This document shows, piece by piece, positions 1-64,000 of a stretch of DNA of 64,000 nt. The position numbers and the translations under genes are program-made. This stretch comes from Chloroflexota bacterium. Its GTDB lineage: Bacteria > Chloroflexota > UBA11872. Positions within the stretch are counted from its first letter, which is position 1, and each line of letters begins with the position of its first letter. The notes under the pieces are model-generated. The model saw only the letters and a program-made list of their open reading frames with translations, was not told where the DNA came from and did not search any database. Location of the stretch: positions 124,001-188,000 of the forward strand of contig JAJECS010000024.1 of NCBI GenBank assembly GCA_022821905.1, written 5' to 3'.

Positions 1-704
1 CGGTAGCAGCGCGCCAACTGGAAGTAGCGGTCCAGTCCGGCCACCATGATCAGCTGCTTCATCTGCTGGGGCGACTGCGGCAGGGCGTAGAATTCCCCCG
101 GATGCAGCCGGCTGGGCACGACGAAATCACGCGATCCCTCGGGCGTGCTGCGGACGAGCGTCGGCGTCTCCAGCTCCAGGAAATCACGCGCCCACAGGTA
201 CTCGCGCATCTCGCGCACGACCTTGTGGCGCAGCTCGATCAGTTCACGCAGACGACGGCGACGCAGGTCCAAGTAGCGGTGGCGCAGGCGGACGCTCTCG
301 TCCACGTTGGTCTCGGCCGTGATCTCGAACGGCGGCGCCTTCGACTCCGCCAGCACCGTCACGGCCTGCACGCCAAGCTCAACGTCGCCCGTTTCCAGGT
401 CGGGATTGGCGGTGCCCGGCGGCCGGTCGCGAACCGGCCCGGACACGCTGAGCACAAATTCCGACCGCGCGCGGCTGGCGGCCGCGTGCGCTTCCGGCGC
501 GTCGTCTCGATTGATCACAATCTGCGTGATGCCGTAGCGGTCGCGCAGGTCGATGAAGATCAGCCCGCCCTGGTCGCGTCGACGGTGCAGCCAGCCGTTG
601 AGCGTGACAGCGTGGCCGGCGTGCTCAAGTCGCAATTCGCCACAAGTGTGCGTGCGCTGAGGCCATGTGGCGCGCAGCGGTGCGGGTCGTTCAGCGGAAG
701 TCAC
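1..704 (-). CDS. aspS: Aspartyl-tRNA synthetase, N-terminal part (gene continues beyond the window)
   Basis: Class II aminoacyl-tRNA synthetase that charges tRNA-Asp (or Asp/Asn if non-discriminating) in the cytoplasm. About 234 codons are inside the window. The N-terminal OB-fold anticodon-binding domain contains [19 protein letters not shown], and the class II core begins with [17 protein letters not shown]. The fragment ends in the family signature [14 protein letters not shown] followed by [13 protein letters not shown] start it at the GTG at 702-704 ([14 protein letters not shown]...). The gene lies 34 bp downstream of infC on the same strand and is probably co-transcribed with it. The family assignment is secure; the start is fairly likely. 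Confidence 0.93.
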
Positions 705-738
705 GGCGCGGCTGTGTCTGGTGGTTGCGGAGCGCTGC

Positions 739-1299
739 CTAGGCTCGCCCGCTCGGCGCCATGATCACGCTGAGCACCCGGCCGTCCTGCTCGGGCATGA
801 TGTCCCGCTCGACCACCCCGCTATCGGCCAGCGTCTGCTTGACGCGCTCGAGAATGCGAACCCCGAACTCGGGATGGATGCGTTCGCGAGCGCGAAACCG
901 AACCGTGGCCTTCACTTTATTCCCATCCTTGAGGAAACGCTCCAGCCGGCGGATGAGGAACTCAAGATCGTGCTCACGAGTGGCTGGGCGAAATCGAACT
1001 TCCTTGACCGTGCCGGCCTTCTGGCGCTTCTTGCCTTCCCCTTGCTTGCGTGTTTGGTGGTATTTGAACTTGCCGTAGTCGAGGATCTTGGTGACCGGCG
1101 GATGAGCGTCCGGCGAAACTTCCACCAGGTCAAGCCCGCGCCCGCGCGCCACCGCCAGGGCTTGCTCAGTCGGAACTATTCCGATCTGCTGACCGTCTTC
1201 GTCAATCAGGCGAACTTCGCGGATCCGGATCTCATCGTTGACCCGGGGGCCTTTGGGTCGCGTTCGCGGTTCCGCAAATCGATGGTGGGGGGCTCGCAG
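739..1299 (-). CDS. infC: Translation initiation factor IF-3 with a non-canonical (CTG) start
   Basis: IF-3 binds the 30S subunit, checks start-codon pairing and prevents early 50S joining. The C-terminal domain is clear ([43 protein letters not shown]). The N-terminal domain ([39 protein letters not shown]) extends upstream of the first ATG/GTG/TTG codon, a GTG at 1150-1152, which lies inside the conserved fold. The frame is open back to a TGA and contains no ATG, GTG or TTG before that GTG. The best start is CTG at 1297-1299, six bases after AAGGAG, giving 186 aa, normal for the family. A rare infC start codon is the known basis of IF-3 autoregulation in Escherichia coli (AUU). The next gene is aspS, not rpmI/rplT. 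Confidence 0.9.
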
Positions 1300-1305
1300 A
1301 GACGA

Positions 1306-1311
1306 CTCCTT
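1306..1311 (-). promoter_or_regulatory. Shine-Dalgarno site that fixes the infC start
   Basis: AAGGAG on the minus strand is followed by six bases and then CTG, which opens the IF-3 reading frame. No ATG, GTG or TTG occurs in this frame between the upstream stop and the conserved N-terminal domain, so this site decides the start call. Confidence 0.7.
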
Positions 1312-1438
1312 GCGCCAAGGCGCATCACATCAACCAATACGTCGATTAACGCTAGCATATGAGGACCGGGGCACTCTGCAACCGCTGGACGGGCCGCATT
1401 GCGCGTCCAGTGCCATGGCTCGAAGGATATAGCTGCGC

Positions 1439-3919
1439 TTGGTTGACACTGGCCAGGCAAGCCTGAGAGGCGGCACACCCCGCCACGACAGCCCCCGAAT
1501 CCAGGTTGCCCGCGCGCCGACGGCTCAAGCCGCACTCGGGGATCTCTATGTCGTGGTGCAAGGCGGCACGGACCGCCAGGGACGCTCTTTTGTCAGCGCT
1601 GCCACCACGACCTACTACGGCGCTGAGTCCGATGACATCGCCGCGGCGCTGGTCAGCGGCCTGCGGCAAGCGTCATACAGCGTCGCCGTGGCGGCCGATC
1701 CGGGCGAGCCGTCGGCCATCATTGGCGCCACGGGAGCCGTCATCATCGACGGCATCGTCTACATCGCCCAAGTCATGCCCACGCAAGTCTTTTTCTTGCG
1801 CAACGGCACGATCAATGCCCTCCCCAACGAACCCGATTTCGACTCCGAATACCAATCCAGCCTTGACGTCGAGCAGGAGATTGACCTCTTTCGCGCGCAG
1901 TTGCAGGACGGTGACTGCCTGGTCTTGGCGTCCACGGACCTTCGGCATGAACTCACGGAGCGTGAGATTCGCGGCATGCTGCGCCGGCGCTCGGCGCAGG
2001 AAGCGGCGTATGACATGTGTGCCCTCATCGCCCAGCGCGGCGGTCAACAGTGCGAGGTCCTGGTAGTGCAGTTTGCGGACGTTTCGGCTCGCGGCGTCTC
2101 GCCGGGTGACAGGCCTCCCCCCGCAGCCACGGACGTGACGCCAATCGACTCCTCGGAGGACGTGGACCCAGAGCTCGCCTACCAGGGCGAGCCGGTGAGC
2201 CAATCGCATCCAGCCGGCCTCCAGACGCCGCATCAAGCGGACCCGAGTCTCGGGAGGCGCGTCCAGTCAGCCGGGGCCTACGCCGCCGAGGACCGGCCCG
2301 ACGTTTCTCGACGTCAGGCGTCGGCGCCGAGGAAAACGCTGGCACAGCGGATCATCTCGCTGCCGGTTACGCTCATCACGCTCATTGTTGTGCTGCCGAT
2401 GGTGGTGGTGCGTGCGCTCGTGGACCTCGTTACCGGCAGGGGCCGCAGCCGCCGCGTTCGGCCGCAAGCGGCCGCGCCGGAGCCGCCGGCAGACCGACTC
2501 GAGGACAACTGGGAGAGTCTGCGTGACCTTCGGGCCGCAGGTCCCGGCGCCCTGGGGCCCCCGGCCGATGCGGGGCCGCCCGCGCGCCCGCTCGAGTACG
2601 TAGGCGCCGACTTGCAGGGACACCGCGATCCGCTGCTGGTCCGCCGCCGGCGATCGTTCCCAGGGCCCGGCACCCTCCTCTTCGGCCTATCGCTCGCGTT
2701 GCTCGTGGTCATGGCGGTGGTGCTGATCCTGCGAAACTCACCCGCGCCGGCCGAGAGCGACCTCGTTGAAACTGCCGCGCCCGATGGCCCGTCGCCGGCG
2801 GCGACAACCACCCCAGGCGGTTTTGAACCCGTTGCGTCGAGCTCCCGGGCCACGGAGCTGCTCACCCAGGCCGAGGATCTCTTCCGCGAGGCGCAAGACC
2901 GCGGGCCTCAGGAGGGCCGCGCCGCCACCCTGTTGATGCTGCGCGACGCGGAAGACCTGGCCAATCAGGCACTGTCCGCCGACACCGCCAGGCTGCTCGC
3001 GCAGGACATCAACCGCCTGCTCGACGACATCACGCGCGAGGAAGAACGCATCAATCGCGTCTACAAGATCGTTCCAAGCTCAACCATCGATGAGTTCGAT
3101 AGCGCGGGCATCGGCAGCGCGGTGGAAGCCCTTGATGTTCGCCTGGACTCGAAGTATGTGATCGATGCGATCTCGGATCAGCTGTTGTCCTATGAGACCG
3201 CGCGACAGGGCGTGTCACTGCTCCGGAAAGGCGACGTCGTCGGTTCGGTGACCGTTCAGGATTTGATCGCCGTCGTCGATCGATCATTGAGCCCAATCGT
3301 CATCGACAATCGCTACAACATATTCAGCATTGATGAGAGCGAAACGGCGCGCCTGCTGCGCATCACCGGCACCGAGGAATGGCGGACCCCCGTTGCCTTC
3401 GACAACTTCAACAACAATCTCTATGTGCTTGACCCAGGGGCGAACACGATCTTCAAATACCAATGGACGGCGGGCGGATATGAGCTAGGGCCAACGAGCT
3501 ATCTGGACGCTCGCGACGAGATTGACCTCTCGACGGCCATTGACTTCGCGATCGACGGCGACATCTTTGTCCTGTTCGCGGACGGATCGATCCTGCGGTT
3601 CCGCGGCGGTTCCGAGATCGACTTCACCATCGCTGGACTCGAGGGTGACGCGCTGCGCGCGTCCCGGATTTTCACCGACGCCGAGTCGGAAAGCCTCTTC
3701 CTCGCCGACGTTTCCAACAAGCGCATCGTCGAAATCGACAAGCGCGAGGGAACCTCGGGGGCCTTCGTCAGGCAGTTCAAATACGCCGGCTCGGATGACT
3801 TTTTCGGCGATATTCGCGGGCTCTGGGTCAGTGAGATCGACGGGCGAATGATCGTGCTTGGCAAGGACAGGCTGCGTCAGTTCGTCCTCCCGCGACTCGC
3901 CGATGGCGCGGACGCCTAG
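1439..3919 (+). CDS. Membrane protein with degenerate PP2C-like domain, coiled coil and C-terminal beta-propeller
   Basis: 826 aa from a TTG start (uncertain; the homologous part begins near ALGDLYVVVQGGTDRQG, about residue 33). Residues about 30-215 resemble a PPM/PP2C-type phosphatase fold (ATGAVIIDGIVYIAQVMPTQ, then DGDCLVLASTDLRHELTEREI), but the usual metal-binding Asp motifs are not evident, so activity is doubtful. A Pro/Arg-rich linker holds one hydrophobic segment (about 299-330), and a clean transmembrane helix follows at about 410-431 (TLLFGLSLALLVVMAVVLIL). An Ala/Glu/Leu-rich coiled-coil-like stretch covers about 474-540, and the last 180 residues look like NHL/YVTN-type propeller blades (NNLYVLDPGANTIFKYQW, ESLFLADVSNKRIVEIDK). 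Probably a signalling or scaffold protein; function unknown. It is transcribed divergently from infC. Confidence 0.75.
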   Translation: MVDTGQASLRGGTPRHDSPRIQVARAPTAQAALGDLYVVVQGGTDRQGRSFVSAATTTYYGAESDDIAAALVSGLRQASYSVAVAADPGEPSAIIGATGAVIIDGIVYIAQVMPTQVFFLRNGTINALPNEPDFDSEYQSSLDVEQEIDLFRAQLQDGDCLVLASTDLRHELTEREIRGMLRRRSAQEAAYDMCALIAQRGGQQCEVLVVQFADVSARGVSPGDRPPPAATDVTPIDSSEDVDPELAYQGEPVSQSHPAGLQTPHQADPSLGRRVQSAGAYAAEDRPDVSRRQASAPRKTLAQRIISLPVTLITLIVVLPMVVVRALVDLVTGRGRSRRVRPQAAAPEPPADRLEDNWESLRDLRAAGPGALGPPADAGPPARPLEYVGADLQGHRDPLLVRRRRSFPGPGTLLFGLSLALLVVMAVVLILRNSPAPAESDLVETAAPDGPSPAATTTPGGFEPVASSSRATELLTQAEDLFREAQDRGPQEGRAATLLMLRDAEDLANQALSADTARLLAQDINRLLDDITREEERINRVYKIVPSSTIDEFDSAGIGSAVEALDVRLDSKYVIDAISDQLLSYETARQGVSLLRKGDVVGSVTVQDLIAVVDRSLSPIVIDNRYNIFSIDESETARLLRITGTEEWRTPVAFDNFNNNLYVLDPGANTIFKYQWTAGGYELGPTSYLDARDEIDLSTAIDFAIDGDIFVLFADGSILRFRGGSEIDFTIAGLEGDALRASRIFTDAESESLFLADVSNKRIVEIDKREGTSGAFVRQFKYAGSDDFFGDIRGLWVSEIDGRMIVLGKDRLRQFVLPRLADGADA

Positions 3920-3939
3920 GCGCGCCGCGGAACTGACGG

Positions 3940-4013
3940 TGGAGCGGGGAACGGGAATCGAACCCGCGTTTTGGGCTTGGGAAGCCCACGTTGGGCCACT
4001 CAACTATCCCCGC
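3940..4013 (-). tRNA. tRNA-Gly, anticodon CCC, with encoded CCA
   Basis: Read on the minus strand, the acceptor stem GCGGGGA pairs with TCCCCGC, followed by discriminator T and an encoded CCA. The D stem is GTTG/CAAC, the anticodon stem TGGGC/GCCCA, the loop TTCCCAA (anticodon CCC), the variable loop has 4 nt, and the T stem is GCGGG/CCCGT with loop TTCGATT. All arms pair; one G-T pair closes the T stem. It decodes GGG glycine codons. It lies between the propeller protein and moxR, opposite in strand to both. Confidence 0.95.
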
Positions 4014-4084
4014 CGGGACCGGGCCCGTCCGGCGCCCCAAGCTTCACGCGCGCCCGAACCGCCGTCAACCGGAGCCGCTTCGGG

Positions 4085-4090
4085 TATAGT
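4085..4090 (+). promoter_or_regulatory. Possible -10 box for moxR
   Basis: TATAGT lies 54 bases before the moxR ATG, between the tRNA and the gene. No convincing -35 is seen 16-18 bases upstream, so support is weak. Confidence 0.35.
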
Positions 4091-4144
4091 GCGGCTCGCT
4101 GGCTTGGCGCGGGCGGGACCAGCCCTTACGTAGGCGAGCACCAC

Positions 4145-5092
4145 ATGGATGACATCGGCACAGTTGCGCAGCGCGTTTCCGATAGCGTCAATCGGGTCAT
4201 CGTCGGCAAACGCGAGGCCGTCGAGCTCACCGTCGTTGCCCTGCTGAGCAACGGCCACATCCTGATCGAGGATGTGCCGGGGGTCGGGAAGACGACGCTT
4301 GCCAAGGCCATGGCGCAGTCGCTGGGCCTCACCTTCAGCCGCGTGCAGTTCACGCCGGACATGCTGCCGAGCGACGTGACGGGCGTGACGATCTACAACC
4401 AGAAATCGCAGGAGTTCGAGTTCCGCGCCGGCCCGGTGATGTCGCAGATCCTGCTGGCGGACGAGGTGAATCGCGCCACCCCCAAGACGCAATCATCGCT
4501 GCTGGAGGCCATGGAGGAACGCCAGATCACCGTCGATGGGGTGACCCACACGCTGCCAAGCCCGTTCCTGGTCTTGGCCACGCAAAACCCAATTGAGTAC
4601 GAGGGCACCTTTCCGCTGCCGGAAGCGCAACTCGACCGTTTCTTTCTGCGCGTGAACCTGGGGTACCCGGATCGATCCGACGAGGTCGAGGTGCTCGGCG
4701 CCCAGCAGCACACGCACCCGCTGACCGAAGTGGGGCAAGTGGCCGACGTGGACACGATCCTGGCCGCGCAAGCGGCAGTGCGGGAAATCTACATCGACCA
4801 ACTGGTGCACGAGTACATCGTCGATCTCGTGCGGGCCACGCGCGACCATGGTGAGGTCTACCTTGGAGCCAGCCCGCGAGGCAGCCTGTTTCTCTACCGC
4901 GGCAGCCAGGCGCTGGCGGCAATGCGCGGCCGGGACTACGTGATTCCCGACGACGTGAAGGACCTGGCCGTGTCGGTGCTGTCCCACCGCGTCATCGTGA
5001 GCCCGGCCGCTCGCATTCGCAGCGTCGACACCCGCGACGTCGTGCGGGAAGTCCTGGATACACTGCCAGTCCCGGGAGCAAGCGCCGCCTGA
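4145..5092 (+). CDS. MoxR-family AAA+ ATPase
   Basis: 315 aa cytoplasmic MoxR-type AAA+ ATPase, a chaperone-like family often involved in metal-cofactor insertion or stress responses. Walker A is GVGKTT at residues about 46-51, Walker B is ILLADEV at about 102-108, and the family box [20 protein letters not shown] is complete. I use the ATG at 4145 ([18 protein letters not shown]); longer in-frame starts would run into the tRNA region. MoxR is usually followed by DUF58 and transglutaminase-like genes; here the next gene is ogt, 4 bp on, so the partners are elsewhere or missing. Confidence 0.93.
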
Positions 5093-5096
5093 CCAC

Positions 5097-5708
5097 ATGA
5101 CCGACGGTTTCCTCGAATTCGCCCTGGCCGTCAGGATCATTGATGGCTGGGGATGGTGCGGCGTCGCGGCCAGCGAGGTTGGGCTGGTGGGCGCGACGCT
5201 GGCGCACAATCGCGAGGGCCCGTGCGTCACCGCCCTGCAGCGGATGTCTAGCGCCGCGCACACCCGGTCACGCGGAGCGCAACGCTCACGCCGACGGCGC
5301 GCCGAGCACGATCAGTGGCCGGTCGCGGGACGCGCCGCCTATCAGACGGCCGGCCAGGCGCTCGAGGAGTTGTGGGAATACCTCACGTCCGGACGCCAGC
5401 GCCTGGACGTCGCCCTGGACCACCGGGCAGGCACCGACTTTCAGCGCCGCGCCTGGGACGCCATCCGCGACGTGCCGTTCGGCGAAACTCGCAGCTATGC
5501 CTGGCTGGCCCGAGCGGTCGGCAGTCCCCATGCCACGCGGGCCATCGGCCGAGCCGTCGGATCGAGCCCAAACCTCATCTTCGTACCCTGCCACCGCATC
5601 GTCGGCTCACGCGGTCTGGGCGGCTATGTCCGCGGCACCGGCGTGAAGCAGAAGCTCCTCGATCACGAATCAGCCTGGCCGCGCATGCAGCCGATGCTCG
5701 GCGCATAG
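5097..5708 (+). CDS. ogt: Methylated-DNA--protein-cysteine S-methyltransferase
   Basis: 203 aa suicide DNA-repair protein that transfers methyl groups from O6-methylguanine or O4-methylthymine to its own cysteine. The active-site motif VPCHRIVG is present with Cys at about residue 165, preceded by the DNA-binding helix region AVGSPHATRAIGRAVGSSPN. The family's helix start FQRRAWDAIRDVPFGETRSY is clear. The N-terminal domain is short and Arg-rich (about 55-72) compared with Escherichia coli Ogt, but GWCGVAASEVGLVGATLAH matches the family. It starts 4 bp after the moxR stop, so probably shares its transcript. Confidence 0.93.
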   Translation: MTDGFLEFALAVRIIDGWGWCGVAASEVGLVGATLAHNREGPCVTALQRMSSAAHTRSRGAQRSRRRRAEHDQWPVAGRAAYQTAGQALEELWEYLTSGRQRLDVALDHRAGTDFQRRAWDAIRDVPFGETRSYAWLARAVGSPHATRAIGRAVGSSPNLIFVPCHRIVGSRGLGGYVRGTGVKQKLLDHESAWPRMQPMLGA

Positions 5709-5724
5709 GGACAACCGCCGCGCT

Positions 5725-6582
5725 CTAGAAGTCCAGCCCGATGTCGATGGCGCGGGCCGAGTGCGTGAGTGCGCCGACCGAGATGTCGTGGACGCCGGTC
5801 TCGGCATACGCCCGCACGTTCGCCAGGGTCACCCCGCCCGTGACCTCCAAGCGCACGTCGGCGGTGATGACGCGAACGGCGCGCTCGATCTCCGCCACCG
5901 GCATGTTGTCGAACAGCAGGGCATGCGCGCCCGCGGCAACGGCCGCCAATGCCTCGTCGGGCGTTTCGACCTCAACCTGGATCGCCATGCCGGCCGGGGC
6001 GTCACGTCGCGCGCGCGCGATGGCCTCGGCCACATCTCCCGCGGCGGCGATGTGGTTGTCCTTGATCAGGATCGCGTCATAGAGCCCGGCGCGATGATTG
6101 GCGCCGCCGCCCGTCCGCACGGCGTACTTCTCCAAGGCGCGCAGCGTCGGGGTGGTCTTGCGCGTATCGAGGATGCGCACCCCGGTCCCTTGCACGGCGT
6201 CCACGAATGCCCGGGTCAAGGTGGCAATGCCGCTGAGCCGCTGGAGAAAGTTGAGCGCGACACGCTCGCCCGTCAGCATGGCCTGGGTTCGAGCGCGCAC
6301 CACGGCGGCGGTTTCGCCGGCCCCGACCTGCGCCCCGTCGGCCGCCGCGGCCTCAATCTCGGCCGCGGCGTCGAGCTGGGAAAACACCTCACGCGCCACA
6401 TCCAATCCCGCCACGATTCCACGTTCGCGGAACACCATCGGCGCCTGCACGCTGCCGTCCCGATCGACCACCGCGTTGGTGGTGACGTCGCCCGTGCCGA
6501 TGTCCTCGGCCAACGCACGGCGCACGATCGCTCGGACCGTTTCGGCCGACAGGCGAGGAGGCGGCATTAGTCGCTGGGTCAT
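5725..6582 (-). CDS. nadC: Nicotinate-nucleotide pyrophosphorylase (quinolinate phosphoribosyltransferase)
   Basis: Converts quinolinate and PRPP to nicotinate mononucleotide in de novo NAD synthesis. Family signatures include LAEDIGTGDVTT, LNFLQRLSGIATLT, ILDTRKTTPTLRALEKYAV, GGGANHRAGLYDAILIKDNH and LEVTGGVTLANVRAYAETGV. From the ATG at 6580-6582 the protein is 285 aa, the normal length. A TTG six codons upstream (6598-6600) is an alternative start. nadA and nadB are not in the window. It is transcribed divergently from the htrA-like gene. Confidence 0.95.
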   Translation of the reverse strand: MTQRLMPPPRLSAETVRAIVRRALAEDIGTGDVTTNAVVDRDGSVQAPMVFRERGIVAGLDVAREVFSQLDAAAEIEAAAADGAQVGAGETAAVVRARTQAMLTGERVALNFLQRLSGIATLTRAFVDAVQGTGVRILDTRKTTPTLRALEKYAVRTGGGANHRAGLYDAILIKDNHIAAAGDVAEAIARARRDAPAGMAIQVEVETPDEALAAVAAGAHALLFDNMPVAEIERAVRVITADVRLEVTGGVTLANVRAYAETGVHDISVGALTHSARAIDIGLDF

Positions 6583-6610
6583 CGAGTGGCAGGCAGACAA
6601 GCCATCCTAG

Positions 6611-6631
6611 CCGGACCTACGGACGGTCCGG
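6611..6631. repeat. Inverted repeat between nadC and the htrA-like gene
   Basis: CCGGACC and GGTCCGG are a perfect 7-bp inverted repeat separated by 7 bases, just upstream of nadC in the divergent intergenic region. It could be a regulator site or a leader hairpin. No NadR or NrtR consensus is recognised. Confidence 0.35.
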
Positions 6632-6713
6632 CGTGAACGTGAGAAAGCCCGCGATTCATGCCAATCGCCGGTGCTAGCCTCGACTGACGAAGTCTGGAGC
6701 GACTGAGGGCAAA

Positions 6714-8027
6714 ATCATCAATCTCCGGCGACTTGTCCTGACACTTTCAATTGCGGTCGGTCTCGCACTGACCATCGCCGCATGCGCCGGCGAAAGCTCA
6801 CCGGCCGCAGTTTCGGCTGGTGGCGCGTCGGCGAGCCTTGTCGGGCTTACGGCGACCGCCGATCTGCCCACGCCTGCCACGGCGGTGGCGATCCCCAATC
6901 CGACGGCAACGGCCCCGGCGCCAACACCCACGGCAGTGACGGTATCGCCAACCACAACGGCGCCCCCCGCGACGACGGAATCCGGCCTCGCCGGCGAGGA
7001 CCTACGACGTGCGGTGACCATTCCGGACCTGGTCGACCTCGCTCGCCCCTCCGTGGTCCATATCGCGACCGAGGTGGCGGCGAATGACTCGAACAACCAG
7101 CCCATGCCCGGCGGTGGCGTCGGCACCGGGTTCATCATCAGCACCGATGGCTACATCGTCACGAACAACCACGTCGTCGAGGGCGCCGATCGTGTCGTGG
7201 TGACCTACCCAATCAGCGCGGCCGAAGTCACGGCAACCGCGTCGCCCGGCGGCGCACCGACGCCGAACACGAGTCGACGTCATCCCCACCGAGCGGTGGA
7301 CGCCGAGATCATCGGGCTCGATCCCCAGACGGACCTGGCCGTGATTCGTATCGACGTGGAAGGGCTCACGCCGTTGTCGCTGGGCTCCTCGGAGGACTTG
7401 CGGATTGGTGAAGTCGTGGTTGCCATCGGCCATGCGCTCGACCTTCCCGGCGGGCCCACCGTCACCGCCGGGGTCGTCAGCGCCCTCGGGCGCGTGCTCA
7501 CCAACATCGGACCGCAGCGCCTCACCTTGAGCGATCTCATCCAGACCGACGCCTCCATCAACCCCGGCAACAGCGGCGGTCCGCTGCTGAATCTCTTCGG
7601 CGAGGTCGTCGGCGTGAATTCCGCGGGCGCGGGCGCCGCGGAGGGCATCGGATTCGCCATCGGCATCGACAACGCCATGCTGGTGGTCGACACCCTGATC
7701 GAGGACGGCGTCGTCACCCGCGGCTTCATGGGCATCCGCTCGGCCACCATTACGTCGGCCATCGCGCGACAGTTTGGGTTGCCGGTGAACCAAGGCTTGT
7801 ACATCCAGGCCATCACCGTGGGCACCGGCGCGGACCAATCGGACCTGGAGGCCGGCGACATCATCATCGGCATCAATGACGAAGCTGTCGGCGACATCGG
7901 CGAACTGGGCCGCATTCTGGCAAAGTACGGACCAGGAAGCACCGTGACCGTCTGGTTCCTACGGCCGGATGACGGAGACGATCCCCAACGAACCGAAGTC
8001 ACGCTGGGCGAGCGGCCCGATCGCTAG
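6714..8027 (+). CDS. HtrA/DegP-type serine protease, probable lipoprotein, with non-canonical start
   Basis: Trypsin-like protease plus PDZ domain, acting outside the cytoplasmic membrane. The catalytic triad is visible, numbering from 6714: His at about 153 (TNNHVVEG), Asp about 207 (DPQTDLAVI), Ser about 287 (NPGNSGGP). A PDZ domain follows (GLYIQAITVGTGADQSDLEAGD). Upstream of the first standard start (GTG 6885) the frame encodes LRRLVLTLSIAVGLALTIAAC, a textbook signal peptide with lipobox IAAC, then a Pro/Thr-rich linker. In that stretch no ATG, GTG or TTG is in frame after the TAG at 6675. ATC at 6714, four bases after GAGGG, is the best candidate start. A base error in the sequence is the alternative. 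The protease call is secure; the start is not. Confidence 0.85.
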   Translation: MINLRRLVLTLSIAVGLALTIAACAGESSPAAVSAGGASASLVGLTATADLPTPATAVAIPNPTATAPAPTPTAVTVSPTTTAPPATTESGLAGEDLRRAVTIPDLVDLARPSVVHIATEVAANDSNNQPMPGGGVGTGFIISTDGYIVTNNHVVEGADRVVVTYPISAAEVTATASPGGAPTPNTSRRHPHRAVDAEIIGLDPQTDLAVIRIDVEGLTPLSLGSSEDLRIGEVVVAIGHALDLPGGPTVTAGVVSALGRVLTNIGPQRLTLSDLIQTDASINPGNSGGPLLNLFGEVVGVNSAGAGAAEGIGFAIGIDNAMLVVDTLIEDGVVTRGFMGIRSATITSAIARQFGLPVNQGLYIQAITVGTGADQSDLEAGDIIIGINDEAVGDIGELGRILAKYGPGSTVTVWFLRPDDGDDPQRTEVTLGERPDR

Positions 8028-8090
8028 ACGCCGCCCATAGCCGAACACATCGTCCCCGGCAGCCGTCCACGCCAACGCTTCGACCCGCCA

Positions 8091-9440
8091 GTGGCTGACG
8101 ACCTGTTCGAGCACGCCTCGCGCGAGGCCATCGAGGCCGAGGCGCCACTCGCGGCGCGCATGCGGCCACGCAGTCTCGAGGAGCTTGTCGGCCAGCGACA
8201 TCTGCTGGCGCCCGGGTCGCCACTGCGTGCGTCGATCGAACGCGACGCCATCTGGTCGGCGATTCTCTGGGGACCACCGGGATCCGGCAAGACCACCCTG
8301 GCACGGCTTGCAGCCTCCACCACCCGCCGGCGCTTCGTCCAGCTCAGCGCCGTCACCTCTGGCGTCCGCGACCTCCGCGAAGCCGTCGTCGAGGCCCGCG
8401 AGCAGCGGGCCTTGCACCAGGCACGCACTGTCGTGTTCATCGACGAGATCCACCGCTTCAACAAGGCCCAACAGGACGCCCTGCTGCCCCACGTCGAAGA
8501 CGGCACGATCGTCCTTTGGGGCGCGACCACGGAGAATCCCTATACCAGCGTCATTGCGCCCCTGCTGTCGCGAGTTCGGGTGCTGCGACTGGAACCGCTC
8601 TCACGCGACGACTTGCGCACCATCGTCCAGCGGGCTGTCGAGGACGACCGTCGCGGTCTGGGCGCGTCGGGCCTCACCTTCGATCCCACGGCCGTCAACG
8701 CCATCGTCGCGGGCGCCGGCGGCGACGCTCGGACCGCGCTGAATTGGACCGCCGCCGCCGCGCTGCACGCCACCATGCTCGGCGAGGCCGCCGTGGAGGC
8801 CAGGACCGTTCGCCAAGCCGTGCTCGAGCGCAGCGTCCGCTACGACCGCGCCGGTGACGACCACTACGACACCATCTCCGCCTTCATCAAGAGCGTCCGC
8901 GGATCCGACCCGGACGCCGCGTTGCTCTGGCTCGCCAAGATGCTGCAGGCCGGTGAGGCGCCGGAGTTCATCGCGCGGCGACTGGTGATTCTGGCCTCGG
9001 AGGACATCGGCAACGCCGATCCGCAAGGTCTCCCGATGGCAACCGCCGCCGCGGCCGCGGTTGAGCGCGTGGGCCTGCCGGAAGGTCGCTACGCCCTGGC
9101 GCAGGCGACGATCTATCTCGCTTGCGCGCCCAAGAGCAACGCCGCCGGCCGCGCGCTCGACGCCGCCGAGGAGGCAATCGCCGCCGGCGCCGACCTCGAA
9201 GTCCCGCCGCATTTGCGCAACACGCCGCCGCGGGGCCCGCACGAGGTGGACGCGGACTACCTATTCCCGCACGACTACCCGGACAATTATGTTAAGCAGC
9301 ACTATGTGCCGCCGTCGCTGCGGGATCACCGCTTCTACGACGGACGTGGGTCGGGTCGAGAATCGGAGCTATGGCGCCGGCTGCAACAGCGCCGCCGGGC
9401 CGACGGCCCGGATTCGGCCCGGCAGGATCCGGACCCCTAG
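8091..9440 (+). CDS. rarA: Replication-associated recombination protein A (RarA/MgsA-type AAA+ ATPase)
   Basis: 449 aa AAA+ ATPase related to clamp-loader subunits that acts at stalled replication forks. N-terminal RPRSLEELVGQRHLLAPGSP, Walker A GPPGSGKTTLARLAA at about residues 61-75, Walker B VVFIDEIHRFNKAQQDALL and sensor region WGATTENPYTSVIAPLLSR are all present. The C-terminal part (YDTISAFIKSVRGSDPDAAL, ARRLVILASEDIGNADPQ, YLFPHDYPDNYVKQHYVP) is full length. Start is the GTG at 8091. The last 25 residues are Arg-rich and not conserved. Confidence 0.95.
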   Translation: MADDLFEHASREAIEAEAPLAARMRPRSLEELVGQRHLLAPGSPLRASIERDAIWSAILWGPPGSGKTTLARLAASTTRRRFVQLSAVTSGVRDLREAVVEAREQRALHQARTVVFIDEIHRFNKAQQDALLPHVEDGTIVLWGATTENPYTSVIAPLLSRVRVLRLEPLSRDDLRTIVQRAVEDDRRGLGASGLTFDPTAVNAIVAGAGGDARTALNWTAAAALHATMLGEAAVEARTVRQAVLERSVRYDRAGDDHYDTISAFIKSVRGSDPDAALLWLAKMLQAGEAPEFIARRLVILASEDIGNADPQGLPMATAAAAAVERVGLPEGRYALAQATIYLACAPKSNAAGRALDAAEEAIAAGADLEVPPHLRNTPPRGPHEVDADYLFPHDYPDNYVKQHYVPPSLRDHRFYDGRGSGRESELWRRLQQRRRADGPDSARQDPDP

Positions 9441-9449
9441 CCCCCGCCG

Positions 9450-11393
9450 CTACGTCGGAGCAGCCGCCGGATCGTCAACCCGCCAGACTGCGCCGTGGAT
9501 GGTCGCGACCAATAGCACCTGACCACCGGCGGCATTGCGCGCGACGGCCACCGACTCGATCGGGACGCCGTCGAGCTCGGCCACCAGCGGATACCACAGG
9601 CGTCCGCGGTCGGAGGACCGGAGCAACCCGGCGCTCGTCGCCACGAACAGCGTGTTGTCGTCCGCAAAGTCAAGCGAGGCGACCACGGAGCGAATCGCCG
9701 TCTCCAGGCTGCTGGGATACAGCGCGTTCCAGTGCCCGACCACCGTGCCGCTCGGGCGCAGCACGTGCGGTCCGGTCGCCAGGCAGAAGAACTCTTCACC
9801 GTCGGCAGGATCAGCGTCGGGGACCGTGAGCGACGCCCAGTGGTAGGCGCCGTCCTGCTGCACGTAGCGAGACCAGGACGCGCCGCGATCCGTGGAGCGG
9901 TAGACGGCGACAACACCTTCTCCGGCCGTTGCGGCGATGATCGTCCCGTTCTCGGCGAATCGCGGCGAAAATGCCACCTCCACCACCGCCGCCCCGCGAA
10001 ATCGCTCGTCGACGGCGTTCCACGTCTCCCCTGCGTCGCTGCTCATGAGCAGCACGCCCCCGTAGCAGCCGAGCGCGATCAGCCCATCGTCAGCGAACGC
10101 CGGCGAGAACGCCGCCGCCATGACCGGATGCTCGGACGGCACGCCGTACGCCAGATTCCATGTTTCGCCGGCATCCGACGTACCGATCAGAAAATCCGCC
10201 GACAGCGCAAAGGCAATACCGTCATCGGCAAACGCCGGCGAAAGCGCCAGGCCGAGCACCGTGGGTTCGGGCAGCCCGGCGGTCACCTCGGTCCAATGCC
10301 GACCGCCGTCACGAGAAACCAGCACGCCCTCGCTGGCCGTTCCGGCCAGGATCACGCCGTCGCGGGCAAAGTCTGGCGACGGCTGCAGAGCAAGGATGGG
10401 CAGGCTCGTCAGGCCGTTGCTGCTCGCCGCCCACTTCTGGCCGCCGTTGACGGACCGAATCACGCCGGCGCCGTTGACGCCGGCGAGCACGACCCCGTCG
10501 GCCCCCGTGGCCAGCGCCAGCAGCGACGCGCTGCGAGCTCCCCGCAGGCGCACGCGCTTCCAGGTCGCGCCATCGTCCTCCGACCGCCAAAGCGTATTGC
10601 CGGCAACCGCAATCGCCGCGCCGTCCGCGCCACCAACGACGGTGACGGCGTTGATGGGCCAATTCGACGGCACGTCGTCCACGGCGGACCAGGTCGTGCC
10701 GTGGTCTTGCGTCCGAAAGAGGCCGTACGCTTCCGTGCCGGCAAGCGCCAGCCCGTCGTCGAGGAAGGTCGGCGACATGGCGATGCCCAAGACCGTCGCG
10801 TCGTCGGGCAGGCCGGCGCCGGGCGACCAGGACCGCGCCTGGTCGACGCTGCGCATGATGCCGCCCTCGACCGCGCCCGCGAACAGCACGTCGGCGGAGT
10901 GGGGCGCCACGGCCAACGCGGTGATCTGCGCGTCGGCCAATTCGGGACCGTAGCCATTCCACGACCCGCCGCGGTTGTCGGAGATATAGACACCGCGGCC
11001 GTCGGTTCCAGCGGCGATGGTCTCGTCGTCGGCGTAGAAGGGCGAAAACGCCAGGGCCGTCACCGTTGGGTGCTCGCCCCAGAACATCCGGCGCTCCCAG
11101 CGCTCGCCGCCGTCATACGTCATGTGCAGCCCGGAGTCGGTGGTCCCGGCGACCGCCGTCCGGTCGTTGGCGAAGTCCGGCGACACGGCGACGGCCTCGA
11201 TAAACGGACTGCGCAACGCGCTCGTCGGGGCCCAGCTCTGACCGGCGTCGTCGGATCGAAAGACGCCGGTCAACGTTCCGGCGAACACCGTGGTCGTGCC
11301 GTCCGCGCTGACGACGCTGGACAACGAGGTGACCGTCCCGCCCTCCCGCGCGGACAGGCGCTGGGCGGATGGCATGCGATCGGACTCAGTCAT
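9450..11393 (-). CDS. Asp-box (BNR) repeat beta-propeller protein, 12 repeats, no signal peptide
   Basis: 647 aa, made almost wholly of a repeating unit of roughly 45-55 residues ending in the Asp-box pattern SxDxGxxW. I count twelve (for example FRSDDAGQSW, FRTQDHGTTW, LMSSDAGETW, YRSTDRGASW, LRSSDRGRLW). Between them runs a recurrent strand pattern such as LALSPAFADDG. This resembles VPS10/sortilin-like or Ycf48-like propellers rather than an enzyme, and no catalytic sialidase Arg triad is obvious. I start it at ATG 11391-11393; a TTG three codons earlier also exists. No signal sequence or membrane segment is seen. It is downstream of the epimerase cluster on the same strand. Role unknown. 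Confidence 0.8.
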   Translation of the reverse strand: MTESDRMPSAQRLSAREGGTVTSLSSVVSADGTTTVFAGTLTGVFRSDDAGQSWAPTSALRSPFIEAVAVSPDFANDRTAVAGTTDSGLHMTYDGGERWERRMFWGEHPTVTALAFSPFYADDETIAAGTDGRGVYISDNRGGSWNGYGPELADAQITALAVAPHSADVLFAGAVEGGIMRSVDQARSWSPGAGLPDDATVLGIAMSPTFLDDGLALAGTEAYGLFRTQDHGTTWSAVDDVPSNWPINAVTVVGGADGAAIAVAGNTLWRSEDDGATWKRVRLRGARSASLLALATGADGVVLAGVNGAGVIRSVNGGQKWAASSNGLTSLPILALQPSPDFARDGVILAGTASEGVLVSRDGGRHWTEVTAGLPEPTVLGLALSPAFADDGIAFALSADFLIGTSDAGETWNLAYGVPSEHPVMAAAFSPAFADDGLIALGCYGGVLLMSSDAGETWNAVDERFRGAAVVEVAFSPRFAENGTIIAATAGEGVVAVYRSTDRGASWSRYVQQDGAYHWASLTVPDADPADGEEFFCLATGPHVLRPSGTVVGHWNALYPSSLETAIRSVVASLDFADDNTLFVATSAGLLRSSDRGRLWYPLVAELDGVPIESVAVARNAAGGQVLLVATIHGAVWRVDDPAAAPT

Positions 11394-11485
11394 CGGCGAC
11401 AAACCTTTGGCGCTGACAGGTCACGGGCGTTCTCCTTGGACTAGGTCGCTGTTGGACGTTCTAGCGAAGCGGCAATCCTACTGGC

Positions 11486-12493
11486 CTACGCAAAGTATGG
11501 CGCGGCGTGCTCACGCAGCCAGTTCAAGCTGGCGACGATCCACGCTTCGGCGTCGTGCTCGGGCGGCGCGAGCACCTCCACGCAGTGCTGCAGATTGTCG
11601 GGGTCCGGTGCGCCTTGCTGCAACACCTCGAGGATATCGAGCACCGGCACGTCGCCGTCCCCGATGGGCGCATTGAAGAACCTGGGCTCGCCGATCAGCG
11701 TGTAGGGCTGCACGCGCATGTCCTTGATGTGGGTCATCACGGTGTAGGGCGCGGCCAGCCGCGCGGCGTCGAGCGGGTCCTCCACGACCGAGATCGAGTT
11801 GGCGAAGTCGAAGTTGTGGCGCAGCCAGGGCGAATCGATGGCGTCCATCACCTGTACGAAATCGGCGACGCGATAGTCCATATGCGACTCGGTGGTTAGC
11901 ACCACGCCCAACTCTTCCGCGATGGGGATGAGCGAAGACAAGTTGCGAATCATCGCGTCGAGCTGCTGCGACAGCGGCGGGTCCTCGATGAAGCGGTGTT
12001 TCAGCCCGGCCTCGCGATGGACCACGTTGACGATCGTCGCGCCGGCGGCGACGGCAAGCTCCATGGCCCGCACGCATCGCTGGAAGTCGGATCCGCCCTG
12101 CCATCGATGGGCCGTCTCGGTTAGCTGAAAGCACACGTCGTCGCCCGCGCTGTTCCGTGCGGCCGTGTCCGTGGCGCCCCAGGCATCCGCATCGGCCACG
12201 AGATCGGGATCGGCAAGTCCGAAATACTCGATTCCCGCCTCGCGCATGACGGCGCCAAGATCGGCGGCGCCTGCCTCATCCCTGAACCATCCCGGGTCCA
12301 GGTACAGCGACGTCAGCCCGTGCACGCGCGTTCGGTCGATCATCCATGCGGCCAAGCCATCGGCCGTCTGCGGTGGTTCGACCGACGAGAAATAGGGGAG
12401 GCGTCCGGTGGAATACCGGTACGTCGCGCTATCGGTGCGCAGCCAGGGATACGCCACCCAGCGATAGCTTGCCTGCGAGAGTCCGAGCTTCAT
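11486..12493 (-). CDS. Sugar phosphate isomerase/epimerase-like TIM-barrel protein
   Basis: 335 aa member of the xylose isomerase-like TIM-barrel family (AP endonuclease 2 superfamily). Such enzymes isomerise or epimerise keto-sugars or act on inosose, with a divalent metal. Likely metal-site stretches are TTESHMDYR, LRHNFDFANS, VMTHIKDMRVQ and CVEVLAPPEHD. It shares the N-terminal signature MKLGLSQASYRWVAYP with the proteins at 12490-13422 and 25047-26030. The ATG at 12491-12493 overlaps the upstream gene's TGA by 4 bp (ATGA), implying translational coupling. Substrate not predictable. Confidence 0.82.
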   Translation of the reverse strand: MKLGLSQASYRWVAYPWLRTDSATYRYSTGRLPYFSSVEPPQTADGLAAWMIDRTRVHGLTSLYLDPGWFRDEAGAADLGAVMREAGIEYFGLADPDLVADADAWGATDTAARNSAGDDVCFQLTETAHRWQGGSDFQRCVRAMELAVAAGATIVNVVHREAGLKHRFIEDPPLSQQLDAMIRNLSSLIPIAEELGVVLTTESHMDYRVADFVQVMDAIDSPWLRHNFDFANSISVVEDPLDAARLAAPYTVMTHIKDMRVQPYTLIGEPRFFNAPIGDGDVPVLDILEVLQQGAPDPDNLQHCVEVLAPPEHDAEAWIVASLNWLREHAAPYFA

Positions 12494-13422
12494 GCCGACC
12501 CGAACAGGTGGCCGCGCTCCGCGCGCAGCCACTCGATGCTCGCCCGCACCCACACGTCGGGATCGTGATCGGGCGGCGGCGCAACCTCGACGCACACCGG
12601 CATATTGTCCGGGTCCTTGGCTTCGGCATGCACTAGGTCAAGGATCTCGAGAATCGGCACGCTTCCTCTCCCCAGCGGCGCCCACGACACCTGCGCTTCG
12701 CCGGTGCCGGTGGCCGGCTGGATGCGCATGTCTTTCAGGTGCATGTTCACGGCGTACTTGGCCGCCAGCCGCGCGCCGTCCATCGGGTCCTCGATGACCG
12801 CGATCGGGTTGGCCGTATCGAGATTGATCCGCAGCCACGGAGAGTCGATAGCCTCGACGACCTGCACCACCTCGGACAGGCGGTAGTCGATGTGGTTCTC
12901 CCACGCCAGCACCACGCCGTACTCGGCGCAGACCGGCAGCAGCGACCGGAAATTGGCTTCCGCCCGCTCCAGCTGCACGTCGATCGGCGGGTCCTTGGTG
13001 AAGTGGTTGTGCCGCACGGCCTGGTTGTGCACCGCCGCGGCAACCTTCGCCCCGGCCCAGGCGCTGCGCCAGATTTGCTCGATGGTGAAGTGGTACTCCC
13101 CGCCCTCCCACTCTTCGGCGCTCGCGGCGATGTTGAAGGCGGCGTTGCCGACGAACATCACCCCGGCGGCCTCGGCCCGTTTGCGGAAGTCCTGGGCCGC
13201 CGCGCGCCCGGCAAACGTCCGCGAAGAAATGTAAAGGGACTCCACGCCCAGCGACTCCACGCGCTCGAGTAGCCAGCCTTCGATCGGTTCCGCCGGATCG
13301 GGCGGATCGAGCGTCTGGAGGTACGGCAGCCGCCATTCGTCCTGAAGGAATATCGGGCGGTCGCGGCGCATGTCCGGGTAGGCCATCCACCGGTAGCACG
13401 CCTGGGAGATGCCGAGCTTCAT
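12490..13422 (-). CDS. Sugar phosphate isomerase/epimerase-like TIM-barrel protein
   Basis: 310 aa paralogue of its downstream neighbour: MKLGISQACYRWMAYPDMR at the start, AWENHIDYRLSEVVQVVE, LRINLDTANPIAVIEDP, NMHLKDMRIQ and CVEVAPPPDHD. Metal ligands probably come from the Glu, Asp and His residues in these segments, as in other xylose isomerase-like enzymes. It is coupled to the next gene by a 4-bp overlap and begins 10 bp after the preceding gene, so it is the third gene of a dehydratase-isomerase operon. Exact substrate unknown. Confidence 0.82.
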   Translation of the reverse strand: MKLGISQACYRWMAYPDMRRDRPIFLQDEWRLPYLQTLDPPDPAEPIEGWLLERVESLGVESLYISSRTFAGRAAAQDFRKRAEAAGVMFVGNAAFNIAASAEEWEGGEYHFTIEQIWRSAWAGAKVAAAVHNQAVRHNHFTKDPPIDVQLERAEANFRSLLPVCAEYGVVLAWENHIDYRLSEVVQVVEAIDSPWLRINLDTANPIAVIEDPMDGARLAAKYAVNMHLKDMRIQPATGTGEAQVSWAPLGRGSVPILEILDLVHAEAKDPDNMPVCVEVAPPPDHDPDVWVRASIEWLRAERGHLFGSA

Positions 13423-13432
13423 GCGCGCGCCC

Positions 13433-14404
13433 TCACGAGGTCTCGCGCAGCGCGCGCCACACGAGCTCCTGGGTGTCGAGAATGTCGTTGCGGCCCATCG
13501 CGTCGGCCAGAGCGTCGGCGTCGATCGCGTCGAGCACGCGCAGCAGGTAGTTGGTGTTCGACACGAACTGCTGCGCGCTGCGGATGGGCTCCTCGCGCGT
13601 CCAGACGACGTCCATGCCCAGGTAGTACGGGTAGTCGGCCTCGCGCAGCCAGTGGAGCATCTCCAGCGATTCCCACAGGTGGCTGCTGGCGAAGATGGTC
13701 GACAGGTCCTGCGGCAGCTGGGTGTCGTTGAGGTGCACGTGATACAGCAAGCCGCGGCGGGCGGCTTCCCAGGCGGCTTGGGCCACGTTCTCGCCGCTCA
13801 TGAAGGTATGGCTCACTTCCAGCTGCGCGCCGAGGTTCGGCAGGTTCAGCTCGCCGATGATCTCGAGCGTCTTGCTCATCGAGCCAACCGTGGCCCAACC
13901 GCGCGGCAGATAGGGCCGGAACTCCAGGGCCACCTTGAGCTCGCCCGCGGCCGCGCAGATCTCGCGCAGGGCGTCCAACGTGCGCTCGCGCGCCGCGCGG
14001 AAGTCCTGTTGAAACGGATAGTCGGCGCCGTCCATGGGCGTGAACACGTATACGCCCAGGCCGTCGAGCGCGCGAGCCACCTCGACCGCGTGCAGGCACA
14101 TGTCGATGGCCTCGCGCCGTTCGGCTGCGTCCGGCGAGGTGTAGGCGGCCCAGGGGAACGAACCGCGAATGTAGGGCTCGCCATGGTGGATCATGGAGCA
14201 TTGCAGCCCGCGGTCGTCGAGCCGCTGCTTCACCTGGTGCGCGTTGTCCAGCGTCACGCAGGTGCCGCTAAAGAACTCGATGCCCGCCAGGTCGGGAATC
14301 TGGTCGACGGCGCGAAACGCCTGGTCAATTTCGTCCATCGAAGGGCCGTCGGCCATCCCCAGGTGGTGATACAGCCCCACGGAGTATTTCGGCGTCCAGT
14401 CCAT
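13433..14404 (-). CDS. Xylose isomerase-like TIM-barrel protein (different subfamily)
   Basis: 323 aa from ATG 14402-14404 (MDWTPKYSVGLYHHLGMADG). TIM-barrel elements include GVYVFTPMDGADYPFQQDFR, LKVALEFRPYLPR, GAQLEVSHTFMSGENVAQAA, YHVHLNDTQLPQDL and YPYYLGMDVVWTREEP. The last motif pairs and the overall plan resemble xylose isomerase-like metal enzymes, with likely ligands Glu in LEFRP, Glu in LEVSH and His in HVHLND. It lacks the MKLGxSQ signature of its two downstream neighbours, so it is a separate subfamily. It sits 11 bp downstream of the dehydratase gene. Confidence 0.78.
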   Translation of the reverse strand: MDWTPKYSVGLYHHLGMADGPSMDEIDQAFRAVDQIPDLAGIEFFSGTCVTLDNAHQVKQRLDDRGLQCSMIHHGEPYIRGSFPWAAYTSPDAAERREAIDMCLHAVEVARALDGLGVYVFTPMDGADYPFQQDFRAARERTLDALREICAAAGELKVALEFRPYLPRGWATVGSMSKTLEIIGELNLPNLGAQLEVSHTFMSGENVAQAAWEAARRGLLYHVHLNDTQLPQDLSTIFASSHLWESLEMLHWLREADYPYYLGMDVVWTREEPIRSAQQFVSNTNYLLRVLDAIDADALADAMGRNDILDTQELVWRALRETS

Positions 14405-14415
14405 GTCCGCTGCTC

Positions 14416-15576
14416 CTAGTAGTAGCCGAAGCCGCCGTCGGCCTTGTCCGGCACGGGGCGGCGCCACGCCTGGTAGGGGTGCTGCGCCACGAGCGCCTCG
14501 TTGAGCGTCACGCCCCAGCCCGGACCCTGCGGCAGTTTGACATAGCCGTCCTCAATCTCGATGCCGCCGCTGGTGAAGCTCTCGCGCAGCGCCGCTGCTT
14601 CCGCCCGCGGACCCACCGTCTGCGGCGATTCCATGATGAGAAAGTTGGGCGTCGCCGCACCGAAGTGCGCCGTGGCCACGCTCGACAGCCCGCCGAACGG
14701 ATTGTGCGGCGCCAGCGACAGCATGTGCGCCTCGGCCAGCGCCGCGATCTTGCGAATCTCGGTCATGCCGCCGCAGAGCAGGATGTCGGGCTGCAGCAGG
14801 TCGGCGCCCTGCGCCTCGATCAGCGCCTGGAACTCGTGCTTGCCGTAGAGGCTCTCGCCGGTGGCCACGGGCAGGTTCATCGCGCGCCGCGCCTCGGCCA
14901 TCACCGTGTGGCTGCCGGGCCGGATCGGCTCTTCGATGAACATTGGCCGGTAGGGCTCGATCGCCCGGGCCATCTCGGCGGCCTTGACCGGCTCCTCCAG
15001 CTTGGCGTGAAAGTCGACCCCGATCTCCGCCGCGTCGCCCACGGCCGCGCGGACGGCCTCCACGCGCTCGGAAACCAGCCGGATGGCCTCTTGCCACGGC
15101 AGGCGATCGTCGTCGGGCGAATAGGGAAAGAGCTTGAACGCGGTGAATCCGTGGTCGCCCGCCATGGCCTTGGCTTCCTCGGCCATGTCGGACGGATCGC
15201 CGGTGACCACGTCGAAGTACACCCACACGCGGTCGCGATAGGGACCGCCCAGCAACTGATAGACCGGCTGATCGGCCAGCTTGCCCGCCAGGTCCCACAG
15301 CGCCAGGTCGATGCCGCTGATAGCCGCCCAGCCAACCGCACCGGCCGGAAACCGCAGCCCGCGGTAGCACAGGTGCCAGAGCCGCTCGCGGCGCGTCGCG
15401 TCCTCACCAACGAGCCATTCGCCGAGATAGCGCACCGTCTCGGCCACCGCGAGGTCCGGACCGGCGGCATAGGCCTCGCCCAGGCCCACCAGCCCGGACT
15501 CCGTCGTGATCGTGACGTAGGTGGCGTTGTGATGCGAGTCCGAGGCCGTCCGCACCTCGACGGAACGAATTCGCAC
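14416..15576 (-). CDS. Enolase-superfamily sugar-acid dehydratase (mannonate/galactonate dehydratase-like)
   Basis: 386 aa, GTG start at 15574-15576. Mandelate racemase/muconate lactonizing fold: capping domain GLVGLGEAYAAGPDLAVAET and ISGIDLALWDLAGKLADQPV, then the barrel. Visible active-site groups are Asp and His in GVDFHAKL, Glu in FIEEPIRP, Glu in ATGESLYGKHE and His in LAPHNPFGG, the pattern of the D-mannonate/galactonate dehydratase group. It would dehydrate an aldonate to a 2-keto-3-deoxy acid. It leads the operon with three isomerase-like genes. Substrate not assigned. Confidence 0.85.
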   Translation of the reverse strand: MRIRSVEVRTASDSHHNATYVTITTESGLVGLGEAYAAGPDLAVAETVRYLGEWLVGEDATRRERLWHLCYRGLRFPAGAVGWAAISGIDLALWDLAGKLADQPVYQLLGGPYRDRVWVYFDVVTGDPSDMAEEAKAMAGDHGFTAFKLFPYSPDDDRLPWQEAIRLVSERVEAVRAAVGDAAEIGVDFHAKLEEPVKAAEMARAIEPYRPMFIEEPIRPGSHTVMAEARRAMNLPVATGESLYGKHEFQALIEAQGADLLQPDILLCGGMTEIRKIAALAEAHMLSLAPHNPFGGLSSVATAHFGAATPNFLIMESPQTVGPRAEAAALRESFTSGGIEIEDGYVKLPQGPGWGVTLNEALVAQHPYQAWRRPVPDKADGGFGYY

Positions 15577-15696
15577 GCTAGCCTCACCCTTTATCTGCCA
15601 CGACTCGCGCGAGCCTAGACAGTGCGCTCCCAGACCGTCCAGTCAGAGGGCACGCTATCCAGCAGGGAGTACGTTTGTGCTGCCCGCCTGCCGCGA

Positions 15697-17430
15697 TCAG
15701 GTAGCGGGGGGCCGCGGCCCGCCTGCGGGCCGCTCGGCGTCGTCCGCATCATCCCGATCGGCGGCCATGGATCGGCGGCGCTGCTCCGCCCGCGCCCTCG
15801 AGGCTTCGAGAGCTCTGTGTTGCTCCTCCTCGCGGGCGCGGAGTCGCTCCTGAAGGCTTGGGCCACTTTCTCTCTTCTTGAAAAGGCCTCCCCGCAGTCC
15901 CAGCGGCTCGGGGAGCCAGAGCGCAATCACGGCGCCAATGGCCAGGAGTATGGCGTGAAGCAGGAACACCACACCCAGCGAGTTTTTCTCTACCGTAATG
16001 TTGACGGAGTTTTCGGGCATGGTCACCCCGAGCCGATCGAGCGTATGCGCATACGAGACTGACCGAAACCAGAAGTAGATGGGCGTTATCAGGAACACCC
16101 CGAGCGCGGACAGAAATACCAGGTCGGCGGTCACTTCGCCGAGACTGCGACGCGGCAGGGCATTTTGGACGGCGGCGAACAGGAGTGCGGACAGACCGCC
16201 GAGACTCAGACTGACGACTGCCATTCCAAGCGCGAGTTCCACCAATCCCGTCCGACTGGTCATCCGAGACAACAGCAACGAGCCGACCGTACCGATGAGC
16301 AACAGCGCCAGGATTGGCAGCTTGTTGCGGCCGGTGCGCACCGCGACATGTCCGGCCACGATGCCGCCGACCGCGAAGGCCAGCGCGACGGCAACCCGAT
16401 CCGGAAAGTGCAGCGGATTGGTACTGGACGGATTCTCGCCAATGCCCCAGATGTTGAACAAAAGCGCGAAGTCATGGGCATTGACAAAGGTGAGGCCGAC
16501 CACGATTCCAAGGATGACGGCGATGAGGTACGTGCGGTTGGTCAGCAAGCGAAGATCGACGAAGGGATCGGACGCTCGACGCACCGCGATCATCAACACG
16601 ACGAGCATGATGGCGGCTCCCACAAGCAGCGTGAGGATGAACGGCGAGAACCAAGGGAAGACGCTGTCACTCGGGGGTGACGCCAGGTCGAATGCGACGA
16701 GGAACAGTCCCGCCGCGGCCACAAAGGCCGCGGCGCCCCAAAGATCGGAAGTTCTTCGGGCGGACTCCCGCACTGCCGGCAAGCCGAACCAGCTGGCCAA
16801 GACCACGAGTGCGCCGACCGTGAGATTCACGTACAGAGGCCACATCACGGTGCCAACGCCGCTCAGAGGTGTCAGCGCGGGCACGATCTCCCAAATCAGC
16901 TGCCTGATGGTTGGAACGCCGATCAGCGCCAGTCCAAATGCCGCTGCCAGCACGCCGTGCCACTTGGCGCGCTCGGATGGCGGATAGAGGTCGCCGATCA
17001 GCGCCGGGCCGAGCACGCAAATTGCCCCCACGCCAAAGGGTTGTACGACAACCGCAAGGAGGAATTCCGTCGGAACGAGCTCCCAGAAGGCCCCGAACCC
17101 GGCCGAGCCAGCCATGAAGAGGGCCACTCCAACGAGCCAGAGCCTGCGCCTCCCATAGAGGTCCGACAGCTTTCCCCAGAGAGGCAGGCTGACAAGTACC
17201 AAGGCCACGTAGACGGCAGTCCCGACCCACTTGGCGGCTGGCGCGGAAGCGATCAGATGATCCGGCACGCCGATGCTGGGTACGACGTCCCAACCTCGAG
17301 TTCGAATGTGCAGGTCGAGGGCGGCAACGAACACACCGCCCACGACGGCTGCGAGGCCCAGGCTCCGCCGGCGGCGGTCCCAGGGGCCTGCGGGCTCGAC
17401 ACTCAGCGAGTCGGTCTTCGCCCGGACCAC
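15697..17430 (-). CDS. Major facilitator superfamily transporter (DHA2/EmrB-like, about 14 helices)
   Basis: 577 aa polytopic inner-membrane protein, GTG start. The MFS loop motif appears as GKLSDLYGRRRLW after the second helix. Many hydrophobic segments follow (for example FILTLLVGAAIMLVVLMIAV and YLIAVILGIVVGLTFV), enough for the 14-helix drug/H+ antiporter group. The C-terminal 65 residues are a highly charged, Arg/Glu-rich cytoplasmic tail (LQERLRAREEEQHRALEASR) of no known function. It probably exports drugs or metabolites, or takes up a sugar acid; the substrate is not predictable. Confidence 0.85.
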   Translation of the reverse strand: MVRAKTDSLSVEPAGPWDRRRRSLGLAAVVGGVFVAALDLHIRTRGWDVVPSIGVPDHLIASAPAAKWVGTAVYVALVLVSLPLWGKLSDLYGRRRLWLVGVALFMAGSAGFGAFWELVPTEFLLAVVVQPFGVGAICVLGPALIGDLYPPSERAKWHGVLAAAFGLALIGVPTIRQLIWEIVPALTPLSGVGTVMWPLYVNLTVGALVVLASWFGLPAVRESARRTSDLWGAAAFVAAAGLFLVAFDLASPPSDSVFPWFSPFILTLLVGAAIMLVVLMIAVRRASDPFVDLRLLTNRTYLIAVILGIVVGLTFVNAHDFALLFNIWGIGENPSSTNPLHFPDRVAVALAFAVGGIVAGHVAVRTGRNKLPILALLLIGTVGSLLLSRMTSRTGLVELALGMAVVSLSLGGLSALLFAAVQNALPRRSLGEVTADLVFLSALGVFLITPIYFWFRSVSYAHTLDRLGVTMPENSVNITVEKNSLGVVFLLHAILLAIGAVIALWLPEPLGLRGGLFKKRESGPSLQERLRAREEEQHRALEASRARAEQRRRSMAADRDDADDAERPAGGPRPPAT

Positions 17431-17756
17431 CTCAATCGGCTCTCAGGCGAACCTGCCAGCAACTATAGCCGCCCGTGTTCAGCAAGCTCGGGGCGGCCAC
17501 ACCGCGCCGAGCTCCCGACATGTCGCTCAGCCTGTTACGGAGGTTCCGAATACGGCCCTGGGTCACGCCCAACTCCGCTCGCCCCCGTATTAAGTCCGGG
17601 GTAAGCTCTGGGCTTTTCGACGGTGCCATCGAACCGGTCGGCGCGCACGAAGGCTCATGCCTTCGCCTCAATCGGACGATTTGTGTCGAGCGCAAAGGAG
17701 CAGGCGGGCCTCACGCCCAAATCGTCTCCGCTCCGTCCCGAAGAGTCAGTACGGGC
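17431..17756. other. Intergenic region, no gene recognised
   Basis: 326 bp between the start of the MFS gene and the end of oppF (both minus strand). Short open frames here have no recognisable protein features. It should contain the MFS promoter, but I see no convincing -35/-10 pair and no terminator hairpin with a T run. Confidence 0.5.
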
Positions 17757-18845
17757 CTACGCCCCGTTCGCGGCCATGGGCAGCGCGCCGCCGGCGGACT
17801 CGATGTCGTTCCAGAAGTGGCAGGAGACGTAGTGCCCGTCGCCCACGTCGGTCAGCTCCGGCTCTTCCGTCGCGCAGCGGTCCTGCGCCCACGGGCAACG
17901 GGGGTGGAAGCGGCAGCCGGACGGCGGGTTCACCGGGCTCGGCACGTCGCCGGTGAGGATGATGCGCTCGCGCTTGGCTTCCAGATCGGGGTCGGGCACC
18001 GGCACGGCGGACAGCAGACATCGGGTATACGGGTGCAGCGGGCGCAGGTAGAACTGCTCGCTCGGGGCCATCTCGACGATCTGGCCGAGGTACATCACCG
18101 CGATCCGGTGACTGATCTGCCGCACCACCTTGAAGTCGTGCGAGATGAATAGATAGGCCACTCCCAGCTGCTGCTGCAAATCCAGCAGCAGGTTCATGAT
18201 CTGCGCCTGGATCGACACGTCGAGCGCCGACACCGGCTCGTCGCAGACGATGAACGAGGGTTGCACGGCCAGCGCGCGGGCGAAGGCGATGCGCTGCCGC
18301 TGTCCGCCGGAGAACTCGTGCGGATAGCGGCTGGCGAAGCGCGGGTCGAGCCCCACCAATTCCAGCAGCTCGCGCACGCGCTGGCGACGCTCGTCGCGGC
18401 TGTCGTAGAGATCGTGCACCTGCAGCGGCTCTTCGATGATCCGTCCGACCGACATCCGCGGATTCAGGGAGCCGTAGGGGTCTTGGAAGATCATCTGCAT
18501 CTTCCGCCTCGCGCGCCGTTGGTCGTCGCGTGAGAGCTGGACGAGATCGTTGCCCTCGAAAACCACCTCACCTGCGGTCGGCGGCTCGAGCTGCATGATC
18601 GTGTTTCCGGTGGTGGTCTTGCCGCAGCCGGACTCGCCAACCAGGCCCAGGGTCTCGCCCGCCTTCAAATCGAAGCTGATGCCGTCAACCGCCCGCACCA
18701 GCCCGGACTGGCGGCGAATGATGAAGCCGCGCATCACGGGGAAGTACTTCGTGAGGCCCTTGACCGTCAGCAGCGTTTCGCCGTTCGCCGAACCATTCCC
18801 GCCATAAGCGGTGGTCCTCGTTCCGCCTGCCGTGGTTTCACTCAT
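17757..18845 (-). CDS. oppF: Oligopeptide/dipeptide-type ABC transporter ATP-binding protein (OppF/DppF-like)
   Basis: 362 aa ATPase of a peptide/nickel-type importer. Walker [13 protein letters not shown]-loop [17 protein letters not shown], signature [15 protein letters not shown], Walker [17 protein letters not shown] and H-loop FISHDFKVV are intact. The C-terminal oligopeptide-transporter tail with cysteines is present ([15 protein letters not shown]). It overlaps oppD by 4 bp. No permease or binding-protein gene is in this operon; OppB/C-like permeases are at 57.7-59.7 kb. Confidence 0.93.
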
Positions 18846-19891
18846 CGCAACTCACCCGTATCCACGTCCACCCAGCAGCGGAGCGACCGACCCTCGTCGA
18901 TCGTCTCCACAGGTGGCATTTCCTCGATGCACTTGTCCTTGACATACCGGCAGCGCGCCGCAAACGGGCATCCGACCGGAAGGTTCGTCATGTCCGGCGG
19001 GGCGCCGGGAATGGCGCTCAGCCGATCCCCGCGCGCGGCGGAGATGCTGGGCATGGATTCCAGCAGGCCAATGGTATAGGGGTGTTTCGGCGTATAGAAG
19101 ATGTCACGGCCCGATGCCCGTTCGACGATGTAGCCGCCGTACATCACCACGATCTCCTCGCAGAACCCGGCCACCAGCGCCAGGTCGTGGGTAATCAGGA
19201 TGGCGGCCATGCCAAGTTCTTTGCGCAGGTCGGAAATCAGCTCGATGACCTGCGCTTGAATCGTCACGTCCAGCGCGGTGGTCGGCTCGTCAGCGATCAG
19301 CAGCTGCGGCTGGCACGAGATCGCCATCGCGATCATGGCCCGCTGCTGCATGCCGCCAGATAGCTGGTGCGGATAGTCGTTGGCGCGCTCGGCGGGCGAA
19401 GGGATTCCCACCCGGTCGAGGAGCTCCACCGTGTGCGCGCGGGCCTCGTCCTTGCTCACGCCCAGGTGCAGCCGCTGCGCCTCGTCGATCTGGCGGCCGA
19501 CCGTGAGCACCGGATTGAGGGAGCTCATCGGGTCTTGAAAGATCATGGAGATCTTGCCGCCGCGGATGCCCCGCATCTCGTTGGGCGGAATCTGCAGCAG
19601 GGACACTCGGCCGGCGCGCGTCTCGATAATCTCTTCCGGATCGACATCCATGATGTCGGTGTCGCCGAACATCACTTCGCCGCCGGTGATTCGACCGGCC
19701 GGTTGAGGGATCAGCCGCAGCAGGGCCAGCGAGCTCACGCTCTTGCCGCTGCCCGACTCTCCCACGATTCCAAGCGAACCGCCGCCCGAGAGCTCGTATT
19801 CGATTCCATTGACCGCCCGAACAATCCCCTCGTCCGTCTTGAATTCGACGGCAAGGCCTCGAACCTCGAGCAAGTGGCCGTTCTCGCTCAT
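18842..19891 (-). CDS. oppD: Oligopeptide/dipeptide-type ABC transporter ATP-binding protein (OppD/DppD-like)
   Basis: 349 aa ATPase partner of OppF. Walker [13 protein letters not shown]-loop [17 protein letters not shown], signature [15 protein letters not shown], Walker [18 protein letters not shown]-loop [11 protein letters not shown]. The Cys-containing C-terminal tail ([15 protein letters not shown]) is typical of the OppD group and may hold an iron-sulfur cluster as in some relatives. It overlaps hyuB upstream and oppF downstream by 4 bp each, so the transporter ATPases are translationally coupled to the hydantoinase genes. Confidence 0.93.
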
Positions 19892-21936
19892 GTCGCCTGC
19901 CCAATCACTTCGTCCGCGTGCCTCGGCAGCCAGTAGTCGTGATACCGATCATCGCACTCTACGGAGCAGAAGCGCATCCCGCCGGCGCTCACCCACACGT
20001 CGCGCGGGATCACCTGGCCGCAAAGCCGGCAGTTTGTCACGTCAGTTTCCCACCAATCGCCCTTGTGCTGCTCCCAGTGCCCGCCAGTTTCGGAGCGTGC
20101 CACGGCGGCGACGGGCTCGCGCGTCTCGTCGGTGACGGTCGGCGCTGCGAGAGACGGCGCATCGGCGCGGAGCCTCGCCGTCTCGTCGGCGTCGATGGCC
20201 AGCGTGCCGTTGAGACGCTGCAGCGCCACGCCGTAAACGTCGCGCGCAGCCGTCTCCGACACGAATCCCTCCAAGACATCCCGACGCACGGCTTCCGGAG
20301 CGCGTGCCCGCGGATCGCCGTAGCCTCCCCCGCCGGGACTCGCGAGCATAACCTGATCGCCCTGTTTCAGCACAATGTTGGCCACGCGCGAGTTGCTGGG
20401 CGTGCCGTATTCCTCGCGGAACGTCACGAACGTGTCGTGGCCGGCGCGCTTGACGAGCAGCGCCGAACGCTGCCCGTCCTCGCCGCCAAACAGGCCCCAG
20501 GCGCCCGACACCATGCGGTCGAATAGCGCCGACACGGTGATCTCGGGCGCCCGCACCTCGAGTATCCGCTCCGAACCAAGCCCTCCCCGCTGCGCGCCGG
20601 CGCCGCCCGAGTCCTGCCGCAGGCGATAGGACCGCTCGAGGAACGGGTATCGAGTCTCGAAAATCTCCACCGGCGTCGACGGGCAGTTGCCGTTGGGGAT
20701 CACCTGGTTGCTGTTGCCGTCCGCGTTGGCCCGGCCGCCCCAGCCGACCCCGTCGAAGTGGTAGTGCACGTAGTACCGATCGGTGTCCGGATGCGTGCCG
20801 CCGAAGAGGAAGTTGCAGGAGGTGCCGCCGGTGTCCGCCGAGACCCGGTCCGGCACGGCCTTGGAGAGGGCGCCGATGACGATGCCCCACACCCGCGGAT
20901 GCGTCTCCGTGTTGCCGCCCACGCACGGCCCGGGATGAACGACGTTGGTGATCGTGCCCGGCGGGGCGATCACCGTGATGGGCCGGTAGGCGCCGTCGTT
21001 GTGGGGCACGTTGTTGTCGGCAAAGTGGAACACGGCGTTGTAGGTGCCGGAGGCCGTCACGCCGTAGGTGCAGTTCAGCACGTGCTCCGCCTGCGGATCG
21101 CTCTCGCTGAAATCGGCCACGAGGCTCCCGTCGGAAACGACCAGCCGCAGCCGAATCCAGTCATGCAACGGCACGTCGCGGGCGTCTTCCATGTGGCCCT
21201 CGAAGGTGTATTCGCCGTCCGGGATGGCGCGAATCTCGTCCCGCATCCAACGCTCGGCGTAGTCGAGCAACTCGTCGCTCACCTGGGTGATGCGCTCGAC
21301 GCCATAGACGTCCAGCAGCTCGTGCGTGCGCTGTTCAGCCACGTTCAGCGACGCCATCATGGCGTGCAGGTCGCCCCACGTATATCGCGGCGCGCGGTGG
21401 TTGGACATCATGATGCGCCACACGTCTTCGTTGTATTCGCCGCCGCGCATCAGCCACACCGGCGGCAGGCGCAGACCCTCCTGGTAGATCTCGGTGGCGG
21501 TGGCCGCGAACCCGCCGACGGCCAGGCCGCCAATCTCCACCAGGTGCGCGATGTTCGACACGTAGCCAAAGATCTCGCCGTCGTAGAAGACGGGCTTGAT
21601 CACCACGTGCTCCGGCATGTGGACGCCGCCCCGGTAGGGGTCGTTGTGCACGATGATGTCGCCCTCGCGCACGTTCTCCTCGCCGATCTCGGCGATGAGC
21701 CACTTGACCACAAAGCGGATCGCGCCCACCTGCGCGGGGCAGAACTCGGTTTGCGCGAGCATGCGCCCGTGGCGGTCGAATAGGACGCAGGAGAAGTCAC
21801 GGCTCTCGCTGAAGATTGGCGAGTAGGCCGTGCGCATCATCGTGGTGCCCATCTCGCGGCAGATGCCGACCAGGCGGTTGTAGACAACGTTGAGCGTGAC
21901 CAGGTCGACGCTGGATGGGGCGCTGGACGTTGTCAT
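19888..21936 (-). CDS. hyuB: Hydantoinase B / acetophenone carboxylase-type subunit with C-terminal zinc-finger-like tail
   Basis: 682 aa HyuB family. The core has typical stretches: ICREMGTTMMRTAYSPIFSE, SRDFSCVLFDRHGRMLAQ, DIIVHNDPYRGGVHMPEHV, NCTYGVTASGTYNAVFHF, CVGGNTETHPRVWG and LASPGGGGYGDPRAR. With HyuA it forms ATP-dependent N-methylhydantoinase/5-oxoprolinase-type hydrolases or related carboxylases. Unusually, the C-terminus adds a C-x2-C-x17-C-x3-C motif (Cys 636, 639, 657, 661; ending FCSVEC), like a TRASH/YHS-type zinc site. The second HyuB at 31065-32867 lacks it. It starts 28 bp after hyuA. Confidence 0.92.
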   Translation of the reverse strand: MTTSSAPSSVDLVTLNVVYNRLVGICREMGTTMMRTAYSPIFSESRDFSCVLFDRHGRMLAQTEFCPAQVGAIRFVVKWLIAEIGEENVREGDIIVHNDPYRGGVHMPEHVVIKPVFYDGEIFGYVSNIAHLVEIGGLAVGGFAATATEIYQEGLRLPPVWLMRGGEYNEDVWRIMMSNHRAPRYTWGDLHAMMASLNVAEQRTHELLDVYGVERITQVSDELLDYAERWMRDEIRAIPDGEYTFEGHMEDARDVPLHDWIRLRLVVSDGSLVADFSESDPQAEHVLNCTYGVTASGTYNAVFHFADNNVPHNDGAYRPITVIAPPGTITNVVHPGPCVGGNTETHPRVWGIVIGALSKAVPDRVSADTGGTSCNFLFGGTHPDTDRYYVHYHFDGVGWGGRANADGNSNQVIPNGNCPSTPVEIFETRYPFLERSYRLRQDSGGAGAQRGGLGSERILEVRAPEITVSALFDRMVSGAWGLFGGEDGQRSALLVKRAGHDTFVTFREEYGTPSNSRVANIVLKQGDQVMLASPGGGGYGDPRARAPEAVRRDVLEGFVSETAARDVYGVALQRLNGTLAIDADETARLRADAPSLAAPTVTDETREPVAAVARSETGGHWEQHKGDWWETDVTNCRLCGQVIPRDVWVSAGGMRFCSVECDDRYHDYWLPRHADEVIGQAT

Positions 21937-21964
21937 CGGTGGCGACTCCGGGCACCTGGCGCGC

Positions 21965-24022
21965 TCATGCGGACGCCTCGGTCCATTCGAGCACGGCCGT
22001 GCCGTGCGGGCTGACGGTCAAAAGCTGACCGGGGTGGACGACGGTCGTTGAGTCGAGTTCTTCGATGATGGCCGGCCCCGCGATGCGATCGGCGGGCGAA
22101 AGGTCCTCGCGGGCATAGACGGGGCAGTCAACCGAGCCCTCGGACGAGAACCACACCTGGCGCGTTCCCGCAGGTTCCGCGGGCGGGCCCTCCGGCAACT
22201 CCGGCAACGCCGGCTTGGCGGTGTCCCCAAACACGGTGACGTTGAACTGCACCAACTCGATGATCTCGTCGGGGATGCGGTAGCCGTAGGTCGCCTCGTA
22301 GTGCGTCTCGAATGCCGCGAGAAGCTGGGCCAGCGATTCAGCGGAAACTTTGCCGCCCGGGATCGGGATCTCTTCCTCGTAGTTCTGACCGAGGTAGCGC
22401 ATGTTCACCGACCGCTGGATCTGCGGCGTGCCCGCGAAGCCCTCGTGCTCGAGGTCGGACGCCGCCTCCGCCACCAGCTCGTTGAGGCGCGCGTCGATGG
22501 ACGGGGCGTCCAATCGATCCGACCGCAGGATGTGCGTCCACGTCTTGTCCACGCGCATGTCGGCTAGCAATGTGCCGAAGGCGGAGCAGAGCCCTGGATG
22601 CGGCGGAATCAGCACCCGCCGCGCGCCGATCACCTTGGCGATGGCCGCCGCATGCAGCGGGCCCGCGCCGCCAAAGGCCACCAGGCTGAACTGCCGCGGG
22701 TCCAGACCGCGCCGCACGGTGAGCAGGCGCATGGCCTCCGCGATGTTTTCAACGGCAATATCCAGCACGGCCTGAGCCGTGGCCTCGGGCCCGAGGCCGA
22801 GCGTGCCGCCAAGGTCGGATAGGGCGCGCTGTGCGAGATCGGCATCGAGCCGCACCTCGCCGCCCAGGAAGTTCTCGGGATTGAGCCGACCCAGCACCAC
22901 GTTGGCGTCCGTGACCGTCGGCTCGACGCCGCCCTGCGCGTAGCACACCGGCCCCGGCACGGCGCCGGCGCTCTGCGGCCCGGCCTGCAGCAATCCGCCG
23001 CGGTTGACCCAGGCGATGGATCCGCCGCCGGCGCCCATGGTCGTCATCTCGATGAACGGCGCCGCGACCGGCAGGCCGAACTCGATCTCCCAGGCCGTGG
23101 TGTAGCCGATGGCGCCATCGTCCACCACGCCGACGTCGGTGCTGGTGCCGCCCATGTCGAAGCTGATGATGTTGTCGTCGTTGAGGGACTCGGCGTAATA
23201 CTTCGCGGCGATGATCCCGCCCGGCAGGCCGGACAGCACCGTTTGCGCCGGGCGGTCCGCCGCCGACTCCGCCAACATCTGGCCGCCGTTGGACTTCATC
23301 ACCGCCCAGGAGCGGGTATTCCCCCACGCCGCCAGCCCCTCGTCCAACGCGTGGATGAATCCCTGCAACAGCGGCCGGATATAGGCGTCGGCGATGGTCG
23401 TGCTGGCCCGGTCGTATTCGCGCCAGATCGGCGCGACCTCGTGCGACAGCGAAATCGACAGCTCGGGGAATTCTCCGGCCAGGTACTCGCGGATCATGCG
23501 CTCGTGGTCGGGCTTGACGTACGAGAACAAGCAGTTGACCGCCACCGCCACGGCGCCGTTCGTGCGTTCGTTCAGCCGCTCGCGCAGCATGTCGCCGAGA
23601 CTGCCGAGGGCTTCCGGCGTCAGCGGGTCCACGACGACGCCCATGTAGTCGAGCCGCTCTGCCACGCCCAGGCAGTCGCGGCGCGCCACCAGGGGCTCCG
23701 GGCGCTCCCAGTCCAGGTCGTAGTGGAACTTGCGATCCACCCGCTGCAGGAACGGCACATCCTCGAATCCCGAGGTGGTCACGTACAGCACCCGGGCGCC
23801 CTTGCGTTGGAGCAACGCATTGACGCCAACCGTGGTGCCGAGCACGAAGTAGCCCACCTCGTCGGAGGGAATGCCGCTGTGCTCGAGCGCGTCGAAGATC
23901 GCGTCGCTCGGGGAATCCGGCGTTGACGGCCGCTTGACGACCTGGGCTTCGCCCGATTCCTCATCGAGGGCGACGAAGTCGGTGAAGGTTCCGCCCGTGT
24001 CGATACCGATGCGAATCGCCAA
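21965..24022 (-). CDS. hyuA: Hydantoinase A / 5-oxoprolinase-type ATP-binding subunit
   Basis: 685 aa HyuA family, which activates the substrate by phosphorylation with ATP. The N-terminal phosphate-binding motif RIGIDTGGTFTDFVALDEE, the second ATP-site motif SFDMGGTSTDVGVV, MGAGGGSIAWV and VAFGGAGPLHA are all present. Start codon appears to be TTG at 24020-24022, placing the GIDTGGT motif at the very N-terminus as in relatives. It sits 12 bp after the dehydrogenase stop, in the epimerase-dehydrogenase-hyuA-hyuB-oppD-oppF operon. Substrate unknown: a cyclic amide or N-methylhydantoin-like compound is possible. Confidence 0.92.
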   Translation of the reverse strand: MAIRIGIDTGGTFTDFVALDEESGEAQVVKRPSTPDSPSDAIFDALEHSGIPSDEVGYFVLGTTVGVNALLQRKGARVLYVTTSGFEDVPFLQRVDRKFHYDLDWERPEPLVARRDCLGVAERLDYMGVVVDPLTPEALGSLGDMLRERLNERTNGAVAVAVNCLFSYVKPDHERMIREYLAGEFPELSISLSHEVAPIWREYDRASTTIADAYIRPLLQGFIHALDEGLAAWGNTRSWAVMKSNGGQMLAESAADRPAQTVLSGLPGGIIAAKYYAESLNDDNIISFDMGGTSTDVGVVDDGAIGYTTAWEIEFGLPVAAPFIEMTTMGAGGGSIAWVNRGGLLQAGPQSAGAVPGPVCYAQGGVEPTVTDANVVLGRLNPENFLGGEVRLDADLAQRALSDLGGTLGLGPEATAQAVLDIAVENIAEAMRLLTVRRGLDPRQFSLVAFGGAGPLHAAAIAKVIGARRVLIPPHPGLCSAFGTLLADMRVDKTWTHILRSDRLDAPSIDARLNELVAEAASDLEHEGFAGTPQIQRSVNMRYLGQNYEEEIPIPGGKVSAESLAQLLAAFETHYEATYGYRIPDEIIELVQFNVTVFGDTAKPALPELPEGPPAEPAGTRQVWFSSEGSVDCPVYAREDLSPADRIAGPAIIEELDSTTVVHPGQLLTVSPHGTAVLEWTEASA

Positions 24023-24034
24023 TGCGCGCCTGCC

Positions 24035-25009
24035 TCAGATCACCCGATGTAGGGGCTCGTCGCCGAGCAGGATACGACGCACCTCGGCCACGGCCGCAAG
24101 TTCGCAGTCCAACGCCGCGGTTTCCGACTTCCAGGCGATGTGGGGCGTGACGATGAGGTTGGCCTCGCGGAGCAAGGGATGGTCGAAGTCCGGCGGCTCG
24201 GTCTCGAACACGTCCAGACCAGCCCCGCCCAAGGCGCCAGAGGCTAGCGCACGTTGCAAAGCATGGTGATCGACGATGCCGCCGCGCGAAACATTGATCA
24301 GCAGCGCCCCGCGGCGCATGCGAGCAAATTGCGGCGCGCCGAGCATTCCCCGGGTGTCGTCGGTGAGCGGTACGTGAACCGTCAGTGCATCCAACGATGC
24401 CAACAGATCATCGAGGTCGCTCGCCACGCGCATCTCGGCTCCGGCCGGCGGCGTGAGCCGGTCCGCCGGAAGAAAGGGATCGAAGACCACCAGCCGCATG
24501 CCGAATCCGGCGGCCAGCGCCGCCGTGGCGCGGCCGATGCGCCCGTAGCCCAGCACGCCGAGCGTGGAGCCGCGCAGGCGCCTTGGCTGGAACGTGTCGT
24601 CGTAGGTCCGCCACTTGTGCCGCTCGCGCACGTCGACATCCGATGCGGTCACGCAGCGCGCCAGCGCCAGCAGCAGGGCGATGGCGTGCTCGGCGACTTC
24701 CGACGTGAAGGCGTCGGGCGTATGCGCCACCACCACGCCGCGCTCCCGCGCCGCGTTCAGGTCGACTTTCTCCGTGCCCACGCCGTACACGACGACGCCG
24801 CGCAGCTTGGGCGCGTGATCGAGCACTTCCCCATCGACCGGAGTCAACTCCGTGAGGAAGACATCCGCGTCGGCCACCGCCGACTTCAACTCGTCGCGGG
24901 ACGGATAGCCCAGGAACTCCAGGTCGGCGATGTCGTGCAGCGCCTCGATCTCGCGATCGCGGTGGGGCAGCCCGGCGCCGGCGGATACCACGCGAAACCG
25001 ACGGCTCAT
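24035..25009 (-). CDS. D-isomer-specific 2-hydroxyacid dehydrogenase
   Basis: 324 aa NAD(P)-dependent enzyme interconverting a D-2-hydroxyacid and a 2-keto acid. The Rossmann motif is GVLGYGRIGRATA, followed by the catalytic set Arg in LINVSRGGIVDHHAL, Glu in AGLDVFETEPPDF and His in VTPHIAWKS, all intact. I start at ATG 25007-25009 (MSRRFRVVSAG) rather than 19 codons earlier. It lies between an epimerase-like gene (37 bp gap) and hyuA (12 bp gap) and likely acts on the same substrate stream. It could equally be called glycerate or hydroxypyruvate reductase-like. Confidence 0.88.
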   Translation of the reverse strand: MSRRFRVVSAGAGLPHRDREIEALHDIADLEFLGYPSRDELKSAVADADVFLTELTPVDGEVLDHAPKLRGVVVYGVGTEKVDLNAARERGVVVAHTPDAFTSEVAEHAIALLLALARCVTASDVDVRERHKWRTYDDTFQPRRLRGSTLGVLGYGRIGRATAALAAGFGMRLVVFDPFLPADRLTPPAGAEMRVASDLDDLLASLDALTVHVPLTDDTRGMLGAPQFARMRRGALLINVSRGGIVDHHALQRALASGALGGAGLDVFETEPPDFDHPLLREANLIVTPHIAWKSETAALDCELAAVAEVRRILLGDEPLHRVI

Positions 25010-25046
25010 TCCAGAGCGCCCACCAGCCTGCGAGGAATTGCCGCCG

Positions 25047-26030
25047 TCACGCGCCGGCGCCGGCAAACCGCTTGGGGAAGTACTGCGCGCAGTTCTCCTC
25101 CAGCCAATCGACGCTCAGTTTCATCCACAGCTGCGGGTCGTACTGCGGCAGGCAGCACGTCTCGATGCAATGGGGCAGGTAGTCGGGATCCGGCACGTTC
25201 TGCTGAAGGATTTCCATGATCTCGGATATCTCCACGCTGCCGTAGCCCAAGGGGGCATGGAAAAATCGGGGCTCGCCGGTCGTGGTGATGGACTGCACGC
25301 GCATGTCCTTGAGGTGCGTCATCACGGTGTACGGCGCGGCCATGTGGGCGGCGTCTACCTGGTCCTCAACGACGGAGTAGCTGTTGGCGAAGTCGTAGTT
25401 GATCCGCAGCCACGGCGACGCCACGCCCTCCACCACCTGCACGATCTCGCTGATGCGGTAGTCCATGTGGTTTTCGAAGGCAAGGACAATGCCGCATTTC
25501 TCCGCGTCAACCACCAGTTTCGACAGGTTGTCGATCATGCGGTCGATCTGCTCGCCGATCGGCGTCTCGGTGCTGAAGTGCCCGAACCGCAGACCGCCGT
25601 TGGGCATCGGCTGACCGGGAGGCCCCGGCGGGTCGGCGTTGACCATGGCGCTGGTTCGCACGCCGCCGGCCTGCATCCACTCCAGGTGCATGGCGGCGCG
25701 CTCGTGCACCGGCGACCACTCGTCGCGGTCGACGGCCCAGGCGCCGTTGACCGAGCCGACCCACTCGATGCCGTTCTCGGCCAGCAGGTGACCATTAGCG
25801 GCGGCCGCCTCCTTGCCATCCAAGAGCGACGCGGCCGTATAGAGGTTGTCGAAGCCCCATTCATTGCAGCGCTCGATCCACCACTCCAGCGCCCCGTCCA
25901 ACTCCTCGGGCGGCTCGGTGGTGGTGCCGTAGGGATACTCCAAGCCACGAAAGCCGTACTCCGGCTGGTCGATGCGCAGCCCCGGGTATGACACCCAGCG
26001 GTAGGCCGCCTGCGAAAGGCCGAGTCTCAT
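25047..26030 (-). CDS. Sugar phosphate isomerase/epimerase-like TIM-barrel protein
   Basis: 327 aa, third copy of the MKLGxSQ subfamily: MRLGLSQAAYRWVSYPGLR, AFENHMDYRISEIVQVVEG, LRINYDFANSYSVVEDQ, VMTHLKDMRVQSI and CIETCCLPQYDPQ. It is most like the protein at 11486-12493 (shared FFNAP/FFHAP after GEPR, and VLQQ/ILQQ before the C-terminal ligand). It is the first gene of the hydantoinase/Opp operon. Probably a divalent-metal enzyme acting on a keto-sugar or polyol. Confidence 0.82.
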   Translation of the reverse strand: MRLGLSQAAYRWVSYPGLRIDQPEYGFRGLEYPYGTTTEPPEELDGALEWWIERCNEWGFDNLYTAASLLDGKEAAAANGHLLAENGIEWVGSVNGAWAVDRDEWSPVHERAAMHLEWMQAGGVRTSAMVNADPPGPPGQPMPNGGLRFGHFSTETPIGEQIDRMIDNLSKLVVDAEKCGIVLAFENHMDYRISEIVQVVEGVASPWLRINYDFANSYSVVEDQVDAAHMAAPYTVMTHLKDMRVQSITTTGEPRFFHAPLGYGSVEISEIMEILQQNVPDPDYLPHCIETCCLPQYDPQLWMKLSVDWLEENCAQYFPKRFAGAGA

Positions 26031-26181
26031 TGCATCGCCCCCTGGTCCCTAGTCAATTCCGCGTCCACGACGCGTGTGGGTACAAGTATGACCGAAATCC
26101 GTCCAACGCACGCGCCCATTGCCTACCATTGCGGGCAGTCCGCCTGGATCGGCGCCGCCGCAACGGAATAGAGGTCAGACC

Positions 26182-27324
26182 GTGGATAGACCGCGAGCCA
26201 TCGTGCTGGGCACGGGCGTGATCGGGCGCGTGCACATCGACGCCCTGCGCCGCAATAACGTCGATATCGTGAGCCTGGTGGCGAGCAGCGAGGCGCGCAG
26301 CATCGCCGCCGCGGCGGACTTTGGCGTCCCCCGCGGAGACCCGGACCTGACCACCGCCCTGCGCGAAACCAAGCCAGACGTGGTGCACGTCTGCACGCCG
26401 GACACCCTGCACCTCGAGCAGGCCAGCGAAGCGCTCGATGCGGGCGCGCACGTCGTGTGTGAGAAACCCCTCACCACCGACGCCGGGTCGGCCGGCGAGC
26501 TCTACCGGCGCGCAGCCGATTCGGGCCGCGTAAACGCCATCTGCTTCAACAATCGCTTCTACACGCTGGTGCAGGAGTTGGCCGCCCGCCGGCGGCTGGG
26601 CGCGCTCGACCGCGTCATGCTGGTGCGGGCCTCCGTCTCCGACGATACCTTCTGGCTCGAAACCGATTGGGACTGGCGGTTGGTGCCGGAGATGGGCGGG
26701 CCGACTATCGTCACCTCCACCACCGGCAGCCACCTGCTCGACCTCACCAGCTTCCTCATCGGCAGCCGCGTGGTCGCCGTGTGCGCGGACTTCCTGACCG
26801 CGCATGACACGCGCAAACGCCCCCGGCCCGACGGCGGCACCGACGACTTTCACGCTCCGGGCGAGGATGTCTCGAACCTGCTGGTCCACTGGGAAAACGG
26901 CGCCCGCGGCGTGCTCTCGCTTTCGCACGTGGCCGTGGGGCACCCCTACCGCGTCCGCGTCGAGATCGACGCCTCGGCTATGGGCGCGAGCTGGGACTCG
27001 GAGCGACCGAACGAGCTGTGGCTCGGGCACCGCACCGAGCCCAATGAGATCGTGCTGCCAGATCCGCGCCACGCGACGGAGGAAGGCGCCTATTTCATGG
27101 ACAACCCCGGCGCCTATCGCGAGGGCTTCGGCGACACGTTCCGGCTGCTCTTCCGCGAGGTCTACCGCGCCGTCGCCCAGGGCGGCCAGCCCGACGCGCC
27201 GACCTTCCCGACGTTCCAGGACGGCTACGGCATCCAGATCGTGCACGACGCCGCCCTGCAGAGCTTCCAGGAGCGCCGCTGGGTCGACGTGGACTGGACG
27301 GCGTTCGACGGCCGGTCGACCTAG
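26182..27324 (+). CDS. Gfo/Idh/MocA-family NAD(P)-dependent oxidoreductase
   Basis: 380 aa from GTG 26182, six bases after GAGGT. The Rossmann N-terminus RAIVLGTGVIGRVHIDALRR and the family motif CEKPLTTDAG (Lys of the EKP motif) are present. Next come the substrate domain strands TSTTGSHLLDLTSFLIGSR and VVAVCADFLTAHDTRKRPRP. Such enzymes oxidise or epimerise sugars and inositols with NAD(P). It is divergent from the hydantoinase operon, and a shared regulatory region lies at 26031-26181. Confidence 0.88.
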   Translation: MDRPRAIVLGTGVIGRVHIDALRRNNVDIVSLVASSEARSIAAAADFGVPRGDPDLTTALRETKPDVVHVCTPDTLHLEQASEALDAGAHVVCEKPLTTDAGSAGELYRRAADSGRVNAICFNNRFYTLVQELAARRRLGALDRVMLVRASVSDDTFWLETDWDWRLVPEMGGPTIVTSTTGSHLLDLTSFLIGSRVVAVCADFLTAHDTRKRPRPDGGTDDFHAPGEDVSNLLVHWENGARGVLSLSHVAVGHPYRVRVEIDASAMGASWDSERPNELWLGHRTEPNEIVLPDPRHATEEGAYFMDNPGAYREGFGDTFRLLFREVYRAVAQGGQPDAPTFPTFQDGYGIQIVHDAALQSFQERRWVDVDWTAFDGRST

Positions 27325-27392
27325 GCAGTCCGACTTCAAGGCAGGGCGGCCCGGGAACGGAAACTCGTCCGTCGCAATTGTCCTTGGGCTGT

Positions 27393-27421
27393 CTTCGCAG
27401 AAGTAGTTGAACGCTGCGAAG
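27393..27421. repeat. Inverted repeat downstream of the oxidoreductase
   Basis: CTTCGCAG and CTGCGAAG form a perfect 8-bp stem with a 13-base loop about 70 bp past the oxidoreductase stop. There is no T run after it, so it is at best a weak terminator. The rest of 27325-27637 shows no gene. Confidence 0.3.
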
Positions 27422-27637
27422 TTGTCGACGGGCGCATGAGCAACTCCCCGCTTTGCCACTCTCCCGACTCCCAACATCGCTGCACTGCGGGGGCGAGGCC
27501 AAGCCGACGCCGGTGATCACATCGAAACTGCGCGAGGGCGGAGCAAATGCCAAATTGCCAGCATGCCCAGCGAACCACCCAATCCGGCGATGGCGAAGCG
27601 TGCGTGAGCATAAGGATCACGAGTACCCGATCTCGAT

Positions 27638-27665
27638 TTGCCGATCCTTCGTAAGTGTGTATACT
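27638..27665 (+). promoter_or_regulatory. Predicted sigma-70-type promoter of the DGQHR gene
   Basis: TTGCCG (27638-27643) and TATACT (27660-27665) are separated by 16 bases, in a patch noticeably richer in A/T than its surroundings. It lies about 105 bases before the ATG, immediately upstream of a perfect inverted repeat. This is the best-looking promoter in the window. Confidence 0.6.
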
Positions 27666-27668
27666 TTA

Positions 27669-27692
27669 GGCACCGGACAGGGTTCCGGTGCC
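27669..27692. promoter_or_regulatory. Perfect inverted repeat at the predicted transcription start (operator or leader hairpin)
   Basis: GGCACCGG, 8-base spacer, CCGGTGCC: a perfect 8-bp inverted repeat beginning 3 bases after the -10 box. A second pair, GTCACG (27694-27699) and CGTGAC (27724-27729), follows, so the leader can fold into two consecutive hairpins. Either a repressor operator overlapping +1 or RNA-level control would fit. Confidence 0.5.
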
Positions 27693-27769
27693 GGTCACGA
27701 GGAAGGCAGCCCTCCGGCCTAGCCGTGACGGTTCTTCGAAAAACCCGGAGGAGGTTGGAGGTCTGCATC

Positions 27770-28888
27770 ATGTCCGAGGAACGTATCCAGATCCCTGTGA
27801 TCGAAGGGCAACAGCTACAGGGTGGTGCCCGCCTCGTAGTCGGGACGATCAAAGCCGTCTACCTCAGCGCCATTAGCGAGGTACCAGGTCGCGACTTCTA
27901 CAGTCAGAGGGGATATCAGCGCCCGTTGACTAAGCCGCGCGTAACCCGGCTGGCCAGCGACCTCCAGCGTGGAACCGTCGATCTGCCGACGGCTGTCCTT
28001 CTCAACATCAGACAGTTTGAGGAAGACTGGCTGGAGATGAATGGGACGTGTGGAGTCCTCACGATTCCAGCCGGAACCAGAGCGCACATCGTCGACGGGC
28101 AGCACCGGATCGCTGCGCTTGCTCGACTAATCGAGGAGGATCACGACCGCTGGTCAGACCACTCGCTCCACTTTGTGCTGATGCTTGGAGCAGACGAGCT
28201 GCAAGAGATGCGCCAGTTCTTCGTGGTCAACTCCACCGCCAAGAGCGTGAGAACGGATCTTGCATACGACTTGCTGCGCCAGCAGGCGGAGTCGGATCCA
28301 GATCTGATGGACCAACTGATCGCGAGGGCCGAGGACTGGAAAGTGAAAGCACAAGCGCTGACCGATCGCCTCGGCCGTGAGTCCGCGATCTGGCGAGATC
28401 GAATCCGGTTTCCGGGCGAGCCAAAGGGGCGAACAACCATTACAAGCGCCTCAATGGTCACTTCGTTGCAACCGGTGGTTCGAATCTCCTTCTTTGGCTT
28501 GATCAACACTCAGACCCAAGCCAAGATCCTCGATGCCTATTGGTCAGCGATAAGCCAAACGCTTCCAAGCGTGTTCGACGAGCCAGCGCAATTCGCAATG
28601 CAGAAGGGCGTCGGGGCGTACGTCATGCACGGCGTTTTCGAGCAAGTGTTTGACGTAGTGAGATCCCGCCCACAGCCGGCACTCGTCGACCCAAATTCCT
28701 ACAAGGAGATCATCGGCCCTGCCCTGTGTGGATTGGCAGACCTTACGGACGATGGTGAGCATGTGCAGGGAGCGGAGTTCTGGAGGCAGGGACCCGCGGG
28801 AGCTGCAGGCAAATTCACCTCGCGTGCGGGACACCGCGTGTTGCAGGCAAGGATCACGCGCCAACTTCCGTCCCCTGAAATCCTGTAG
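27770..28888 (+). CDS. Orphan DGQHR-domain (DndB-like) protein
   Basis: 372 aa from ATG 27770, eight bases after GGAGG. The DGQHR motif is at residues 109-113 (HIVDGQHRIAALARL), in the usual place for DndB/DGQHR proteins. These relate to the regulator/accessory component of DNA phosphorothioation systems and to ParB/DndB-like proteins of 7-deazaguanine DNA modification. Supporting stretches are RFPGEPKGRTTITSASMVTS and MRQFFVVNSTAKSVRTDL (an (F/V)xxxNxxxKxL-like box after the DGQHR core). No dndA, C, D, E, restriction or dpd genes are adjacent. Base composition is less GC-rich than its neighbours, suggesting transfer. Function here unknown. Confidence 0.8.
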   Translation: MSEERIQIPVIEGQQLQGGARLVVGTIKAVYLSAISEVPGRDFYSQRGYQRPLTKPRVTRLASDLQRGTVDLPTAVLLNIRQFEEDWLEMNGTCGVLTIPAGTRAHIVDGQHRIAALARLIEEDHDRWSDHSLHFVLMLGADELQEMRQFFVVNSTAKSVRTDLAYDLLRQQAESDPDLMDQLIARAEDWKVKAQALTDRLGRESAIWRDRIRFPGEPKGRTTITSASMVTSLQPVVRISFFGLINTQTQAKILDAYWSAISQTLPSVFDEPAQFAMQKGVGAYVMHGVFEQVFDVVRSRPQPALVDPNSYKEIIGPALCGLADLTDDGEHVQGAEFWRQGPAGAAGKFTSRAGHRVLQARITRQLPSPEIL

Positions 28889-29053
28889 CGAGTCCTCAGC
28901 AAACCGAAGCGGCCTGTCGCGATCTGCCGTGGCGGGCCGCTTCGTGCCACTTGGCAACAATTGCCATCCACAGGAACTTGTATGGGTCTGTAGCGACGTG
29001 AGGCGTTCGACTGATTGGCCTTCGACGGCAACTAGCGCCGGAGGCTTGGCGTC

Positions 29054-29074
29054 GGGCGGGTCTGAGACCCGCCC
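29054..29074. repeat. Palindromic intergenic element
   Basis: GGGCGGGTCT, one base, AGACCCGCCC: a 10-bp perfect inverted repeat between the DGQHR gene and the convergent dehydrogenase. There is no T run, so it looks like a REP-type palindrome that may also stop transcription from both sides. Confidence 0.5.
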
Positions 29075-29124
29075 CTACCAGATTCTGCGAGGGTCTCCGG
29101 AGACGTGAGCCTAGCCGCCCGCGC

Positions 29125-30108
29125 CTACTCCGGCTCGAAGAGCGACTTGGGCGGATCGCCGCGCAGCACCCGCGCAACCTCCGCCGCAGCCTCGCGGCGC
29201 AGGATGTTGATGGACGTCTTGGAGTAGAACCCGCCGTGGGGCGTGACAATCAGATTGGGCGCCTCTCGTAGCGGCGAGTCCATCGGCAGCGGCTCTTCCT
29301 CGGTCACGTCGAGCCCCGCGCCCGCAAGCCGCCCATCCTTGAGCGCCTGGGCCAGCGCCGCGTTGTCCACCACGGCGCCGCGAGCGGTGTTGACGAGGAA
29401 TGCCGTGGATTTCATGGCGTCGATCTCGGCCTCGCCGATCAGATGAAACGTCTGCGCCCGCAACGGCGTGTGCACCGACACGAAGTCCGATTGCTTTAGG
29501 AGATCGTCCAACGGCACGCGCTCGACCTGTGCCGCCTCGAACGCCGAATCCGGCGCCCGCGGTGAGTGCCCGACGAGCCGCAAGCCAAAGGCCCGCGCCC
29601 GCGCCGCCACCGCCTGCGCCGTCTGCCCCAAACCAATCAACCCGAGAGTCTGACCCTCAATGCGCTCCATGGGCTCCGCCACCCGCGTCGCGTCCCACAC
29701 GCCGGCGCGTACGGAGTCGTTGTAGACCACGATGAAGCGCGCGAGGGACAGCAACAGCCCCATGGTGTGGTCCGCGACCTCGCCGATCTGGTAGTCGCGC
29801 ACATTGCACACGACGATGCCCTTCGCCGACGCCGCGGCCACGTCGATCGGGTCCATGCCCGTGCCGTAGCGCACGATCACCTTGCACCGCTCCAGGGCGT
29901 CGACGACCCGAGCGGTGATGGGCGCGTATTGCTCCAGCAAGCCGTCGGCGTCGGCCACCTTCTCGATCAACGCGTCTTCCGTGAAGCACTGCTCGACGAC
30001 AAGCTCGGCGCCGATGGGATCGAGCTCGGCCTGCTCGATCACCGGCGGCATATCGAAATCGCAGTCGGTGATCACGACCCGGAATCGAGGCTCGGTCATT
30101 GGCGCCAT
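29125..30108 (-). CDS. D-isomer-specific 2-hydroxyacid dehydrogenase (phosphoglycerate dehydrogenase-like)
   Basis: 327 aa with intact catalytic residues: Arg in LVNTARGAVVDNAAL, Glu in GLDVTEEEPLPMDSPL, His in VTPHGGFYSKTS. The Rossmann loop reads GLIGLGQTAQAVA, so the last Gly of GxGxxG is Ala, common in C-terminal binding protein-like members. Start taken at ATG 30106-30108; ATG 30097-30099 three codons later is equally possible. It is on the same strand as the rraA and hyuB2 genes but separated from them by a 291-bp repeat-rich gap. Confidence 0.87.
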   Translation of the reverse strand: MAPMTEPRFRVVITDCDFDMPPVIEQAELDPIGAELVVEQCFTEDALIEKVADADGLLEQYAPITARVVDALERCKVIVRYGTGMDPIDVAAASAKGIVVCNVRDYQIGEVADHTMGLLLSLARFIVVYNDSVRAGVWDATRVAEPMERIEGQTLGLIGLGQTAQAVAARARAFGLRLVGHSPRAPDSAFEAAQVERVPLDDLLKQSDFVSVHTPLRAQTFHLIGEAEIDAMKSTAFLVNTARGAVVDNAALAQALKDGRLAGAGLDVTEEEPLPMDSPLREAPNLIVTPHGGFYSKTSINILRREAAAEVARVLRGDPPKSLFEPE

Positions 30109-30191
30109 CCAATCGCAGGGCGGTCGCTAGGCCGACCGCTATTGTGAACCACCGCCAGCATCATGGCTCACCGGTTGCGTGCCCGTTCCTA

Positions 30192-30342
30192 TCATTCCGA
30201 GCGTAGCGAGGAATCCAAGGGGCGGGGAGAATCCACAACGTCCTTAGATCCCTCACTACGTTCGGGATGACATGTCCGTTCGGGATGACATGTCCAGTGC
30301 GTCGCGGCAGTCATTGCGAGGGCAGCGAGAAATCTAAGGGGC
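30192..30342. repeat. Cluster of degenerate intergenic repeats with an 18-bp tandem duplication
   Basis: Two similar units (ATTCCGAGCGTAGCGAGGAA near 30194 and ATTGCGAGGGCAGCGAGAAA near 30312) flank a perfect tandem copy of GTTCGGGATGACATGTCC (30260-30277 and 30278-30295). These belong to the common bacterial intergenic repeat type whose chance translation reads HPERSEGS. No gene is seen in 30109-30399. Confidence 0.6.
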
Positions 30343-30399
30343 GAACCTGGCCACGGAATCCAAGACTGTTTCGTAGCCGCACCGTCCCATAGCTTCCGC

Positions 30400-31068
30400 T
30401 TAAAGAATGCCGTACTTCTTGAAGACCTCGCCCACGTCGGCGCCCGTGGCCAGGATCTCGCGCACGTTGGACTCACCGCGTCCCTTGGCCTCGGCACGGT
30501 CCAGCACTTCCGCCGCCGCCTCGCCAGGAACCACCACCACGCCCATGTCGTCCCCGACGATCACGTCGCCGTACTCCACTCGCGCGCCGGCGCAGTCGAT
30601 GGGCTTGCCCCACTCGACGCCCTCACAGCGGCCCTCCGAGTCGACGGGGCTCTGGCCAACCGCGAACACCGGAAAGTCGATCTCTTCGATCTCGTGCACG
30701 TCCCGTGTCAGGCCGTCGATCACGCAGCCCACGGCGCCCTGCGCCCGAGCCGAGGTGCTCAGGAGGCCGCCCCAGACGCCAGACTCATAGTGGCCCGTCG
30801 TGGTGATGACGAGCACGTCATTGGGGCGCATGGCGCGATAGGCCTCGAACAACACCTCGTACGGCTCGTCCGGTCGCCGGTAGACGGCGGTCTGCAAGAG
30901 CGGCAGCGCCCGTCCCACGATGCGGGCGCCGGGATACATGGGGCGCACGTCGTGCCGCATGGCCTGCACCGGCACGCCCATGCGGTCCAGGCTGTCGGCG
31001 ATCAGGGCGGAGTGCAGCGCCTGGAATCGCTGTCGCATGGCATCGTCGAACTCAGGCGCCTGGCTCAT
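30400..31068 (-). CDS. RraA-family protein (4-hydroxy-4-methyl-2-oxoglutarate/4-carboxy-4-hydroxy-2-oxoadipate aldolase-like)
   Basis: 222 aa. RraA-family core: SALIADSLDRMG, YPGARIVGRALPL, GGLLSTSARAQGAVGCVIDG (family GGxxxxxAxxxGxxGxVxDG), RDVHEIEEIDFPVFA, and VIVGDDMGVVVVP near the C-terminus. Members are divalent-metal class II aldolases/oxaloacetate decarboxylases on pyruvate-type substrates, or RNase E regulators. The Asp-Arg pair of the aldolase active site (DGLTRD) is present, favouring a catalytic role. It overlaps hyuB2 by 4 bp. Confidence 0.88.
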   Translation of the reverse strand: MSQAPEFDDAMRQRFQALHSALIADSLDRMGVPVQAMRHDVRPMYPGARIVGRALPLLQTAVYRRPDEPYEVLFEAYRAMRPNDVLVITTTGHYESGVWGGLLSTSARAQGAVGCVIDGLTRDVHEIEEIDFPVFAVGQSPVDSEGRCEGVEWGKPIDCAGARVEYGDVIVGDDMGVVVVPGEAAAEVLDRAEAKGRGESNVREILATGADVGEVFKKYGIL

Positions 31069-32867
31069 TCAGCGGCTCCATTGGCAGTGCGGCGCTGGTC
31101 CGACTCGACGAGCTCGACGCGGCCAGCCGCCACGTTGACGGCCACACCGTACATCTCTCGCGCCTCCTCCGGTTCGAGCAGCAGATCCCGCACGTCCTCG
31201 AGCACCAGCGCCGGGTCGCGCTCGCTTGGATCCCCGTAGCCGCCTCCGCCGGGCGTGCGCAACAGGATTTGATCGCCGATTTCGAGCACGACATTCGAGA
31301 ACTTCCCATCGGAGATCGTGTCGAACATCTCGCGGGCCGTCCGCCATTCGGTTTCTCCGGCGCGGCGGAAAAGCAGCGCGGTCGTGCCGCCCTCGGAGCC
31401 GCCGTGCAGCCCCCACGCCCGGTTCGTCGTGCGATTGAGATGCGCGCTCACGGTGATCGGCGACAGGCAGGTCCAGATGCGTTGCACGCCGTGGCCGCCG
31501 CGATAGGCCCCCGCGCCCGCGCCGCCCTCGGCAATCGAGTATTCGTCCAGTCGCACCGGGTAACGCGTCTCCCACACCTCGCACGGCGCGTTGAGGCAGT
31601 TGCCGTTCTTCACGATCTGCGCGTCGTTGCCGTCGGCGTCGCGCCGGCCGCCCCAGCCCATGCCCTCGTGATGCAGGATGACGAAGGGTTCGCCCGTGTC
31701 GATGTTCGTTCCGTAGAACCCCAACAGGCCGCAGGTGCCGCCGTCCGCCGCCGAGCTGCGATCGCTGGCCTGCGCGAATGCGGCCAGCAGAATGTCGACC
31801 GTCGTCGGATAGGTGTCGGAGTTTCCGCCCACGCACGATCCGGGGTAGTTCACGTTCACGATCGATCCCGGCGGCGCCACGATGGCGATGGGACGGTAGG
31901 CGCCGTGATTCCACGGAATCTGGTTGTCGATCATGTGAAAGATGCCGGCGTAGGTGGCCGACGCGGTCGTGCCGAATGACTGGTTGATCGCGCCCGCCGC
32001 CTGCGGGTCCGACCCGGTGTAGTCGACGATCACCTCGTCGCCGCGGATCACGACCGTGGCTCGGATCTTCCAGGGACGGTCGGGTATCACGCCGTCGTCT
32101 TCCAGGAAGCCCTCGGCGGTATAGGCCCCGTCCGGTAGCCGGTCGAGGGCCTGCCGCATGAGCACTTCCGACACGTCCTTGATCTGGCCCGAAAGCTGGC
32201 GAAATCGCTCGACGCCAAGCCTCTCCACCAGGCCCACGATCCGGCGCTCGGCCAGGTAGGTCGAGCCCACCATCGCCATCAGGTCGCCGCGCGACACCTT
32301 GGGCGTGCGCACGTTGGACGTGATGATGGCGAAGATGTCTTCCACCGGCTCATCGTCCTGGTAGATCTTGATCGGCGGCAGCCGCAGCCCCTCCTGGAAT
32401 ATGTTGCGCGTGTCGCCGAACGCCGCCGGCACCATGCCGCCGATGTCGGTCATGTGCGCGATGTTGGCCGCGTAGGCGACGACCTCGCCCTCGTAGAAGC
32501 AGGGCTTGAGCGTCATGAACTCGGGCAGATGACATCCGCCGCGGTAGGGATCGTTGTGCAGGATCACGTCGCCCGGGTGCATGTTCTCGGGACCGACTTC
32601 CTTGATGGCCCACTCGACCGTGTGAACGATGGCGCCGATGTGCGCGGGACAGAAGTCGCCCTGCGCGATCATCTCGCCCCGGGCGTCGAACACCACGCAG
32701 GAGAAGTCGCGCGCCTCGTTGAACATCGTCGAGTAGGAGGTGCGCAGCATGGCCACGCCCATCTCCTCGCAGATGCCGACGAGACTGTTGCGCGTGATCT
32801 CCAGCTCAACCGGATCGTCGATGTGCAGATCGGCGACGCTGCGCTTGGGGTCGGAGTCTCGGGGCAT
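31065..32867 (-). CDS. hyuB: Second hydantoinase B subunit, without an adjacent HyuA
   Basis: 600 aa. ICEEMGVAMLRTSYSTMFNE, ARDFSCVVFDARGEMIAQGD, DVILHNDPYRGGCHLPEFM, NQSFGTTASATYAGIFHM, CVGGNSDTYPTTVDI and LRTPGGGGYGDPSERDP follow the same order as in the first HyuB, so the two are paralogues. It lacks the cysteine-rich tail of the first copy. No HyuA gene is next to it; it could use the HyuA at 21965-24022 or another outside the window. It is coupled to the RraA-like gene by a 4-bp overlap. Confidence 0.9.
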   Translation of the reverse strand: MPRDSDPKRSVADLHIDDPVELEITRNSLVGICEEMGVAMLRTSYSTMFNEARDFSCVVFDARGEMIAQGDFCPAHIGAIVHTVEWAIKEVGPENMHPGDVILHNDPYRGGCHLPEFMTLKPCFYEGEVVAYAANIAHMTDIGGMVPAAFGDTRNIFQEGLRLPPIKIYQDDEPVEDIFAIITSNVRTPKVSRGDLMAMVGSTYLAERRIVGLVERLGVERFRQLSGQIKDVSEVLMRQALDRLPDGAYTAEGFLEDDGVIPDRPWKIRATVVIRGDEVIVDYTGSDPQAAGAINQSFGTTASATYAGIFHMIDNQIPWNHGAYRPIAIVAPPGSIVNVNYPGSCVGGNSDTYPTTVDILLAAFAQASDRSSAADGGTCGLLGFYGTNIDTGEPFVILHHEGMGWGGRRDADGNDAQIVKNGNCLNAPCEVWETRYPVRLDEYSIAEGGAGAGAYRGGHGVQRIWTCLSPITVSAHLNRTTNRAWGLHGGSEGGTTALLFRRAGETEWRTAREMFDTISDGKFSNVVLEIGDQILLRTPGGGGYGDPSERDPALVLEDVRDLLLEPEEAREMYGVAVNVAAGRVELVESDQRRTANGAAE

Positions 32868-32971
32868 GCCACCACACGCGATTGGCGGCGGGGCGCTCCC
32901 GCCACCTCGGTATCATAAAGTCCCCTCCGCGCCGACGTGCCAAGCCGGCGCTCCCGAAGCGAGGCCGCCAG

Positions 32972-33307
32972 ATGCGAACCGCCCAAGAGGTATTCGACGA
33001 TCATTGGGACGCGGTGATGTCCGGCGACATGGACCGCCTGCTATCCGACTACGCCGACGACGCGCTCTTCGTGCGACCGGGCATGACCGCCCAGGGTCAC
33101 GCCGAGATCACCGCCTTCTTCGAGGACATCGGCGGCGCGCTCGACGGCTTCGCCGTCGAGCAGGTGTCGGTGACCACCGCGGACCCGATCGTCGTGCTCG
33201 AATGGCAGGGCAGTCACGCCGACGGCCGCAGCGCGTCGGGCACCGATACCTTCATCATCGAAGACGACAAGATCCGGCACCAATCGCTCGTGTTCAGCGT
33301 GAGCTAG
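32972..33307 (+). CDS. SnoaL/NTF2-like small protein
   Basis: 111 aa from ATG 32972 (MRTAQEVFDDHWDAVMSGD). The pattern of an N-terminal helix, LLSDYADDALFVRPG, HAEITAFFEDIGGAL and the beta strands IVVLEWQGSHADG and SGTDTFIIEDDKIRHQSLVF is that of the NTF2-like/SnoaL fold, used by many small isomerases, cyclases and polyketide-type enzymes. No catalytic assignment is possible. It is 45 bp upstream of the UlaG-like gene and probably in the same transcript. Confidence 0.75.
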   Translation: MRTAQEVFDDHWDAVMSGDMDRLLSDYADDALFVRPGMTAQGHAEITAFFEDIGGALDGFAVEQVSVTTADPIVVLEWQGSHADGRSASGTDTFIIEDDKIRHQSLVFSVS

Positions 33308-33352
33308 CCACACTGGACGACGCCCGAACAGCCATACGGAGGTATTGATCCC

Positions 33353-34093
33353 ATGCAATCGGTTCAAATCGACTTTCTCGGCCACGCGTCGTTCCGCTTC
33401 ACGGCTCCAACCGGCGAGGTCATATACTTCGATCCCTGGCTCGACGACAGCCCCGTCTGCTCCGAGGGGTTGGCCGACGTCGACCGCGCCGACGTTGTGT
33501 GCGTGTCGCACGGGCACGTCGACCACCTGGGCGACGCCATCGCCATCGTGCAGAAGACCGGGGCCACGCTGATCGCCAGTCCCGAAGTTGCCGGCTACGC
33601 CGACACGCACGGCATCGGCTTCGACACCGACTCCTGTCCGCTCAACATCGGCGGCACGGTCAAGCTGGGCGGGGTGGCCTACACCATGGTGCGCGCCGAC
33701 CACTCGACCGGCATGCACGGCACGGCCTACCGGGAAGGCACCGCCTACGCCGAGCCGGACGGCAGCGTCTGCGGCTTCGTGCTGACCTTCGACGACGGGC
33801 CGGTGATCTACGACACGGCCGACACCGGCGTCTTCGGCGACATGGCGCTCATCAGCCAGCTCTACGCGCCCGACCTGGTGATCATGCCGGCGGGCGGGAA
33901 GTACACCATGGGCGTCAAGGAAGCGGCCATGGCCGCCGCGCTGACGCGACCCCGGGCCGTCATCCCGTGCCACTACGACACGTTCCCCAACCAGGCGGCG
34001 GATATCGACGACCTGCGACGGCGCATCGCCGACCTGACACCGCGCACGTCGGTGATCGAGCTCAAGCCGGGCGAGTCCGTCAGCTACCCGTAG
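33353..34093 (+). CDS. UPF0173/UlaG-like metallo-beta-lactamase-fold hydrolase
   Basis: 246 aa metal-dependent hydrolase. The MBL motif HGHVDHLGDA is at residues about 53-62 (ligands His53, His55, Asp57, His58), with further ligands expected at RADHSTGMHGTAYREG, IYDTADTGVFGDM and IPCHYDTFP. The family includes L-ascorbate-6-phosphate lactonase and many uncharacterised hydrolases. A lactonase role would suit the neighbouring sugar-acid dehydratase but is inference. An ATG 5' of CAATCGGTTC, spaced after GGAGG, supports the start. Confidence 0.88.
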   Translation: MQSVQIDFLGHASFRFTAPTGEVIYFDPWLDDSPVCSEGLADVDRADVVCVSHGHVDHLGDAIAIVQKTGATLIASPEVAGYADTHGIGFDTDSCPLNIGGTVKLGGVAYTMVRADHSTGMHGTAYREGTAYAEPDGSVCGFVLTFDDGPVIYDTADTGVFGDMALISQLYAPDLVIMPAGGKYTMGVKEAAMAAALTRPRAVIPCHYDTFPNQAADIDDLRRRIADLTPRTSVIELKPGESVSYP

Positions 34094-34103
34094 ACCAAAC
34101 GCG

Positions 34104-34126
34104 ATGAACATCGCCAGCGTCCAGGC
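34104..34126 (+). repeat. Remnant duplicate of the downstream dehydratase's first codons
   Basis: ATGAACATCGCCAGCGTCCA at 34104 matches the true gene start at 34226 (GTGAACATCGCTAGCGTCCA) in 18 of 20 positions. The frame is then lost. The 53-bp repeat at 34161-34213 lies between the copies, suggesting the gene's 5' end was displaced or duplicated when the repeat region arrived. Confidence 0.65.
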
Positions 34127-34160
34127 ACGACGATCTCGCTCGCGAAGACACTTCCGAATT

Positions 34161-34213
34161 CGTCATTCCCGCGAAGAGCCTGCCCCGTACTTGATACGGG
34201 GCGGGAATCCACC
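34161..34213. repeat. 53-bp palindromic intergenic repeat, copy A
   Basis: Begins CGTCATTCCCGCGAAGAGCC and ends GCGGGAATCCACC. Outer inverted arms ATTCCCGC/GCGGGAAT enclose an inner hairpin CCCCGTA...TACGGGG. It is the exact reverse complement of 38771-38823. Shorter relatives without the inner hairpin are at 35518-35541 and 48400-48428. Confidence 0.85.
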
Positions 34214-34225
34214 GGGCGGTACACC

Positions 34226-35383
34226 GTGAACATCGCTAGCGTCCAAGCGGTCGCCCTCGACTTCGGCGAGCGGCGCGCCACGAGCAAACCCCGCGCATCG
34301 TGGACGGAGGACGCTCGCGTGGGGTCGCCCATGGCCCCCTATCCGCGCTACGCCGAGGTCCGCTCCAGTTGGACCCCGAACTGGCCCGGCGTGGGCGTGG
34401 TGGTCACTGCCGAGGACGGCACGCAAGGCCTCGGAATCGGCACGATCGGTCGGCCCATGGCCGCGCTGGTCGACGACTACCTCGGCCCCCGCATCGTCGG
34501 CGAGCCCGCGCTCGCGACTGAGCGCCTCTACGACATGATGCTGCGGCTGTGCTCCCCCTTCGGCGCCACCGGGATCGCCTCGTACGCGGTGAGCGCCATC
34601 GACCTCGCCCTGTGGGACCTCAAGGGCAAGGTGCTGGATCGCCCCGTATACGAATTGATGGGCGGCCCCTCCCGCGACGAGATCGTCTGCTACGCCACCG
34701 GGCCGCAACACGAATGGCACCTGGAGCTGGGCTTCACCGCCACCAAGCACCCGTGTCGCTACGGCCCGTCCGACGGTCTCGATGGCCTGCGCCGCAACGT
34801 CGACGACATTGCCGCCCTGCGCGACCTCGTCGGCCCCGACGTCGAGCTGATGCTGGATTGCTGGATGTCCCTCGACGTCGAGTACGCCGTCCGCCTGATC
34901 GAGGAGCTGCGGCCGTTCAAGCTCAAGTGGATCGAGGAGGCGCTGCGCTCCGAGGACATGGACAGCCACGCCGCGCTGCGCGACCGCGTGCCCTGGCAGG
35001 CGCTCGCCACCGGTGAACACTGGTATACCCCGGCGCCCTTCCAGCACGCCGCCAGCCGCCGCCTCGTCGACATCCTGCAGCCCGACATCATGTGGGTGGG
35101 CGGCATCACGGCACTGATGCGCATCTGCGCCATCGCCGACGCGGCCGGGCTATCGGTGATCCCGCACGCCGGCGTCAACGAGCCCTACGGCCAGCACGCC
35201 TGCTTTGCCCTGCCCGGCATTCCCTGGGGTGAGTATTTCGTGGCCTCGGGACCCGGCACTGACCTCGCCGACGCCGTCTCCGTCCCCGGCGCCGCCCACC
35301 CCGTCAACGGCCGCCTGCGCCCCTCCGACGCCCCCGGCTTCGGCATCGAAATCGACCTGGCGACGCTGCAGCCGTACAGCTAG
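34226..35383 (+). CDS. rhmD: L-rhamnonate dehydratase-like enolase-superfamily enzyme
   Basis: 385 aa, GTG start. It follows Escherichia coli RhmD closely in motif order: SAIDLALWDLKGKVLDRPVY, CYATGPQHEW, ATKHPCRYGPSDG, LMLDCWMSLDVEYA, LKWIEEAL, ATGEHWYT, LQPDIMWVGGITAL, IPHAGVNEPYGQH. Metal ligands are Asp in MLDCWMS, Glu in WIEEA and Glu in TGEH, with His in IPHAG as the likely base. RhmD dehydrates L-rhamnonate to 2-keto-3-deoxy-L-rhamnonate. An alpha-L-rhamnosidase (52.3-54.9 kb) and an HpcH/HpaI aldolase (47.5 kb) support rhamnose use. L-lyxonate or L-mannonate would be alternative substrates. Confidence 0.85.
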   Translation: MNIASVQAVALDFGERRATSKPRASWTEDARVGSPMAPYPRYAEVRSSWTPNWPGVGVVVTAEDGTQGLGIGTIGRPMAALVDDYLGPRIVGEPALATERLYDMMLRLCSPFGATGIASYAVSAIDLALWDLKGKVLDRPVYELMGGPSRDEIVCYATGPQHEWHLELGFTATKHPCRYGPSDGLDGLRRNVDDIAALRDLVGPDVELMLDCWMSLDVEYAVRLIEELRPFKLKWIEEALRSEDMDSHAALRDRVPWQALATGEHWYTPAPFQHAASRRLVDILQPDIMWVGGITALMRICAIADAAGLSVIPHAGVNEPYGQHACFALPGIPWGEYFVASGPGTDLADAVSVPGAAHPVNGRLRPSDAPGFGIEIDLATLQPYS

Positions 35384-35429
35384 TCCCTGTAGGGGCGTCC
35401 CTGGTGGGCGCCCGATCTGCCTCCGCAAT

Positions 35430-35506
35430 CCGGTGGCCCGCGCTGCGTGCAGCGTGGGATCGGCATCGGTTGAATCTCCCAGGCTGCGCGCAGCCTGGGC
35501 CACCGG
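35430..35506. repeat. Nested inverted repeat (three-arm cruciform-like element)
   Basis: Outer arms CCGGTGGCCC (35430-35439) and GGGCCACCGG (35497-35506) are perfect complements. Inside are two smaller hairpins: CGCTGC/GCAGCG, and CCCAGGCTGC/GCAGCCTGGG. Located between the rhamnonate dehydratase-like gene and the ABC ATPase. No gene in 35384-35635. Confidence 0.6.
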
Positions 35507-35517
35507 GCAAAGCCCAT

Positions 35518-35541
35518 CATTCCCGCGGAGGCGGGAATCCA
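35518..35541. repeat. Short ATTCCCGC palindrome
   Basis: ATTCCCGC, GGAG-type spacer, GCGGGAAT followed by CC: the same outer arms as the 53-bp repeat but without the inner hairpin. Confidence 0.7.
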
Positions 35542-35635
35542 GGCCCGGAGGCCCGTGTAGGCTCCCTTCCAGTCGCGGAGCCGGACCCGCTGGTAGGCTC
35601 GCCGCGGCACCGCGCATCGCGTATCGGAGTCACAC

Positions 35636-36661
35636 TTGCAGCGTCAGCCCGCCGTCGTCGTTCAGGGCCTGGAGAAGACCTATCCCGGCGGCACCCGCGC
35701 CATCGACGGCATCGACTTCACCGTCGAGCAGGGCGAATTCTTCGGATTTCTCGGCCCCAACGGCGCGGGCAAGACCACCACCATCAAGATCCTGGCCACG
35801 CTGCTGTCCAAGAGCGGCGGGCACGTGGAAGTCGCCAGCATCGACATCGACGAGGACGCGCGGTCAGTCCGGGCAGCCATCGGCGTCGCGCTGCAGGAGG
35901 TCGGCCTGGACGATCTCTCGAAGGGACGCGATTTCCTGGTCTTGCAGGGGCGTCTCTACGGCATCGGACGCGCCGAGGCCAACCGCCGCGCCGATGAGCT
36001 GCTGGAATTGGTGGGCCTGTCGGGCGTCGGGAAGCGCAAGATCGGCTCGTACTCCGGCGGCATGCGGCGGCGCATCGACCTGGCCGGCGCGCTCATGCAC
36101 CGGCCCAACATCCTGTTCCTGGATGAGCCGACTTCCGGACTCGATCCCCAGAGCCGCCTGGCGATCTGGGAGCACCTGGAAGATCTCAACGCGCAGGGCG
36201 TGACCATCATGCTCACCACCCAGCACATGGACGAAGCCGACCGGCTGTGCCGGCGGCTGGCCATCATCGACCACGGACGCCTGGTCACCGAGGGCTCGCC
36301 CAGCACGCTCAAGGCCGGCGTCGGCGGCGACGTGGTGCGCGTCTCCTTCGGCCCGATGGACTCCCCCGACGGCCGCGCCGACACCGCGCTCGGCGCCCTG
36401 TGTCAACTCCCCTCGGTGCGGGAAGCCGACACCACGCCCGACGGTCTTACGGCCACGGTCGACGACGGCGGCGCCGCCGCGCCCGCGATCCTGCGAACCC
36501 TGAACGATGCCGAAATCCCGGTCGCCAACCTTGCCGTCACCCGTCCGTCGCTGGACGACGTCTTCCTGCATCACACGGGACGCGAGATTCGCGAGGCCGA
36601 CGCCGATGAGGACGCCGAGTCGCGCGTGTGGGGCCAGTGGATGGGCGTAAATCGGAGGTAA
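35636..36661 (+). CDS. ABC transporter ATP-binding protein (DrrA/ABC-2 exporter type)
   Basis: 341 aa, TTG start after GGAG. Walker A FLGPNGAGKTTTIKILATL, Q-loop region VALQEVGLDD, signature YSGGMRRRIDLAGALMHRP, Walker B ILFLDEPTSGLDPQSR and H-loop LTTQHMDEADRLC are complete. The C-terminal domain of about 100 residues resembles the daunorubicin-resistance ATPase DrrA. With the permease that begins 2 bp after its stop it forms a two-gene exporter, possibly for a hydrophobic or toxic compound or a lipid. Confidence 0.93.
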   Translation: MQRQPAVVVQGLEKTYPGGTRAIDGIDFTVEQGEFFGFLGPNGAGKTTTIKILATLLSKSGGHVEVASIDIDEDARSVRAAIGVALQEVGLDDLSKGRDFLVLQGRLYGIGRAEANRRADELLELVGLSGVGKRKIGSYSGGMRRRIDLAGALMHRPNILFLDEPTSGLDPQSRLAIWEHLEDLNAQGVTIMLTTQHMDEADRLCRRLAIIDHGRLVTEGSPSTLKAGVGGDVVRVSFGPMDSPDGRADTALGALCQLPSVREADTTPDGLTATVDDGGAAAPAILRTLNDAEIPVANLAVTRPSLDDVFLHHTGREIREADADEDAESRVWGQWMGVNRR

Positions 36662-36663
36662 CC

Positions 36664-37428
36664 ATGCTGATCCTGCGCGAAAGCACCTATATCTACGTCC
36701 GCAATCTGAAGACCTGGCTGGCGCAGCCCACGATGATCGTGGCCGCCGTGCTCTCGTCCGCCGTCATGTATCTCTTCTTCGGCGAGCCGCTGCGCGGCAT
36801 CACGGGCCTGCCTGGATTCCCGGCCGCGGACTACCAGGCCTTCCTGACCGCCATGGTGATCGTGATGGCCGTCGTCTTCAGCGGCAGCGACATGGCCATG
36901 GTGCTGCTCACCGACATCATGTCCGGCTACGTCGACAAGCTGCTGCTCTCGCCGGTCAACCGCTTCTCGATCCTGCTGGGAACCCTCGCCATCGGCGCCA
37001 CGCGAGCCATCGCCCAGGTGGTCGCGATCATCCTGGTGGCCACGGCCATCGGCGTGCGCTTCGAAGGCGGCGTGCTCGGCATCCTGGCCGTCATCGTGGC
37101 CACCACGCTGCTCGGGGTCGCCATGGGCTGCGTGGGGCTGATCATCGCCGTGCGCACCCGCAGCGTGCAGGTCACCGTGAACAGCTGGCTACTGTTCATG
37201 CCGCTGGCGTTTCTCACCTCGGCCTTCATGCCGCGCGAGCTCATCACCGGCTGGTTCCAGTTCGCCGTCGGCCTCAATCCCGTCGAGTACATCCTCGTCG
37301 CCGTCCGCACCGTCATCATCGACGGCTGGGTCTGGGAGCACATCGTCCCGGGCTTCTGGGTGCTGCTGGGTACCAGCGCCGTCCTCATCGGCCTCGCCAC
37401 GTACGAATACCGCCGCGCCACGAACTGA
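36664..37428 (+). CDS. ABC-2 type transporter permease
   Basis: 254 aa, ATG 36664 directly after GGAGGTAACC. About six transmembrane helices in the ABC-2 pattern, including TMIVAAVLSSAVMYLFFG, FLTAMVIVMAVVFSGSDM, VVAIILVATAIGVRF, TTLLGVAMGCVGLIIAV and the conserved FAVGLNPVEYILVAVRTVII. The amphipathic stretch YVDKLLLSPVNRFSILLG is the usual coupling loop (family RLLVTPVSR-like). It partners the preceding ATPase. Confidence 0.92.
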   Translation: MLILRESTYIYVRNLKTWLAQPTMIVAAVLSSAVMYLFFGEPLRGITGLPGFPAADYQAFLTAMVIVMAVVFSGSDMAMVLLTDIMSGYVDKLLLSPVNRFSILLGTLAIGATRAIAQVVAIILVATAIGVRFEGGVLGILAVIVATTLLGVAMGCVGLIIAVRTRSVQVTVNSWLLFMPLAFLTSAFMPRELITGWFQFAVGLNPVEYILVAVRTVIIDGWVWEHIVPGFWVLLGTSAVLIGLATYEYRRATN

Positions 37429-37522
37429 AGCCGTGCCGGGGCGGCGCTTCTCGGTATGACACCCGCCGCCGCGTCGTCCACAATCGCCGCCTGAGGTGAA
37501 CACACGACGGTAGCGCCGGGCT

Positions 37523-38683
37523 ATGAAGATCACCGACGTCCGCACGTTTCTCTACGCGAATCCCGACGTCAACCCGCGCTTCGGGCCGATCCTGTTCGTG
37601 CGGGTGGATACGGACGCGGGGATCTCCGGCTGGGGCGAGGGGTCCACCTGGGCCGGCGGGTCGGCGCTGATCGTCGACTACGGCCTGCGCCAGATTCGCG
37701 ACATGCTGATCGGTCGCGACCCGTCCGAGATCGAGGCCATCTGGCATGACATCTACCGGCGCTATACCTACATGGGCTCGCGCGGGATGCCCACGCAGAT
37801 GCTCAGCGCCATCGACATCGCGCTGTGGGACATCAAGGGCAAGGACCTGGTCCGACCGATCTACGACCTGCTTGGCGGCAAGGTGCGGGAGACCGTGCCG
37901 GTCTACGCCAACGCGTGGTGGCCGGACGACGCGCACGAGCCGCGGGACTTCGCCGAGGCGGCGCTGCGGACCGTCGAATTGGGCCATCAGGCGATGAAGA
38001 TCGATCCGTTTTCCGAAATGGCGGAGGCGTTCCCCGGATACGTGAGCGGCGAGATCACGCCGGAGCACGAGTCGCGCGGGATCGCTCGCATCGCGGCCAT
38101 TCGCGAGGCCGTAGGGCCAAACATCCACATTCTGATCGACGCCCACGGCCAGTACGACGTGCCGAGCGCCATCCGCGTCGCCGACCGACTGGCGGAGCTG
38201 GACATCGCCTGGCTGGAAGAGCCGGTGCCGCCCGAGAGCCACGACGCGCTGCGGCAGGTGCGCGAGAACACCGCCGTGCCGATCTGCGTGGGCGAGCGGC
38301 TGTTCACCCGCTTCGACTTCGCGCCGATCCTCGAGCGGCGCCTCGCCGACTTCGTCATGCCCGACGTGTGCTGGACCGGCGGCATCAGCGAGCTGCGGCG
38401 CATCGGCGCCCTGGCCGAGGCCCACTACGTGCCCCTAAGTCCGCACAACGCCGCCGGGCCGATCCAGATCGCGGCTGGCTCGCACGTGGGGATGACGACG
38501 CCGAACTTCTATCGGCTGGAGCACGCCATGAACTGGATTCCGGCCTACAACGCCCCGCTGCGCGAGCCGCTGGGGTTCGAGAGTGATTTTCTGACGGTGA
38601 GCGACCGACCGGGTCTCGGCATCGAAGTCGACGAGGACTACCTGGAGGCGCACCGGTACCTGGAGTCGGGCACGGTTGGCTAG
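37523..38683 (+). CDS. Enolase-superfamily sugar-acid dehydratase (galactonate dehydratase-like)
   Basis: 386 aa. Capping domain SGWGEGSTWAGGS and LSAIDIALWDIKGKDLVRPI; barrel residues Lys in QAMKIDPF, Asp and His in IDAHGQYD, Glu in LEEPVPPE, Glu in GERLFTRFDF, His in LSPHNAAGP. This is the D-galactonate dehydratase-type constellation. Product would be a 2-keto-3-deoxy aldonate. It follows the ABC-2 exporter by 94 bp on the same strand. Substrate unassigned. Confidence 0.86.
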   Translation: MKITDVRTFLYANPDVNPRFGPILFVRVDTDAGISGWGEGSTWAGGSALIVDYGLRQIRDMLIGRDPSEIEAIWHDIYRRYTYMGSRGMPTQMLSAIDIALWDIKGKDLVRPIYDLLGGKVRETVPVYANAWWPDDAHEPRDFAEAALRTVELGHQAMKIDPFSEMAEAFPGYVSGEITPEHESRGIARIAAIREAVGPNIHILIDAHGQYDVPSAIRVADRLAELDIAWLEEPVPPESHDALRQVRENTAVPICVGERLFTRFDFAPILERRLADFVMPDVCWTGGISELRRIGALAEAHYVPLSPHNAAGPIQIAAGSHVGMTTPNFYRLEHAMNWIPAYNAPLREPLGFESDFLTVSDRPGLGIEVDEDYLEAHRYLESGTVG

Positions 38684-38770
38684 TTCCCTCTCCCTTTGGA
38701 GACCTTTGCAATATCCATCCGGGCTTAGGGATGACCGGGCGCACCCTTTCCGCTGCCAGGTTGAATGCGG

Positions 38771-38823
38771 GGTGGATTCCCGCCCCGTATCAAGTACGGG
38801 GCAGGCTCTTCGCGGGAATGACG
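38771..38823. repeat. 53-bp palindromic intergenic repeat, copy B (inverted)
   Basis: Exact reverse complement of 34161-34213, base for base, 4.6 kb away and in opposite orientation. The two copies flank the rhmD-like gene, the ABC exporter and the galactonate dehydratase-like gene. Confidence 0.85.
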
Positions 38824-38873
38824 GTTATGGAGGGCAGGAATCACGTGGTAGTTCCCATGGGTCTCGTGCCGGC

Positions 38874-40142
38874 ATGAGAATCACGGGCGTCGACCGCATC
38901 GCGCTCGATGTTGGGTTCACGCCGCGCACGGAGCCGCATATGCGGCGGGGGATCTTCGACTTCTCGCTGATCGAGGTCTGCCGGGTCTCCACCGATACCG
39001 GCATCGTCGGCTGGGGCGAATCCCGCGCCATGCACAACTGGGACCGCGACATGGACGCCGTGGATGCCGGCGTCATCGGTCGCAACCCGGCAGAGCTGCT
39101 CTGGCGCGACGAGCTTGGCAGCGGATTGCAGCAGGCCATGTTCGACCTCACCGGCAAGTCGCTCGGCGTGCCCGCGCACCGGCTCATCGGCCGCCAGGCG
39201 CGCGCCTGGGTCCCGCTGGCGTGGTGGTGCTACGACATGCCGCCCGAGGACTGGGCCGCCGAGGCCGAGGACGCCGTGGCCGCGGGCTACACGGCCTTCA
39301 AGCTCAAGCCGCGGCCCTGGTTCGACCTGATGGCGCAGATGGAGGCGATCAGCGCCGCCACACCGGACCACGCCACTTTCGACCTCGACTTCAACGGCTT
39401 TCTGCTCGACGCCGGATTCGCGCAGCAGGTCCTGGCCGGGCTCGAGGCGTTTCCCAAGATCCACATGTTCGAGACGCCCATTCCCCAGCGCGACGTTGCC
39501 GGCAACGCGGCGTTGCGGGCGAAATCCCGTCGCGCAATCGCGCTGCACTTCGAAGAGCCGGACTTCCTTACGGCGACGCAGGAGCACGTCTGCGACGGCT
39601 TTGCGGGGCACGGTGAAGGCGTCGCCTCGACGCTGCACTACGCGGCCCTGGCGCACGCGGCCAATCTGCCGTTCTTCGTTCAACTGGTGGGCACGGGCAT
39701 CACCACCGCCTTTGCCTCCCACATGTCCGCCGCGCTGCCCGCCGCCCGCTGGCCCGCCGTGACCGCATTGAACGTCTACTCCGACGATCTGGTCACCGAG
39801 CCGCTCGATATCCAACGCGGATACGTCCGCGTGCCCGAGGCGCCGGGCCTGGGCATCGAGATCGACGAGCAGGCCCTGGAGAGATTTCGTCGCGATACCA
39901 CGGGGCCGAAGCCGCTGCCGCGCGCAATCTATTCGGTTCGCTGGCCCGACGGCCGCACTGCCGAGTACGTATCGGTCCGGGCCTACGAACGCGATTTCAT
40001 GACCGGCAACCAGCCCTCGTTCGAGCGCGGCGTCACCCTGACCACCCGCGAGGACGACGGCAGCGTCGAGTTCGACAACCGCCATCGCGCGGTGTCGTCG
40101 GCCGGGATCCCGCACCGCTCGGATCCGATTCCCTCGTTCTAG
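38874..40142 (+). CDS. Divergent enolase-superfamily protein with C-terminal extension
   Basis: 422 aa from ATG 38874; reading further upstream would translate the 53-bp repeat. KxK motif in FKLKPRPWFD, first metal ligand in FDLDFNGFL and second in MFETPIPQ are recognisable, and a third may be in LHFEEPDF. The usual His general base (PHN-type motif) at the barrel's end is not found; the region reads VQLVGTGITTAFASHMSA. About 75 extra residues follow the fold (IYSVRWPDGRTAEYVSVRAY onward). It may catalyse a different reaction from its neighbours, or none. Confidence 0.75.
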   Translation: MRITGVDRIALDVGFTPRTEPHMRRGIFDFSLIEVCRVSTDTGIVGWGESRAMHNWDRDMDAVDAGVIGRNPAELLWRDELGSGLQQAMFDLTGKSLGVPAHRLIGRQARAWVPLAWWCYDMPPEDWAAEAEDAVAAGYTAFKLKPRPWFDLMAQMEAISAATPDHATFDLDFNGFLLDAGFAQQVLAGLEAFPKIHMFETPIPQRDVAGNAALRAKSRRAIALHFEEPDFLTATQEHVCDGFAGHGEGVASTLHYAALAHAANLPFFVQLVGTGITTAFASHMSAALPAARWPAVTALNVYSDDLVTEPLDIQRGYVRVPEAPGLGIEIDEQALERFRRDTTGPKPLPRAIYSVRWPDGRTAEYVSVRAYERDFMTGNQPSFERGVTLTTREDDGSVEFDNRHRAVSSAGIPHRSDPIPSF

Positions 40143-40221
40143 GTGGGAGCGAGTCAGCACTTGCCCCTGGCTTGATCAGGAAAAACGGAGACATCCCCGA
40201 CTTCGCGGCGCCCCGACCCGA

Positions 40222-40227
40222 TAGAAT
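40222..40227 (+). promoter_or_regulatory. -10-like TAGAAT box, unit 1
   Basis: TAGAAT located 46 bases before ATG 40268 and 58 before ATG 40280. No clear -35. Confidence 0.4.
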
Positions 40228-40267
40228 CCCGTCAGCGTCTGCGCCCCGACGCGTGGACCCACAACAG

Positions 40268-40468
40268 ATGAGGTTCTCGATGCGCATCATTCTCGCCGTG
40301 CTGCGCCTGGCTACCTGGCCCGTGCGCCGCATTTGGCGCTTGTTCGTACCGGCGCCCAAGCAGCACACCATGGGGAAGCACTTGCATCGACGTCAAAGCC
40401 AACGGACGGGCAACTTTGTAAGCAGGACCCACTCTGAGGGCGGGGCCCGGCGGGTCTTCTGGCCGTAA
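40268..40468 (+). CDS. Small basic protein, tandem family copy 1
   Basis: 66 aa from ATG 40268; the internal ATG at 40280 gives 62 aa and matches copy 2's spacing from its TAGAAT box. It begins MRFSMRIILAVLRLATWPVR, then RRIWRLFVPAPKQ, with a hydrophobic-then-Arg-rich N-terminus, a PxPxQ box and a hydrophilic tail (HLHRRQSQRTGNF). The pattern LAVxRx(5)VxRxxRx(3)PxPxQ is shared with copy 2 and largely with copy 3. No database family recognised. Possibly a membrane-surface amphipathic helix; function unknown. Confidence 0.55.
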   Translation: MRFSMRIILAVLRLATWPVRRIWRLFVPAPKQHTMGKHLHRRQSQRTGNFVSRTHSEGGARRVFWP

Positions 40469-40514
40469 CCGTTCGGACTGGCCCACCGGCGCAACCGAGC
40501 TCGTGATGATCGCC

Positions 40515-40520
40515 TAGAAT
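40515..40520 (+). promoter_or_regulatory. -10-like TAGAAT box, unit 2
   Basis: GCCTAGAATCA context, 58 bases before GTG 40573. No convincing -35. Confidence 0.4.
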
Positions 40521-40572
40521 CACACAAGGTTTCGAGTCCAAGTATGCAGGCGAACGTCGATTGGAGCCTTTC

Positions 40573-40755
40573 GTGAGCGTCATCCTCGCGGTGCCCCGCT
40601 TTCTCGCTCGGCTCGTGACTCGCTTCAGGCGCTGGGTCACACCTACCCCCGAGCAGCGCATGCACTCGGCGCAGCAACGCCGGCAGGCGCGGCAACAGGC
40701 GCACGACGCCCTGCGCAAGCATTACCCCCGCAGCGGCGGGCCGGGCTGGCGCTAG
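40573..40755 (+). CDS. Small basic protein, tandem family copy 2
   Basis: 60 aa from GTG 40573, placed six bases after GGAG; a TTG four codons earlier is less well supported. The N-terminus reads MSVILAVPRFLARLVTRFRR, then WVTPTPEQ, then a Gln/Arg-rich helix (RRQARQQAHDALRKHYPRSG). An amphipathic, strongly basic helix is likely. Paralogue of copies 1, 3 and 4. Confidence 0.6.
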   Translation: MSVILAVPRFLARLVTRFRRWVTPTPEQRMHSAQQRRQARQQAHDALRKHYPRSGGPGWR

Positions 40756-40777
40756 CCGCTCGCCTTGATCCGGCGGC

Positions 40778-40806
40778 TTACGGGCCGCCTGACCATCACC
40801 TAGAAT
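40778..40806 (+). promoter_or_regulatory. Predicted promoter of unit 3, with the -35 inside a hairpin loop
   Basis: TTACGG (40778-40783), 17 bases, TAGAAT (40801-40806). TTACGG is exactly the loop of the hairpin GGCGGC (40772-40777) / GCCGCC (40784-40789), which follows the copy 2 stop and could also end its transcript. Confidence 0.5.
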
Positions 40807-40852
40807 CAGACCCGCATGCGTACGTGCAGCTGCACGGCGATAGGAGATTTTC

Positions 40853-41026
40853 ATGGGCGCACTACTCGCGATTTGGCGTTTTACCAAGCGACTCGTTTAT
40901 CGCACCTGGCTGTGGCTCACCCCTTCCCCAGAGCAGGAAGCTCTCGCGAAGCAAATCCGCAATGACCAGAGTCAAGAGACGCGCACCCGCGTAGATATGG
41001 CTGGCCGCTCGCGTCTTCGGTTCTAG
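40853..41026 (+). CDS. Small basic protein, tandem family copy 3
   Basis: 57 aa from ATG 40853, six bases after AGGAG. It reads MGALLAIWRFTKRLVYRTWL, then WLTPSPEQEALAKQIRNDQS, with a charged tail. Alignment with copy 2: LLA/ILA, RLV, W-TP-PEQ at the same spacing. It is the best-formed unit, with promoter, leader, ribosome site and gene all recognisable. The leader contains the 12-bp palindrome GTGCAGCTGCAC. Function unknown. Confidence 0.65.
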   Translation: MGALLAIWRFTKRLVYRTWLWLTPSPEQEALAKQIRNDQSQETRTRVDMAGRSRLRF

Positions 41027-41048
41027 CCGCTCAGCTTTACTCGGCCGC

Positions 41049-41078
41049 TCACAGGCCGCCGTCACCATCGCCTAGAGT
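41049..41078 (+). promoter_or_regulatory. Degenerate promoter of unit 4
   Basis: TCACAG, 18 bases, TAGAGT (41073-41078). Same arrangement as unit 3, including the GCCGCC...CACCATC(A/G)CC spacer, with one base changed in the -10. Confidence 0.35.
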
Positions 41079-41157
41079 CAACGCAGAATCCGTACGCGCA
41101 ACTGCACGAGGCTAAGGCCGTTTCAGGCGGGCGCTACTCGCACCACCCCGCGCCTTG

Positions 41158-41319
41158 ATGCGCCTCGCTCAACGGTTCTGGCTGTGTGTCACGCCTGCGC
41201 CGGCGGAAGAGATTCTCTCGCAGCAGGTGCGCAGAGACTTGCGCAATCAGCAGAGTCACGAGACGCGCGCCTGGCATGTGCACCCAGGTCGACGAAATCA
41301 CCCGGGCTTCCAACGCTAG
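41158..41319 (+). pseudogene. Small basic protein, tandem family copy 4, probably start-less
   Basis: In the position of copy 3's ATG (52 bases after the -10 box) this copy has AGG at 41125. The frame stays open through ALLAPPRALMRLAQRFWLCV, TPAPAEEILSQQVRRDLRNQ and QSHETRAW to a stop at 41319, clearly homologous to copy 3. The only usable starts are TTG 41155 or ATG 41158, which would drop the hydrophobic N-terminus and give about 53 aa. Either a decaying copy or a shortened variant. Confidence 0.55.
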
Positions 41320-41382
41320 CTATCCGCCAGTATCCAAGGATTCACAACAGGCTGCGGCCACGAACAGCGCGTTCAGCATCGC

Positions 41383-42417
41383 CTACCCGAACGGCCGCCG
41401 CTCGTTCCGGTCTAGCGGCAGCGAGATCGGCCTGCCGCCCTCTTCGACCGAGAGGTAGGCCGCCTGCATGATCTCCACCGCCCGCAGGCCGTCCTCGCCG
41501 GTCAGCACCGGCGGCTCGTCGCGCAGCACCCAGCCGGCGAAGCTGTCCCACTCGGTGTCGAACGCCTCCTCGAAGCCGTAGCCCTCGAAGAAGGTCGTCT
41601 GCATCGGGCCGTCGTGCGTGGCGTAGTGCACCGCCACCTGCCGCGGGTCGTAGGCGATGCCGCCGTGCTCGCAGGCGATCTGGTAGCTGAACGACGTGCG
41701 GTACGTCGCCATGGGAAATGCCGTTGTGACCTGGATCGAGCCCAGCGCGCCGCTGCGAAACCGCAGGTTCACCGCAATCGCGTCGTCGTAGTCCGTCACG
41801 TCGGGAAACAGCTTGGGACCGACCATCGCCGAGACCGTGTCGACCTCGCCCAGGTAGTAGCGGATGGTGTCGACGTCGTGCGTGCCGGCCCAATACAGCA
41901 GCCCGCCGTTGGCCGCCTTCCGGGACCAGAACCCGTGGATCCGCCGCCCGAAGTAGCCGTGCACGTTTATCGAAAGCGGCTGTCCAAACTCTCCGGTGTC
42001 GAGCAGGCGCTTGATCTCGGCGTGCGCGCCGCGGAACCGTCGCTTGTGACCGATCATGAGCTTCACGCCGTGACGATCGGCGGCCTCGATCATGTCGTGG
42101 CACTCGGCCACGGTGATCGCCATGGTCTTCTCGCAGAAGATGTGGCGCCCGGCCGCCGCCGCGTCCACCACGATGTCGCGGTGCGTGTTGTGCGGCGTGG
42201 CGACGGCGACGGCGTCGCAGTCGCACTCCGCCAGCAGGTCGCCGTGGTCGCCCCAACAGGGCGTGCCGTACTCCTCGCCGCGCCGCTGAGCGGCTTCGGC
42301 GTTCACGTCGGCAACGCCGACCAGCTCCAGCTCGGGCCGCCGCGCGACAATCTTGGCCACCTCGCCGCCGAAGTTCCCGGCGCCGATCAAGCCGACGCGC
42401 ACAACCGATTGCGCCAT
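41383..42417 (-). CDS. Gfo/Idh/MocA-family NAD(P)-dependent oxidoreductase
   Basis: 344 aa from ATG 42415-42417. GLIGAGNFGGEVAKIVARRP (Rossmann), CDAVAVATPHNTHRDIV, IFCEKTMAITVAECHDMIEA (EKT instead of the usual EKP), and HKRRFRGAHAEIKRLLDTGE plus GGLLYWAGTHDVDTIRYYLG for the active site (Lys/His/Asp). Last gene of a four-gene minus-strand operon headed by the dehydratase at 45577. Likely oxidises a sugar, inositol or their acids. Confidence 0.88.
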   Translation of the reverse strand: MAQSVVRVGLIGAGNFGGEVAKIVARRPELELVGVADVNAEAAQRRGEEYGTPCWGDHGDLLAECDCDAVAVATPHNTHRDIVVDAAAAGRHIFCEKTMAITVAECHDMIEAADRHGVKLMIGHKRRFRGAHAEIKRLLDTGEFGQPLSINVHGYFGRRIHGFWSRKAANGGLLYWAGTHDVDTIRYYLGEVDTVSAMVGPKLFPDVTDYDDAIAVNLRFRSGALGSIQVTTAFPMATYRTSFSYQIACEHGGIAYDPRQVAVHYATHDGPMQTTFFEGYGFEEAFDTEWDSFAGWVLRDEPPVLTGEDGLRAVEIMQAAYLSVEEGGRPISLPLDRNERRPFG

Positions 42418-42433
42418 TTGCCCGTTTCCCCGG

Positions 42434-43477
42434 CTATGCCGCGTCGATGGCCGCGGCCATCCGCTCGAACGAGGCGTCGTCGAGCGTGCGGTGGTGGAAC
42501 CAGTTGGGCGGATTGCCCAAGAGGTCGTGCAAGTCGTTGATGTCCGCAAGCACCGTCTTCACCTCGTCCCAGGTGCAGCCAATCTCGGCGGGACGGTAGC
42601 GCACCCGGCAGAGATCGAGCAGCGCCTTCGTCTCGTCGAATCCCCACCCATACACGTGGGCGTTGATGAGCGAGCCCAGCGACACGGCCTCCGAGTGAAT
42701 CAGCTCGCGGCCCAGCACCCACTCGAACGCAATGACGAAGGTGTGGTCGATGCTGCGCGAGACCTTCATGTCAAACGTGGGCACGTCGTAGCGCTCGCGG
42801 TTGATCTCGCTGGCGATGCGGATCGCGTCGTCGCTCAACTGGCCGTTTTCGTCGAGGCCCTCGCTGAACTGCCGGCAGCGTTTGTAGATCCAGGCCAGTG
42901 TCCCATCCGCCGCGGCCTGGTCCATCGGCGGGCCATCCAGGCCCTGCTCTTCCCACCAGAGCCACGACCCGATGTGCCCCAGGTTGCAGATGCATTCGCC
43001 CATGCCGGCCCGGTTGAGATGCGGCGGCGCCGCCGCGATCACGCCGTAGTCCAGCAGCAGGTAGTCAGGCGCGACCGTGTCGTGGAAGAACTCCCAGATT
43101 TTCGCGCGGCGCACCGCCACGGGCGCCTGGAAGATCGCGCCGGTCGAGACGATGGTGGGAATCAGGACGAGCGGCTTGTTCAGCTTCCAGGCCACGTATT
43201 TGCCGACATCCAGCGCGTTGCCGCCGCCGATGCCCAGCACCACGTCGGCATCAGGTAGACGCTCGATCAGCGGCTCGACATAGCCCTCGGCCATGCCCTG
43301 TTGGAACTCGAGCTGCCGCGGCGCGTGGGGAAAGAACTCCTCCACCACGGCCCACGCGCTGGGCGACGTGATGGCGAGATAGGAGTCGAACGTCGGCCCG
43401 TAGGCCGCCAGCAGATCGTGACCGTAGCGGGCGTCCCACTTTCGGCTGTCTAACACCATGAGCGCTTTCTCCGCCAT
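42434..43477 (-). CDS. Glycerol-1-phosphate dehydrogenase-like protein (iron/zinc alcohol dehydrogenase superfamily)
   Basis: 347 aa. The NAD-binding element DVVLGIGGGNALDVGKYVAW and PTIVSTGAIFQAPVAV are typical of the glycerol dehydrogenase/G1P dehydrogenase/dehydroquinate synthase-like superfamily. Metal-ligand regions would be AGMGECICNLGHIGSWLW and SRSIDHTFVIAFE (His). Bacterial members include AraM-like glycerol-1-phosphate dehydrogenases. Beside a dehydratase and DapA-family enzyme, a polyol or sugar-acid substrate is as likely as glycerol phosphate. Confidence 0.8.
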   Translation of the reverse strand: MAEKALMVLDSRKWDARYGHDLLAAYGPTFDSYLAITSPSAWAVVEEFFPHAPRQLEFQQGMAEGYVEPLIERLPDADVVLGIGGGNALDVGKYVAWKLNKPLVLIPTIVSTGAIFQAPVAVRRAKIWEFFHDTVAPDYLLLDYGVIAAAPPHLNRAGMGECICNLGHIGSWLWWEEQGLDGPPMDQAAADGTLAWIYKRCRQFSEGLDENGQLSDDAIRIASEINRERYDVPTFDMKVSRSIDHTFVIAFEWVLGRELIHSEAVSLGSLINAHVYGWGFDETKALLDLCRVRYRPAEIGCTWDEVKTVLADINDLHDLLGNPPNWFHHRTLDDASFERMAAAIDAA

Positions 43478-43508
43478 CGCAGCCCGCGGTCATCATACGC
43501 CGGTAGCG

Positions 43509-44423
43509 CTAGTCGCCGACCGGATACCTCTCGTCCAACCCCAGACGGTCGATCAGCTGGCCGATCTCGTCCCGCGTCGCCGCGTCGATCTCCGGCGCCG
43601 GATCTCGCACTGTCGCGTGATCGATCAGCTCCCGCTGCCTGAGAATCTCCTTGCGCACCGCCCACATCGTTCCCGGCCGCGCGTCCATCGCCGTCAGCGG
43701 CATCAGGCGATCCCAGAGCGCGTTGGCGCCCGCCGCGTCGCCGTCGTGGAACATCGCCAGCGTCTCGACGATGACCTCCGGATAGGGATAGCCCGTCATC
43801 ATGCCGCTCGATCCCCGCTCGAGCTCCTGCACGAACGACGTGCCGGCGGCGGAGTACAGCGGGCGTGCGTCGCCAACCAAGTCCCGCACGGCGCTCAGCC
43901 GCTGCGTCACCGGCTGCCCTTCGACCTTGAACGCAGCCACGCCTTCGACCTCTTGCGCCAGGCGCGCCAGCAGCGCGGCGCTCATGGCCACGCCGCTGGT
44001 GTTCGGCTCGTCTTGGACGATCACGGGAAGGTCCAGCGACGCGGTGACGGCGGCATAGTGGCGCACCACTGCGTCGTCCGTCGGCATCGTCGCGTACGGC
44101 GGCAGCACCACCACTCCGGACGCCCTCAGATCAGCCCAGCGCCGACCCAGCTCGATGACGGCAGCCGTGCCCGGGGCATAGGCCGCGACGAGCACCGGGA
44201 GTCGGCCGTCAATCGCGCGCATGACAAGGCCGACGACCTCCTCTTGCTCGGCTCGGCTGAGGAACATGGCCTCGGACGCCACGCCGAGCAGAAACAGCCC
44301 GTCGCAGCCGCACGTCTCGCGGTGATGCAACAGCCGCCCCAGGCTGGCGTGGTCGATCGCGCCGCCGGCGTCGAACGGCGTCTGCAGAATCGAGTAGAAC
44401 CGCCCGAGCGGCGCCTCGCTCAC
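43509..44423 (-). CDS. Dihydrodipicolinate synthase/N-acetylneuraminate lyase-family aldolase
   Basis: 304 aa, GTG at 44421-44423 overlapping the upstream TGA by 4 bp (GTGA). Class I aldolase TIM barrel: CDGLFLLGVASEAMFLSRAE (family GttGE(x) motif altered to GVASE), Tyr at about 110 in VVVLPPYATMP, and Schiff-base Lys at about 166 in VAAFKVEGQPV. Such enzymes cleave or dehydrate 2-keto-3-deoxy acids to pyruvate products; directly after a sugar-acid dehydratase, a keto-deoxy-acid aldolase or dehydratase role fits well. Confidence 0.87.
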   Translation of the reverse strand: MSEAPLGRFYSILQTPFDAGGAIDHASLGRLLHHRETCGCDGLFLLGVASEAMFLSRAEQEEVVGLVMRAIDGRLPVLVAAYAPGTAAVIELGRRWADLRASGVVVLPPYATMPTDDAVVRHYAAVTASLDLPVIVQDEPNTSGVAMSAALLARLAQEVEGVAAFKVEGQPVTQRLSAVRDLVGDARPLYSAAGTSFVQELERGSSGMMTGYPYPEVIVETLAMFHDGDAAGANALWDRLMPLTAMDARPGTMWAVRKEILRQRELIDHATVRDPAPEIDAATRDEIGQLIDRLGLDERYPVGD

Positions 44424-45577
44424 CAGTTGGTATACGAGCCGTCGTTGCGGCGCAGGTGGGGCGCTTCCCAGAACATCGTCGGATGATCCGCCAGCGCGTC
44501 CTCGTTGAGCTTCACGCCCAGCCCCGGCGCCTCGGGCAGCGGAAAGGCGTCGCCCTCGATGTCGAATCCCTCCGGGAACAGGTCCGGCGGCCGCGCCCGC
44601 GTGTTCCAGTTGTACTCGAGCAGCGCAAAGTTCGAGACGGCCGTGCACAAATGCACCGCCGCCGCCGTCGAGATGGGTCCGAGTGGATTGTGCGGCATTA
44701 TGTCAAGGTAATGCGCCTCGGCCATGCCGGCCACCTTCCGCGCCGCGGTGAAGCCGCCGACGTTGCACACGTCCAGCCGCACATAGTTGCTCAGCCCGCG
44801 CTCGATAAACGGCGCGAAGACATAGATGCCCGAGAATTCCTCGCCGATGGCAAAGGGAATGTCGGTCATCGTGCGCAGCGAGGCATAGGCGTCGGGGCTC
44901 TCGGACCTGATCGGCTCTTCCAGGAACATCAAATTCGCGTCATCGACCAGCCGGCAGAACTCGGCGGCGTCGGCCACGCTGAGCCGGTGGTGGAAGTCGA
45001 TCCCCAGGCGCACCCGCGGTCCCACGCGAGCGCGAACGGCGTGCAGCATCTCGGCGCTCGCCACCACAGACTCCCACGGCTCATAGACGTCCTCGGGCGC
45101 GTCGGGATCGACCTCGTTTGGCGTCACGGGCGAGAAGCGGATCGTGCCCCAGCCCTTGGCCGCCAGGTCCGCCGCGCGCTCGGGCATGGAATCACCGTCA
45201 CCGGCTACGGCGTCCGCAAAGCACGTCACCTTCTGACGCGACGCCCCGCCCAGGAGTTGCCAGATCGGCGTGTTCAGGTGCTGGCCCAGGATGTCCCACA
45301 GCGCGATGTCGATGGCCGAGGCGGCGGCGGTGATCACCGTGCCACCCTCGAAGTACTGGCTGCGGTAGAGCACCTGGTGGATGTCTTCGATCCGCCGCGG
45401 GTCCTTGCCGATCAGGAACTCGCGGTAGTGGTCGAACATGCCTCCGACCGCCCGCTCTCGGCCCGCCGTGCCGGCTTCACCCAGCCCGGAGATGCCGGCG
45501 TCGGTCTCGACTTTAACCACGATCTGGGGCCGCATTCCCACCGTAGGCGCAAAGTGCTTGACGTCGGTGATCCGCAT
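44420..45577 (-). CDS. Enolase-superfamily sugar-acid dehydratase (mannonate/galactonate dehydratase-like)
   Basis: 385 aa from ATG 45575-45577. ISGLGEAGTAGRERAVGGMF and AIDIALWDILGQHLNTPIWQ in the capping region; Asp/His in GIDFHHRLS, Glu in FLEEPIRSES, Glu in AIGEEFSGIYVF and His in IMPHNPLGP. The Lys of the second strand is replaced (TIRFSPVTPNE). First gene of the dehydratase-aldolase-dehydrogenase-oxidoreductase operon. Substrate unassigned. Confidence 0.86.
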   Translation of the reverse strand: MRITDVKHFAPTVGMRPQIVVKVETDAGISGLGEAGTAGRERAVGGMFDHYREFLIGKDPRRIEDIHQVLYRSQYFEGGTVITAAASAIDIALWDILGQHLNTPIWQLLGGASRQKVTCFADAVAGDGDSMPERAADLAAKGWGTIRFSPVTPNEVDPDAPEDVYEPWESVVASAEMLHAVRARVGPRVRLGIDFHHRLSVADAAEFCRLVDDANLMFLEEPIRSESPDAYASLRTMTDIPFAIGEEFSGIYVFAPFIERGLSNYVRLDVCNVGGFTAARKVAGMAEAHYLDIMPHNPLGPISTAAAVHLCTAVSNFALLEYNWNTRARPPDLFPEGFDIEGDAFPLPEAPGLGVKLNEDALADHPTMFWEAPHLRRNDGSYTNW

Positions 45578-45704
45578 GTCGCCTCCCCCACGAGGGCTCG
45601 GATGCGCTCGCACCCGCGGAACCGGCCGCCTATGATCGCATGCTGCCCCTGGAGCTTGGCGCCCGTTGTCGTTGGGCGGCGGGCGAGCAAAGGCGGACCA
45701 TCCC

Positions 45705-46655
45705 GTGGACCTGCTGTTCTGCAACGACTACATGCCGGACCTGTCGGGCGGCATCCAGGCGGCCCTTCCCGATCATCGCGTGCGCACGTGTCCCGAGGCC
45801 GAGGTTGCGGAGCACGCCGGTGACGCCGCGGTCCTGCTCCCGGCCCGGGCCATCATTGACGCGAGAGTCCTCGACGCGTCGCCAGAATTGCGCCTGGTGC
45901 AGCAGCCGGGCGTTGGACTCGACGCCATTGACGTGGCGGCTGCCAACGCCCGCGGGGTGCGCGTCGCCAATGTGCCCTCGGCCGACGGCGGGCTGGCTCA
46001 GGCCGTGGCGGAAATGGCCCTTTTCCTGCTCATCGGCGGCGGACGGCGCTATCCGCGACTGCTCGAGGGCGTACGCACGCAGGACTGGAACGTGCCGTTC
46101 GGCCACTCGCTTTTTGGGTCCAGGGTCTGCGTCATCGGCCTGGGAGGCATCGGCAGCCAGCTCGTGCGGCTCTTGCAGCCGTTCGGCTGCGAAATCGTGG
46201 GCGTACGCCGCACGCCCCGCGAGAGCGACGTACAGGACCTCGGCTTGACGTCGGTGCACGCGCCCGACGAGCTGCATGAGGCCGTGCGCGGCTGTCGCTT
46301 CATTGCGCTGGCCACGCCGCTGACGGCGGAAACCGAGGGCATGATCGACGCCGACGCCATCGCGGCCATGGACGACGACGCCGTGATCGTAAACGTGGCG
46401 CGGGGACATGTGATCGACCGTGAAGCGCTCATCGACGCGCTTGGCAGCGGCAAGCTGAGCACGGCCGGGATCGACGTCTTCTGGGAGGAACCGGTCGATC
46501 CGACCGATCCCGTCTTCGACTATGAGGTGTTCGTGACGCCGCACGCCTCCAACGCCTGCGACGTGTTCGTGCGCGAGACCGCGGCCGGCGTGGCCGAAAA
46601 CGTGCGGCGACTGATCGCGGGCGAGCCGCTGCTCTGGGAGGCGAAGGCATCGTGA
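45705..46655 (+). CDS. D-isomer-specific 2-hydroxyacid dehydrogenase
   Basis: 316 aa from GTG 45705 (MDLLFCNDYMPDLSGG); a TTG at 45666 gives 13 more residues. VCVIGLGGIGSQLVRLLQ, then Arg in VIVNVARGHVIDREAL, Glu in AGIDVFWEEPVDPTDP and His in VTPHASNACD, so the catalytic set is intact. Its stop overlaps the next gene's GTG by 4 bp, coupling it to the amidohydrolase. Confidence 0.88.
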   Translation: MDLLFCNDYMPDLSGGIQAALPDHRVRTCPEAEVAEHAGDAAVLLPARAIIDARVLDASPELRLVQQPGVGLDAIDVAAANARGVRVANVPSADGGLAQAVAEMALFLLIGGGRRYPRLLEGVRTQDWNVPFGHSLFGSRVCVIGLGGIGSQLVRLLQPFGCEIVGVRRTPRESDVQDLGLTSVHAPDELHEAVRGCRFIALATPLTAETEGMIDADAIAAMDDDAVIVNVARGHVIDREALIDALGSGKLSTAGIDVFWEEPVDPTDPVFDYEVFVTPHASNACDVFVRETAAGVAENVRRLIAGEPLLWEAKAS

Positions 46656-47494
46656 TTGTCGACGTCCACACGCACCTCAGCACTTCCGAGCAGTGGGGCC
46701 CGCAATTCAGCCAGGCCATCGCGCTGACCTATCCGCCGGACGTGCTGGACATCAACGTCACGCCCGAGCGGCACTGGGAGGCCGAGAAGACCGCGGACCG
46801 GGTGATCGTGTTCGGCATCAACTCCATCGCCATGGAAATGTGCACGCCCAACGACCACATCGCCGCCTACGTGCGCCAGCATCCGGAGAAGCTGATCGGA
46901 TTTATGTCAATCGATCCCAATCAGCCGGACGCCCTCGACGAGATCGATCGATCCGTGAACGACCTCGGCCTGCGCGGCATCAAGATGAGCCCCGTCTATC
47001 AGCACTACCACCCCAACGACCCGAAGGCCGGGCGCGTCCACGCCCGCGCCCAGGAGCTTGGGCTGCCGATCCTGACCCACGCCGCCTACCAGGGCATGGC
47101 CAACACGCCCATGGAGCTGGCCAGTCCGCTGCTCTACGACCCGGTGGCGCGGGAGTTTCCGGGCCTCAAGATCATCCTGGCGCACATCGGCCTTCCGTGG
47201 TTCGCCGACGCCATGGTCGTCGCCCGCAAGCACCCCAACGTCTTCACCGACGTGTCGGGACTCGAGAACAAGCCGTGGTGGCTCTACCAGGCGCTAGCCA
47301 TGCTCAGCGAGTTCGGCGCCATCGACAACGTGCTTTTCGGCAGCGACCTGCCCTTCAGCACCGTCGACGGCACCATCAACACGCTGAGGAACATCAACGC
47401 CGTCACCGAAGGCACCCGGCTGCCCAGGATCCCGTCCGAGGAGATCGAGGGCATCATCCACCGGGACAGCCTGAGCCTGTTGGGCTTGGACTAG
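46652..47494 (+). CDS. Amidohydrolase-superfamily TIM-barrel hydrolase (COG2159-like)
   Basis: 280 aa, GTG start. Metal site: HxH in IVDVHTHLS near the N-terminus, His in LPILTHAAYQG, His in KIILAHIGLPW and Asp in VLFGSDLPFSTVDG. The group includes ACMSD-like decarboxylases and sugar lactonases. Because it follows a 2-hydroxyacid dehydrogenase and lies near rhamnose-type genes, a lactonase or decarboxylase acting on an organic acid is plausible; no substrate can be named. Confidence 0.87.
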   Translation: MIVDVHTHLSTSEQWGPQFSQAIALTYPPDVLDINVTPERHWEAEKTADRVIVFGINSIAMEMCTPNDHIAAYVRQHPEKLIGFMSIDPNQPDALDEIDRSVNDLGLRGIKMSPVYQHYHPNDPKAGRVHARAQELGLPILTHAAYQGMANTPMELASPLLYDPVAREFPGLKIILAHIGLPWFADAMVVARKHPNVFTDVSGLENKPWWLYQALAMLSEFGAIDNVLFGSDLPFSTVDGTINTLRNINAVTEGTRLPRIPSEEIEGIIHRDSLSLLGLD

Positions 47495-47497
47495 CCC

Positions 47498-48322
47498 TCA
47501 GTCCAGCAGGCGGTCACCCAGCAGGTCGCGCACACCGCCGACGAACTGCTTCGACGCCTGCATGAGCATGTCGCCGTCGTAGCCGTAGCTCATGAAGGTC
47601 GCGCCCTTGTCGGCCCACTCGAGCGACTCGTCGATCGAGCCGATGTGCGGGCCGCCGGCGATGCCGTGGCGCTTGACCGCCGCGAGCATTCGCTCCACGC
47701 CATCCCTGATTTCCGGATGGTGAATCTGACCGGGGATTCCAATCGTGGCCGAATAGTCAGTGCGTCCGATCAGGATGGCGTCCAGGCCAGGCGTCGCCGC
47801 GATCTCGTCGATGTTCTCGATCCCGAGCCCGCTCTCCACTTTCACGGCGGTCAGGATCTCGCGGTTCTGCCCAGCAGTCAGCTCGCCGCAGTCCGGCTCC
47901 GCGAACTCCGTGTGCACGCCTGCCGTCAGCACGCCGCGCTTCCCCTCCGGCGGGTATTTGCTGTAGCGCACCGCCATGGCCGCCTGCTCGGCAGTCTCGA
48001 CGTGCGGCACGATCACTCCCATCGCGCCGGCGTCCAGCGGGCGGGCGATGAGGTGATCCTCCACGCTCGTGGTGCCCGCAATGGGCACCATGCCGGTCAG
48101 CTTGGACGCCATGCAGATCGTCGCCAGCTCGGGGTATCCGGGCTGCCCGTGCTCCATATCGATGTAGTAGAAGTGAAACCCCGCCGATCCGAAAATCTGG
48201 GCCACCGGCGGCGAGGCAAACGAAATGCTGCACGCCCCCAAGACCACTTGGCCATTCCGAAGGGCGCGCGTGACGGGGTTGACTTGATGGTTGATCGCGG
48301 ATCGAACGGCGTAGCTGCTCAT
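47498..48322 (-). CDS. HpcH/HpaI-family class II aldolase (2-keto-3-deoxy-L-rhamnonate aldolase-like)
   Basis: 274 aa from ATG 48320-48322 (MSSYAVRSAINHQVNPVTRA). Class II pyruvate aldolase: FHFYYIDMEHGQPGYPELAT, AGAMGVIVPHVETAEQA, VKVESGLGIENIDEIAA (Glu metal ligand) and DAILIGRTDYSATIGIPGQ (Asp ligand). E. coli YfaU/RhmA, which splits 2-keto-3-deoxy-L-rhamnonate into pyruvate and lactaldehyde, is in this family, so it could complete the RhmD-type route. 4-hydroxy-2-oxoheptanedioate-type substrates remain possible. Convergent with the amidohydrolase (3-bp gap). Confidence 0.86.
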   Translation of the reverse strand: MSSYAVRSAINHQVNPVTRALRNGQVVLGACSISFASPPVAQIFGSAGFHFYYIDMEHGQPGYPELATICMASKLTGMVPIAGTTSVEDHLIARPLDAGAMGVIVPHVETAEQAAMAVRYSKYPPEGKRGVLTAGVHTEFAEPDCGELTAGQNREILTAVKVESGLGIENIDEIAATPGLDAILIGRTDYSATIGIPGQIHHPEIRDGVERMLAAVKRHGIAGGPHIGSIDESLEWADKGATFMSYGYDGDMLMQASKQFVGGVRDLLGDRLLD

Positions 48323-48399
48323 GGTGGTCCTCGGTGGCGGGCACTGGAGACGCGCCAATGTATCGCAGCGCCGCCGTCGAGCAGTCGCCACCCTTAGTC

Positions 48400-48428
48400 C
48401 GTCATTCCCGCGAAGGCGGGAATCCACC
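48400..48428. repeat. Short ATTCCCGC palindrome, third location
   Basis: CGTCATTCCCGCGAAG followed by GCGGGAATCCACC: the two ends of the 53-bp repeat joined without the inner hairpin. It lies between the aldolase and the next plus-strand gene; no gene in 48323-48572. Confidence 0.75.
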
Positions 48429-48572
48429 CCGTAAGTCAACCGACCAATCGAGTGCGCCCACCACCGTTGGGTCGCCGTGCGCCGCTTAAGTGCCAGAATC
48501 TCCCACTAGCCGCGATTGGGCAGTGGCGCTACGCGATACGATCAAGCGCGCCGCCCAACTTTCGGAGCCCGC

Positions 48573-49514
48573 ATGACCAAACCACCGCTCCAGGTCGTCG
48601 TCACGTTTGATGCGCACGGCGTGGCCGAGGCGCTGGGGGACGTGCCCGGTGTGCGTCTCGCCGCGGTCGGCGGCGCGGAAGCCGTCACGCCGCACCTGCC
48701 GACGGCCGACGTGCTGCTCGTGGGGGACTTCGATGCATCCATGCTGGCCCGCGCCGAGCGGCTGCGGTGGGTGCACGCCGCCTCGGGCGGCGTCGAGAAG
48801 ATGCTGTTTCCGGAGTTCGTCGCCAGCCCCATTCCGTTCTCGTGCTCCAAGGGCGTGTTCGACACGCCGGGAGCGGAGCACGCGCTGGCGTCGATGCTCG
48901 GATTCGCCCGCAACCTGATCTACGACGTGCAGCATCGAGTCTCCCGCGACTACGTCTACGGCTCGCCCACCGAGCTGCGCGGCAAGACCCTGGGAATCGC
49001 CGGCCTCGGCCGCATTGGCCGGGAGTTGGCGCGCCTGGCCCAAGCCTTTGGCATGCGCGTGATCGCCCTCCGCCGCTCGGACGACCACGACCACCCGCAT
49101 GTCGACGAGATGCTGCACCGAGACGAGCTGCCTCGACTTCTCAGCGAGTCCGACTACGTCGCCGTGGCCGTCCCCAACACGCCCGAGACTCAGCACTTCA
49201 TCGGCGACGTCGAACTCGCGCTCATGAAGCCCTCGGCCTACCTGATCGATGTCTCCGGGCGCGACGTCATCTACGACCTGGACGCCCTGGCCGACGCCCT
49301 GCGCGGAGGGCGCCTCGCCGGCGCCAGCCTGCAGATCTCCCCGCCGCCCGACGAATCGCCGCTCTGGGGCATCGACACCTTCCACCTGTCGTTCCACCGG
49401 GCTACGTCTACCGAGGAAGAGCGCCGCTGGCTGGACCTCTTCACCGACAACCTTCGCCGGTTTCAAGCCGGCGAGCCGCTGCTGAGCCTGGTCGACAAGC
49501 GCGCCGGGTACTGA
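48573..49514 (+). CDS. 2-hydroxyacid dehydrogenase-like protein with altered active site
   Basis: 313 aa from ATG 48573. The Rossmann motif GIAGLGRIGRELARLAQAFG is good, but the catalytic Arg motif reads LIDVSGRDVIYDLDAL (GR where relatives have RG). The segment that carries the catalytic Glu (usually DVFxxEP) reads SLQISPPPDESPLWG, with no Glu in place. The His is probably kept in LSFHRATST. It may bind NAD and act as a reductase with different chemistry, or be non-catalytic. Next gene 72 bp downstream is a MocA-type oxidoreductase. Confidence 0.82.
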   Translation: MTKPPLQVVVTFDAHGVAEALGDVPGVRLAAVGGAEAVTPHLPTADVLLVGDFDASMLARAERLRWVHAASGGVEKMLFPEFVASPIPFSCSKGVFDTPGAEHALASMLGFARNLIYDVQHRVSRDYVYGSPTELRGKTLGIAGLGRIGRELARLAQAFGMRVIALRRSDDHDHPHVDEMLHRDELPRLLSESDYVAVAVPNTPETQHFIGDVELALMKPSAYLIDVSGRDVIYDLDALADALRGGRLAGASLQISPPPDESPLWGIDTFHLSFHRATSTEEERRWLDLFTDNLRRFQAGEPLLSLVDKRAGY

Positions 49515-49586
49515 GCACCGAGCTCCGGTTGCCACCACCGGAGTCGGCCGACACAATCCGCCAACGCCTCTCCGAGGAGCCTCCCC

Positions 49587-50618
49587 ATGAGCGACCAACT
49601 CCGCCTGGCCATGCTGGGCGCCAAGCACGGACACGCGCGCACTAAGACGCGCTGGCTGCGAGACACCCCCGACATCGACCTCGTCGGCATCTATGAGCCC
49701 AGTCTCGAGTTCCGCGCCGACCGGGAGACGACCCCCGAGTACCAGCACATCACCTGGATCGACGACATTGACGACGTGCTTGGCGATGCGTCCATCAAGG
49801 GCGTGATCATCGGCGGGGCCGAGGTCGAGAATCCGTCCTACGCCCGACGGGCGCTCGCCGCCGGCAAGCACGTGCTCATGGAGAAGGCGTGCGGCTGGAC
49901 CAAGGCCCACGCGGACGAGCTAATCGGCACGGCCAAGCAGAAGGGCCTGCTCTTCCAGGTCGGGTACAACTTCCGCCCGCTGCCGCCGTTTCGCCGTGTG
50001 ATCGACATGGTCCGTGCCGGCGACTTCGGCACCGTCCATCTCGTGCGCGCGCACATGGGCTCGCCGTTCAGCGCCGATGTGCTCCCGCGTCAGCTTGGCG
50101 GGCCCTATTTCCGCGGCGGCGCGTTCTACAACCTGGGCTGCCACGCGCTCGACATGGTGATGGCCGTGGCGGGAACGCCCGACGCCGTCCACCCCTTCCA
50201 GCGCCAGGTGCGCCCGGAGTCCCAAGCGCAGGACTACTACGACCTGAACATCGTCGTGCTCGAGTATCCCGAGACGCTCGCCTCGATCGAGCTGAGCTTC
50301 TTGGAGACCGAGAACCGGCGCCCGCGCAGCTTCGAGGTCTACGGCTCGGAGGCCCAGGCCATCGTGACGCCGTTCATGATTGCCGGCGACCGCGTGCCGT
50401 CAGCGGCGATCCACACCGGCGGTCCTGGCGCCGGCGCCGACGGCTGGCACATCCACGGCGCCGATCCCTTCGAGCCGTTCCGGGCCGACATCGACGAGTT
50501 CGCGGCGTGCGTGCGCGGCGAGCAGGAGCCGTGGTTCGACTACGCCCACGATCTGTCCGTGCAGCACACGCTCATGGACATCTGCGGCGAGAGCGACGTG
50601 GAGGAGCTCCACAGCTAG
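49587..50618 (+). CDS. Gfo/Idh/MocA-family oxidoreductase
   Basis: 343 aa, ATG after GAGGAGCCTCCCC. The N-terminus LRLAMLGAKHGHARTKTRWL is a variant Rossmann loop (GAKHGH rather than GxGxxG). LMEKACGWTKAHADELIGTA holds the EK of EKP in altered form; YNFRPLPPFRRVIDMVRAGD and GGAFYNLGCHALDMVMAVAG fit the substrate domain with a conserved His-x3-Asp. The C-terminus EQEPWFDYAHDLSVQHTLMD is typical. Likely a sugar or cyclitol oxidoreductase. It is convergent with the sulfatase gene (8-bp gap). Confidence 0.85.
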   Translation: MSDQLRLAMLGAKHGHARTKTRWLRDTPDIDLVGIYEPSLEFRADRETTPEYQHITWIDDIDDVLGDASIKGVIIGGAEVENPSYARRALAAGKHVLMEKACGWTKAHADELIGTAKQKGLLFQVGYNFRPLPPFRRVIDMVRAGDFGTVHLVRAHMGSPFSADVLPRQLGGPYFRGGAFYNLGCHALDMVMAVAGTPDAVHPFQRQVRPESQAQDYYDLNIVVLEYPETLASIELSFLETENRRPRSFEVYGSEAQAIVTPFMIAGDRVPSAAIHTGGPGAGADGWHIHGADPFEPFRADIDEFAACVRGEQEPWFDYAHDLSVQHTLMDICGESDVEELHS

Positions 50619-50626
50619 CGCCGCGC

Positions 50627-52279
50627 TCAAATGCCCCGGGTGCGTCCCTCCAGCGAGGCGCGGGCCTCGGGCTGGCCTTCGACCAGGCGCTGATCGCGCA
50701 GCGCGCCGCCGAGCGCCTGCGCGTGGCGGATGGCCACGGCGTCGCCAAGCTCGGAGTCGATCAGCTCCGCCAGCAGGCGGTCGGTCAACTCGCGTCGCAC
50801 GTCCGCGTACTCGGGGTCGTCCCACAAGTTGTTGATGTCCTCGGGGTCGTTGACCACGTCGTAGAGCTCGCCGTAGGGCTGCCCGCCGTAGTGCAACAGC
50901 TTCCAACGGTCGGTCACCAGCATCTTGACCCGAATCTCGAACGGCTGGTCGTGAGTCTGCGGCCAGCTGCCGACGCCGGGACCGCGCCTCGGCTGCTTCG
51001 AGTCCAGCAACCGCCGACCGCCGCCGCCCATCACCGTGATGCGCTCCACGATCACGGCGTCGCGGTGGGTGTCGGTTTCGCCTCGCAGGACCGGCGCGAA
51101 CGAGCGGCCTTCCATCCCCAGCAAGGGTTCGGCCCCGGCCAGGTCGAGCACGGTGGGCGTGAGGTCCAGGTGCGTCATCACGCTGTCGTACTTCCTGCCG
51201 GCTTCCACCGTCGGTGGATGCCGCCAGAGCATGGGGACCCGGTTGACGGCCTCGTACGACATCATCGGCTTGGCCGCCACACCGTGGTCCGCCAGTCCCT
51301 CGCCATGGTCCGACGTGAACACCACGTGCGTGGAATCGCGCAGCCCCAGCCGATCCAATTCCTCCAGCACGCGGGCCATCTCGTCGTCGATGAATGTCGT
51401 CAGCCCGTAGTAGTGCGCCACGATCTCGCCGAAGTGATCCCCCGACCACCCGTCGTGCGTGTTGTAGCCGCCGTAGGGCATGCCGTCCCGCGCCCATTGG
51501 TAGGCGGGAGGCTTGCGGCTCACGTCCTCCTGGGGAAACGGCCCCGGCATCGCCGCCGGGTCGTACATGTCGCAGTAGGGCCGCGGCGGAGCAAACGGCT
51601 GGTGCGGATCGGCGAACGACATCCAGAGGAAGAACGGCTCGTCGGCGTCGTGCTGCCGGAGCCACTCGATGGTGCGATCGGCCGTCCAATGCGTGTAGTG
51701 CCACTCGGCGGGGATCGAGTTCTTCCAACTCGCAAAGGCGCCGCTGGGCTCCTCCAGCGCCTGGTCCTGCCGCCAGAGCCGCAGGCCCTCGGGATGATTG
51801 CGCTCCAGCCACACGCGCCAGTGTCCGGCGGGATAGGCGTGGCCGGTGTGAATCTCCGTGTAGTCGAAGCCGAAATACGGCCCGTACCACAGCCCGTCCT
51901 CGTCGCTGACCGGCGCGCCCGGCGGCGGATCGTCCGGCAGCACGTCCTCGAGATCCGCAGTCTTGAAGTGCGCCTTGCCGATCAACGCCGTGGTGTAGCC
52001 GGCCTCTCGCAGCGAGTCGCCCAGCACCGGAATCGACTCGCTCATGTTCACCGCGTGGTCGAACACCTGGTGCCCGCGCTGGCTGCGGCCGGTAATCATG
52101 CTGGCCCGAGCGGGCATGCAGATGGCATTGGTCGGATAGGCGCGGTCGAACCGCAGCCCGTCGCGCGCCAGCGAGTCCATGGCCGGCGTGCGGATATGCG
52201 GGTTGTTGTGCCCCATGGCATCCCAGCGCTGCTGGTCCGTGGTGATGAACAGGAAATTCGGACGCTGCTGGTTGGCCAT
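50627..52279 (-). CDS. Sulfatase (arylsulfatase/choline-sulfatase superfamily)
   Basis: 550 aa. The formylglycine motif C-x-P-x-R is at residues 54-58 (NAICMPARASMITG), with metal-site Asp in FLFITTDQQRWD, ligands in ALIGKAHFK and VVFTSDHGEGLADHG. Active enzymes need maturation of Cys54 by a formylglycine-generating or anaerobic maturase, not found in this window. No signal peptide is seen, so a cytoplasmic or non-classically exported location is likely. It ends the sialidase-like, rhamnosidase, sulfatase operon, 11 bp after the rhamnosidase; a sulfated rhamnose-containing glycan is a reasonable substrate. Confidence 0.93.
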   Translation of the reverse strand: MANQQRPNFLFITTDQQRWDAMGHNNPHIRTPAMDSLARDGLRFDRAYPTNAICMPARASMITGRSQRGHQVFDHAVNMSESIPVLGDSLREAGYTTALIGKAHFKTADLEDVLPDDPPPGAPVSDEDGLWYGPYFGFDYTEIHTGHAYPAGHWRVWLERNHPEGLRLWRQDQALEEPSGAFASWKNSIPAEWHYTHWTADRTIEWLRQHDADEPFFLWMSFADPHQPFAPPRPYCDMYDPAAMPGPFPQEDVSRKPPAYQWARDGMPYGGYNTHDGWSGDHFGEIVAHYYGLTTFIDDEMARVLEELDRLGLRDSTHVVFTSDHGEGLADHGVAAKPMMSYEAVNRVPMLWRHPPTVEAGRKYDSVMTHLDLTPTVLDLAGAEPLLGMEGRSFAPVLRGETDTHRDAVIVERITVMGGGGRRLLDSKQPRRGPGVGSWPQTHDQPFEIRVKMLVTDRWKLLHYGGQPYGELYDVVNDPEDINNLWDDPEYADVRRELTDRLLAELIDSELGDAVAIRHAQALGGALRDQRLVEGQPEARASLEGRTRGI

Positions 52280-52290
52280 GGCTGCTCCTG

Positions 52291-54882
52291 CTACCCCGCG
52301 GCGCGGAGTTGGAAATCGTGTGCGCCGTCGCCTATGGCGGCGGCCGCGATGGTTACTACATCGTCAGAAACGGCAACGCCCGGCGGCGGCGCTTCGAGCG
52401 AGGTGGTACGTCCGTCGATCACCAGCGCCGACTGCGCCGGATCCGTTCGCGGCAGCACCACGTCCGCCGCCACGCCCTCGGGCACGGTCACCTGAAGCTC
52501 GAAAGCGCCATTGCGCCGCTGCCAGGCAACCTCGAAATCCCCCTGCGGCGCGGGATGGACGCCGCGCGCCCATTCCAATCCGCCTGGTCGTGGTCGAATC
52601 TCGCACGTCGAGAAGCCCGGACCGGTCGGCATCACGCCCAGAACACGCGCCAAAAGCACCGTGCCCGTGAGCACACCGCCGCTATGCACCAGGCTGCGGA
52701 CGCCCGCCGGGCGCACGCGTTGCTCGGTGGCCCAGGTGGCCATCTGCTCGTCGCGCACGATCCCGTTGCCCGCCGTGAAGTTGTCCCAGCCCTCCCAGAT
52801 CGTGGGTTGGTCGGAAGCGCCCATCATGTAGGCGTAGCGCTCACTCAGTCGCTCGGCGCCGCCGGGCCGCGGCCCGGCCAGCATCAGCGCGTCGGCAACG
52901 TAGCCATAGAACAGCGGGCTCGTCGGCACCATGTCGTCCGGCGGGTTCGCAAGATGATCGGCGATACGCGCGGTCTGCTCCGGCGTCGCCACCCCGTACA
53001 TGACCGCCAGCGAGTTCCCCAACTCGCTCACCACCGGAGACTGAGCGCCGTCGCGCACCGCGTCGACGAAAAGCCCGCGCGACTCGTTCCAAAAGCTCTC
53101 TCGCACCGTGGGGCGCACCTGCTGTGCAATCTCGCGCCAGCGCTCAGCGTCATCGTCGCGACCAACCTCGTCCGCCAGCGCCGCCGCGTCCTCCAGGCTC
53201 GCCACGTAGAGGCAGTTGGTGATGACGCTCGCTCCACGAAAGTCGTTGGGCGTCCAATCGATGTGATAGAGCGGGTGCACCCAGGTCAGCAGCCCGGTCG
53301 TCCGGTCGCGGTGCGGGACGAACCAATCGAGTTGCTTGCGCACGCTGGGATACAGCTCATCCAGCACCCAGCGCCGCCCGCCGTAGAGATAGATTTCGCG
53401 AATGCGCGTGCTCCACTGCAGCATGAAGTGCTGGTTCACGTGCGTCGGCCAGAAGCTGGGCGGAAACGCCATCATCAGGTTCCCGTCGCCGCGGTCGCTC
53501 AGCGTGAACAGGCGGAAGTAGCGGTCCACCACCGGCAAGTCACCCCAGGCGACGTGGGTGAAGCGTCCCCCGTGGCTGCCGTCGCCGGCGCTCCAGGGCA
53601 CGCGCTCCCGGTAGGAATCGCACACCAGCGTGTCCTCGATGTGCGATTCCATGGTGTCGACGCACGCCGTCCAAACCTTGGTCAGCACTTCGTCCGAGCA
53701 CTCAAATCGCCCGCGGACGTCGGCCGGATAGCGATATTCGTTCAGTCCGATCGACTGGAGTCGCACCGGCTCGTGCCGGCTGCGCACCGTGACGTGCAGG
53801 TAGCGAAACTGTCGATACTCGCCGACCTGCCAGGTCTGTCGGCCCTCGCGGGCGATGACACGATCGCCGTAGCGCAGCGCGGCCGGGATGCGCCCACCGA
53901 GCAGTTGCTGGCCGTAGGTCACGTCCAAGATGGCTCCGGCCGGGGCATCGAACTCCAGCCGGGGATAGCCGAAGAGCTGCCGGCCGAAGTCAACGACCAG
54001 GAAGGGCGCGCGAATGCCTTGACCGGGAGCAAAGACGCTTTGCAGCGTCGCCGCCGATCCGCCGGGTTCCAGCGCCGCCGACGTCTCCTGCGCCAGTGCG
54101 TTCTCCAGCGGCAGGTGCGGCTCGCTGTACAGCAGCTCGGGAATGTCGATCTGGCCCACCCGTCCCAGGTCGATCGTCTCGCCCACGTCAACGACCTCGC
54201 GCGGATAGACCATGCGCTCTTCCATCTGCGGAATCTCGCGCTTCTCGAAGACGAACCACTCCACGTCGTTGCCAGAGATTTCGACTGCACGCGCCCAATC
54301 GGCGTCGTCGAAATCCAACTCCATCCAATCCGCCGGATCGGCCCCGGCGTCGTAGACCTCGATGAAACCCACGAGGCTGTTGATGAGCTCGACGTCGGTC
54401 CGCCAGCCCTGCGCGGGTCGCAGGACCCAGTCCGAGTCGGTGCCGATGGTTTGCGCCGAGCCGTCCGCCAGGGTGAGATCGAGCTGCGCCCAAAGCCCGG
54501 CCCGCTCACCCACCGAGTAGGACGAACCGCTGCTGCTGCCCCAGCCCGTGCCGCGGCTGCCCTCGATTCCGTAGTGGTACGCCTGCACGGCGATCACGTT
54601 GCGACCTGCGGTCAGGTGGGCCGCCACGTCATGGGTGTCATAGCTCTTGCGCCGGGGATCGCTGCGCGCCGGTCCGCGTCCCAGATAGAGTCCGTTGACC
54701 CAAAGCACGTAGCGGTCGGCCGCGGATATGTGCAGCTCCGCCTGCGCGGCGTCGCCTTGCAGGTCGAAGCTTCGCCGGGCCATGAGGTACCGGTTGCGCG
54801 GCTTGGGATCGCCGTCGGTCCAGATCCAACGAGCCGGCCAGTGCGATACCGCCGTCAATTCAGGCGGGGCGATCGAATACAT
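52291..54882 (-). CDS. Alpha-L-rhamnosidase, GH78-like
   Basis: 863 aa. The N-terminal carbohydrate-binding-like domain (ARWIWTDGDPKPRNRYLMAR, LHISAADRYVLWVNGLYLGR) is followed by a rhamnosidase-type module and the six-hairpin catalytic domain. The family's acidic motif reads LVCDSYRERVPWSAGDG, similar to CPTRERxxWTGD of GH78. The C-terminal beta domain contains LVHSGGVLTGTVLLARVLG and FSTCEIRPRPGGLEWARG. Releases terminal L-rhamnose from glycosides or polysaccharides. No signal peptide, so it probably acts on imported oligosaccharides. Confidence 0.88.
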   Translation of the reverse strand: MYSIAPPELTAVSHWPARWIWTDGDPKPRNRYLMARRSFDLQGDAAQAELHISAADRYVLWVNGLYLGRGPARSDPRRKSYDTHDVAAHLTAGRNVIAVQAYHYGIEGSRGTGWGSSSGSSYSVGERAGLWAQLDLTLADGSAQTIGTDSDWVLRPAQGWRTDVELINSLVGFIEVYDAGADPADWMELDFDDADWARAVEISGNDVEWFVFEKREIPQMEERMVYPREVVDVGETIDLGRVGQIDIPELLYSEPHLPLENALAQETSAALEPGGSAATLQSVFAPGQGIRAPFLVVDFGRQLFGYPRLEFDAPAGAILDVTYGQQLLGGRIPAALRYGDRVIAREGRQTWQVGEYRQFRYLHVTVRSRHEPVRLQSIGLNEYRYPADVRGRFECSDEVLTKVWTACVDTMESHIEDTLVCDSYRERVPWSAGDGSHGGRFTHVAWGDLPVVDRYFRLFTLSDRGDGNLMMAFPPSFWPTHVNQHFMLQWSTRIREIYLYGGRRWVLDELYPSVRKQLDWFVPHRDRTTGLLTWVHPLYHIDWTPNDFRGASVITNCLYVASLEDAAALADEVGRDDDAERWREIAQQVRPTVRESFWNESRGLFVDAVRDGAQSPVVSELGNSLAVMYGVATPEQTARIADHLANPPDDMVPTSPLFYGYVADALMLAGPRPGGAERLSERYAYMMGASDQPTIWEGWDNFTAGNGIVRDEQMATWATEQRVRPAGVRSLVHSGGVLTGTVLLARVLGVMPTGPGFSTCEIRPRPGGLEWARGVHPAPQGDFEVAWQRRNGAFELQVTVPEGVAADVVLPRTDPAQSALVIDGRTTSLEAPPPGVAVSDDVVTIAAAAIGDGAHDFQLRAAG

Positions 54883-54961
54883 GGCTCACTCCCAGCAACG
54901 CCCAATCGCCGCATGGTAGCGCCAGCGGCGGCGGACAACTTCCGCGAACTGAGGGCCCGAC

Positions 54962-56566
54962 CTACTCAGGCGTCACTTCCACCGACAGTCGCCGCACGTC
55001 GGTTGCGGCGAGCTCGGGACCGGACGCGCGTCCGTACAGCGTGAGGTAGCAGAACCCACGCGCGTCGCCCTGGATTGGCAACCGGCGCTCGGAGCCGTTG
55101 ACACTCACCATCGCTTCTCCGCGACCGATGTCCCAGGCCACGGTTACCGGCGTCCAAGTGCCCGCGGGCAGCTCCGCGATGCCCAAGGACGAATCCACGG
55201 CACCGTCCGGCCGTCGATCGTTTGGGCGCCAGAAGGTCTCGTCCAGCACGAGGTCAACGCCAATCGCATCGGCCGTGCGCCGAATCTCGAATCGCAGCTC
55301 GCCCCGCGGACCAAAGGGGAAGTTCCGCTCTGCCGCCGTCGGCCGGTCGTCGACGCGCCGCAGCCGCAGCATCGCCTCACCGTCTTCGTGTTCAACACTC
55401 ACGCCGCCGCAGCCGTTGGTGGACCAGCCGCGCAAGCCGTGAGTGAAGTCGTCGGCGTCGGTCGTTTCGGTCAGCACGTCGGGGTCGAATACGACGTAGT
55501 CCGTCTCCACCCGGCGCCAGCCGGCGATCACGTGCGCGAATTGGACCAGGACGCGGCCATCGGACAACGGATTGATGATCGGGTAGCTCACCTGGTCGTC
55601 CACGTTGTCGTGGTCGATCTGGCGCGCGAATTCGCGGTAGCCCTGCCAGGTGGCCCCGTCGTCATTCGAAATGGCGGCGTTCATGACGTGCCGCGACGCG
55701 TGCACCTGGCGCGTCTCGCCGCCAAAGGGTGGGCCCTGCGTGTTGTTCCAGACGAGCATCAACCGGCCGTCGGCCAGGCGCGCCGCCGAACAGGGGGAGT
55801 TTGGCGCCCGGAATCGCGTCGGCTGCGGCGTGCTCCAGGTGCGGCCATCGCTCGAGAATGACTCGTAGAGACGGCGGAATTGGGTGCGAATGACCATCCA
55901 GACCCGGCCGTCGCCAAGCTCCGCGGCGGTGGGCTCAACCGCCCCGGAGTGGCTGTGGCGCCCGCCCGAGGGCACCGGCAACTCCGTCGAATCGGCGTGC
56001 CAGGTGCGCCCGCCATCATCCGAGTAGCACGACTTGGCGACGTTCTTTCCCGCCTCGCGGTCGAAGTCGTAGAAGTGCAGCGGCAGCAAGAGCCGCCCGC
56101 TGGACAGCTGCGTGAATCCCAGCAGTGCGCCCGTGTACTCACGGCCGTAGTCCACGCGGTGCGGCGGCTCCCACGTGGCGCCGCCGTCGCGGGAGGCGAC
56201 GTGGTACACGTCGCAGCGCATTTCGTCGCGACCCGGCCGCTCGATGTCCTTGGGCCACTTGAGAAACCGCATCCCGATCCCGTGCAGATCGCCGTTGCGG
56301 TCAACGAGAGCGCGACCAAGCGTCCAGAGCCCGGCACTGCCGGGCATGGTGTGGACCACCTCCGGCTCGGACCAGACGATGGGGATGCCGCGACCGCGTC
56401 GCATCAGCAGCCGCTCCGGCGTCCACGGATCGTCGAAGGCCGCGCCTCCCAGCGTCTCTTGAAAGGGCGGCTTGCCCTCGGCCGTCAGCGTGAAGAACTG
56501 CCCGTCGGGCAGCTCGACGATCTGCCCGAGTCTGGTGCCGGCGCGGTAGCGGGGGGTGGCGAGCAT
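54962..56566 (-). CDS. Sialidase/neuraminidase-like Asp-box protein
   Basis: 534 aa from ATG 56564-56566. Asp-box pattern SxDxGxTW occurs repeatedly (ASRDGGATW, YSDDGGRTWHADS, SSDGRTW, ISNDDGATW). The last 150 residues form a jelly-roll-like domain (LRFEIRRTADAIGVDLVLDE, LPAGTWTPVTVAWDIGRGEA), as in GH32/GH33-related glycan enzymes. It heads the operon with the rhamnosidase and sulfatase, so a glycan-cleaving or -binding role is likely; true sialidase activity is uncertain because the Arg triad was not established. Confidence 0.8.
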   Translation of the reverse strand: MLATPRYRAGTRLGQIVELPDGQFFTLTAEGKPPFQETLGGAAFDDPWTPERLLMRRGRGIPIVWSEPEVVHTMPGSAGLWTLGRALVDRNGDLHGIGMRFLKWPKDIERPGRDEMRCDVYHVASRDGGATWEPPHRVDYGREYTGALLGFTQLSSGRLLLPLHFYDFDREAGKNVAKSCYSDDGGRTWHADSTELPVPSGGRHSHSGAVEPTAAELGDGRVWMVIRTQFRRLYESFSSDGRTWSTPQPTRFRAPNSPCSAARLADGRLMLVWNNTQGPPFGGETRQVHASRHVMNAAISNDDGATWQGYREFARQIDHDNVDDQVSYPIINPLSDGRVLVQFAHVIAGWRRVETDYVVFDPDVLTETTDADDFTHGLRGWSTNGCGGVSVEHEDGEAMLRLRRVDDRPTAAERNFPFGPRGELRFEIRRTADAIGVDLVLDETFWRPNDRRPDGAVDSSLGIAELPAGTWTPVTVAWDIGRGEAMVSVNGSERRLPIQGDARGFCYLTLYGRASGPELAATDVRRLSVEVTPE

Positions 56567-56664
56567 AGGGTCTTCCTTCCGGGTGACGATTGGGGCGCAA
56601 GCCTACCAGCGTGCCGGCGAGGCCTTGGGATACGCTGCGGAATCCCCAGCCGGGAGAGCCGCGC

Positions 56665-57594
56665 ATGGCCAAGCCGCACCGAATGACGCCCGACGAGATC
56701 AAGACGCACCTCGAAGGCCCGGTGATGTCGATCCCTACCAGCTTTTTGGCCGACGGCCCGATCGACTACGACGGCGTCGCCAACGTCATCGAGACCGGTA
56801 TCGCGGGCGGCACGCAGGTCGCGCTGCTCACGATCGGCGACAGCCAGTTTGCCTACATGCGCGAGCAGGAAGTGGCGGATATCACGCGCTTCGTCGTCGA
56901 GCGCACGGCTGATCGCGCGATGGTCGTCGCCGCGACCGGCCTATGGGCCACGACGCAGTCTGTTGAATTCGCGCACTACGCGCGCGACGTCGGCGCCGAC
57001 GTGGTCATGGCGGCGCCGTCCGGTCAGCTGGGCGATCCCGTGGGCATGGCGGCCCACTACAAGGCCGTGGCCGCGGTGATGCCCGTGATGGTCGTCGGCT
57101 TTCCCCCTCACGAAATGCTGCATCGGCTGGTGGACGAGCCGAATATCTGCTGCATGAAGGAAGACGGCACGGACGCGTACGCCGTGCAGACCATCGAGGA
57201 GTTCGACGGTCATTGGAAGTTCATGAGCGGCGGCAAGCTCGGTCGCCACATGCTGCAGTGGACCTATGGCTGCCGCAGCTTCATGGACTGGTCCACCAGC
57301 TTCGCCCCCCATGTCGGCCAGCGACTCTGGGAAGCGCTCCAATCGGGCGACGTCCCCGACGCGGCGCGCGTGGTGCGGGAAATCGAGACGCCGCTGTTCG
57401 ACTTGTCGGGTCACCCCAAGATCATCCGCCAGGGCGGATCATTCCCCGGCGGTTGGCAATCGCTGTGGCGCGCGTGCCTGGAGCTGAACGGCATCGCGTC
57501 CCGGCACCTGCGACTGCCCCACACGTCGGCGTCCGAGTCCGACCTCGAGCAAGTCAAGCCGGAGCTGCAGCGACTGGGACTGCTGGGCGCTTAG
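56665..57594 (+). CDS. Dihydrodipicolinate synthase-family protein lacking the usual active-site Tyr
   Basis: 309 aa from ATG 56665. TIM-barrel aldolase with GPVMSIPTSFLADGPIDYDG and Schiff-base Lys at about 165 in ICCMKEDGTDAYA. Where relatives have the PYY motif with the proton-relay Tyr, this protein reads VVMAAPSGQLGDP. The GttGE-like loop is replaced by LLTIGDSQFAYM. It may use other chemistry on a keto acid. It stands alone on the plus strand, divergent from the sialidase-like gene. Confidence 0.82.
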   Translation: MAKPHRMTPDEIKTHLEGPVMSIPTSFLADGPIDYDGVANVIETGIAGGTQVALLTIGDSQFAYMREQEVADITRFVVERTADRAMVVAATGLWATTQSVEFAHYARDVGADVVMAAPSGQLGDPVGMAAHYKAVAAVMPVMVVGFPPHEMLHRLVDEPNICCMKEDGTDAYAVQTIEEFDGHWKFMSGGKLGRHMLQWTYGCRSFMDWSTSFAPHVGQRLWEALQSGDVPDAARVVREIETPLFDLSGHPKIIRQGGSFPGGWQSLWRACLELNGIASRHLRLPHTSASESDLEQVKPELQRLGLLGA

Positions 57595-57746
57595 GCGAGC
57601 CAACCGACTACGCAATAGCCCTGCCGCTGGTCGGTCACGTTGCCGAAGTGAGGACTCGCTCGTCCTAGGAGAGCGACTGGGAATCTTGACGATTGAGGTT
57701 GCCCAAAGCCCCTGGGCTCGGACGATCGACCGGCGAAGTGTGGCGG

Positions 57747-58715
57747 CTACTCGCCCGACTGGCTGCGCCCACGCACGTCGAAGGCGTCGCGCAGGCCGTC
57801 TCCCATGAAGTTGATGGACAGGACGGCAATGCTGATCGCCGCGCCCGGAGCGATCCACAGCCACGGGAACCCGGCCAGGAAGGCAATGCCGCGCGCGCTG
57901 TTGATCATGGATCCCCAACTCGCGGCAGGCTCCGTGACGCCGAATCCGAGGAAGCTCAGCCCCGCCTCGGCGAGAATCGCGCCGGCCACGCCGAGCGTGA
58001 TCGCCACGGTCACCGGACCGACGATGTTCGGCAGGATGTGGCGAATGATGATGTAGCGCTGACTGGCGCCCAGCGCACTCGACGCCATCACGTATTCCAG
58101 TTCACGCATCACCAGGATGTTGCCGCGGAAGAGCCGCGCCAGTCCCGGCCAGCCGAAGATTCCAATGATTACCATGATGTTGAAAATATTCGGGCCTGTA
58201 ATACCGGCCAGGATGATGATGAGAATGAACGTCGGGAAAGTCATCACGAAGTCAGTGAACCGCATCAGGGCATCGTCGACGTATCCCCCGGCGAGTCCCG
58301 CGATGGACCCGATGATGAAACCGATGACGACGTAGATGGAGACCGCGACGATGCCCACCGACAGCGAGACTCGCGCGCCTTGCAGAATCCGGCTGAATAC
58401 GTCACGCCCGACCTGATCAGTCCCCATCCAATTGACGGTGTCAGGGGGCCGATTGACTTTGAACAGGTGCGGCTTCTCGGGATCAAATGGCGACACGATC
58501 GCCTGGGTGGCGGCCAGCAACGCCATGATGATGAGGCAGATTAATCCCGCGAGCGCCAGCTTGTGGGCGAGGAATCGTCGAAACGCCCGGCGAAACGGCG
58601 AGAGCTCCGGCGGAAGCTCGATAATCTCCTCCGCGGCCAGATCGGCAGCCGCCTGGGAAATGCCCCCTCCGGTCTGCGGGGCGGATGCGCCCGCGGCTTG
58701 GCTCTCGGTGCTCAT
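57747..58715 (-). CDS. oppC: Peptide/nickel-type ABC transporter permease (OppC/DppC-like)
   Basis: 322 aa from ATG 58713-58715, 19 bp after the oppB stop. The N-terminal OppC element FRRAFRRFLAHKLALAGLI with the first helix, WMGTDQVGRDVFSRILQGAR, and the permease EAA-like loop EYVMASSALGASQRYIIIRH before HILPNI are typical. About six helices. It pairs with OppB upstream; matching ATPases may be the OppD/F at 17.8-19.9 kb. Confidence 0.93.
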   Translation of the reverse strand: MSTESQAAGASAPQTGGGISQAAADLAAEEIIELPPELSPFRRAFRRFLAHKLALAGLICLIIMALLAATQAIVSPFDPEKPHLFKVNRPPDTVNWMGTDQVGRDVFSRILQGARVSLSVGIVAVSIYVVIGFIIGSIAGLAGGYVDDALMRFTDFVMTFPTFILIIILAGITGPNIFNIMVIIGIFGWPGLARLFRGNILVMRELEYVMASSALGASQRYIIIRHILPNIVGPVTVAITLGVAGAILAEAGLSFLGFGVTEPAASWGSMINSARGIAFLAGFPWLWIAPGAAISIAVLSINFMGDGLRDAFDVRGRSQSGE

Positions 58716-58734
58716 GCTCTCCCTCGACGCTGAC

Positions 58735-59703
58735 TCATGAGTGGCGCACTCGTGGATCGACCCATGCGTAGGCAATGTCGGTCAACAGGTTGGCCGCCAG
58801 CGTGATGACCGACGAGATGATCAGCACGCCCATGATGACCGGGTAGTCGCGCTGGAGCAGGGCCGTGTATCCCAGCAAGCCGACGCCCGGCCAGCGGAAG
58901 ATCGTCTCGACGATGAGCGCGCCGCCGAACAGCACCGGCAGCCGCAGCCCAATAAGCGTCACGATGGGGATCAGCGCGTTGCGGAAGACGTGCTTCCAGA
59001 GAATCAGCCGCTCGCTCAGGCCCTTGGCCCGGGCCGTCGTCACAAAGTCGGCGGAGATGGTGTCGAGCACGGAAGCTCGCGCATAGCGCATCAACCCGGC
59101 GATGTCGTTCATTGCCAGCGCGAAGACCGGCAGCACCGCGTGGTGCAACAGGTCCCAGTTGATGCCGGTCTCGCCGCCGGGCGTCCACATGCCAAACGTC
59201 GGGAACCATCCCAGCGTCACCGCGAAGATGAACATCCCCATTAGGGCGAAGAAGAACTCCGGCACCGACAGCATGAAGAAGGCGCTGATCGTGAGCGTGT
59301 AGTCCATGCGCGAGTACTGGTAGAGCGCGGAAACCACGCCAAACAGCAAGCCAAGGGCCAGGCCCACCGCCACCGTGGCCGTCATCAGGCTGATCGTGGG
59401 TGGCAGCCGGTCGAGGATCAGCTCCAGCACGGGAACGTTGTGCGTTTGGATGGAGTAGCCCAGATTGCCCTGGATGGCTTCCTTCAGCCAGAGGAAGTAC
59501 TGCACCGGCACCGGCTTGTCGAGTCCGTACTGGGCGAGAAGCTCGTCGATCTCGTGCGGGCCCATATAGAGCATTTCTTCGGGATCGATCAGGGCCTGGA
59601 TCGGGTCCCCGGGCGCGAGCTGGAAGACGATGAACGACGTCAGCGACAGCAAGAACAGCAGCGGGATCGAGATGAGAATTCGGCGGATGATGTATTGGGT
59701 CAT
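58735..59703 (-). CDS. oppB: Peptide/nickel-type ABC transporter permease (OppB/DppB-like)
   Basis: 322 aa. N-terminal helix MTQYIIRRILISIPLLFLLS, then FQLAPGDPIQALIDPEEM, GYSIQTHNVPVLELI and the EAA-type loop DFVTTARAKGLSERLILWKH ahead of VFRNALIPIVT. Six helices expected. First gene of the oppB-oppC pair; no substrate-binding protein precedes it, where one would normally be found. Instead the upstream neighbour is the divergent Asp-box array. Confidence 0.93.
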   Translation of the reverse strand: MTQYIIRRILISIPLLFLLSLTSFIVFQLAPGDPIQALIDPEEMLYMGPHEIDELLAQYGLDKPVPVQYFLWLKEAIQGNLGYSIQTHNVPVLELILDRLPPTISLMTATVAVGLALGLLFGVVSALYQYSRMDYTLTISAFFMLSVPEFFFALMGMFIFAVTLGWFPTFGMWTPGGETGINWDLLHHAVLPVFALAMNDIAGLMRYARASVLDTISADFVTTARAKGLSERLILWKHVFRNALIPIVTLIGLRLPVLFGGALIVETIFRWPGVGLLGYTALLQRDYPVIMGVLIISSVITLAANLLTDIAYAWVDPRVRHS

Positions 59704-59949
59704 GTCATCGCCCCGCGCCGAAGCGTAGTCTCTGTGTCGCGCAACCGCTGCGCAGCATGGCCGAGTAGGGGCATGCTACTCAATTCGAGTTGCGACCGGC
59801 AACACGGTCGATGTGACGCCCGGCAACCCGACCACGCCTTGGGTCGCGATTCCAATCGAACTCTGGAGATTCGCGCGGCGCGAGCCGACGTGGTGTACTC
59901 GGGTCACGACGGTTTCGCGGCCCGGCGGGCCTCGAAGGAGCTCAGGCCC

Positions 59950-61158
59950 ATGCTGACCACGGCGACCTACGCCCGCGGTGGACGGCGCGCCACCATCTCG
60001 GTCGAGCGCATCGACACGTTTCTCGAATACACCGACACCATCGTCAACTTTCCGGGCATCCTGGCGCTCGACGGGGACCGGCTGGTGCTCAGCGCCAATC
60101 ACGCCCGCCACGGTGATTTCGAGGGCGAGCCGCTGCGCACGTTCTTGTCTGAGGACAACGGCGCCAACTGGACGCTGCTGGGGCTCGATAGCCCATTCCT
60201 CGACGCCCATCCGCTGACAGGCGAGAACTTCCTCACATTCGCCGGGGGCAACCGCGGCTACATGCGCGACGGCACCGTCACCCACATCGACGTCCACCAG
60301 GCCGACCTTGAACGGCGATCCTGGAGCCGGCGCGAGGGCCCGATGCACGCCATCATGCAGACGGCCGACCCCACGTTTCGCTGGCGGCGCTGGAGCGGAT
60401 CCGGCGAACTTTTGGAGAACCGCCTCATCACCGTGGAGAACACACCCTGGGAGACCGGTTCCTACGAGAACTACGCCAGGATTCTCGAGCTTGGCAACGG
60501 TGAGCTGCTGACGGTCATCGGCGTGCTCGCCGGAGCTCCCCCGCGGCTGCCGGGCGTGGACCGCCGCGGCCGGCCGCACTACAACATGCGTTTCTCGGTC
60601 GCCATCGTCCGCTCCCATGACAACGGCAAGACCTGGGAAGCCACCACGGCGCTTCATCCCTGGGAGCACGAGCAGGTCTACGGTCCGCACGACCGAGCCG
60701 TCGACGAAGGCTTCGACGAGGCCGACCTGGAAATCGCGTCCAACGGCGACCTGGTGCTGATCATGCGCAGCGGCTCCTTCTCCCCGCTCTTCCAAACGCG
60801 CTCGAGCGACGGCGGCGACACCTGGAGCGAGCCCGAAAACGCAGGCTGGCCCGCGGTCAAGCCGCGGCTGCATCTGCTGCCCAACGGCGTGCTGGCGGGC
60901 ATCTCGGGCCGCGGCGGCTATGGGCATCCACAGGTCACGCACGTCATGCTCAGCCTCGACGGCACCGGCAAACACTGGGAGACGCCGTTCCCCTTCCACA
61001 CCGGACCTGGATGCTCCTACACGTCGACCTTTGTGAAGGACGGCCAGCTGAACGTGGTGTTCTCGCACTCGGACTTCACTAGCGAGATGGGCACCAACCG
61101 CCTGCCCTCGCAGCGCATCCGGCGCGCGGTGATCAACGTGGAGGTGGAGGATGCCTGA
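59950..61158 (+). CDS. Asp-box (BNR) propeller protein, tandem array copy 1
   Basis: 402 aa from ATG 59950 (MLTTATYARGGRRATISVER). Asp boxes: LSEDNGANWTLLG, HDNGKTWEATT, SSDGGDTWSEPE. A long conserved C-terminal signature runs GYGHPQVTHVMLSLDGTGKH, then FHTGPGCSYTSTFV, FSHSDFTSEMGTN and LPSQRIRRAVI. It resembles exo-sialidase/neuraminidase-type propellers but is a distinct family with an invariant N-terminal VERIDTxxE...NFPG motif. No signal peptide. Downstream paralogues make a tandem array of at least four. Confidence 0.8.
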   Translation: MLTTATYARGGRRATISVERIDTFLEYTDTIVNFPGILALDGDRLVLSANHARHGDFEGEPLRTFLSEDNGANWTLLGLDSPFLDAHPLTGENFLTFAGGNRGYMRDGTVTHIDVHQADLERRSWSRREGPMHAIMQTADPTFRWRRWSGSGELLENRLITVENTPWETGSYENYARILELGNGELLTVIGVLAGAPPRLPGVDRRGRPHYNMRFSVAIVRSHDNGKTWEATTALHPWEHEQVYGPHDRAVDEGFDEADLEIASNGDLVLIMRSGSFSPLFQTRSSDGGDTWSEPENAGWPAVKPRLHLLPNGVLAGISGRGGYGHPQVTHVMLSLDGTGKHWETPFPFHTGPGCSYTSTFVKDGQLNVVFSHSDFTSEMGTNRLPSQRIRRAVINVEVEDA

Positions 61159-61230
61159 AATGGGCCGCACGCCGGCAACCTGTCTGATCGAGGCGCCCAC
61201 GCTGCGCGCGGCGTGGGCCGACGAGCACCG

Positions 61231-62430
61231 ATGATCGAGAGCGCGACTTACACCGACGGCACGCGCTCGGTGCGCATCGGCGTCGATCGCATCGACACCT
61301 GGCTGGAAGACCACGAGTCCATCATCAACTTCCCGGGCGTCGTCGAGCTCGACGGCGACCGGCTCTTCATGACGATCCATCACGGCCGTCACGGCGGCGA
61401 GGAACCAACCTGGGCCTTCCTGTCCGATGACGCCGGGGCAAGCTGGCGGCGCCTACCCAACGACTTCCCCTTGCTCTCGCGCGACGCACGCACCGGGCTC
61501 ATCAACGAGACCCACGACTCGGGAGTGACCGGACACCTGCGCGACGGCTCCTTCGTGCGCATCAACCACAGCACCGAGCACGCCCTGTCCGTGGGCTACG
61601 ACCGCGCGCACGGCACCTATCACGAGCAGTTCCAGGAAGACGACCCCACGTTTCGGTTCCATCGCTGGACGGCCGACGCCACGCCCATTGAGAGCTTTCC
61701 ATTCAAGGTGCGCGGCATTCCGTGGGGTCGCGCGTCCTACCAGTGCTACTCGCGCCTGCTCGAGATGGACAACGGCGACTTCCTCACGGCCCTGGAGTGG
61801 GTCAGGATCCTCCCGCAAGCGGAGTGGACGCGCCTTCCCATCGGTCGCGATCGGAAGACGATCACCAGCGTCTTCATCGTGCGCTCCAGCGACCGCGGCA
61901 AGAGCTGGGATTTCGTGCACGCCTTCGACGCCTATGCGCTCAAGCCCGTGTACGGCCCCGGCGACCGCCGCTTGGACGAGGGCTTCAACGAGGCCGATCT
62001 CGTCCGGCTGGCTAACGGCGACCTGCTGTGCATGTTCCGCACCGGGTCCTACTCGCCCATGCACATGTCGCGCTCCGAGGACGGCGGGCGCACCTGGTCG
62101 ACTCCGGTCAACGTCGGCTGGCAGGGCGTCAAGCCGCGCCTGGAGCTGCTGCCCAACGGCGTGCTGGCCTGCGCCGCAGGGCGCGGGGCCTACGGCCATC
62201 CCCAGGTGACCCACGTGACCCTGAGTCTGGACGGCACCGGCCGCCATTGGGAGCCGCCGTTCGCCTTTCACACCGGCCCCGGCTGCTCCTACACCTCGAC
62301 CATGCAGCGGGACGACCGGCTGCACGTGGTCTACTCGCACTCCGATTTCACCCGCGACATGGGCACCAACCAACTGCCGTCGCAGACCATTCGTCGGGCG
62401 GTCTTGGACGTCGCCGTTCTCGATGACTGA
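61231..62430 (+). CDS. Asp-box (BNR) propeller protein, tandem array copy 2
   Basis: 399 aa from ATG 61231 (MIESATYTDGTRSVRIGVDR). Same architecture as copy 1: IDTWLEDHESIINFPGVVEL, SDDAGASWRRLP, SSDRGKSWDFV, SEDGGRTWSTPVN, then GYGHPQVTHV-type signature (AYGHPQVTHVTLSLDGTGRH), FHTGPGCSYTSTMQ and LPSQTIRRAVLDV. A GTG at 61213 could add six residues. Separated from copy 1 by 72 bp. Confidence 0.8.
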   Translation: MIESATYTDGTRSVRIGVDRIDTWLEDHESIINFPGVVELDGDRLFMTIHHGRHGGEEPTWAFLSDDAGASWRRLPNDFPLLSRDARTGLINETHDSGVTGHLRDGSFVRINHSTEHALSVGYDRAHGTYHEQFQEDDPTFRFHRWTADATPIESFPFKVRGIPWGRASYQCYSRLLEMDNGDFLTALEWVRILPQAEWTRLPIGRDRKTITSVFIVRSSDRGKSWDFVHAFDAYALKPVYGPGDRRLDEGFNEADLVRLANGDLLCMFRTGSYSPMHMSRSEDGGRTWSTPVNVGWQGVKPRLELLPNGVLACAAGRGAYGHPQVTHVTLSLDGTGRHWEPPFAFHTGPGCSYTSTMQRDDRLHVVYSHSDFTRDMGTNQLPSQTIRRAVLDVAVLDD

Positions 62431-62484
62431 TCGGCCGCACCACGAGATAACGCCGGCACGCCGCCGCGCAGGAGGTTAGTTCCG

Positions 62485-63651
62485 ATGCTCGAGTCCGCCA
62501 CCTACAGCGACGGCGAGCGCACCGCAACCCTCAGCGTCGAGCGCATCGACACCTGGCAGGAAGACACCGAGGTCATCCTGAACTTCCCGCATGTGGTGGA
62601 GCTCGCGGAAGACTGCCTATTCATGCGTTTCGCCCGCTCGCAGCACGCCATTGCCGAAGAGGAGCCCCACCGCGACGTCTACTCGACCGACGACGGCGAA
62701 ACCTGGGCCGAGGCGCCGCCCGGCATGGAGTTCGGCGGCGGCAGCCTGGGCTATCTCCGCGACGGCACGATCATGCGGCTGGAGCACAACACGGTCGAGG
62801 CCACGCAGCGCACCTGGGACAAGCACGTCGGCCCGTTCCACCTGGTCATGCAGGAGGACGACCCGACCTTCCGCCTGAACACCTGGCGACCGAACGGCGA
62901 GCCCATCGACCGCATCGAGTTCAAGATCGCCGGGCTGCCCTGGGCCACCGCCTCCTACCAGACCTACGCCAAGATCCTGGACCTCGACGACGGCAGCCTG
63001 CTCGCCGCCATGGAAGCCCAGGTCGGCCCGCCGAGGGAAACCGACGACATTCGGCCCGACGGCCGGCACCGTTGGGAGATCACCATGACGACGTTCATCG
63101 TCCGGTCGCGCGACCGCGGCCGGACGTGGGACTTCGTCACGGCATTCAGGCCGGAAGAGCTGCCGCTGGTTTACGGGGTGAGCGATCGCCCCGTGGACGA
63201 GGGGCTCACGGAGGCCGACCTGATCGTCGCGGCAAACGGCGACATCCTGTGCGTCAACCGCACCGGCTCGTACTCGCCCATGTGGCAGACGCGATCGACC
63301 GACGGTGGCCACACCTGGGGAACGCCCCATCCCGTGGGGTGGCAGGGCGTGAAGCCACGGCTGAATCTCTTGCCCAACGGCGTGCTCACCTGCGCGGCGG
63401 GTCGCGGCGGCTACGGCCACCCCCAGATCACCCACGTGATGATCAGCCTGGACGGCACCGGCAACCACTGGGAAGCGCCCTTCGGCTTCCACACCGGTCC
63501 GGGTTGCTCCTACACCTCGACGATGGTCCGGGACGGGCAGTTGCACGTCGTCTTCTCGCATTCCGACTTCACCCGCCCGTTCGGCACGCACAACCTGCCC
63601 TCGCAGCGCATCCGGCGAGCGGTGATCGACGTGCAACTGCACGACAGCTAG
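62485..63651 (+). CDS. Asp-box (BNR) propeller protein, tandem array copy 3
   Basis: 388 aa, ATG preceded by GGAGG six to seven bases upstream. IDTWQEDTEVILNFPHVVEL, STDDGETWAEAP, SRDRGRTWDFV, STDGGHTWGTPH, then GYGHPQITHVMISLDGTGNH, FHTGPGCSYTSTMV and LPSQRIRRAVIDV. It is slightly shorter than the others between the first Asp box and residue 90. Gap to copy 2 is 54 bp. Confidence 0.8.
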   Translation: MLESATYSDGERTATLSVERIDTWQEDTEVILNFPHVVELAEDCLFMRFARSQHAIAEEEPHRDVYSTDDGETWAEAPPGMEFGGGSLGYLRDGTIMRLEHNTVEATQRTWDKHVGPFHLVMQEDDPTFRLNTWRPNGEPIDRIEFKIAGLPWATASYQTYAKILDLDDGSLLAAMEAQVGPPRETDDIRPDGRHRWEITMTTFIVRSRDRGRTWDFVTAFRPEELPLVYGVSDRPVDEGLTEADLIVAANGDILCVNRTGSYSPMWQTRSTDGGHTWGTPHPVGWQGVKPRLNLLPNGVLTCAAGRGGYGHPQITHVMISLDGTGNHWEAPFGFHTGPGCSYTSTMVRDGQLHVVFSHSDFTRPFGTHNLPSQRIRRAVIDVQLHDS

Positions 63652-63785
63652 GCAGCCGCGCAACAGGCACACGCGTCATCTCCGCCCGCCGCTCCGATAA
63701 TGGGCCGCCCACTGCCCGCCGTTCGTTCGACACGCCCACAGCCCCGGGCTAGCATTTCGGCGCCCAACAACTGGAGTCACATCCA

Positions 63786-64000
63786 TGCTGCGGCAAGCCA
63801 CCTACGAGCGAAACGGACGCTCGGCATCGATCAGCGTCGAGCGCATCGACACCTGGTTCGAGACCACCGATTCGGTCATCAATTTCCCGGGCCTGGTGGA
63901 GCTCGAGGGCGACCACATGTTCTTGAGCTATCACCACGGGCGCCACGGCGGCCATGAGCCCCTGGAGCTCGCCGTCTCGGACGACGCCGGCGCCACCTGG
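63786..64000 (+). CDS. Asp-box (BNR) propeller protein, tandem array copy 4 (truncated by window end)
   Basis: First 71 codons only: MLRQATYERNGRSASISVER, then IDTWFETTDSVINFPGLVEL, HHGRHGGHEP and the first Asp box SDDAGATW at the window edge. Clearly the next paralogue of the array; HHGRHGG is shared with copy 2. Confidence 0.8.

Follow-up and report, generated by a model that had tools for sequence, protein, structure and literature searches.

The Ldr loci of E. coli are arranged as direct repeats, with a separate promoter and a leader for each small-peptide gene. Multi-peptide leaderless bacteriocins and phenol-soluble modulins are likewise small amphipathic cationic peptides encoded in tandem, although they are shorter than the proteins considered here and are accompanied by transport or immunity genes or by dedicated export. 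The Ldr peptides have 35 residues, are transmembrane and are paired with an antisense RNA, and membrane type I toxins are hydrophobic, with a transmembrane helix (PMC8309996). DUF1127 proteins occur as several paralogs, and protein-protein contact is a possible mode of action for them (PMC12501420). The locus analysed in this study lies in a stretch of 64,000 nucleotides from a sponge-associated Chloroflexota bacterium (hereafter the window, meaning the whole stretch) and is a tandem array of four units in direct orientation, each about 270-290 bp long, whose encoded proteins are mutually alignable, related, basic and about 57-64 residues long.

The array is located on the plus strand between an enolase-superfamily gene (Pfam MR_MLE_C), which ends at 40142, and a convergent Gfo/Idh/MocA gene on the minus strand (41383-42417); these neighbours are sugar-acid type enzymes and suggest no partner for the small proteins. 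Each unit is headed by a -10-like box, which is TAGAAT in copy 1 (40222..40227, with GACCCGATAGAATC conserved at the first position in six of six species), in copy 2 (40515..40520, identical in the related species G003) and in copy 3 (40801..40806, kept in G003 and G005), and the damaged form TAGAGT in copy 4 (41073..41078; TCGAAT in the broken G003 ortholog and TAAAAT in the intact one of G005). The first-pass annotation had given a spacing of 272-293 bases between boxes, and we measured 293, 286 and 272. The leaders, measured from the end of the box, had about 46-52 nt, and those of copies 3 and 4 were both 46 nt, equal as proposed. The description of the array as tandem paralogs that encode small basic proteins and have separate promoters held as far as can be judged from the sequence, with the correction that it contains three genes and one pseudogene instead of four working genes.

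Copy 1 (40280..40468, plus strand; 62 codons, ATG start, TAA stop) had been assigned a start at 40268, which we moved to the ATG at 40280 because every relative aligns there and a GAGG lies six bases upstream. It is 97% identical in G003, which leaves too little change to give an informative dN/dS. The segment 40021-40680, which covers copy 1 together with much of copy 2, shared 93-98% identity with G003, against about 80% in the 3' portion of the enolase-like gene before it. This segment may represent a recent exchange or recombination tract between the window species and G003, so that the near identity of copy 1 in the two species cannot be taken as evidence of strong selection. Copy 2 (40573..40755, plus strand; 60 codons, GTG start) is of a type found in all six species, being 88% identical to its G003 ortholog and sharing 62-63% identity along its whole length with the single copies of G001, G002 and G004 and with copy a of G005. 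Copy 3 (40853..41026, plus strand; 57 codons, ATG start) showed 84% identity to its ortholog in G003 and 79-81% in G005. As had been noticed, a GGAG ends exactly six bases 5' of both the GTG at 40573 and the ATG at 40853. Between copies 2 and 3 there is a GC stem, GGCGGC-TTACGG-GCCGCC (40773..40790, plus strand), whose loop had been read as the -35 element of copy 3 within a hairpin that could also terminate copy 2. The stem is kept in G003; the two roles were not supported, since the loop differs in that species (TCACGG) and no run of T follows.

Substitutions between species argue that the units are genes. Orthologs of copies 2 and 3 gave dN/dS values of 0.15-0.53 between species (0.24-0.39 for copy 3), and differences at codon positions 1, 2 and 3 over four species pairs of these copies numbered 23, 13 and 49 (p = 5e-6). 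Two of the four pairs were significant individually in this third-position test, and copy 3 alone was not (p 0.37). Length differences among family members were whole codons, in frame. The comparison proposed earlier to separate reading-frame constraint from a dN/dS near 1 thus came out in favour of constraint, and on these sequence data the intact copies are genuine protein-coding genes. Identity across the genus is 94-96% for the flanking MocA protein and, for the type 2 protein, only 62-63% between the window and the single-copy species, implying that the family evolves fast, though constrained. Sequence comparison describes a genuine orphan family of rapidly evolving, genus-restricted, small and strongly basic proteins.

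A protein search found the family in six of six species compared within the genus, always at one site between the enolase-superfamily and the convergent Gfo/Idh/MocA genes, in agreement with the earlier expectation of homologous arrays in related genomes. Three species have one copy (G001, G002 and G004, with a single copy of type 2), one has three (G005, types 2, 3 and 4, all with ATG) and two have four (G003 and the window species). The named records are Chloroflexota metagenome-assembled genomes, with isolates COS3_bin_17, RHO3_bin_74 and jk18x1bzbins.9, where we take COS and RHO to stand for the sponges Coscinoderma and Rhopaloeides. In species with one copy, the stop of the small gene directly adjoins that of the convergent MocA gene, with no spacer (CGCTAGCTAGCC; L029:2670-2675, likewise in L027 and L028). 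A dispersed palindromic repeat of the TGGATTCC...GGAATGACG type, in some cases with GGGGCGGTTCGCGAACCGCCC, precedes the small gene in G001, G002, G004 and G005, at loci that are intergenic and just upstream of it (L027, L028, L029 and L026); it was not seen at this position in the window or in G003.

Outside the genus, the family was not found in 13 genomes of the sister genus, and the rest of the class together with 400 Chloroflexota genomes gave no convincing match. The phylum yielded one weak match (G166, E 1e-4 per genome) with a stop inside, and the weak class-level matches at L040, L041 and L012 were set aside as chance, each lying in a different frame within a larger gene. No family match came from viral contigs, phages or plasmids, in searches that in part used one member each as query. 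Nothing exceeded the threshold in Pfam, NCBIfam, PADLOC, PHROGs or the PDB sequences; a Pfam-A scan of all 13 members returned sub-threshold unrelated matches only and did not match the DUF1127 profile, and the single Rfam match (E 3.6) was far below threshold. The earlier statement that no known family fits was thus borne out in profile libraries, the PDB and Chloroflexota genomes.

Copy 4 (41125..41319, plus strand) carries AGG where the start is expected, as the first-pass annotation had reported; its description as a shortened gene was not sustained. In addition to the AGG and the TAGAGT box, a stop lies a few codons upstream and the ribosome site reads AAGGC, and the internal ATG at 41158 has no ribosome site. 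The ortholog in G003 has GTA as start, an in-frame TAG and the box TCGAAT, and that of G005 is intact with an ATG start. Judged from these sequences, copy 4 is a pseudogene in both the window species and G003, via different lesions. Between these two species it is also less conserved than any other coding part of the array (77%, versus 89-97% for the other copies). In the protein tree, whose branches are long and whose support is modest, types 3 and 4 grouped together, as did types 1 and 2, and a tree of the two flanking genes placed G005 among the single-copy species (support 85-89). On this placement, the simplest reading of the sequences would be that types 2, 3 and 4 were already present before the genus split and have since disappeared on more than one occasion, the alternative being transfer between species.

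TAGAAT, or TAAAAT in one case, precedes 12 of 12 intact copies in the genus, and the damaged box was found only at the two dead copies (TAGAGT and TCGAAT). Apart from the four unit boxes, the interval 40101-41450 (1350 bp) has no -10-like hexamer on the plus strand, and none was found on its minus strand. No sigma-70 -35/-10 pair with 16-18 nt spacing was found in 40100-41450, and a query with the first box (TGACCCGATAGAATC) gave no genome-wide set of sites. When tRNA genes were located with ARAGORN on 445 kb of the same genome, TAGAAT appeared 14-19 nt upstream of tRNA-His and of two tRNA-Arg genes, and some other tRNA genes were preceded by similar hexamers. Because TAGAAT occupies the -10 position of these tRNA genes, the array boxes are probably ordinary -10 elements. 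The two tRNA-Arg genes (G000:C4:19609 and G000:C4:23883; L093 and L094) share a TAGAATCGTCACGCCGCCAA leader, and these leaders are a useful yardstick for the -10 element of the lineage. Hairpins in the array leaders were considered as a conserved RNA element and rejected, with folding z-scores from +1.1 to -2.8 and no common structure.

The intact copies have a net charge of about +6 to +14 and a pI of 10.3-12. In the type 2 copies the N-terminal hydrophobic moment exceeded that of shuffled sequences (p 0.003-0.009); for copies 1 and 3 it was not significant (p 0.11-0.26), which makes membrane docking uncertain for those copies. By Kyte-Doolittle analysis the maximum over 19 residues was 0.27-0.98 and no hydrophobic transmembrane segment was found in the family proteins; several Arg or Lys residues lie inside the N-terminal segment, too many Arg for these segments to be transmembrane. 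AlphaFold2 predicted two helices, 6-22 and 24-50, in a weak model (pLDDT 62, pTM 0.26).

The best explanation, to which we give an even chance, would be a genus-restricted family of separate -10-driven units encoding proteins held at the inner membrane face by an amphipathic Arg-rich helix. The family keeps to one chromosomal site, where duplication, loss and decay have left one to four tandem copies; each copy would form a separate transcription unit, recognised by the main sigma factor via the TAGAAT -10 element. The N-terminal Arg-rich amphipathic helix (residues about 3-20) would place the protein on the inner face of the cytoplasmic membrane, and the polar Arg/Gln-rich C-terminal helix could bind a partner, either protein or RNA, with copy number tuning the dose or letting copies specialise. 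A membrane-surface protein with a polar partner-binding tail is, with modest confidence, the best fit.

The main rival, possible and yet doubtful, is that the copies are short Arg-rich regulators resembling DUF1127, which would bind RNA or a sensor kinase without docking to the membrane. Size and Arg content are similar, and the DUF1127 proteins are also multi-paralog and can act by protein-protein contact (PMC12501420); against this, no Pfam model, that of DUF1127 included, scored above its cut-off. By analogy with multi-peptide bacteriocins, the array might instead encode secreted cationic antimicrobial or leaderless-bacteriocin peptides, and the cationic amphipathic N-terminus, the tandem paralogs and the fast evolution beside MocA proteins as conserved as those described above would all agree with it. 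We consider this unlikely, as the genes directly beside the array encode sugar-acid type enzymes and no exporter or immunity protein, and the long polar C-terminal half is conserved as well. Very unlikely is a type I toxin-antitoxin array like Ldr, of tandem toxic peptides silenced by antisense RNA, a kinship that the first-pass annotation had suggested from the layout. In its favour are tandem repeats roughly 280 bp long with a promoter-like box and a leader in every unit, small peptides whose C-terminus is basic, and copy turnover and decay; membership was nevertheless not supported, because the minus strand of 40101-41450 offers no -10-like hexamer for an antisense RNA, which might still have a promoter of another type, and the peptides have no transmembrane helix, to which are added their length of 57-64 residues, the high pI, the N-terminal Arg/Lys, and the lack of Pfam matches and of Rfam matches above threshold. 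Finally, chance open reading frames in GC-rich repeated DNA from which no protein is made would be extremely improbable and appear already largely refuted by the sequences, since the frame-constrained substitutions, the in-frame indels and the start, ribosome site and stop conserved across six species outweigh a G+C content of 66%, at which long open frames are common, and the breakage of two of three copy 4 orthologs.

The small-protein family described here matches nothing in Pfam, NCBIfam, PHROGs or PADLOC and is backed by a comparison of six species, beyond an open frame alone. Its natural series of one copy, three copies, and three plus a dead copy is a compact setting in which to follow how orphan genes of uncultured symbionts duplicate, diverge and decay. 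The family is new and its general kind is ordinary, as lineage-restricted small proteins are common and these are of that sort, arranged in tandem. The fuller proposal, rather unlikely to hold in all its parts, is that it constitutes a new kind of small membrane-docking adaptor that arose in one sponge-symbiont genus, whose dose or specificity would be set by the gain, divergence and death of tandem copies with separate promoters.

Among the known systems, the leaderless bacteriocins and phenol-soluble modulins resemble the array in being small, amphipathic, cationic and tandem, and differ in that the array proteins are longer and adjoin no transport, immunity or export genes. DUF1127 (YjiS and relatives) is matched by no Pfam profile hit here, and the array, unlike it, stands in tandem at one site and occurs in one genus only; the two have in common short, Arg-rich proteins, often with several paralogs per genome. 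The Ldr/Rdl loci of E. coli (Fst/Ldr family) differ from the array in having an antisense RNA and transmembrane peptides, whereas the array shows neither antisense box nor transmembrane segment, and they resemble it in layout: direct repeats, each with a small-peptide gene, its own promoter-like box and a leader.
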